Shown one piece after another: positions 1 through 33,185 of a DNA stretch of 33,185 nucleotides (within the stretch, counting starts at the first letter, position 1; each line of letters starts with the position of its first letter). Under the pieces are notes generated by a model. That model saw only the letters and a program-made list of their open reading frames with translations. It was not told the origin of the DNA and made no database searches. The position numbers and the translations under genes are program-made. The stretch is taken from the NCBI GenBank assembly GCA_023489405.1, contig JAMDCW010000050.1, positions 6,818 through 40,002 of the forward strand, written 5' to 3'. Source of the DNA: Chloroflexota bacterium (lineage in GTDB: Bacteria > Chloroflexota > UBA4733).

Positions 1-66
1 GCCATGCATCGTATTAATGGGATCTGTCCAAAGTGTAAAGGTAAGGGGCGTATCAGCGTCCGTTGA
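1..66 (+). CDS. 3' end of an upstream CDS (partial), C-terminus ...MHRINGICPKCKGKGRISVR*
   Basis: Frame 1 is open from base 1 to TGA 64-66. It ends in a CxxC/GKG zinc-ribbon-like tail and overlaps the murT ATG at 66 as TGATG. Confidence 0.5.
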   Translation, partial: AMHRINGICPKCKGKGRISVR

Positions 67-1463
67 TGAGTTACTCCCTACGTCTCCTCACTGCCATCGC
101 TGCGGCTAAGGCTGCTCGAACTCTGAGCCGTATCTGTAGACATGGTGGTAGTACTTTCCCCGGAATTGTTGCAGAACATATTGCTCCCGGAATCAGCCGG
201 CAGCTTGCTCAACAGCTCACTCGCGGACGTTTTCTCGTGTCTGGTACGAATGGTAAAACGACTACCACGCGCGTATTATCTGCAATTCTTCGCCACGCTG
301 GGTGGCGAGTCGTGCATAATCGTCAGGGAGCGAATCTTCCTTCCGGAATCGCTGCTACATTAGTGTTAGCAACAGATCCTTTGGGAAGCTTAAATGCTTA
401 TGCCGGACTGTTTGAAGTTGATGAAGCATATGTTCCCGCTATTACCACGATCATCCAGCCAACAGTCGCCTTGCTCCATAACCTTTCTCGCGACCAACTA
501 GATCGCTATGGTGAGCTTGATCATCTTCTCCGCTTATGGCGAGAGACATTCGTCGACCATCCAACAAGTGCAACCGTTGTAGCGAATGCTGATGATCCTC
601 TTGTCGTTCGAGCGCTTGAGCATATCGAGACACCGATAGTCTGGTATGGATTTAGCCTTCCAGAGAGCCAGAACAGTACACCGATCGATTTCACTGATGC
701 GCGGTATTGTTCTTGTGGAGCAGTGCTATCGTATCGCTCCATACTATATGGACATTTTGGACAGTGGTACTGTCGGCAGTGCGGTCGTGAGAGGCCGCCG
801 CTGGACGTTTCAGGGTCACAGCCAATCCTTCGCGGAGCAGCAGGCTCTCGCTTCTCTGCCAAAATAGCGGACGCTCATTTTGATATCACCATCCAGTTGC
901 CCGGGTTCTACAACGCGGCGAACGTATTAGGCGCTTTGGCGGCTGCTGTTGCCGGAGGAGTGCCCCCTAATACTGCGGTGGCACCATTGGCACAGATCTC
1001 CCCAGCATATGGTCGGGGCGAGCTCGTCGAGAGCGAGTCGCATCGCTTGCGGCTGTGGCTCGTCAAAAATCCAATGGGCTTCTTACAAGCGCTCACTACA
1101 GCATTGTATGATCAATCTCCTCGTGGAGTGCTCTTAATGGCAATCAATGATCGTATCGCCGATGGCCAAGATGTTTCCTGGCTATGGGACGTAGATTTTG
1201 AAAAGGCCTTGACGGCGGACTCTTTCTCGGCCATCGTCTGTTCCGGAACCCGAGCGTGCGACATCGCCGTACGTCTCAAGTACGCCGGTATGCCGGTAGA
1301 TCGATTGATTATTCGCGAACAGCTACTTACCGGTGTAGAGACGGCCTTTGCGCTTGCACAGGGTGACAGCATACTTCCTGTATTTGCCACGTATACCGCA
1401 ATGAGAGCATTACGTGAGTTGTTCGTCCGGCTCCGTTGGGTTGGCCCGGAATGGGAGGTTTGA
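66..1463 (+). CDS. murT: Mur ligase family protein, lipid II isoglutaminyl synthase subunit MurT
   Basis: Contains the GTNGKTTTTR P-loop and a Mur-ligase core with an inserted Cys4 zinc ribbon (CSCG...CRQCG). Followed directly by a GatD-like amidotransferase. Confidence 0.88.
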   Translation: MSYSLRLLTAIAAAKAARTLSRICRHGGSTFPGIVAEHIAPGISRQLAQQLTRGRFLVSGTNGKTTTTRVLSAILRHAGWRVVHNRQGANLPSGIAATLVLATDPLGSLNAYAGLFEVDEAYVPAITTIIQPTVALLHNLSRDQLDRYGELDHLLRLWRETFVDHPTSATVVANADDPLVVRALEHIETPIVWYGFSLPESQNSTPIDFTDARYCSCGAVLSYRSILYGHFGQWYCRQCGRERPPLDVSGSQPILRGAAGSRFSAKIADAHFDITIQLPGFYNAANVLGALAAAVAGGVPPNTAVAPLAQISPAYGRGELVESESHRLRLWLVKNPMGFLQALTTALYDQSPRGVLLMAINDRIADGQDVSWLWDVDFEKALTADSFSAIVCSGTRACDIAVRLKYAGMPVDRLIIREQLLTGVETAFALAQGDSILPVFATYTAMRALRELFVRLRWVGPEWEV

Positions 1464-1467
1464 CGCA

Positions 1468-2205
1468 ATAGAAATTCGCCTCGCATTTCTGTACGCTGAC
1501 CTTATGAACATCTATGGTGATCGCGGCAATGTTATCGTGCTGTCGCGTCGCGCCAAATGGCGTGCCATTGATATTTCGGTTCAGGCTGTGGGTGTGGGAG
1601 ACTCGTTAAGTGTCGGGGCCTTTGATCTCATCTTCATCGGCGGTGGTCAAGATCGGCAGCAAACGTTGATGGCGACGGATCTTCACCGAAAGGCCGGGGT
1701 ATTGCGCCGCATGATGGCGGACCACTGTCCAGTTCTCGCTGTGTGTGGTGGCTATCAGCTTCTTGGTCATGTATATCGCGATAACGAGGGACACCAACTA
1801 GAAGGCATAGGGATCTTTGACGCCGTTACCGAACATCCAGGTGATCGAGCTCTACGGTGTATTGGCAACACCGTCGTCGCTTGCGACTGGTTTGGTATGG
1901 GCGCCACACTGGTAGGTTTTGAAAATCATGGAGGGCGGACTTACCTAGGTCATGCTCAACCTCTAGGGCGTGTACTGAGTGGCTTTGGTAACAATGGTTG
2001 CGATGGTCTAGAAGGAGCAATCGCAGGATCAGCGTATGGCACCTATCTTCACGGACCGCTCCTCCCTAAAAATCCTTGGTTCGCTGATCATTTGTTACAC
2101 CTCGCCCTACGTTATCGCTATGGAAAGGACATCCCCCTGCAACCATTAGACGATGTACTCGAAGAACGCGCGCACACGACTATTGCTGGTCGTATCCTAC
2201 GGTAA
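1468..2205 (+). CDS. gatD: Type 1 glutamine amidotransferase, lipid II isoglutaminyl synthase subunit GatD (start uncertain; track ORF begins at 1414)
   Basis: RLAFLYADLMNIYGDRGN N-terminus, VCGGYQLLG nucleophile elbow, and YGTYLHGPLLPKNP near the C-terminus. Confidence 0.88.
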   Translation: MEIRLAFLYADLMNIYGDRGNVIVLSRRAKWRAIDISVQAVGVGDSLSVGAFDLIFIGGGQDRQQTLMATDLHRKAGVLRRMMADHCPVLAVCGGYQLLGHVYRDNEGHQLEGIGIFDAVTEHPGDRALRCIGNTVVACDWFGMGATLVGFENHGGRTYLGHAQPLGRVLSGFGNNGCDGLEGAIAGSAYGTYLHGPLLPKNPWFADHLLHLALRYRYGKDIPLQPLDDVLEERAHTTIAGRILR

Positions 2206-2231
2206 TGTCTTCAGCAAGGCGATTGCCCTCG

Positions 2232-3236
2232 CTAAATATTCATCTGCAGTTGTACTGTCGTACCCTGAGCTGCTGCTTGATACAGTGCTTCAATGATGTA
2301 GGTATTGGCAACTCCGTCCTCAGCCGGTTGGAGCAGTTTTCCTTCCGCCACCGAGCGGGCAAAGTGATCCGCTTCTAGTGCGTACTGGTTGGTCGCTGGA
2401 ATCTCGAATGTTTCAACGTTGTTCCCCCGAATCAACCTGATTGTGACTAGATTTGTCCCAGGCGTAAAGGCACGGTCGGCGATAATCATTCCTTCACTAC
2501 CAGCAACCTCATATCTGCCCCCGCTCCCAGTTTCGAGACTGCAATCTACTATTCCTAGGCGACCTTCTGAGAAAAGGAGAATGCCGCCTAGTGACACATC
2601 AACACCATAGACCGGATCACGATGTTCAAAGGCGCTAGCGGCAATCGGCTCAGCTTCGAAGAGGAATCGAGAGGCATTGACGGCGTAACATCCTACATCC
2701 ATAAGGGCTCCACCTTCAAGCTCTGCGTTCATGCGGATGTTCGAGTCAGGGTTGCGCAAGGTGAAGCAAAAAGAGGCACGTATGATGTGGATTTCGCCTA
2801 TCGCTCCTGCGGCGAGGAGCTCCTTCACTTTTGTGTGTTGGGGGTGATGCCGATACATGAAGGCTTCCATAAGAATGATGTCTCGTTGTGCGCAGCTTTC
2901 CGCCACTTCTCGAGCCGCCGAGACTGTCCGGGCGAGAGGTTTTTCGCAAAGTACGTGCTTGCCCGCTTCTGCAGCTCGACGTGCCCAAATTGCATGCAGG
3001 CGATTCGGTAAGCTAATGTACACGGCGTCGATATCAGGATCGCTTAACAGCTCATCATAGGTTCCATAAGCCTTGGGTAGGTTGAGCTGAGCCGCGACAC
3101 GCTGGGCCTGCGTGAGGTCTCGACTGGCTATGGCAGATACCACACAGAGTTCACTGCTTGATTGTACTGCCGGTATGAACTGGCTCACTCCGATGCGAGC
3201 AGTGCTGATTACTCCAAATCGCAGTTTTTCTTTCAC
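2232..3236 (-). CDS. Gfo/Idh/MocA family oxidoreductase
   Basis: FGVISTARIG N-terminal Rossmann region, CEKPLA motif, MEAFMYRHHPQ. Confidence 0.85.
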   Translation of the reverse strand: MKEKLRFGVISTARIGVSQFIPAVQSSSELCVVSAIASRDLTQAQRVAAQLNLPKAYGTYDELLSDPDIDAVYISLPNRLHAIWARRAAEAGKHVLCEKPLARTVSAAREVAESCAQRDIILMEAFMYRHHPQHTKVKELLAAGAIGEIHIIRASFCFTLRNPDSNIRMNAELEGGALMDVGCYAVNASRFLFEAEPIAASAFEHRDPVYGVDVSLGGILLFSEGRLGIVDCSLETGSGGRYEVAGSEGMIIADRAFTPGTNLVTIRLIRGNNVETFEIPATNQYALEADHFARSVAEGKLLQPAEDGVANTYIIEALYQAAAQGTTVQLQMNI

Positions 3237-3357
3237 GGAACCTTGCCTCCTTCCCCCAAGAAGAACACCAACTTGCCAGCCAGACCATCATACATTCCAG
3301 TATGTGAGCGTAGTAGCGATAGGGAAAGAGGATACATCGATACCGAGGCGTAATGAG

Positions 3358-3387
3358 TTGACACGGATGAGCGATTCGGGCTATAGG
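3358..3387 (+). promoter_or_regulatory. Candidate sigma70-type promoter for the nrtR-like gene: TTGACA (3358-3363), 18-bp spacer, TATAGG (3382-3387)
   Basis: Consensus -35 with a good -10. The predicted start lies at about 3394, next to ATG 3395. Confidence 0.4.
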
Positions 3388-3394
3388 TGAGTGG

Positions 3395-4123
3395 ATGCAA
3401 CATGAAATGATGGAAATTCGCGAACATCCCCTCGTTACAGTGGATGTGGTCATCCTTACGATACAGCTCACTACCCTTAATGAAGGGGAAGAATGCCTAC
3501 AAGTGCTGCTTGTCCAACGTAAGCAGCACCCCTTTTGGGAACATTGGGCGATTCCTGGGGGCTTTGTTTTGCACAATGAACGGCTCGATGATGCTGCTCA
3601 ACGTGAACTCCGGGAAAAAGCTGGAGTATCGAAAGTCTATCTCGAACAGCTCTACACCTTTGGCGAGCCGGCCCGTGATCCCAGAGCGCGCGTTATTACC
3701 ATCTCGTATTATGCGCTCGTTCGGAGTAGCGATCTCACAATTCATGCCGATGAAGCGGGACTTACTGTTGCGTGGTTCCCCGTGACCGCGCTTCCTGAGC
3801 GTATGGCCTTCGATCATCGCACAATCGTCGAAACGGCCGTAGAGCGCGTACGTAGCAAAGTGGACTATGCCCCAATTGCTTTTCAGTTTGTTCCCGATTT
3901 ATTCACAATGGCAGAACTGCGCCACGTTTATGAAATTATCCTAGAACGTAAGCTGGATCCGGGGAATTTCATCCACAAAGTGCTAGCCTCGGGTCTAGTA
4001 GAGGCGACAGCTTTTCACCGCAGTGGAAATCGACATCGCCCACCGCGCCTGTATCGCTTTATAGGTCTACGTGAGGAGGCGGGCTTACACTCTACTCATA
4101 ATGTGAAAGGGAGGAGAGTATGA
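3395..4123 (+). CDS. nrtR: Nudix-domain plus winged-helix regulator, NrtR-like (NAD metabolism)
   Basis: Nudix box GGFVLHNERLDDAAQRELREKAGV followed by a C-terminal wHTH-like region (LRHVYEIILERKLDPGNFIHKVLASGLVEAT). Upstream of, and overlapping, pncA-pncB. Confidence 0.75.
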   Translation: MQHEMMEIREHPLVTVDVVILTIQLTTLNEGEECLQVLLVQRKQHPFWEHWAIPGGFVLHNERLDDAAQRELREKAGVSKVYLEQLYTFGEPARDPRARVITISYYALVRSSDLTIHADEAGLTVAWFPVTALPERMAFDHRTIVETAVERVRSKVDYAPIAFQFVPDLFTMAELRHVYEIILERKLDPGNFIHKVLASGLVEATAFHRSGNRHRPPRLYRFIGLREEAGLHSTHNVKGRRV

Positions 4124-4728
4124 GCGCTGCCCTAATTGTCGTCGATGTACAGCGTGATTTCTGTCCGGGAGGTGCGCTTGCAGTGCCTCGAGGAGATGAG
4201 GTTATTCCTACCCTGAATACGTACCTACGTCGAGCTCAGCAACATGGAATACTTGTGTATGTTTCTCGCGATTGGCATCCCCAACGATCTACACATTTCC
4301 AAGCCTATGGAGGACCGTGGCCAGTTCATTGTGTGCAAGAAACGGCGGGAGCAGCTTTCCACCCGACTCTGGAACTACCTAGCAATGCCGTTGTCGTCTC
4401 CAAAGGTATGGGAGCTACCGATGATGGGTATTCTGCTTTTGAAGCCCAAACGGATGGCGGGCTCTTTTTAGAAGATGCTCTCCGCACCGAAGACATCGAT
4501 TGCTTGTGCATTGGTGGTTTAGCAACTGACTACTGCGTGCGCGCCACGGTGCTTGAGGCTTGTTCCAAGGGATTCAGGACAATTCTGCTCCTCGATGGTA
4601 GTCGTGGGGTAAACGTTGCTCCAGGTGATTCCGAACGTGCCATTGTCGAAATGGTGCGAGCAGGCGCTTATGTAACAACACTCGAGCACATCGGAAAGCT
4701 TCAACCAGAGCTCGCGCCGGAGAGGTAG
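4120..4728 (+). CDS. pncA: Nicotinamidase (isochorismatase family)
   Basis: ALIVVDVQRDFCPGGAL, DWHP, GLATDYCVRATVLEA. ATGA overlap with the upstream gene. Confidence 0.9.
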   Translation: MSAALIVVDVQRDFCPGGALAVPRGDEVIPTLNTYLRRAQQHGILVYVSRDWHPQRSTHFQAYGGPWPVHCVQETAGAAFHPTLELPSNAVVVSKGMGATDDGYSAFEAQTDGGLFLEDALRTEDIDCLCIGGLATDYCVRATVLEACSKGFRTILLLDGSRGVNVAPGDSERAIVEMVRAGAYVTTLEHIGKLQPELAPER

Positions 4729-4734
4729 CTTAGG

Positions 4735-6135
4735 ATGTCCTATAATCGCACTGCGTGGCGTCAAGACATCCACCCCGGCTTGCTTACTGACATGTATCAC
4801 CCCGATGCTGCCTACATAAGCTGGCTCAACGGCCGCAATGGAGTTGCTACTTTTGACCTGTATACACGAAAAGCGCCATTCGATGGCTCTTATCTACTAT
4901 TCGCTGGGTTAGAGCAAGCTCTAGAGTTCATACGAGATTTTCGTTATACACCTGAAGACTTGCGTTTTTTAGCCCAGATCCGTGATTATCACCCCGGTTT
5001 TTTGGAAGAGCTGGAAAGCCTCCGTTTCACCGGGGATCTCCTTGCAATGCCTGAAGGGTCAATAGCATTTCCTAATGAGCCATTGCTGCGTGTCACTGCA
5101 CCGTTTCGCGAGGCGCTGCTCGTTGAAGCTGGCCTCCTCAATGCGATCAATCTTGCCACGCTCATAGCGACAAAAGCGTCACGTATCGTGTATGCTGCCA
5201 GGGGACGTCGCGTCTCCGAGTTTTCTTTCCGGCGTGCCCAGGAGCCATTTGTCGTAGCGCGTTCAGCATTCATTGGCGGCTGTTCCAGCACCTCCTTCCT
5301 CGCAGCCGCATATCAGTATCGTCTCTTGGCCACTGGGACGATTCCCCATGCACTCGTGCAGATCTTCGAGGATGAGCAGTCAGCATTTGAAGCCGTAGCA
5401 CGGACATATAATCGCTACACGCTCTTGCTCGATACGTACGATGTGCAACGTGCGATTCATGTCGCTGTGGATGTCGCTCTTGCCACCCAGCGCGAATTAG
5501 GGCATACGCTTGCTGCTGTGCGCTTAGATAGTGGTGATTTGCTCAACGATAGCCTGCTCGTCCGGGCAGTGTTGGATGAGGCAGGGCTTGCGGAAGTCAG
5601 AATTCTTGCGAGTGGAGACCTCGACGAGTTTTCTATTGCTGATCTATTGGCGAACGGTGCACCAATCGACGGTTTTGGCGTTGGTACACACCTGGGTGTT
5701 GGCGCCGGATCGGTAACGCATGGCATCCCTGGAGGTTTCCTTGGTGGAGTATATAAGCTCGTACACTATGCCGATACTATTCAAGACGATCGTCCGCTGA
5801 TGAAACACGCCCCTGGTAAAGCAACGTGGCCAGGTAAGAAGGAAGTCTATCGTGTTGGACAGTATGAGCACGATGTTGTCGCCTTAGAAGCAGAGCCAGC
5901 TCCACCAAGAGCAACGCGACTATTGCGACCTGTAGTGCGTAATGGGGTAGTATTATCGGGGAGTCTACCCCCACTTAGCGAAATCTGGGAACTGGCTCAG
6001 CGTAATCTTCAATCATTGCCTGAGTGCTATCGTCTTCTCAAAGATGCAGCCGCCTACCCCGTGCAATTCAGCAGAGCACTGGAGAACTTGCGGAAGGAAC
6101 TTGCACATGAGGAAAAGACAGAGAACGGTGCATAG
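4735..6135 (+). CDS. pncB: Nicotinate phosphoribosyltransferase
   Basis: GLLTDMYHPDAAYI, FSFRRAQ, FGVGTHLGV. Adjacent to pncA. Confidence 0.9.
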   Translation: MSYNRTAWRQDIHPGLLTDMYHPDAAYISWLNGRNGVATFDLYTRKAPFDGSYLLFAGLEQALEFIRDFRYTPEDLRFLAQIRDYHPGFLEELESLRFTGDLLAMPEGSIAFPNEPLLRVTAPFREALLVEAGLLNAINLATLIATKASRIVYAARGRRVSEFSFRRAQEPFVVARSAFIGGCSSTSFLAAAYQYRLLATGTIPHALVQIFEDEQSAFEAVARTYNRYTLLLDTYDVQRAIHVAVDVALATQRELGHTLAAVRLDSGDLLNDSLLVRAVLDEAGLAEVRILASGDLDEFSIADLLANGAPIDGFGVGTHLGVGAGSVTHGIPGGFLGGVYKLVHYADTIQDDRPLMKHAPGKATWPGKKEVYRVGQYEHDVVALEAEPAPPRATRLLRPVVRNGVVLSGSLPPLSEIWELAQRNLQSLPECYRLLKDAAAYPVQFSRALENLRKELAHEEKTENGA

Positions 6136-6318
6136 CTGGTTACACACCTTTCTCGATGATCGACCGTAGCTCTCGTACAGTGGCCCGCACGCGAGTCTCA
6201 TAGAGCTCTTGGTCGAGTTTGTTGAGTTGCCGTTGAGCACTGTAGGAGCTATCGTCATTCTGGTATACCCCATATTGCTCTCTGACTTCTCTGGCTAGGA
6301 TTAAGGAAATCGCATAAG

Positions 6319-7332
6319 ATGTATCACTTTTTGACAAGCGGCAAGCTTTCCAGCGGCGAGGCTGTTGACTTTGGCTATGTTGAGGCTCCTGATCTAGAGT
6401 GGTCTGGTCGGCTGCTCACCTTTCTCGCACACAAGGCGCCAGACTGGCGCTTTCACCTGGAGCGAGCCTTCGTGGACTCGCTTGATGGGTTACGCACTCG
6501 CTTCTATATCGCTACGGTGCATGAGGAACTGGTCAGCCAGGTGATGATTTCGGATGCACGCGGTTGTGGCATCCTGAGCCACGTGTTTACCGCGCCGCAA
6601 TGGCGGCGGCGAAACGCTTATCGCCAGCTCATGGCGATCCAGATGGAACATTGCGCAGCGAGCGGTATCAAGATCCTTACCCTGAGCACAGGCTTCAATA
6701 CCCACCCATATTGGATCTATCACTCGTTTGGCTTCCGTTCCATTGCGCCGGGATCTGGGGCAATGATGTGGAAGGTGTCGCCGGAGAGTGATCGCGAACT
6801 GCTGCAGCCTTCCGCAACTGTTACGACCCGAGCGCTGCGGTGGGAGGATTGGCCTGTGCTTAACGTCTCAGCAGTTCAGCCGGTGATGCCTTCTGAACCA
6901 TTGCCTCGATTCTCCACCATGGGGGTGAGTGGTCAGGGAAATCTCGAAGGCTCATTCATCTCTTTTCAGAGGCGAATACAAGCCTTTGATACAGAATTCC
7001 AGCGTGTTCAAGTGACAGAGCACGGCGCAGTAGGGGGATGGTGTTTCTTCAGCCCGGACCCTGGTTGGTTTAATCGCGTATGGCGGGCGGATATCTGTGC
7101 GCTGCCAGCATTTACGGAGATTTGCTCTCAGTCGCCTGATAGTATGTCCTGGCCAGAGGCGCCAATCTGGACGGTTACCACATCTGATAAGGGGAAAGCG
7201 CAGTGGCTTCATACCCTTGGCTTCTCTCAGCGCACTGTGCTGAAAGGTTGGTTGGAACGAAAAGGGTATCCTATGGACGCTGAAGTGTGGGAACGACCGT
7301 TTGTCTCAAAGAGCACGTTCCTCAATAAATAA
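6319..7332 (+). CDS. GNAT family N-acetyltransferase-like protein
   Basis: GCGILSHVFTAPQWRRRNAYRQLMAIQMEHCAASGIKILTLSTG...YWIYHSFGFRSI. AAGGAAA SD upstream. Confidence 0.75.
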   Translation: MYHFLTSGKLSSGEAVDFGYVEAPDLEWSGRLLTFLAHKAPDWRFHLERAFVDSLDGLRTRFYIATVHEELVSQVMISDARGCGILSHVFTAPQWRRRNAYRQLMAIQMEHCAASGIKILTLSTGFNTHPYWIYHSFGFRSIAPGSGAMMWKVSPESDRELLQPSATVTTRALRWEDWPVLNVSAVQPVMPSEPLPRFSTMGVSGQGNLEGSFISFQRRIQAFDTEFQRVQVTEHGAVGGWCFFSPDPGWFNRVWRADICALPAFTEICSQSPDSMSWPEAPIWTVTTSDKGKAQWLHTLGFSQRTVLKGWLERKGYPMDAEVWERPFVSKSTFLNK

Positions 7333-7427
7333 GGTTGGTGCGTTTGGGACATAGGATCAAAGGTTGAGTTGTCCAGTATACTGGCTGGGATGTCAGTAGG
7401 GGATAAGCCTCTGGCGGAGGAAACAGC

Positions 7428-7832
7428 ATGACCACACCTCGTTACGAGCGCGAAATTCGCTCTATCCTTGATGGTATTTCGGATTTTCCGGGAGATTATT
7501 CATCACACAGTCACGGCATACCCCCTCGTAACCGGCAATCGCCTCGTTCATTGAGAGTACAGTTACTCAGTACGAGAGACGCGCTACTCCTAGCCGGTGC
7601 GCTCGTTATCTTTGCCCGTTTCGGGGGCATACTTATCGGAGCAGGTGCCAGTTTTCTCCTCGGTATTGTGGCGGCATTCCTCGTCATCTACGGTATCTTG
7701 CTCGCCTTCACCCAAGCATTGTTCGTTCAGAAGCATCCGCATATGTGGCGTGGACGGGTAATTGATTATCCACGTTCTACTGTACCGCCCTGGTGGTCGC
7801 GTCTTCAGCGTTGGTTCCGTCCGCGATACTGA
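7428..7832 (+). CDS. Hypothetical membrane protein with two predicted TM segments
   Basis: ORF with GCGGAGGAAACAGC SD before the ATG; hydrophobic segments ALLLAGALVIFARFGGILIGAGASFLLGIVAAFLVIYGILLAF. Confidence 0.65.
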   Translation: MTTPRYEREIRSILDGISDFPGDYSSHSHGIPPRNRQSPRSLRVQLLSTRDALLLAGALVIFARFGGILIGAGASFLLGIVAAFLVIYGILLAFTQALFVQKHPHMWRGRVIDYPRSTVPPWWSRLQRWFRPRY

Positions 7833-7901
7833 GAAGCTCATGTGTCAGCTCAGGTCGGAGAATGCTACACTGGTGCTAGGCTTGGGAGTAGGACATCATA
7901 C

Positions 7902-8198
7902 GTGAAGCTCGTAACGGTTATCACATACCCGGATGATGCAGCGACATTGATTGAGACTTTACGCCAATCAGATTTTCGTTCTACTCGTCTAGACACTGCT
8001 GGGGGCTTCTTGAAACGTGGTAATGCCACTGTCTTTATCGGTGTTGATAATGATCAAGTCGATGAAGTCCTGCGCATCATTCAAGAGACGTGTAAGCCCC
8101 ACACAGTCAATTCCTCTTCTGATCGTGCAGCGCGATCTGTCCGAACCTCGGCCGCAACTGTCATGGTCCTCAATGTTAGCCGTTTCGAACGGCTATAA
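7902..8198 (+). CDS. P-II-like cyclic-di-AMP receptor family protein (DarA/PstA, DUF970-like)
   Basis: MKLVTVITYPDDAATLIETLRQSDFRSTRLDTAGGFLKRGNATVFIGVDNDQVDEVLRIIQETC, ending ATVMVLNVSRFERL, matches the DarA family pattern. GTG 7902 is the homology-supported start; the track ORF begins at 7842. Confidence 0.8.
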   Translation: MKLVTVITYPDDAATLIETLRQSDFRSTRLDTAGGFLKRGNATVFIGVDNDQVDEVLRIIQETCKPHTVNSSSDRAARSVRTSAATVMVLNVSRFERL

Positions 8199-8218
8199 GC
8201 GGAGAGGGGAGACGAGCA

Positions 8219-8623
8219 ATGGAAAAGACAAAAGTAATCCAGCTTACCGAAAGTGATTGCTGGGCGGTTGATTATCTCATTCGACACACCTGGAAAGATG
8301 ACGAGGGACCGTCAGGGGTTGCGAAAGGGTTATTGATCAAGGTCTTTAGCCTACTCAAGGAATTTGAAGCTGGCTCTCGTTCACCAACGCTTCCTGTCGC
8401 ATTGACAGAACGTGAATGTTGGTGTATTGATTTCAATATTCGACATGATCTAACGATGGGGCATGAACCTGTTGGTAAACACATCCTCTTACAGGTATTC
8501 GGTCTTATTCTCGAGTTTCAGAATGAGCAGGCGACCGAGGATTCTTTGCGAGGTGTAAATTTCATTCACCGCCCCGCCACAAATAACTTAGATACTCCTT
8601 ATGGCGATAGCACTGATCATTAG
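8219..8623 (+). CDS. Hypothetical protein with an internally duplicated ~40-aa module
   Basis: Strong SD GGAGAGGGGAGA. LTESDCWAVDYLIRH...LLIKVFSLLKEFE is repeated as LTERECWCIDFNIRH...ILLQVFGLILEFQ. Confidence 0.7.
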   Translation: MEKTKVIQLTESDCWAVDYLIRHTWKDDEGPSGVAKGLLIKVFSLLKEFEAGSRSPTLPVALTERECWCIDFNIRHDLTMGHEPVGKHILLQVFGLILEFQNEQATEDSLRGVNFIHRPATNNLDTPYGDSTDH

Positions 8624-8642
8624 CTCATAGTAGCAGCGACGC

Positions 8643-10316
8643 GTGAGTCATAACGCTATATCACCATGGTGGCCTTTCTTATTAGGGTGTCTGAGCGCTC
8701 TGTGCGGTTCGTTCGGTGGTCTTCTCGCTTTGCGCCTATTTCCTGATTTTCGCTCCCGCGAGAATAAATCTGGTGAGTATCGCCATGACGCGCATTTCCC
8801 TACACAGGTCAACTATCGCCTTCCTTCTGTTCTGGGTCCCGTCGTCACCCTTTGTGGGGCCTCCTTGTTTCTCGCCTCCGCATTCTACATACCTGTACTT
8901 CGCCGCCCTCTTCTCGTCATCGCTAGCGTACTCTTGGCGGAAGGCGTGCTTGGATGGGTTGACGACGTATGGAAGTCTCGCGGTGCAGGTCTTTCGGAGC
9001 GAGTACGGCTAGGTGCACAAGGCATCATCTTTATAGGGGTTGCCTCTGGCTTGTTCTGGTCCCAGGCTCCCTTGGCACAAGGCAGCCTGGGGAAACTATT
9101 CAGCGTGATCGGAGCAGTGATTTTCGTTCTCATTGTATTGTCTACAGGCTTCTCCGATGGAATTGATGGCCTCACTGGTAGCTTGACGTTTCTGAGCGGA
9201 ATAGGCTTCGTCGGGATTGGCATCTTTACTGGAAGCTTATTGCTACTGATAGAAAGCGCCATCCTCGTAGGAGTGAGCCTTGCCGTGCTCTTGCTCAATA
9301 TGCCATCGAACTGGACAAGAGGTAGCTCTGTGCACCGGCGTGCTCGGGCCTATATCGGCGATTGCGGCGCACTCATCCTTGGAACGCTCGTTGCTTTACC
9401 GCCTCTTCAAACAGGCAGCACGATATTCTTGCCTTTTATTTGTGCTGCCATAGCCGTGGAAGGTGGTAGCGTCTTCTTGCAGACAGGCGTCCTGACACCG
9501 CTCTATCGTCGCTGGGGACGGCTGAGCCGCTTCGCTCATGCGAAAACGTTCGTACCGCATGTCGAATATCCCCTCCCTTTTCTCGCCACTCCGTTTCATC
9601 ACCACTTCAATTTGCTCGGATGGAAACCTCTGACGGTTGTGCGCTTGCTCTGGTTCTTCCAGGCTCTGGGGATAACCTGGAGTGGTGTCATGCTGTTCGC
9701 TCCGGTAGAAGATCGTCCTGCCCTTTGGCTTTTTGGTATGGCTGGCTTAGTACTAGGGGTTTTTGCAATCGCTCTGTCGAGTAAGCGGATGATCGTGCGC
9801 GTCGAGTGTAGAGGGGCCCAGCAATGGCTAGTGATATCGCGAGGGAGTTTATTGCAAATTGGCCGCTGGCACTTGGAGCGCGAAGCCTTCCGATGCGAAC
9901 TGGCCTCGAACACGTCGAACGCTATGCTCTCTTACGTGGCTGTGATGCATCGCTATGATGCGTGGGCTTTTGCAGCCACTGCCGTGCTGCAGCAAGATCC
10001 ACGTCTCACTCTTGAGCTTGGTCAGCGTATTCGACCTCTGAGCATTATACTGCGCCCAGGTTTATCGCTCGCGCTGATTACCGCCGCCTATCACGAGTGC
10101 ATGCTGGATTCCCTTTTTGCAAGCTGGCGGCGAGCTTTGCGCGAAGTCTACCAAGAAGGACGCCTGGATGTCCTTCTCCAGGAGTGGAGCATGCTCCTTC
10201 ATCAACGAGGAGAAACCGCTCTTGCCGAAGCGGTAACTGCATATCAGACGACGTGTCCCGACACACTGGCCCGTGGATCATCGGTATTGAACGTGCCAGG
10301 ACGTACGGCTGTATGA
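8643..10316 (+). CDS. MraY/WecA-type polyprenyl-phosphate phospho-sugar transferase (glycosyltransferase family 4), MraY-like, with a ~175-aa C-terminal extension
   Basis: GWVDDVWK, GFSDGIDGLTG, YIGDCGALILG and PFHHHFNLLGW motifs plus multiple TM helices. GTG start. Confidence 0.8.
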   Translation: MSHNAISPWWPFLLGCLSALCGSFGGLLALRLFPDFRSRENKSGEYRHDAHFPTQVNYRLPSVLGPVVTLCGASLFLASAFYIPVLRRPLLVIASVLLAEGVLGWVDDVWKSRGAGLSERVRLGAQGIIFIGVASGLFWSQAPLAQGSLGKLFSVIGAVIFVLIVLSTGFSDGIDGLTGSLTFLSGIGFVGIGIFTGSLLLLIESAILVGVSLAVLLLNMPSNWTRGSSVHRRARAYIGDCGALILGTLVALPPLQTGSTIFLPFICAAIAVEGGSVFLQTGVLTPLYRRWGRLSRFAHAKTFVPHVEYPLPFLATPFHHHFNLLGWKPLTVVRLLWFFQALGITWSGVMLFAPVEDRPALWLFGMAGLVLGVFAIALSSKRMIVRVECRGAQQWLVISRGSLLQIGRWHLEREAFRCELASNTSNAMLSYVAVMHRYDAWAFAATAVLQQDPRLTLELGQRIRPLSIILRPGLSLALITAAYHECMLDSLFASWRRALREVYQEGRLDVLLQEWSMLLHQRGETALAEAVTAYQTTCPDTLARGSSVLNVPGRTAV

Positions 10317-11377
10317 ACTCACCTCACTATGACGATCTTTCCCTTTTACTGTCGGATCCCCAGGTTGTACGCCTGCTCGGCATGCCTGGATCGCTTCAGC
10401 CCGATATCAAAGTCCTATCTTTAGGGAGGTTCTCGCGTAACGAAGTCTACCGGCTGACCGATCCTCAAAGTGAAAAGCCGGTGATCATAAAGATCGTGCG
10501 AAAAGGGACAGATCGGTTTTGGGAACACCATGTACGCCGTGAACATTGGATCCTCCGACTTCTGGAACAATGTGCACCGGAGCTCGCGCCTCATCCATAT
10601 GCCGTAGCGATCAATAGGGATTGGGGCGTGCTCTCGATGGAGATGTGTGCTGGCGATAACCTCGCTTACCTCTTGGAGAACGCATCCACTGTGCCGGCGC
10701 GTCAATCATTGCTAGCAGAAGCGCTTGGCGCATTAGCAATCCTGCACCGTATATTGCTGGAGAATAGCAAGATATTTGAGCGAGTCGTTTCTAGTATTGA
10801 GCTTGATGAAGTCACACCAGTCACGCTCCAGGCACGTTTTCATATTGCCCTACAACGCTTGTTTTCCACTTCGAAAGACTACATCGAGGTGCTCTGGCGT
10901 TCCCGTGGCGCCCTCACCGATGATCTATTCAGCGGTCAGGTCCAGGTCATTCACAATTCACTCGTACCATTGAATATTCTGAAAGAAGAAGAACAAGTTC
11001 GATTCATCGATTGGGAAACTGCAACCGTCGCCGCCCCCGAATGGGATCTCGCCGATCTGCTCTTCAATCCGTTCACTGCCCTACCGCCGGATGCTATCTT
11101 TGATCTCATTGCTCGTTCTTATCAAGGTCTATGGAATGCGCAGCGAACACTTGTTGCTGGGCTTTTGCGCTCTCTCGATTACGCGGCGAGCGCCACCCAA
11201 CAAGCAACGATTGCTGACAGTGACTACGCTGTGCGGTTAAAACAGCGCGCTGCCTGCTATCTTAACCACGCGCGGGAGCTTTGTTTCCAATGTGGTTGGG
11301 CTGTTCTGGGCGACTTTCTCGCTCGCGAGACTGCTCAAACACCTCAGTCAGATGGAAGTGTACCTCCCGCTCGCTGA
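10313..11377 (+). CDS. Aminoglycoside phosphotransferase/choline kinase-fold protein, possibly catalytically degenerate
   Basis: Starts MNSPHYDDLSLLLSD at ATG 10313 with ATGA overlap with the upstream stop. Contains VIHNSLVPLNIL and RFIDWETATVAAPEWDLADLL. The track start at 10097 overlaps the MraY-like gene and is unlikely. Confidence 0.75.
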   Translation: MNSPHYDDLSLLLSDPQVVRLLGMPGSLQPDIKVLSLGRFSRNEVYRLTDPQSEKPVIIKIVRKGTDRFWEHHVRREHWILRLLEQCAPELAPHPYAVAINRDWGVLSMEMCAGDNLAYLLENASTVPARQSLLAEALGALAILHRILLENSKIFERVVSSIELDEVTPVTLQARFHIALQRLFSTSKDYIEVLWRSRGALTDDLFSGQVQVIHNSLVPLNILKEEEQVRFIDWETATVAAPEWDLADLLFNPFTALPPDAIFDLIARSYQGLWNAQRTLVAGLLRSLDYAASATQQATIADSDYAVRLKQRAACYLNHARELCFQCGWAVLGDFLARETAQTPQSDGSVPPAR

Positions 11378-11450
11378 CTTGAGGCTCCTCAGTTATTGAG
11401 CGTATCATCACGGAGAGTGCGTCATCATTTGAAATTGAGGAAGTTTTCAT

Positions 11451-12272
11451 ATGACCGAGCGAGTCCTTCAACACGGAGAAATGCTAGCCCGCGATATAGC
11501 TAGCTATGAGGTGCCTAGGAGAACAGTTGCTTGCTGGTATCTTGGGCAGGCCTCAATAGTTCTGAAGTGTTCGGTGGGGATACTCCTCATCGACCCCTTT
11601 TTCAGTGAACATCCCGCGCGACTTTTCCCTCCACCATTACAGTGTAGCGAGATAGCTGATGTTACCTGGGTGTTATGTACCCATCATCATCTGGATCACC
11701 TTGATCCAGCTACCATAGGGCCACTCGCTCAGCGTTTCCCCTCGTGTCGTTTTGTGGTTCCTGAACCCCATATCCCGATAGCCATCACGTCTGGCGTCGC
11801 GATGGAGCGCCTCCATCCAGCAATAGTAGGTACATCAATCGAAGTTCCTGGCTTGAAGATCACTCCATTAAGAGCAAAGCATGAAGAGTTTGAAGTCAAC
11901 GAACGTGGCAATCATCTGTATGTTGGTTATATAGTCGAAGTTGACGGCTTACGCCTTTTTCATTCTGGAGATACCGTAGGATTTGATGGCCAAGCAGAAG
12001 ATCTCGTACCCTTCTCTCCCCACGTTGTCTTCCTCCCGATAAATGGCCGCGACTGGGTGCGCAATCGCCGCAACATCGCCGGCAATATGAACTATCGGGA
12101 GGCCCTAGATTTAGCGCACGCTGTGAAAGCCGGTGTAGTTGTTCCTCTTCACTACGATCTCTTCGGAGGGAATACCGAAAACCCGGTTTTCTTCGTCGAT
12201 CACCTCTACCGGACCTTTCCGGCACAAGCTTTCAAGATGCTTGCTGTTGGTGAACGTTTTCTCATTGGCTAG
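11451..12272 (+). CDS. MBL-fold metallo-hydrolase, UlaG-like
   Basis: WYLGQASIVLK, DPFF, CTHHHLDHLDP, FHSGDT, VVPLHYDLFGGN. Confidence 0.82.
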   Translation: MTERVLQHGEMLARDIASYEVPRRTVACWYLGQASIVLKCSVGILLIDPFFSEHPARLFPPPLQCSEIADVTWVLCTHHHLDHLDPATIGPLAQRFPSCRFVVPEPHIPIAITSGVAMERLHPAIVGTSIEVPGLKITPLRAKHEEFEVNERGNHLYVGYIVEVDGLRLFHSGDTVGFDGQAEDLVPFSPHVVFLPINGRDWVRNRRNIAGNMNYREALDLAHAVKAGVVVPLHYDLFGGNTENPVFFVDHLYRTFPAQAFKMLAVGERFLIG

Positions 12273-12373
12273 TAGAGCAATTCTAATTGAACATCATACG
12301 TAGCTTCTGGGTCAGAGAGCTGTTAGCAGACTGTCACTGTCACGAGAAAAACTCTTGAAGCCGGTCTCCAGGG

Positions 12374-12394
12374 TAGCGCTGCTAGCGAGCGCTA
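12374..12394. terminator. Inverted repeat TAGCGCT-gctagcg-AGCGCTA at the convergent gene ends
   Basis: Perfect 7-bp arms, 7-nt loop. The stop codon of the minus-strand gene lies in the loop. Confidence 0.35.
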
Positions 12395-13464
12395 TCAATA
12401 TCCCAGGACATTGCTTCTCCGCGCACGAGGAATGATCGAATATCATAAGCACCAGGGTACTGTACTGGAACGTGTCCTTGCTCTACCAGTAGGTCAATCG
12501 GTGTAACCCGCGTGAGCAAAGGCATTGTGATAGCTTCATGGAGGCGAGTAGATTCATATACTGCTAATAGGGCTTCGAGCGTAGCTCTTGCTAGCGTCGC
12601 CTCACCCCGATATTCAGTTACTTTGCCGTTAAGCCAATCTAGTAATCCTTGTGCTTGGCCAGCAAATGGATCATTTTGCTCGATCTCGTATTGTTTCCAT
12701 CCCTGAGTCGATGCGTTCATGAGCTTGACGGTGTTTTCATCTATGATGATTGTTCCCTCGCTGCCATAAATGGTGAAGTTAATCGAGCCATACTTGGTCA
12801 GATCGCTCTCAATCAGAACTTGACATCCGTTAGAAAGCTGCATAAGACCCATACAAGCATCTTCAATCCGCATGGCTCGTTCATAACGGTCGGTTTTGCG
12901 CTCGATATTTCCTATGACCCGCTCTACCTTCGGGTCTCCGAGCACGAAGAGAAGCCCGTCGAGGGTATGGGTGCCCCAATTGAGCAGACCGTCGCGAATT
13001 TGTGACCAAGCTCGTTGTGGTGTGCCAATAGATCCATCTGCTACAAGCGCTCTCGCCAGTTCCCATCCACGATAGAATCGGCGCATGTGGCCAATTGCCA
13101 GTTTCACCTTGTTCCGCTTGGCAGCAACGATCATATTGTCAGCTTCTCCGAGGTTGACCGCCATTGGCTTTTCGCACAGGATCAGCTTTGGTGAATGAGC
13201 AGCGGCAGCAATAGTCATTTCGGCGTGCTGGCCATGCCATGAGCAAACGCTCACCACGTCGAGGTGCTCTCGGTCGAGCATTGCCCGAAAATCCAAGTAG
13301 CGGTGCGTTGGGTCGACGTTATGCTGATCCCCGAAGAGGTTCAACGCCTCACCGTTACTATCAGCGATGGCGACGATCTCGTATTCGGGATGGGCGCGGT
13401 ACCCTCGGGCGTGCGCTCGTGCAATTGACCCTGTGGCGATAATGCCGACACGGACTTTGTCCAT
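12382..13464 (-). CDS. Gfo/Idh/MocA family oxidoreductase
   Basis: VRVGIIATGSIARAHARGY, CEKPMAVNLGEAD, IEDACMGLMQLSNG. Confidence 0.85.
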   Translation of the reverse strand: MDKVRVGIIATGSIARAHARGYRAHPEYEIVAIADSNGEALNLFGDQHNVDPTHRYLDFRAMLDREHLDVVSVCSWHGQHAEMTIAAAAHSPKLILCEKPMAVNLGEADNMIVAAKRNKVKLAIGHMRRFYRGWELARALVADGSIGTPQRAWSQIRDGLLNWGTHTLDGLLFVLGDPKVERVIGNIERKTDRYERAMRIEDACMGLMQLSNGCQVLIESDLTKYGSINFTIYGSEGTIIIDENTVKLMNASTQGWKQYEIEQNDPFAGQAQGLLDWLNGKVTEYRGEATLARATLEALLAVYESTRLHEAITMPLLTRVTPIDLLVEQGHVPVQYPGAYDIRSFLVRGEAMSWDIDSAR

Positions 13465-13608
13465 AATTAATAATCCACTCCTCTTTTATAAATCAGTACC
13501 TCTACATGCTGAGGATAGCAACTCGTGCCGCAGAACACTAGGTAGGATTTGTAAGTGCTGGTATTCTGTTTTACATAGCGTGTGTATGGCGCTTAGTGCG
13601 GGGGAAAC

Positions 13609-13797
13609 ATGTTTGGTATTGGGCGGCTTCCAGAGCTCATTATTCTTTTGATCGTTATCTTGCTCATCATCGGTCCGGGTAAGCTGCCATCACTGGGGCG
13701 CGGTCTTGGCGAGATGATTCGAGGTTTTCGCCAAGAGGCGGAGACCGACACCGCGAAGAAGCATGATGGTAGCTCAGAGCCGTCTCCTAAGTCGTAG
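13609..13797 (+). CDS. tatA: Sec-independent (twin-arginine) translocase TatA/E family subunit
   Basis: MFGIGRLPELIILLIVILLIIGPGKLPSLGRGLGEMIRGFR; GGGGGAA SD. Confidence 0.9.
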   Translation: MFGIGRLPELIILLIVILLIIGPGKLPSLGRGLGEMIRGFRQEAETDTAKKHDGSSEPSPKS

Positions 13798-13878
13798 GAT
13801 ACTGCCAGGACATTTCACGAACATAGCTCGAGAGCACGGCGTGTTCTGAGCGTGCAATGGACAGAAGGTGATAGAAAC

Positions 13879-14097
13879 GTGAAAGAGAAGATACATCCTA
13901 AATACATCGAAGCGACGGTTACCTGTGTCTGCGGTAATACGTGGAAAACTCGATCGACGAAACCACAGATTCATGTTGAGGTGTGCTCGAACTGCCATCC
14001 ATTCTATACAGGAACACAACGTATTGTTGATACCGCTGGTCAGGTGGAACGGTTCCGCCGTCGTTACAGCCTCGCTGGTTCGGATACTGCTCAATAG
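13879..14097 (+). CDS. rpmE: 50S ribosomal protein L31, zinc-binding (C+) form
   Basis: [27 protein letters not shown]...[34 protein letters not shown] start at 13879. Confidence 0.93.
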
Positions 14098-14109
14098 TGT
14101 TCGGTTTGA

Positions 14110-14148
14110 GGAGGAGCTCCCATCACCAGGGACTCCTCCTTTTGTTGT
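14110..14148 (+). terminator. Rho-independent terminator downstream of rpmE
   Basis: GGAGGA-gc-TCCC-atcacca-GGGA-c-TCCTCC followed by TTTTGTTGT. Confidence 0.8.
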
Positions 14149-14218
14149 GTTCTGAATCGAGAGAAATTCTCTGCTGCTATTGAGGCGGCGTCGTACTCGA
14201 CGTAGCAAATTGTGGTAA

Positions 14219-15322
14219 ATGGTGGAGGCAGGCATGTTTGAGAAACTAGCTGGGGTTGAAGAGCGTTTTGTAAAACTTGAGGCTCTCTTGGCGGATCCTG
14301 AAGTGGTGACGCAGCCGGCGCTGCTGCAACGCTATGCGCAAGAACATGCACAGCTCGAAGAGATTGTTACGACGTACCGAATGTACCGTCAAGCTCAAGA
14401 GTCGATCCGTACCTATCGGGAAATGTTACGCGATATCACGCTAGAGTTTGAATATCAAGAGCTTGCCCGCGAAGAACTGGTCCATAGCGAATCTGAAGAG
14501 GCCATCCTGCGCGAAAAGCTGCGCCGGTTATTGCTGCCACACGATCCCAACGATGAAAAGAACGTTATTATCGAGGTTCGTGCTGGCGCTGGAGGTGATG
14601 AGGCCGGCCTATTCGCCGCAGATCTCTTCAGAATGTATACCCGCTATGCTGAACGTCAAGGGTGGAACGTAGAAATCATCAGTGGCAATGAAAATGGCAT
14701 TGGCTCATTTCGGGAAGTTGTCTTCAAGGTCAATGGCCGTGGCGCCTATAGCCGGATGAAATATGAGAGTGGCGTACACCGTGTACAGCGCGTGCCGGTG
14801 ACAGAGGCGTCAGGAAGGATCCATACCTCTACAGCTACAGTTGCGGTGCTTCCAGAAGCCGAAGAAGTCGATGTAGACATTAATCCGGAAGATCTGCGGA
14901 TTGACGTATATCGCTCCACTGGACATGGTGGCCAGAGCGTCAACACTACAGATTCAGCGGTACGGATTACTCACTTGCCCACAGGGTTAGTGGTAACGTG
15001 CCAGGATGAAAAGTCTCAGCTCAAGAATAAAGCCAAGGCGCTCATGGTCCTGCGCTCGCGCCTCTATAACCTGGAGCTACAGCGGCGCCAGATGGAGGAG
15101 TCTGCCGCGCGACGTTCTCAAGTTGGCTCCGGTGATCGCAGCGAAAAAATCCGTACGTATAATGTGCCTCAGGATCGAGTGACGGATCACCGCATCAACC
15201 TCACTGTACATAGACTGCCGGATGTGATGGATGGCAATCTCGATCCGCTTATCGATGCTCTGATCGCTGTCGACCAAGCTGAGCGCCTCCAAGCTGAACA
15301 CTACCAAGAAGAAGTTGCTTAG
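14219..15322 (+). CDS. prfA: Peptide chain release factor 1 (start at ATG 14219 or ATG 14234)
   Basis: GGQ motif in [21 protein letters not shown]; overall RF1 pattern. Confidence 0.95.
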
Positions 15323-15485
15323 TCTGAACTATTCGCGGAGGCGAAGTATGGCACCGGTTGCCGCCCACGTCTCCCGCCCTTCTCCATTAGGGTGGGGGAG
15401 GCGGGTACGGCCATTCTCCCCAGTGCCGGCGGCGTGAGGACTGGTGAATAATCCGGATTAGTGTACGTACCCTACCTCTAGGAAC

Positions 15486-16331
15486 GTGTTTGTGAATACG
15501 GTGCGCGAAGCAGTAGCGGCAGCGGAGCAAGCATTTCGACTAGCCGGTATTTCAACGAGTGCTCTAGATGCTCGCGTCCTTGTGAAGCACACACTCCAGT
15601 TGAGTGATACCGCCTTTTATCGAGAACTCGAGCGCCTATTGATGCCAGGAGAAAAAGAGCGGCTTCACCTTCTCATTATGCGCCGTTGTCGTCGAGAGCC
15701 TGTAGCATACCTTACTGGACAGCGCGAGTTTTATGGCCTAGCTCTGTCGGTATCGTCAGCCGTGCTCATTCCAAGACCAGAGACCGAGTTGCTCGTCACG
15801 CTTGCTATCGATCTCATTCCTGCTGGCGGCCAGTGCGTGGATGTAGGGACAGGGTCAGGTGCTATAGCCTGTGCTGTGGCCAGTCGTCGCCCCGACGTAT
15901 CGGTAATTGGCATTGATGCCTCTGCCGCTGCTTGTACGGTAGCTAGGACAAATGTGAAGCAGTTCAACCTCGAACACCAGATAGCGATAGTAAGAGGGGA
16001 TTTGCTCACTCCCTGTACCCCTTCTTGCACGGCAGTTCTCGCCAACTTACCCTATCTTAGTGCTGATGAAGTCAGTAATCTGCAGCCTGAAATACGCTAT
16101 GAGCCGCTAATGGCGCTTACCGGTGGTAAAGATGGCCTTGATTTGTACCGACGGCTCTTTGAACAACTCTCTAACTGGTCTTTTGTAGTACTGCTCTGCG
16201 AAGTAGGCACAGGACAAGCCGCACACCTTGCCCATCTCGCGTATCACCACTGGCCCGATGCGGTCATTTCTATTCATTCCGATCTTGCAGGCTTGTCGCG
16301 TCTTGTAACCGTCCTACGTCCTAGCGGGTAA
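15486..16331 (+). CDS. prmC: Peptide chain release factor N5-glutamine methyltransferase
   Basis: Downstream of prfA. PVAYLTGQREFYGL, LIPRPETELLV, VDVGTGSGAIACA, NLPY. Confidence 0.92.
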   Translation: MFVNTVREAVAAAEQAFRLAGISTSALDARVLVKHTLQLSDTAFYRELERLLMPGEKERLHLLIMRRCRREPVAYLTGQREFYGLALSVSSAVLIPRPETELLVTLAIDLIPAGGQCVDVGTGSGAIACAVASRRPDVSVIGIDASAAACTVARTNVKQFNLEHQIAIVRGDLLTPCTPSCTAVLANLPYLSADEVSNLQPEIRYEPLMALTGGKDGLDLYRRLFEQLSNWSFVVLLCEVGTGQAAHLAHLAYHHWPDAVISIHSDLAGLSRLVTVLRPSG

Positions 16332-16343
16332 ATGTCTGGTCGT

Positions 16344-17381
16344 CTACAAAAGGTCCGTGCCTCTCGTCGTAATAGGCACGTATCGTAAGTCGTGGAGCTG
16401 CCGGCATCCCGTAGCGAATAAGGCGACCCGCAGCTCGAAGACAATCTGTTCAATGCGATCGATAACTGCTTCTACTGAATCGAGAGCAGGTTGAAGAAAA
16501 GGCCGGGCAGCAGCGACGAGGTCTGCACCAAGAGCTATCGCCTTGGCGGCATCAACGCCAGTTCGAATGCCGCCACCAGCAATAAGTGGTAAGTCAGGGC
16601 AAGCTTGCCGCACTGACCTTATACACAGCGGAGTTGGAATACCCCAATAGCTAAATGCTTCCGCTGCACGGACAAGGCGGTCCATACGAGCTCGTTGTCC
16701 TTCTACACGAGCCCACGAAGTTCCTCCTGCTCCTTGGACATCAATCGCGGCAACGCCACAAGCGAGCAGCCGCCGGGCGACGCGGCCGGAGATGCCGAAG
16801 CCAACCTCTTTGATGATGATGGGTACCGTCAGCGCATGGCAGACCTCGGCAATATGGTCAGCAACTCCTGAAAATGTTGTATCCCCATGTGTTTGCAAGG
16901 CTTCCTGTAGCGGATTGAGATGGAGAGCTAGAGCATCTGCTCCTATGAGATCAACCGCAGCTTGACATTCAGCTATACCAAAACCGCGGCGAAGCTGTAC
17001 GGCTCCAAGATTGCTAAAGAGAAATACATCTGGAGCAACATCCCGAACAAGATACGTGGAAGCTAGTTGCGGATTGACGATAGCCGCACGTTGACTCCCG
17101 ACACAGAATGCAATGCCTGTAGCTTCAGCCGCAATTGCGAGATTACGATTCACACTCCCCGCTTGTTCGGTACCTCCAGTCATCCCGCTGATCATAATGG
17201 GAGCTTTCAGTTGCCGGCCAAGAAATGTCGTGGAAACATCGACATCTTCAAGATTCACTTCGGGTAGGGCGCAATGTTCGAGGCGCAGCGCAGAGAAGCC
17301 TAACTCGACCGGTTCTTGTACCGATTGGTCGAGAGAGATTCGTAGGTGCTCATCTTTACGTAAGGAAATATTCTCATCCAT
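16344..17381 (-). CDS. fni: Type 2 isopentenyl-diphosphate delta-isomerase
   Basis: APIMISGMTGGTEQAGSVNRNLAIAAE, GSQRAA, GAGGTSWARVE, AGGGIRTGVDAAKAIALGAD. Start at ATG 17381 after a GAGAGAGGTGACG SD. Confidence 0.92.
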   Translation of the reverse strand: MDENISLRKDEHLRISLDQSVQEPVELGFSALRLEHCALPEVNLEDVDVSTTFLGRQLKAPIMISGMTGGTEQAGSVNRNLAIAAEATGIAFCVGSQRAAIVNPQLASTYLVRDVAPDVFLFSNLGAVQLRRGFGIAECQAAVDLIGADALALHLNPLQEALQTHGDTTFSGVADHIAEVCHALTVPIIIKEVGFGISGRVARRLLACGVAAIDVQGAGGTSWARVEGQRARMDRLVRAAEAFSYWGIPTPLCIRSVRQACPDLPLIAGGGIRTGVDAAKAIALGADLVAAARPFLQPALDSVEAVIDRIEQIVFELRVALFATGCRQLHDLRYVPITTRGTDLL

Positions 17382-17427
17382 CGTCACCTCTCTCCAACCC
17401 TCTGTTGATCGGCTATCCAGGACGTGT

Positions 17428-18168
17428 TTAGCCTTGGGGCAAGTGCGGTTTTGTTGATAGGACAACATTGGTTAGACGTGGCACCGCCGATCGACCCGCC
17501 AGCAGAAAGCCACAGAATAGGACACTCCAGCCAGCGAGCATTGTGAACCAGAAGCTGCTCGCTGCGAATAGGCGAGCTGAAGTCCCGGCGGAGGCTACAA
17601 TCAAGGCTCCAGCAGCAATGGTGAAGTTCGCCCGCGCTTGAGAACGGAGATCAGCGCGGCGAAATGCTCGAACACCGGAAATAATGGCAACACCGATCAG
17701 GCAAATAGTGCCGAATGTATTATTGATGATGAGCAGCCAGATCATCAGACCGAACGGGAAAACGTGAGTTCCCGCTCCAGTTGCCCTGAGGAGCGCGTAC
17801 TGGTCATATGGGGCAGTCATCACAGCAATTGTTGTGATCACGGATAATAAGACGAGCACGGAGACGAGTGGACGAAGTGGACGTCGGGAGTAGAGGAATA
17901 GACTCCCTAGGCCCAGGTAGGTGACATTTAGGGCAGCGCCAAAGAGGTAGTACATTCGGAAGAGGAAGATCGGTCGACCAAAGATGAGGAAGCCTACGTA
18001 TGCAGCAGCGGCAAGGCAAGCCATAGTGAGGGCAATAGCCCAAGAGAGCTGGTAGGAGCGATGCCGAAGTTGCCAGTCCTGCCAGACGCGTGTGGCAAAG
18101 ATGCCGCAAAGGATGCAGACGGCTGAGGCAGCAAGACGCTCCACGGACGCTCTCTTTTCCCCTACCAT
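17428..18168 (-). CDS. Hypothetical polytopic membrane protein
   Basis: 246-aa ORF with about seven hydrophobic segments, same strand and just upstream of fni. Confidence 0.65.
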   Translation of the reverse strand: MVGEKRASVERLAASAVCILCGIFATRVWQDWQLRHRSYQLSWAIALTMACLAAAAYVGFLIFGRPIFLFRMYYLFGAALNVTYLGLGSLFLYSRRPLRPLVSVLVLLSVITTIAVMTAPYDQYALLRATGAGTHVFPFGLMIWLLIINNTFGTICLIGVAIISGVRAFRRADLRSQARANFTIAAGALIVASAGTSARLFAASSFWFTMLAGWSVLFCGFLLAGRSAVPRLTNVVLSTKPHLPQG

Positions 18169-18251
18169 GGATGGCTATATGGCTATATTGTAGCGCGTAC
18201 CACGGATAACAGAGGGGAAGATAAGATCAGCAGTGTTTCATCTGAGAGGTA

Positions 18252-18281
18252 CTTTTTACGGCTTATAGACACTAGTGCTAT
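18252..18281 (+). promoter_or_regulatory. Candidate promoter upstream of pdhA: TTTACG, 18 bp, (TGC)TATCCT
   Basis: -35/-10-like hexamers with a TG-extended -10 in the intergenic region; weak evidence, coordinates approximate. Confidence 0.25.
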
Positions 18282-18328
18282 CCTAATGAGAAGAATGACG
18301 CGGAAACTAGTAGGCGGAGTTGACAGTT

Positions 18329-19342
18329 ATGGTAGAGCAATCTACGCGGGCTACCGATAGACCGCTTCCTCTTCCGCGAGCAAATCTCCTGCACCTCCTT
18401 GAACAGATGGTCCTGATCCGCCGTTTTGAAGAGAAGACGATGGAGATGCTCGCACTTAATCGAATTCGCGGATATTGCCATTGGAATATCGGGGAAGAGG
18501 CAAGCGTTGTGGGAGCAGTGACTGCTTTGACAGAGAACGACCGCCTCATCACTTCTTATCGTGATCACGGGTTTGCTATTGCCCGTGGTACTCCGCCCGA
18601 GACAGTCATGGCAGAGCTATTTGGTAAAGAAGGTGGCTGTGCTGGTGGTCGCGGTGGATCTATGCATATGGTAGATATAGCCCGTGGCTACTTCGGAGGG
18701 TATGGCATTGTTGCCGGACACCTTCCGCTGGCCGCGGGGCTTGCTCTTGCTGCCGATTATCTTGGTGAAGATCGAGCTGTGCTATGTGCTTTTGGAGATG
18801 GTGCGACGAACATCGGTGCTTTCCATGAATCACTCAATCTCTCCAAGCTCTGGCACCTTCCTGTAGTTTGGCTGATTACGAATAATCAGTATGGGATGGG
18901 GACTTCTGTCCACCGTGCTTCAGCGGAAGCAGAGCTATACAAGCGAGCATGCGCCTACGAGATGTACTCGGAGCAAGTAGACGGCATGGATGTGCTCAGC
19001 GTCTACGAGGCTACCGAGCGGCTGCTGCGGCGAGCACGAGAAGATCGAGAACCGAGCTTGCTGGAAACACTGACGTATCGCTACCCTGGGCACTCATATG
19101 CTGATGCCGGAAAATCTTACCGCACAAAGGAAGAAATCGAGCGATGGCATCAACGCGACCCGATTCGCTTGTTCCAGCGATATCTCGAGGAACACGGTAT
19201 CTTGAACCAAGGCGAGTATGACCTCGTTGAACGACGAGTATCTCAAAAGATTGAGGAAGCAGTAAAGTTCGCTGAGGAGAGCCCTTTCCCATCTCCAGAT
19301 ACCCTATTCAAATATCTGTATGCAGAAGAAGGTACAAAATAG
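18329..19342 (+). CDS. pdhA: Thiamine-dependent pyruvate (2-oxo acid) dehydrogenase E1 component, alpha subunit
   Basis: MVLIRRFEEKTMEML, GGRGGSMHM, CAFGDGATNIGAFHESLN, NNQYGMGTSVHR. ATG 18329 preferred over TTG 18320. Confidence 0.9.
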   Translation: MVEQSTRATDRPLPLPRANLLHLLEQMVLIRRFEEKTMEMLALNRIRGYCHWNIGEEASVVGAVTALTENDRLITSYRDHGFAIARGTPPETVMAELFGKEGGCAGGRGGSMHMVDIARGYFGGYGIVAGHLPLAAGLALAADYLGEDRAVLCAFGDGATNIGAFHESLNLSKLWHLPVVWLITNNQYGMGTSVHRASAEAELYKRACAYEMYSEQVDGMDVLSVYEATERLLRRAREDREPSLLETLTYRYPGHSYADAGKSYRTKEEIERWHQRDPIRLFQRYLEEHGILNQGEYDLVERRVSQKIEEAVKFAEESPFPSPDTLFKYLYAEEGTK

Positions 19343-19344
19343 GC

Positions 19345-20328
19345 ATGGCTGAAGGGACATACCGGCAGGCTTTGCAACAGGCTCTGCGCGAAGAGCTTAT
19401 ACGAGATGAACGTGTCTTCCTCATGGGTGAAGAGATCGGCCTTTTTGGGGGTTCATATAAGATTACCGATGGTCTCCTCCAAGAGTTTGGTGAAAAGCGT
19501 GTCCGAGACACGCCAATCTCCGAAGAAGGATTTCTAGGAGCAGGTATTGGCGCTGCAATGGGTGGCCTGCGTCCAGTAGTGGAAATTATGACAATCAACT
19601 TTATTCTAATCGCTATGGACCAGATCGTTAATAATGCGGCGAAGATTCGTTACATGTTTGGAGGGGCTATTGGGGTACCGATGGTCATCCGCACCCCTGG
19701 TGGAGCTGGCGTTGGCCTCACGGCTCAGCACTCCCAGAGCCTTGAAGTCTGGTTTGCTAGTACGCCTGGTTTGATCGTCGTGGCTCCGTCTACTCCTGCT
19801 GATGCTAAGGGACTGCTCAAAGCGAGTATCCGGAGTAATGACCCCGTACTATTCTACGAACACCTCATGCTGTACAACGACAAGGGTGAGATTCCGGATG
19901 AGGATTATGTTGTCCCGATTGGGAAAGCTGAGATTAGGCGGCCGGGGAAAGATCTCACAATGATTTCCCATTCGCTCATGACCCAGCGAAGTCTGAAAGC
20001 CGCTGAAGAGCTTGAGCGCAATCATGGGATCTCCGCAGAGGTGGTCGATCTGCGCAGCCTACGTCCCCTCGACTTTGATACCATAGCGGCGTCTGTACGC
20101 AAAACAAACCATGTACTGTGTATTGAGGAAGGCTGGCTAAGCTACGGAATAGGAGCAGAGATTGCAGCACGTGTAGCTGATGAGTGCTTTGACTGGCTCG
20201 ATGCTCCAGTAAAACGGATCGGCGGTGCCGAAGTGCCCATGCCTTATTCTAAACCCCTGGAGAGTGCGGCGATGCCAAGCCACGAGCGCATCCTCGAGGC
20301 GGCAATACGAGCGCGCCGCGGATCATAG
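19345..20328 (+). CDS. pdhB: Pyruvate (2-oxo acid) dehydrogenase E1 component, beta subunit
   Basis: VFLMGEEIGLFGGSYKIT, FGEKRVRDTPISEEGFLGAGIGAAMGGLRPVVEIM, RTPGGAGVGLTAQHSQSLE. Confidence 0.92.
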   Translation: MAEGTYRQALQQALREELIRDERVFLMGEEIGLFGGSYKITDGLLQEFGEKRVRDTPISEEGFLGAGIGAAMGGLRPVVEIMTINFILIAMDQIVNNAAKIRYMFGGAIGVPMVIRTPGGAGVGLTAQHSQSLEVWFASTPGLIVVAPSTPADAKGLLKASIRSNDPVLFYEHLMLYNDKGEIPDEDYVVPIGKAEIRRPGKDLTMISHSLMTQRSLKAAEELERNHGISAEVVDLRSLRPLDFDTIAASVRKTNHVLCIEEGWLSYGIGAEIAARVADECFDWLDAPVKRIGGAEVPMPYSKPLESAAMPSHERILEAAIRARRGS

Positions 20329-20424
20329 CGCCTCTTACGAGTTCCCGCCTGATTGGCCAAGGCGGTAGCGGTTGCCTAGCTCTTGCGAGTACCCCTGAAC
20401 GTATCGCTCTTAAGTCGAAAGATC

Positions 20425-21894
20425 CTACAACGTTGTCGCTGGCAGCTTGGCCTGCGACTGGTGCCGATCGGTAATTGGGAATGGGTATCCTTGGCGTGCG
20501 AGACAACCATAACAAAATTGACGATGAAGCGCTGCTTCAGGGTGATCTAGATCAGTAAGCGCTCCAGTAGCTCGCGCCAATCCTTCTAAGCTAAGATAGC
20601 CCAAACTCGTTGCATTAATGTACTCTGCGATTTGATCAACGCTGTGGTTACTGGCGATAAGCTCTGTTTCTGTAGGTATATCAATACCGAAGTAACAGGG
20701 GTGTTTGAGTGGTGGCGAGCCAATGCGTACGTGAACCTCTTTGGCGCCAAGTCGCCGTAATGAGCGAATGAGGATAGAGGGCGTGTTGCCGCGGACTATG
20801 GAATCGTCTACGACGACAAGCCGTTTCCCCTCGACCTTACTTCTGACGATATTGAACTTGAGGTCCACTTCTAACTGCCGCAGCCGTTGATCAGGCTTGA
20901 TGAACGACCTATCAGCATAACGACTTGCAATAATTGGCTCCGCGTATGGTAAGCCACTCTCTTCGGCATACCCTAAGGCAATCGGAATTGCCGTTTGAGG
21001 TATTGGCACCACGAGATCAGCATCCGCTGGATATTCACGAGCAAGCTGCCGGCCAAGTTCTTCGCGTACGCTGTAAACGTTTTGGCCACGTAGTTGACTT
21101 GTTGCATCACTGAAGTAGATATATTCGAAGATGCAGAGCGCCGAGTGCGACCGGTTGCCGATAGAAGAGAGAGAAACACGGCCCGAAGAATCGATGCGTA
21201 CGACTTCTCCAGGATTAATCTCACGCTCAAACGTGGCCCCTACACGATCGAGCGCGCAGGTTTCGGAGGCTAGCATCCACCCCGCACCTAATCTTCCCAG
21301 ACATAGTGGGCGCATACCATAAGGGTCACGAACGCCATACAGACAGCCGTCTGCCAGAAGCACGAGAGAGTATGCACCACGTAGGCGGTGTGCTACGTGC
21401 CGGATCCGCTGTTCCATCGGTAGCCCTACTTGTTCGAGCAGCAGAGCAGCGATGACCTCGCTGTCAGTTTCTGATCTCAAAGGTATCTGCTTGACCTCGT
21501 GGCGCAAGCTAGCAACGTTCATCACATTACCGTTGTGGGCTAGCGCCAGCGAATCGTACAGGAGCCGGCAATGGGAACGGAGCACGAAGGGAGCGGCATT
21601 CTCTACCGCACTTGAACCGCTCGTTGAGTAGCGAACGTGACCTATGCCAAAGTGTACTTGAGAAGATGAATGCGCTCCGTGAGGAAACACATCACGTACT
21701 CGTCCCATTCCCGTATGTGCATCGATGTCCCCGTCCGGGAGGAGCAGAGCGATGCCGGCACTTTCTTGGCCTCGGTGCTGTAGAGCATTGAGCGCAATAA
21801 CGAGATACTGCGCGATGTCGATCTGGCCAGTGGGGTCGAAAACGCCTGCGATTCCGCAATGATCTCTTAGGACATCTTCTTCGACCGAACGCAC
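20425..21894 (-). CDS. purF: Amidophosphoribosyltransferase
   Basis: DHCGIAGVFDPTGQ (N-terminal nucleophile Cys after a short propeptide), GHVRYSTSGSSAVENAAPF, VVDDSIVRGNT. Confidence 0.95.
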   Translation of the reverse strand: MRSVEEDVLRDHCGIAGVFDPTGQIDIAQYLVIALNALQHRGQESAGIALLLPDGDIDAHTGMGRVRDVFPHGAHSSSQVHFGIGHVRYSTSGSSAVENAAPFVLRSHCRLLYDSLALAHNGNVMNVASLRHEVKQIPLRSETDSEVIAALLLEQVGLPMEQRIRHVAHRLRGAYSLVLLADGCLYGVRDPYGMRPLCLGRLGAGWMLASETCALDRVGATFEREINPGEVVRIDSSGRVSLSSIGNRSHSALCIFEYIYFSDATSQLRGQNVYSVREELGRQLAREYPADADLVVPIPQTAIPIALGYAEESGLPYAEPIIASRYADRSFIKPDQRLRQLEVDLKFNIVRSKVEGKRLVVVDDSIVRGNTPSILIRSLRRLGAKEVHVRIGSPPLKHPCYFGIDIPTETELIASNHSVDQIAEYINATSLGYLSLEGLARATGALTDLDHPEAALHRQFCYGCLARQGYPFPITDRHQSQAKLPATTL

Positions 21895-21996
21895 CTTTTT
21901 CTCCCTTGACCAGTATACACTAGGCCAGGTAGCCCTGCTTACTGATCCTGAACGTGAACGATGTTTGCACCGATGGTACGGATGTCGGCGATATAC

Positions 21997-22002
21997 TATA
22001 AT
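21997..22002 (+). promoter_or_regulatory. Candidate -10 element TATAAT upstream of the RND operon leader
   Basis: Consensus hexamer in the intergenic region; no strong -35 at 16-18 bp. Confidence 0.3.
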
Positions 22003-22168
22003 GGCGTAGCTTACTGGTTGGATAGTAAGGGGTGGAGATAGAGGGTATCGCTATTCTGATGCCACAATTGCTCTCCTTGCGGAATTGATAACGAGGAAGG
22101 AACAAGCCTACCTGCACTATTGTCGTCATGGGAAATACGACAAGCCCTAAGAAGGGGGGTGAACGACT

Positions 22169-22243
22169 GTGAGGCTGCGTATGGAGCGCACATGGTGGCG
22201 CTCGAATCCTGCCCTTGAGGGTAGGAGCGCACCATGTGGCTAA
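22169..22243 (+). CDS. Putative leader peptide (uORF) MRLRMERTWWRSNPALEGRSAPCG*
   Basis: GTG start preceded by AAGGGGGGTG SD with about 8-nt spacing. Overlaps the RND gene start in a different frame; its stop TAA (22241-22243) lies just past the RND ATG (22234). Confidence 0.5.
   Translation: MRLRMERTWWRSNPALEGRSAPCG
22184..22238 (+). promoter_or_regulatory. Hairpin sequestering the SD and start codon of the RND pump gene (putative translational attenuator)
   Basis: CACATGGTGGCGCTC (22189-22203) is complementary, with one bulged G, to GAGCGCACCATGTG (22225-22238), which contains the ATG. CTGCCC (22209-22214) pairs with GGGTAG (22219-22224) over the SD. Alternative hairpin GAGCGC (22184-22189)/GCGCTC (22198-22203). 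Confidence 0.55.
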
Positions 22244-25200
22244 CGCGCTATGCGCTGCGTAATCCTATTGCCGTCGCTGTCATTTGTCTCCTTTTGGTTG
22301 TGATCGGAATCTATGCCTACTTTACCCTCGGGATTAGTCTTATTCCGAACGTTACTTTCCCTGGGGTCACCGTCGTAACAACTCTTCCAGGAGCGGACCC
22401 GCAAACGATCGAGACACAAATTACCAAGCCTATTGAAGATGCTATTGCGCAACTGAGCAATGTCGACACTATTACTTCGACTTCTTCAGAAGGGAGAAGT
22501 GTTGTCAATGTCCAGTTCACGTCATCGGCGAATGTTGATCTTGCTCCGATTAATGTCGAACGCGCGGTTAACTCTGTGCAGAATCAGTTCCCTGCAGGAA
22601 CAAACGCTCCGAGCATTCAACAGTTCAATTCGAGTGCCATTCCAGTCGAAGTCATAACATTGTCAGGCCCCCAATCAGCGAATGAGTTACAACAGCTTGC
22701 AACGAACCGCCTCCAGCGACCATTTCAAGCCCTACCAGGAGTACAAAGCGTGCAAGTTGTTGGTGGCTCCGCACGGGAAATCCACGTAGAAGTCAATGTC
22801 AACAAGCTGGTAGGGTATCAGATCGGCCTCAATCAGATTCAAACGGCTATCGCCTCGTCGGAATTGCAACAGTCAGCCGGCATACTTCCTAGTGGCCGGA
22901 TGGATACATCGGTGGTGTTCGATGCCTTATCGGCGACGCCTCAACAACTGAAGAATATTGTTGTTAGTTCTACTTCCCGTGGAAACGTGAGGCTTGGTGA
23001 GCTTGCGACGATTAGTGATGGCTTCAAGAAGGATACATCTTTTTTTAGAGTTGACGGAAAGTCAGCTATAGCTCTCATTGTAAGGAAGCTCTCCTCCGCT
23101 AATACGCTCGTGGTAAGCCATGAGGTTGACCGGGAAATCAAGCTTCTAGCTCCTTCGTTGCCTGCTGGGACTAAGCTAAGTGTGGTTTTCAGCCTAGCTG
23201 ACTATACCCAGCAGTCCTTCAATACTGTACAGCATACACTTATTGAAGCGATCATCTCTACAGGACTTATTCTCCTGATTTTTCTTCATACATGGCGTAG
23301 TACGCTCATTGTGCTTGTAGCTATTCCCACATCGCTGCTGACTGCTATAGCAGTAACTTTCTTCCTTCACTATGACCTCAATCTTTTTACGATGCTGGCA
23401 TTGACCCTGAGTGTTGGTATCCTCGTTGATGATAGTATCGTTATTCTTGAAAATATTTATCGCCATCTCTTTTTACGGGAATTGCCGGTTTTTGCCGCAA
23501 TAAATGGCCGTAGTGAAATAGGTTTTGCTGCTATTACTATTACGTTTGTTGATGTGGTAGTCTATGCTCCTATTGCTTTCATTCCCAATGTTGCCGGTCA
23601 GATCCTTGGCCCTTTCGCTTTAGTAATCGCTAGTGCGACATTGACCTCACTATTGGTCTCATTTACCCTCACACCTTTACTGGCCAGCCGTATCTTAACT
23701 CCCGAGGTAGCGTTGCAAGAAGGAAGCGGCTACCTTGCCCGTTTTGGACGTAAGTGGAATCACGGTTTCGCACAGCTCACAGCATTGTACAGTCGTACCC
23801 TGGATTGGACACTAACCGGATACTGGGTGAAATTTGGTCCGTTGCGTCTAAGAGCACGCTTCTTAGTCGTGTTAATTGGTGTCTTCACAATCCTTGTTGC
23901 TATTGGTTTCGTTGCCAGTGGCAGCATTGGAGTAGACCTTTTCCCTACCGGTGACCAGAGTGAAGTAGATGCTACACTGACTATGCCACCTACTACAGCG
24001 ACCCGAGAGACTGAGCGTGTCGTAGGACAGATGCTCACCAAAATACATCAGTTCCCAGAAGTGCGTGAGTATTACAGTGATGTCACTAATAATACTGCGC
24101 AATTGACATTCTTACTTGTTCCCATCAATGATCGTAAACGCTCATCTGCTCAGATAGCTGAAAGTATTCGTAAAAATCTGGACCCCCACCTTCCGGGTGA
24201 GCATTTTACTACCAGCCTGCCCAATGCTTTCGCCTTTAGCAGTGGCAGTGGTGGTCAAGATCTCCAAATTGCTATCAGAGGTGATGATCCTACGATCCTG
24301 TCTGAGCTGACTACTCGAGTAGAGCAGACGCTGCGAAATATTCCAGGAGCAGTGGCTATTACCAGTTCATCGGATGTTGTGCAGCCCCAGATGGTCTTCC
24401 ACTATAACCGCGCTGAAGGGAGTGATCTCGGAATTTCCGCTCAGCTTGCCGCCCAGACACTTGCGCTAGCCGTGAATGGCCAGGTAGTGAGTGAGTTCCA
24501 GCAGCCTGGGCGGGCCAATGTCGATATTCGACTCCGTGCAGACCAGGCATTTCGATCATCTCCACCCCGGCTTGTCACGCTGCCACTCTTGTCATCGACG
24601 GGTCAATTCGTTCAGCTAGGACAGGTCGGATCATTCGTTTCGCAAACAGCGCCCTTGAGTATCGACCATTATAATCGCCAGCGCAGCATTACTGTGAGCG
24701 CGTCGGTCGAGGGGCGGCCTGTTGGATCCGTAATCGCGGATGCCAGTACGGCAATCGCCAGAATCCCCGTACCACCAGGCTACTCTATTCAGCTTGGTAG
24801 CCAGTCACAAACCTCTATGACGACCTTCGCCGACCTTGGCAAAGCCCTCCTTATTGGTATCTTGCTGGTGTATATCCTCATGACCTTCCTATTCCGTTCT
24901 TTTACACTGCCGTTTTCTGTGCTTGTTTCCCTACCACTCGCGTCATTCGGTGCTCTTGGTGCTATGGTCCTCACTAAAACGCCATTTACCTTATTTTCTG
25001 CCCTCGGCTTTTTCCTACTGGTGGGCCTCGTAGGTAAAAACGCCATTCTCCTCGTAGATTACACCCATACGCTCAGAAAACGCGGGAGAAGCCGGACCGA
25101 TGCCCTACGAGAGGCTGGACCGATACGGTTGCGCCCTATCGTTATGACGACTACGTCTGTTATTGTGGCGCTCGTTCCAGTAGCGATTGGCATTGAAGCA

Positions 25201-25485
25201 GGGTCAGAACTGTTGAAAGCTTCAGCGATCGTGTTAATCGGCGGGCTGCTTACCTCAACGTTGTTGACACTGGTCTTTGTGCCGGCAATGTATACGTACT
25301 TTGACGATCTTCAGGAGCATCTACTGCATCGTTGGCGGCGGCTTACTTCCCCACGGGAACTTACTGAAGAGGAAAAAGCTTTTCTGTCGGTGAAGCACGA
25401 TGGAACCGCCGTCGCTAACAACGATGGATACGCCCTACCCCAGGCTCACGATGATGAAGTCGCACTGAAAGTACTAGGAGAATGA
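22234..25485 (+). CDS. Efflux RND transporter permease subunit (HAE1/AcrB-like)
   Basis: MWLTRYALRNPIAVAV, ISLIPNVTFPGVTV, VGILVDDSIVILENIYRHL, GLVGKNAILLVDYTHTLR. Confidence 0.93.
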   Translation: MWLTRYALRNPIAVAVICLLLVVIGIYAYFTLGISLIPNVTFPGVTVVTTLPGADPQTIETQITKPIEDAIAQLSNVDTITSTSSEGRSVVNVQFTSSANVDLAPINVERAVNSVQNQFPAGTNAPSIQQFNSSAIPVEVITLSGPQSANELQQLATNRLQRPFQALPGVQSVQVVGGSAREIHVEVNVNKLVGYQIGLNQIQTAIASSELQQSAGILPSGRMDTSVVFDALSATPQQLKNIVVSSTSRGNVRLGELATISDGFKKDTSFFRVDGKSAIALIVRKLSSANTLVVSHEVDREIKLLAPSLPAGTKLSVVFSLADYTQQSFNTVQHTLIEAIISTGLILLIFLHTWRSTLIVLVAIPTSLLTAIAVTFFLHYDLNLFTMLALTLSVGILVDDSIVILENIYRHLFLRELPVFAAINGRSEIGFAAITITFVDVVVYAPIAFIPNVAGQILGPFALVIASATLTSLLVSFTLTPLLASRILTPEVALQEGSGYLARFGRKWNHGFAQLTALYSRTLDWTLTGYWVKFGPLRLRARFLVVLIGVFTILVAIGFVASGSIGVDLFPTGDQSEVDATLTMPPTTATRETERVVGQMLTKIHQFPEVREYYSDVTNNTAQLTFLLVPINDRKRSSAQIAESIRKNLDPHLPGEHFTTSLPNAFAFSSGSGGQDLQIAIRGDDPTILSELTTRVEQTLRNIPGAVAITSSSDVVQPQMVFHYNRAEGSDLGISAQLAAQTLALAVNGQVVSEFQQPGRANVDIRLRADQAFRSSPPRLVTLPLLSSTGQFVQLGQVGSFVSQTAPLSIDHYNRQRSITVSASVEGRPVGSVIADASTAIARIPVPPGYSIQLGSQSQTSMTTFADLGKALLIGILLVYILMTFLFRSFTLPFSVLVSLPLASFGALGAMVLTKTPFTLFSALGFFLLVGLVGKNAILLVDYTHTLRKRGRSRTDALREAGPIRLRPIVMTTTSVIVALVPVAIGIEAGSELLKASAIVLIGGLLTSTLLTLVFVPAMYTYFDDLQEHLLHRWRRLTSPRELTEEEKAFLSVKHDGTAVANNDGYALPQAHDDEVALKVLGE

Positions 25486-27362
25486 AGAGAATAAGCGCTC
25501 CGTGGAGACTGTTTTCGGTTGCTGGTTTGGTCGTGATAGTACTGACAAGCTGCGCTACCCAGGCTACGCCTGCCGTCAAGACTCCCGCAACGCTGGTGCA
25601 AGTTGCTCCAGTACAGCGAACAACGATTGTTGCCACCTATAGCTTTACAGGCTCTGTCGTGCCACTATCATCGGTTAATGTTCAGCCTCGCCAGGGCGGT
25701 CGGATCATCACAATGTCAGTGTCGGTTGGGCAAACTGTTCATACCGGCCAAGTTTTAGCAGAGCTCGACCATACCCAGCAGCTTCTCGCAGTAGAGCAGG
25801 CAAAAGCGGCTCTCGAACAGGCACAGGCAAAGTTAGATGCTCTCAAGGCTGGTCCACGTCCGGAACAGGTAGCTCAAGCGAAGATCGCGGTCGAGATGGC
25901 TAAGTCGAAGCTTCAGGCTATGCTCAATCCGCGCCCAGAGACGATCGCCCAAGCTCAGGCACAGCTCACCATCGCGCAACAAAACGTGCAAGCGCTTCTA
26001 ACAGGACGGCCGCAACAGGTCGCGCAGGCAAAGCTTGCGCTTGATCAAGCAAAACAGCGCCTAGCGACTATCCAAGCAGGTCCACGCCCTGAGGTTGTTG
26101 CTCAGGCCCAAGCTCAACTGACTTCTGCCGAGGCACAGCTTGCTGCGCTGCGCAATGGACCGACTGCTGCTGACTTGGCTCCGTTACAGCAAGCTGTAGA
26201 AGTAGCGAAAAATCAGCTCAACGCTGCCCAGATCTCGCGCGATGCAACCTGTGGCCAGGTAGGAAAACCTGCGGGATTTGGTAATGTTGGTACCCAGGCC
26301 GCTTGCAACGCTGCTAATGCGCAGGTCAATGCCGCTCAATCAGCAGTCAATGAAGCACAGGCGGCTCTGGCAAAAGCGGAACAGTCCCCAAGCAGTACTG
26401 ATCTCCAACGAGCGCAGGCAGCGGTAAAAGCGGCTGAAGCTGCTCTTCAGCAAGCTGAACATCCGTATACAGCTCAAGACTTCATACAAGCGCAAGATGC
26501 TGTCAGCACTGCAGAACAGCAACTGGCAATTGCTGAGCAACCTGGATCTGCAGAAGATATCGCAAAAGCGCGAGCAGTCGTGCAAGAGAACGAAGCAGCT
26601 CTCGCTCTAGCTCAACACCCCGCTTCGGCACAAGACATCCAGCAAGCTAAGCTCGCGGTGCAGAATACAGAACAGCAGCTTGCTCTCACCGAACATCCAT
26701 ATACTGCACAAGATGTCGAACAAGCGCAAGCAGTAGTTGATCAAGCCAGGGCTGCCTACGATCAAGCTGAACAGAACCTGAAAGATATGACAATTACTGC
26801 ACCAATCAGCGGCGTTGTAACACAGAAGAACTTTTCTCGAGGAGCCCTCGTTGTCCCATCGAACACCGTACTTACTATCGCAAGCCCGCAGGACGATATC
26901 GAGATCAATGTTCCAGCGACAGAAATCGCTGGGGTTGCTGTTGGCACGCCTGCGTTGATTGCAGCGAGTGAATCCTCTCCTAGCACAACGGTCTCTGGCA
27001 AGGTTACGTCCGTAGCACCGAGTGCCAATGCCAAGAGCCGGGCATTCCTGATCAAAGTGATGCCGAGCGCAAAATCTGTGCACCTTCTTCCCGGTACTTT
27101 TGCAACGGTCAGCCTGACACCACTGAAGCACACCAATGTTCTTGCTGTCCCGAATGATGCTATCGTCCAGCGACAGGGTAAAGCCGTAATTTTCATCGTC
27201 GAAAATGGCCTTGCTATGCAGACCGCTATCCAGACAGGCATCAGTAACGGAACAGTCACGGAAGTTCTGTCAGGGCTCAAAGTGGGCCAGGAAGTGATTA
27301 CTCAGGGACAAGATACGCTTGTCAATGGCGATCACATCACAGTGGCGGCAGCGGCAGGCTAG
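25482..27362 (+). CDS. Efflux RND/HlyD-family periplasmic adaptor, lipoprotein, with expanded ~26-aa repeats
   Basis: Lipobox LTSC after a signal peptide, biotinyl-lipoyl-like half motifs (SVGQTVHTGQVLAELD; TITAPISGVVTQ). ATGA overlap with the pump gene. Confidence 0.88.
   Translation: MKRISAPWRLFSVAGLVVIVLTSCATQATPAVKTPATLVQVAPVQRTTIVATYSFTGSVVPLSSVNVQPRQGGRIITMSVSVGQTVHTGQVLAELDHTQQLLAVEQAKAALEQAQAKLDALKAGPRPEQVAQAKIAVEMAKSKLQAMLNPRPETIAQAQAQLTIAQQNVQALLTGRPQQVAQAKLALDQAKQRLATIQAGPRPEVVAQAQAQLTSAEAQLAALRNGPTAADLAPLQQAVEVAKNQLNAAQISRDATCGQVGKPAGFGNVGTQAACNAANAQVNAAQSAVNEAQAALAKAEQSPSSTDLQRAQAAVKAAEAALQQAEHPYTAQDFIQAQDAVSTAEQQLAIAEQPGSAEDIAKARAVVQENEAALALAQHPASAQDIQQAKLAVQNTEQQLALTEHPYTAQDVEQAQAVVDQARAAYDQAEQNLKDMTITAPISGVVTQKNFSRGALVVPSNTVLTIASPQDDIEINVPATEIAGVAVGTPALIAASESSPSTTVSGKVTSVAPSANAKSRAFLIKVMPSAKSVHLLPGTFATVSLTPLKHTNVLAVPNDAIVQRQGKAVIFIVENGLAMQTAIQTGISNGTVTEVLSGLKVGQEVITQGQDTLVNGDHITVAAAAG
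25851..26771 (+). repeat. Region encoding about ten degenerate 25-26-aa repeats (GPRPExVAQAqaxLxxAxxxLxAL; HPxTAQDxxQAqaxVxxAeqqLAla)
   Basis: Direct reading of the translated sequence: two arrays of about five units separated by an insert containing two Cys. Confidence 0.75.
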
Positions 27363-27444
27363 AGACAGAGCTGATATCGGATAGAAGATCGTCGTAAGCT
27401 CTTCTATGCTAACTGGCTACAGCTTTGATAGATTGTAGTGTCAC

Positions 27445-28389
27445 GTGTTGACAATAGCCGAATTGCAGGTCTTTGACGCTGTCGCTCGCTATCATCACTT
27501 TACTCGCGCAGCGGAAGAGCTTGGTATTGCCCAACCATCAGTAACTTATCATGTTCGGGAGCTTGAGCGTCATCTAGGCGTCCAGCTTGTAGAGCTTGTT
27601 GGACGGCGAATACGCTTGACTGATGCAGGAGAACGTTTGGCTGTTCGTGTTGCTGCTATCCTAAGCGATCTTCACGATCTTGATGAGGAGATGCTCGAGT
27701 ATCAAATCGGAGCGCGTGGCCAGTTGCGGTTGGGGGCAACCCGCACTGTGGGAGGCTATGCTCTTGCCCCGGCGCTTTTGCAGTTCTATCGGCGTTTTCC
27801 TAAAGCTTCTTTTTCTCTCCAGATCGATAACACGGTAGCGATTGAGCGACTCTTGCTTGAGCGTCAGCTTGATCTAGCGCTCGTAGAATGGGAGGTGATA
27901 AGTCCTGACTTACTGGTAGAGCCACTGCGGCAAGATGCCCTACTGCTCGTGTGTTCTCCTGAACACCACCTAGCACATCAAGCAGGTGTCGATATCACGG
28001 AGCTCAGCGGTCAAGCATTCGTCATGCGGGAACGCGGTTCCGGGACGCGAGCACTAGCAGAGAAGGCACTTGCCCCAGTCCTCCACTCACTGCGGATTGT
28101 CTTGGAAATTGCCGAACCTGAGGCAATCGTTCGCGCTGTTCAAGCAGGGATCGGTCTGTCGTTTCTCTCGGAAACAATCGTCCGACATCATCTCCAGGAA
28201 GGTACGTTGGTTGCTATTCCTCTATCTCACGTAGATCTCGTTCGGAACTTTTCGCTCGTTCGTGTTGCTGATCGTCGTGCGTCAACAGTAGTGGCGGCGT
28301 TTATAGAGATTGTCCGAAAAACGCTGCGAAACAATAGGCACGCAGCGAAAACTCCTGAAGGCATATCTAATGGTAAGAGGGTTTTATAA
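27445..28389 (+). CDS. LysR family transcriptional regulator
   Basis: HTH FTRAAEELGIAQPSVTYHVRELERHLGVQLVELVGRRIRLTDAGERL plus a substrate-binding domain; GTG start. Confidence 0.93.
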   Translation: MLTIAELQVFDAVARYHHFTRAAEELGIAQPSVTYHVRELERHLGVQLVELVGRRIRLTDAGERLAVRVAAILSDLHDLDEEMLEYQIGARGQLRLGATRTVGGYALAPALLQFYRRFPKASFSLQIDNTVAIERLLLERQLDLALVEWEVISPDLLVEPLRQDALLLVCSPEHHLAHQAGVDITELSGQAFVMRERGSGTRALAEKALAPVLHSLRIVLEIAEPEAIVRAVQAGIGLSFLSETIVRHHLQEGTLVAIPLSHVDLVRNFSLVRVADRRASTVVAAFIEIVRKTLRNNRHAAKTPEGISNGKRVL

Positions 28390-28411
28390 CCCCAAGGTTA
28401 CAAAACCCTCT
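28376..28411. terminator. Long imperfect hairpin AGAGGGTTTT-a-TAACC-ccaa-GGTTA-c-AAAACCCTCT between convergent genes
   Basis: 15 paired bases with one internal A/C mismatch and a CCAA loop. The lysR TAA stop lies inside the stem; no trailing U tract. Confidence 0.5.
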
Positions 28412-28428
28412 GCGCAGTTCGAGCGTTA

Positions 28429-28593
28429 CTACGCTTGCCATAAGCGTCGACGGACGAAATTGATCAATCGAGTAGGAAGATTAGATATCTGCTTACGCTG
28501 CAACTTTGCATACCGAGCGATACGGTGGCTTTCTGCCGCTTCACGTAGTCGTTCTTCATAAATTGTCTGTCCGATACCAACATAAGGTAGCAC
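28429..28593 (-). CDS. Small hypothetical protein, 54 aa: MLPYVGIGQTIYEERLREAAESHRIARYAKLQRKQISNLPTRLINFVRRRLWQA
   Basis: Not in the supplied ORF track (below length cutoff). GTG start preceded by AAAGGAGGAGG with 5-6-nt spacing; charged amphipathic N-terminus, basic C-terminus. Confidence 0.6.
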   Translation of the reverse strand: MLPYVGIGQTIYEERLREAAESHRIARYAKLQRKQISNLPTRLINFVRRRLWQA

Positions 28594-28681
28594 TGCTGCC
28601 TCCTCCTTTCAATCCCATTTTCTCAATTGCTATCCTCCGTGTAATTTGGAGACGGGCGCCACGAACACTATGAATAGTTAG

Positions 28682-28697
28682 GCGTCTTCTAAGACGC
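28682..28697. promoter_or_regulatory. Inverted repeat GCGTCTT-CT-AAGACGC, candidate operator upstream of the XRE/NB-ARC regulator
   Basis: Perfect 7-bp arms in the intergenic region about 95 bp upstream of the regulator start. Confidence 0.3.
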
Positions 28698-28792
28698 ACT
28701 CTGTATGAAGGACATCGGTCGTAAAGCTGTTATGTAAGAGCAGGCGTACCGTCCTCCCCGAGTAGCTCTTTAGGGGGCGGACATGCGTAGCC

Positions 28793-31504
28793 GTGTATCA
28801 ACGTGCTACGATGAGTAGGCAATCGTCGGAGCCCTACGAATGGCGATTGAGAGGCTGCTCACCAGTGCACGCTACACATCGGCTCGGGAACTCTGCGAGT
28901 ACTGATGCCAGCGAAAGTTTCGGTGAGGTCCTACGTCGCTACCGCCTGGAAGCAGGGTTGACTCAGGAACAGTTAGCTGAAGGCGCGGAGATGAGTGTGC
29001 GTGGCCTTCAGAAACTCGAGCGTGGCCAGACGAGACCATACCGCGAAACCCTCGAGCGCCTTATTCAGGCGCTTCGACTCGAAGAAGACGAGGCGGCACA
29101 TTTGCGTCTATTGGGACGCCCCCAGCCGCGCCGCACAGATGAGCCTGATGCGGAGGTGATGCCTGATACCAGTGCCCACAATCTACCCAGGTTACTGACG
29201 GATTTGATCGGTCGTACACAAGAGCTTGCCGACCTCGAACGCCTCTTGAGCTCCGTTCGACTGATAACCATTACAGGGCCAGCAGGCATTGGCAAAACAC
29301 ACTTCACCATTTATGCCGCTTGGCAGCATCTAGCTCGCTATCGGGATGGAGTGTGGTGGATAGATCTCGCCGCTATTACCACTCCGACTAGCGTAGCCCA
29401 AGCGATAGCGAGCGCCCTCCAGATCACTGAGCAACCACCCTATCCAGTTGAAGAGACACTCTATCGATCGCTGCGCGATGACCAGGCGTTACTCTGTTTA
29501 GATGGTTGTGATCGTGTGATTATTCCAACAGCACACATCGTTGATCATCTTCTCCGTAGTTGTCCAGGCATCTGCATACTTGCTACCAGTCGCGAGCCTC
29601 TGCGTGTTTCAGGAGAACAGCTTCTCCGCTTACAGCCACTGGGATATCCCACAAACCCAAGATCGGTGACGGTGGAAGAAGCTTTAACCTGGTCCGCTAT
29701 ACACCTCTTTATCGATCGGGCGAGAGCGAGCGACCCAACTTTTGCTCTAACTTTGGAAAATCTTCCATACCTGCTTGAGATCTGTGAGCAGCTCGATGGA
29801 TTACCACTTGCTCTAGAATTAGCCGCAGGATGTGTCAGTGCGCTCAGCGTTGCTCAAATTGCGGAGCGATTGCATGAGCGCTTCATTCTACTGACGGGCG
29901 GGAGTCGAAGTGCTCCTCAGCGGCATCAGACGCTCCGTGCTGCCATCGATTGGAGCTATGATCTCCTCGACGCCGAACAGCAACGCCTATTTGATCGCCT
30001 CTCGATCTTTGCCAGCGGATGGGACCTGGAAGCTGCCGAAGCTATCTGTGCCGGTCCGGACCTTGAAACAGCACAGGTTGTTCAGTTGATGGTGCAGTTG
30101 GTTTCTCGATCTGTGGTGATGGCTGATACGCGCCATCCGTTAGCACGCCGTTACTATCTGCTTGAGACCCTCCGACTATATGGTCAGCAGCGTTTGCGCG
30201 AACGAGGTGAGCTGTCTGCAATGCGGGAGCGCCACGTTCGCTATTTTCTCGATCTCGCTCGTCAAGCCGCAGCAGAAAGCTCCTCACCTCAAAGTCGTTC
30301 ACTCTGGCTCGGACGAATCGAACGGGATGAAGCGAACTTCTGTGTAGCTTTCCAATGGCTCCACGAACACCGCCGTGTACGAGACCTCGCCGAACTGGCT
30401 AATGCTCTCACCGTCTACTGGCATATGCAGAATCACTACTCGGATGCTCAGGCAAGATTGAACCAGGTGCTGGCGTGCTCAGAGCTTGCGAGCTTTGAAC
30501 GAGAGCACGAACGCACACTCTACAATGCGGGCACAATAATGCTAGCTATCGGTGAATATCGGCGAGCGTGGGAGCTGCTCATTCGTGCCGTGGCTATCGC
30601 TCGCTCTTTGAATGATCCGATTGAACTGGCCCAGGTTTTGGGTAGTGCGGCAGAGGTAGCGATCCATAATCGTGAACGGTTCGCTCAGCCGCTCTTAGAA
30701 GAGAGCCTAGCTATCTATCAACGGAGTGGCGATCGTACAGGTGAAGCCAAGCGCCTTGGCCAGTTGGGTGTCCTGTTATTGTATGCTGGGAAAATAGAAG
30801 AGGGAACGAGCTTTCTCCAGCGCAGCGTGGCACTCTCTCAAGAAGTTGATGACGCCGTTGGAGTGGCTCACGCTGTTGCTGGCCTTGGTTTAGCGGCTTG
30901 TATTCTCGAGGATTGGGAACTCGCAGAGCGACACTTCCGCGATGCACGAACGCGCTATCGTGCTGTCGCCAATCGGCGCGGAGAAGGGAGGACGTTGTGC
31001 TCCTTGGCGCAAGTAGCCTTGCGAAGACAACAACTGACATCTGCTAGCCGGCTATTACTGGAAAGTCTTGAACTGGCTCGAGAAATCAATCTTCGAGACC
31101 TTGAAGCCTGGGCACTCCTTAATCTTGGACGGCTCTACCGGGAGCGACATAACTTTACTGCGGCAGTTGCACACCTTGCCGAATGCCTCACAATTCGCCT
31201 TACCTTAGGGTATGAGTGGGGCGTAGCCACCACACTGGCTGAGATTGGTGAGGTGTATGAACGGCAGCGCGAATGGCACCGGGCAGTCATATTTTATGCT
31301 GCTGCCGAACGCCGGTTTACTGCGCCAGAGCTGCTCGCTTCACCAGGTGATCCTAGCGGGTATCCGCTTGATCGATTGATCGAGAAGCTGAACACGCTAC
31401 GTCACAGACTAGGAGAAGAGAAGTGGCACCGAGCCTGGGAGTTAGGGCACGGCTTGGAAGACCGTGATCTCAATGTCCCTGGTGAGCAGCTCGTTCAAGT
31501 GTAG
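28793..31504 (+). CDS. XRE-type HTH plus NB-ARC (STAND NTPase) plus TPR transcriptional regulator
   Basis: FGEVLRRYRLEAGLTQEQLAEGAEMSVRGLQKLERG HTH, Walker A ITGPAGIGKTHF, QALLCLDGCDRVI, C-terminal TPR-like helices. The start could be ATG 28811. Confidence 0.9.
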   Translation: MYQRATMSRQSSEPYEWRLRGCSPVHATHRLGNSASTDASESFGEVLRRYRLEAGLTQEQLAEGAEMSVRGLQKLERGQTRPYRETLERLIQALRLEEDEAAHLRLLGRPQPRRTDEPDAEVMPDTSAHNLPRLLTDLIGRTQELADLERLLSSVRLITITGPAGIGKTHFTIYAAWQHLARYRDGVWWIDLAAITTPTSVAQAIASALQITEQPPYPVEETLYRSLRDDQALLCLDGCDRVIIPTAHIVDHLLRSCPGICILATSREPLRVSGEQLLRLQPLGYPTNPRSVTVEEALTWSAIHLFIDRARASDPTFALTLENLPYLLEICEQLDGLPLALELAAGCVSALSVAQIAERLHERFILLTGGSRSAPQRHQTLRAAIDWSYDLLDAEQQRLFDRLSIFASGWDLEAAEAICAGPDLETAQVVQLMVQLVSRSVVMADTRHPLARRYYLLETLRLYGQQRLRERGELSAMRERHVRYFLDLARQAAAESSSPQSRSLWLGRIERDEANFCVAFQWLHEHRRVRDLAELANALTVYWHMQNHYSDAQARLNQVLACSELASFEREHERTLYNAGTIMLAIGEYRRAWELLIRAVAIARSLNDPIELAQVLGSAAEVAIHNRERFAQPLLEESLAIYQRSGDRTGEAKRLGQLGVLLLYAGKIEEGTSFLQRSVALSQEVDDAVGVAHAVAGLGLAACILEDWELAERHFRDARTRYRAVANRRGEGRTLCSLAQVALRRQQLTSASRLLLESLELAREINLRDLEAWALLNLGRLYRERHNFTAAVAHLAECLTIRLTLGYEWGVATTLAEIGEVYERQREWHRAVIFYAAAERRFTAPELLASPGDPSGYPLDRLIEKLNTLRHRLGEEKWHRAWELGHGLEDRDLNVPGEQLVQV

Positions 31505-31729
31505 TCTGCTCCCTACCCTCTTCACTTTCTTCACGTTTCGCCGCGCACTCTTACGACGTGGAGGTGGAGCGTCACCACCGACACCGCGACGGAACCGCTC
31601 GCAGTTGGTGGCAGAGCCCAGAGCAGCGCAACTCCACTCGGGTGGTGTGTACTGCTGCCGGGGGGCTAGCGAGAGCGAGGATCGACAGGGCGCGTTTACA
31701 CTGGAATGCATACATTTGGTGAGAGGAGG

Positions 31730-33185
31730 CTAATGAACGCGCGAGCCATTCCCATACGATCCTCCAGGCCTGACCACGGTAACGTGCGTAAGCGTATACG
31801 TAGAGCGCCCATCCCCGAGAAGCAGACGCTGGCCTGTCTGTAACTGATACAGTCCCACGACGATCTGGTAGGTGCCGGGTGCTGTGCTGGGAGGGACGGG
31901 GACTGCCAGATGATCCGCCACCACCTCATCGGCTACCCAATCATTGGTGGGGAGCTTTCCGCTCTGCGGTCGTGCGTCAAGCTGGAAGACCAATCGACCG
32001 CTCGCATCAAGCGCATGGAGGAAGACGGTGTAGTCCGCTGTTGGATTGCGGACTGCCTGCCATTGCAACGTTATGTCTAGCGACTTTCCCGCTTCTACGT
32101 GGTCCGGGACAGCGGCGCTGAGCAGCCGGATCGTCTGGCCAAAGGTGACGTTAGCGCGAAGAGGCAGCGGTGCCGGTAGGGGCGTTTGTCCACCGCTCGA
32201 TCGGACTACGAGGCGGGCTACGACGGGTTGCGGCTCCGGCTGCCCGGTGACTGTCTGCGCATGGAAGGGCTGGTTGGGGTGACCACGGGGATAGACGTAG
32301 ACAGAGAGCAGGGCGAGGCTCGGTGAAGGAGCATCCGGTACAACCCTCAACGTGACGACGTTGCTCACATTGAGTCCTGAGCGCCACTCAGGCGTAGGAA
32401 TGGTGCCACCAGGCTGAAGATCGCGCTGGGCGAGCAGCGTTCCAGTAGGACTACGAAGCTGGATGGAAAACGCCTCACGGACCGCCGCACGCTGCTCAAC
32501 ATGCCAGAGCAACGTCACCGTAAATGGTTCGCCTGGCGCAAGAGGGTGTGCTGGGACAGTCACCTGCGTCAGCCGTAGGGTGCCATACGTCAGTTGGGGA
32601 TCTACCGACTGCACGCGGTTAGCTGGTGTGGCAGCGACAACGGCTATATGATCAATATGAGCCTCTGGTGCGCCACCGTCGACGCCGAGATACACACCGG
32701 TGCGCAAGTTGACCAGGCGAATGTCCAGATTGTACTGACCTGGTGGCACGTTCGCTGAGAGTGGCACATTCAGCGTATCCTCGATGACTTCGCCAGGAAC
32801 CCAGTCGCTCGTTGGCAGCAAACCACCGTGCGGTATGGAAGTAACGGCGAATAGCTGATATCCATGGCTATCGCGCCCAATAAGCGTGACAGCGTAGCTT
32901 CCATCTGGTGGCTTCTCCACCGACCACTGCGTGGCTACCTGCAGGATCCCACCAGCAGGTACCTGTGCTGGTACCCCCACGCTCGTCAAGACGAGACGTC
33001 CGCCGAATATGATACCGGCCCGCTGCGGCAAGGGTGTCGGAGTAGGAAGAGGCGTGGTGTCTCGCACGGTATATGCCTCTACTACCGGGTCACCGAGAGA
33101 CCGACCGCTCGCAGTGGTAGCCGGAATACGCTGATCAGGTAGATATTCCGGATATACAAGGACAGGAAGGCGCCCAAGAAAAGGC
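31730..33185 (-). CDS. C-terminal part of a larger protein (partial, runs off window) with three tandem beta-sandwich-like repeats; possibly the tail of a membrane glycosyltransferase-type protein
   Basis: The track starts at GTG 33067, but the frame is open to the edge: PFLGRLPVLVYPEYLPDQRIPATTASGRSLGDPVVEAYTVRDTT... Repeats carry LPTSDWVPGEVIEDTLNVPL / IPTPEWRSGLNVSNVVTLRV / LPTNDWVADEVVADHLAVPV. Confidence 0.65.
   Translation of the reverse strand, partial: PFLGRLPVLVYPEYLPDQRIPATTASGRSLGDPVVEAYTVRDTTPLPTPTPLPQRAGIIFGGRLVLTSVGVPAQVPAGGILQVATQWSVEKPPDGSYAVTLIGRDSHGYQLFAVTSIPHGGLLPTSDWVPGEVIEDTLNVPLSANVPPGQYNLDIRLVNLRTGVYLGVDGGAPEAHIDHIAVVAATPANRVQSVDPQLTYGTLRLTQVTVPAHPLAPGEPFTVTLLWHVEQRAAVREAFSIQLRSPTGTLLAQRDLQPGGTIPTPEWRSGLNVSNVVTLRVVPDAPSPSLALLSVYVYPRGHPNQPFHAQTVTGQPEPQPVVARLVVRSSGGQTPLPAPLPLRANVTFGQTIRLLSAAVPDHVEAGKSLDITLQWQAVRNPTADYTVFLHALDASGRLVFQLDARPQSGKLPTNDWVADEVVADHLAVPVPPSTAPGTYQIVVGLYQLQTGQRLLLGDGRSTYTLTHVTVVRPGGSYGNGSRVH

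Follow-up and report, generated by a model that had tools for sequence, protein, structure and literature searches.

The window, i.e., the whole stretch of DNA that was analyzed (33,185 nucleotides), originates from a 57%-complete MAG of an uncultured Chloroflexota bacterium and contains an operon coding for an RND efflux pump. The pump genes and the regulator gene that follows them are located as follows:

22234-25485, forward strand: RND (AcrB-family) efflux permease, 1083 aa, the putatively controlled gene (Pfam ACR_tran, 4.4e-226)
25482-27362, forward strand: membrane-fusion (HlyD/RND_mfp) adaptor, 626 aa (TIGR01730, 1.4e-52, above the cut-off; HlyD_D23)
27445-28389: LysR-type regulator gene, 3' of the adaptor gene

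The start codon of the permease gene is secure, as in-frame TGA and TAG codons are located just upstream and the N-terminus (MWLT...) agrees with homologs. The adaptor gene, which overlaps the permease gene by 4 nt, is the next gene of the pump operon. This adaptor is long, and the order permease-then-adaptor contrasts with the adaptor-then-permease order of most homologs for which an adaptor could be located. Upstream of the permease gene, a divergent purF-like gene is found at 21894. Beside the pump operon, positions 28793-31504 encode a 903-aa protein containing an N-terminal HTH, an NB-ARC/NACHT-like ATPase and TPR repeats, an organization suggestive of a STAND-type regulator or of a defence-like protein. 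In addition, a 445-aa ORF on the minus strand (31730-33067) has a sub-threshold match to Pfam Nis1 (23.4 bits, for a cut-off of 27).

The start of the permease gene is surrounded by the following elements, whose pairings are predicted:

22189-22238, forward strand: main hairpin, predicted to sequester the Shine-Dalgarno (SD) sequence and the AUG of the permease gene (outer arms 22189-22203 and 22225-22238)
22189-22203, forward strand: 5' arm of the main hairpin, CACATGGTGGCGCTC
22225-22238, forward strand: 3' arm of the main hairpin, GAGCGCACCATGTG
22208-22225, forward strand: nested stem CCTGCCC-TTGA-GGGTAGG, covering the AGG of the permease SD sequence
22223-22227, forward strand: SD sequence AGGAG of the permease gene, recognized from the sequence (anti-SD duplex, -7.6 kcal/mol)
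22184-22203, forward strand: alternative hairpin GAGCGC-ACATGGTG-GCGCTC, rival of the main hairpin (-9.6 kcal/mol alone)

An initial annotation had proposed that a stem-loop locks both the SD sequence and the AUG of the pump mRNA. A sequence check confirmed the two arms, their single bulged G (22198 in the MFE structure), the nested stem, the SD sequence and the ATG at 22234, and the locking itself was borne out by folding. Indeed, folding of the 66-nt segment 22180-22245 yields -37.0 kcal/mol (z -5.49), both the SD sequence and the AUG being paired, and none of 200 dinucleotide shuffles was equally stable, while a 111-nt fold around the same start reaches -52.5 (z -3.83). Taken by itself, the main hairpin accounts for -31.4 kcal/mol and the nested stem (22208-22230) for -12.0 kcal/mol, the latter keeping the SD sequence paired in folding even when the outer arm is missing. 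In a background of 118 gene starts, drawn from 197 kb of this genome that were sampled as stretches and parsed with a crude ORF caller, the permease start region is the most stable one, the next fold being at -24.4 (mean -14.8, sd 4.7). Only one further start among these 118 (fold -22.2) has both its SD region and its start codon paired above 0.9. Likewise, opening the region from SD to AUG is predicted to cost 22.9 kcal/mol, whereas values of 3.5-14.0 were obtained at 16 other gene starts of the window. Sliding 66-nt segments as low as -37 were encountered about 6 times among 17,780 in the same genome. Hairpins of similar stability are thus found elsewhere, and the unusual part is the location of this one on a start site. 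Folding predicts that the start-site hairpin on the permease mRNA is real and exceptionally strong, and such stability should nearly abolish independent initiation of pump translation.

Searches for known elements were conducted around this site. A scan with Rfam 15 covariance models (21800-22500) returned no match up to E 1. No terminator-like site, with a T run behind a GC-rich hairpin as expected of a transcriptional attenuator or an intrinsic terminator, was detected between 21850 and 22300. The possibility of a repeat element was also rejected, the 3' arm having no second exact copy in the genome and 8 matches with at most two mismatches, close to the 4 of the control. Similar DNA was not found in a plasmid search.

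The element missing from the existing description is an ORF that reads through the whole structure. This leader ORF is absent from the annotation and had not been named when the stem-loop was first proposed:

22153-22162, forward strand: very strong SD sequence of the leader ORF, AGGGGGGTGA (anti-SD duplex, -14.7 kcal/mol)
22169-22243, forward strand: leader ORF (uORF), 24 codons, GTG start, TAA stop, MRLRMERTWWRSNPALEGRSAPCG (from the ORF listing)

The leader GTG sits 20 nt 5' of the hairpin, and the ORF traverses both arms before ending 7 nt beyond the pump AUG, its TAA (22241-22243) and the pump ATG (22234-22236) defining a 10-nt overlap in another frame. Using the anti-SD of the 16S tail CACCUCCUU, which was confirmed in two genomes of the same phylum, only 2 of the 3192 candidate starts of the window have an SD sequence as strong as that of the leader; the MAG itself yielded no 16S. 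Across the 197 kb of genome, 6 of 18,265 candidate starts reach -14.6; by these two counts, the leader SD ranks in the top 0.03-0.06% of candidate starts. The predicted cost of opening the leader initiation site has an ordinary value (5.9-7.6 kcal/mol). Furthermore, when 79 sampled genes whose upstream DNA is free were compared, the strongest overlapping uORF was that of the RND gene, which also has the strongest hairpin. The main argument that this arrangement is not due to chance is that two outliers located on separate segments, the hairpin and the leader SD, meet at one gene, both statistics being post hoc, calculated with the site already picked.

Within the leader, Thr-Trp-Trp-Arg codons (22190-22201) fall exactly over the hairpin's 5' arm, where tryptophan supply or ribosome arrest might be sensed. 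Further upstream, TTGCTCTCCTT (22068-22078) can pair with the leader SD (22152-22162) over 11 bp including G-U pairs (duplex, -13.9 kcal/mol). Owing to this pairing, a longer transcript might mask the leader as well, although the opening cost given above is still modest.

The initial annotation had also described a switch between two mutually exclusive pairings, in which an upstream segment would capture part of the 5' arm and thereby free the 3' arm. Both pairings are indeed present in the sequence, GAGCGC (22184-22189) being able to pair with GCGCTC (22198-22203) over 6 bp, and the alternative hairpin is the predicted fold of a growing transcript that extends only to 22232. However, the alternative state is less stable than the main fold: forcing the alternative hairpin costs 8.2 kcal/mol (MFE) or 6.6 kcal/mol (ensemble). 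Even once it is formed, opening the region from SD to AUG would still require 16.5 kcal/mol. The alternative hairpin alone thus fails to expose the SD sequence, since the nested CCUGCCC-UUGA-GGGUAGG stem stays in place, and according to these folds the two-state switch as first proposed does not work by itself.

The best reading of these data, which we hold with moderate confidence, is a hairpin-gated start of the RND operon that is translationally coupled to the leader ORF. Ribosomes would initiate at the GTG (22169), translate through the hairpin, melting both arms, and terminate at 22243, past the pump AUG. Reinitiation, or the entry of another ribosome, would then take place at the AUG (22234). 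As leader ribosomes would be the agents melting the hairpin, pump synthesis is proposed to depend on leader translation, and altered initiation on the leader, or altered movement along it, would translate into altered pump output. Slowing at codons 9-13 could reduce the barrier for a second ribosome. When a ribosome was modelled codon by codon, the permease SD remained paired until about codon 14, and with the ribosome beyond codon 17 both the SD and the AUG were unpaired and covered by the ribosome itself. Three features of a coupled leader, namely its own initiation site, a stop codon overlapping the downstream start and a structure-blocked RBS, are seen or predicted here. The opening of RNA structure through an upstream ORF is established as a model of coupling (PMC12548453), and reinitiation has been described after short leader genes located upstream of structural genes (PMC4833913). 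Counted against coupling, the -10 nt overlap between leader and pump is outside the enriched spacings of -4, -1 and -8 (PMC12548453), and a sigma-70 promoter scan near the leader found no recognisable promoter. The codon usage of the leader also counts against it: compared with gene chunks, it lies at the 2.8th percentile, 19% of noncoding chunks do as well, and it does not support a functional leader protein.

Conservation was investigated in the class, represented by three genomes in the ortholog search, and among more distant homologs. The pump was not found in the same-genus genome, whose purF contig stops inside the gene. In the same-family genome, only a 38% homolog was found, located elsewhere and not an ortholog; there, a succinyl-CoA-synthetase-like gene pair adjoins purF instead of the pump, and a contig encoding a 53-62% adaptor ends before any permease. 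A contig search retrieved mostly RND genes from other phyla (26-33%). None of about 34 homologs (34-55% identity) has a leader resembling the one described here, and the hairpin was absent from them. Whenever their flanks revealed the adaptor gene, it was usually directly upstream of the permease gene, and the leaders of these homologs are therefore not comparable. One homolog, L106 (53% identity), has the same order as the RND operon, with the permease first and the adaptor downstream. It possesses a 9-codon uORF with a strong SD (-11.1). The TGA of this uORF overlaps the pump TTG, and its CTCCT can pair with the pump AGGAG. Because its leader fold is not unusual (z -1.0) and another permease-first homolog, L120, is devoid of a comparable uORF, L106 is only a hint, and its analogous overlapping leader ORF may be taken as weak support for coupling. 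In a further homolog, L118 (G120:C116), a palindrome, CCCCCTTTCGC...GCGAAAGGGGG, was noticed some 50 nt ahead of the start of its RND gene (66-nt z -5.4). It partly covers the SD sequence of that RND gene and may act as a DNA operator, since it contains a promoter-like TTGACT-17-TATGCT.

Several other explanations can be considered. In an inducible attenuator of the erm/cat type, a stalled leader ribosome, for example at Trp-Trp-Arg (codons 9-11) through a ribosome-targeting drug or a shortage of charged tRNA, would free the 5' arm and a second ribosome would start the pump. The presence of a leader ORF, whose codons 7-12 coincide with the outer 5' arm, is in line with this mechanism, and leader control has already been described for efflux genes (BmrCD, PMC4191407; mef/mel, PMC4335068). 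In addition, a ribosome positioned at codons 9-13 (Trp-Trp-Arg-Ser-Asn) lowers the modelled opening cost of the SD-AUG region from 22.9 to 10.5-12.7 kcal/mol, values that ordinary genes also show, so that opening of the pump start by a stall over these codons appears energetically possible. However, with the ribosome at these positions the SD sequence remains 0.87-0.96 paired in the nested stem, owing to which stall-dependent induction would be incomplete. Moreover, the leader extends beyond the pump AUG, which erm leaders are not known to do. It contains no recognised arrest motif, no similar leader was found among the homologs at 34-55% identity, and formation of the alternative hairpin is not enough to expose the SD sequence. 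We regard a stall-driven attenuator as unlikely, and the attenuator interpretation of the initial annotation as partly supported: its erm/cat-like layout gains the leader ORF that it had not named, while this ORF overlaps the pump start and the alternative state does not release the SD sequence. A broader proposal, in which the RND mRNA is under direct leader-peptide control, with slowing at Trp-Trp-Arg (by inhibitors or Trp shortage) opening the hairpin and inducing the pump, and in which this control recurs in the permease-first RND operons of the phylum, is rather unlikely. The strong upstream SD could otherwise be a ribosome standby site next to a hairpin that simply keeps the pump at a constitutively low level, without meaningful translation of the leader. 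The poor codon usage of the leader and the accessible, very strong SD beside the hairpin would fit, but this SD is followed by a well-spaced GTG whose reading frame extends over the pump start, and a hairpin costing 22.9 kcal/mol to open would be hard to overcome from standby. We consider a standby site quite improbable.

The pairing could also have no regulatory role, being a chance or mutational quasi-palindrome, or the mRNA could begin 3' of the 5' arm. The lack of detected conservation and the equally stable hairpins elsewhere in the genome (about 6/17,780 segments) are compatible with such an origin. Against it, the site is the most extreme of 118 starts and coincides with a top-rank SD opening an overlapping ORF, and selection should act against a useless lock on the start of a gene for a large membrane pump. 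A fortuitous structure is in our view distinctly improbable. As for the DNA level, GGAGCGCACATGGTGGC and GGAGCGCACCATGTGGC could form two quasi-palindromic repressor sites 41 bp apart, with RNA pairing as a by-product. They constitute a direct repeat (14/17) whose 41-bp spacing corresponds to about four helical turns, a LysR-type regulator gene is nearby (27445-28389), and in the distant homolog L118 a palindrome was seen by eye to overlap a promoter-like sequence. Yet these sites would lie over the SD and start codon rather than over a promoter, the promoter scan being empty, and the second copy fits one half-site only. Palindromes of the 6-8-6 type with at most 3 mismatches occur at chance level in the window, and the near-continuous pairing, including the SD and AUG, exceeds the needs of an operator. 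An operator function appears very unlikely.

RND pumps are usually described as being under the control of transcription factors. If true, a leader ORF gating pump translation would directly link ribosome activity to efflux, in a phylum, the Chloroflexota, whose post-transcriptional control has received little attention. A cheap screen also follows from this arrangement, combining a deep start-site hairpin with an upstream overlapping ORF preceded by an outlying SD.

Attenuators of the erm/cat type require a leader peptide, and erm leaders are not known to extend beyond the target start codon. The RND start shares with these systems a leader ORF over the 5' arm, a hairpin predicted to sequester the SD and AUG, and a mutually exclusive alternative hairpin. 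It differs in that the leader crosses the entire hairpin and reaches the pump start, a coupling geometry, in that the alternative state keeps the SD paired and in that no known arrest motif was recognised. In the open-licence papers searched, no RND permease was found described with such a leader. The clearest leader peptide linked to an RND pump in the literature searched acts indirectly, via ArmZ: in Pseudomonas aeruginosa, the PA5471.1 leader peptide, ArmZ and MexXY form a pathway of RND pump control that senses ribosome inhibition (PMC12057347). A leader peptide governs RND pump expression there, as is proposed here, but PA5471.1 acts on the anti-repressor gene armZ, by a proposed transcriptional attenuation (PMC12057347), whereas here it is the start of the pump mRNA itself that would be controlled. 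The bmrCD and mef/mel systems (PMC4191407; PMC4335068) similarly have a leader ORF upstream of a drug-efflux operon. These systems use transcriptional attenuation and involve ABC or MFS-type pumps of Gram-positive bacteria, while no terminator-like site was found at the present locus. Translational coupling by unfolding or reinitiation (PMC12548453; PMC4833913) is also a close parallel. Here, the 24-codon leader gives no hint of encoding a functional product, the gene that would be controlled encodes an RND permease, the overlap is 10 nt instead of the common 4, 1 or 8, and the arrangement is predicted from sequence. As in the known examples, the upstream ORF ends at the downstream start and its translation is predicted to open an inhibitory structure over the downstream RBS, so that the RND start described here, on the basis of a single genome, is a candidate for leader-ORF coupling that resembles established cases.
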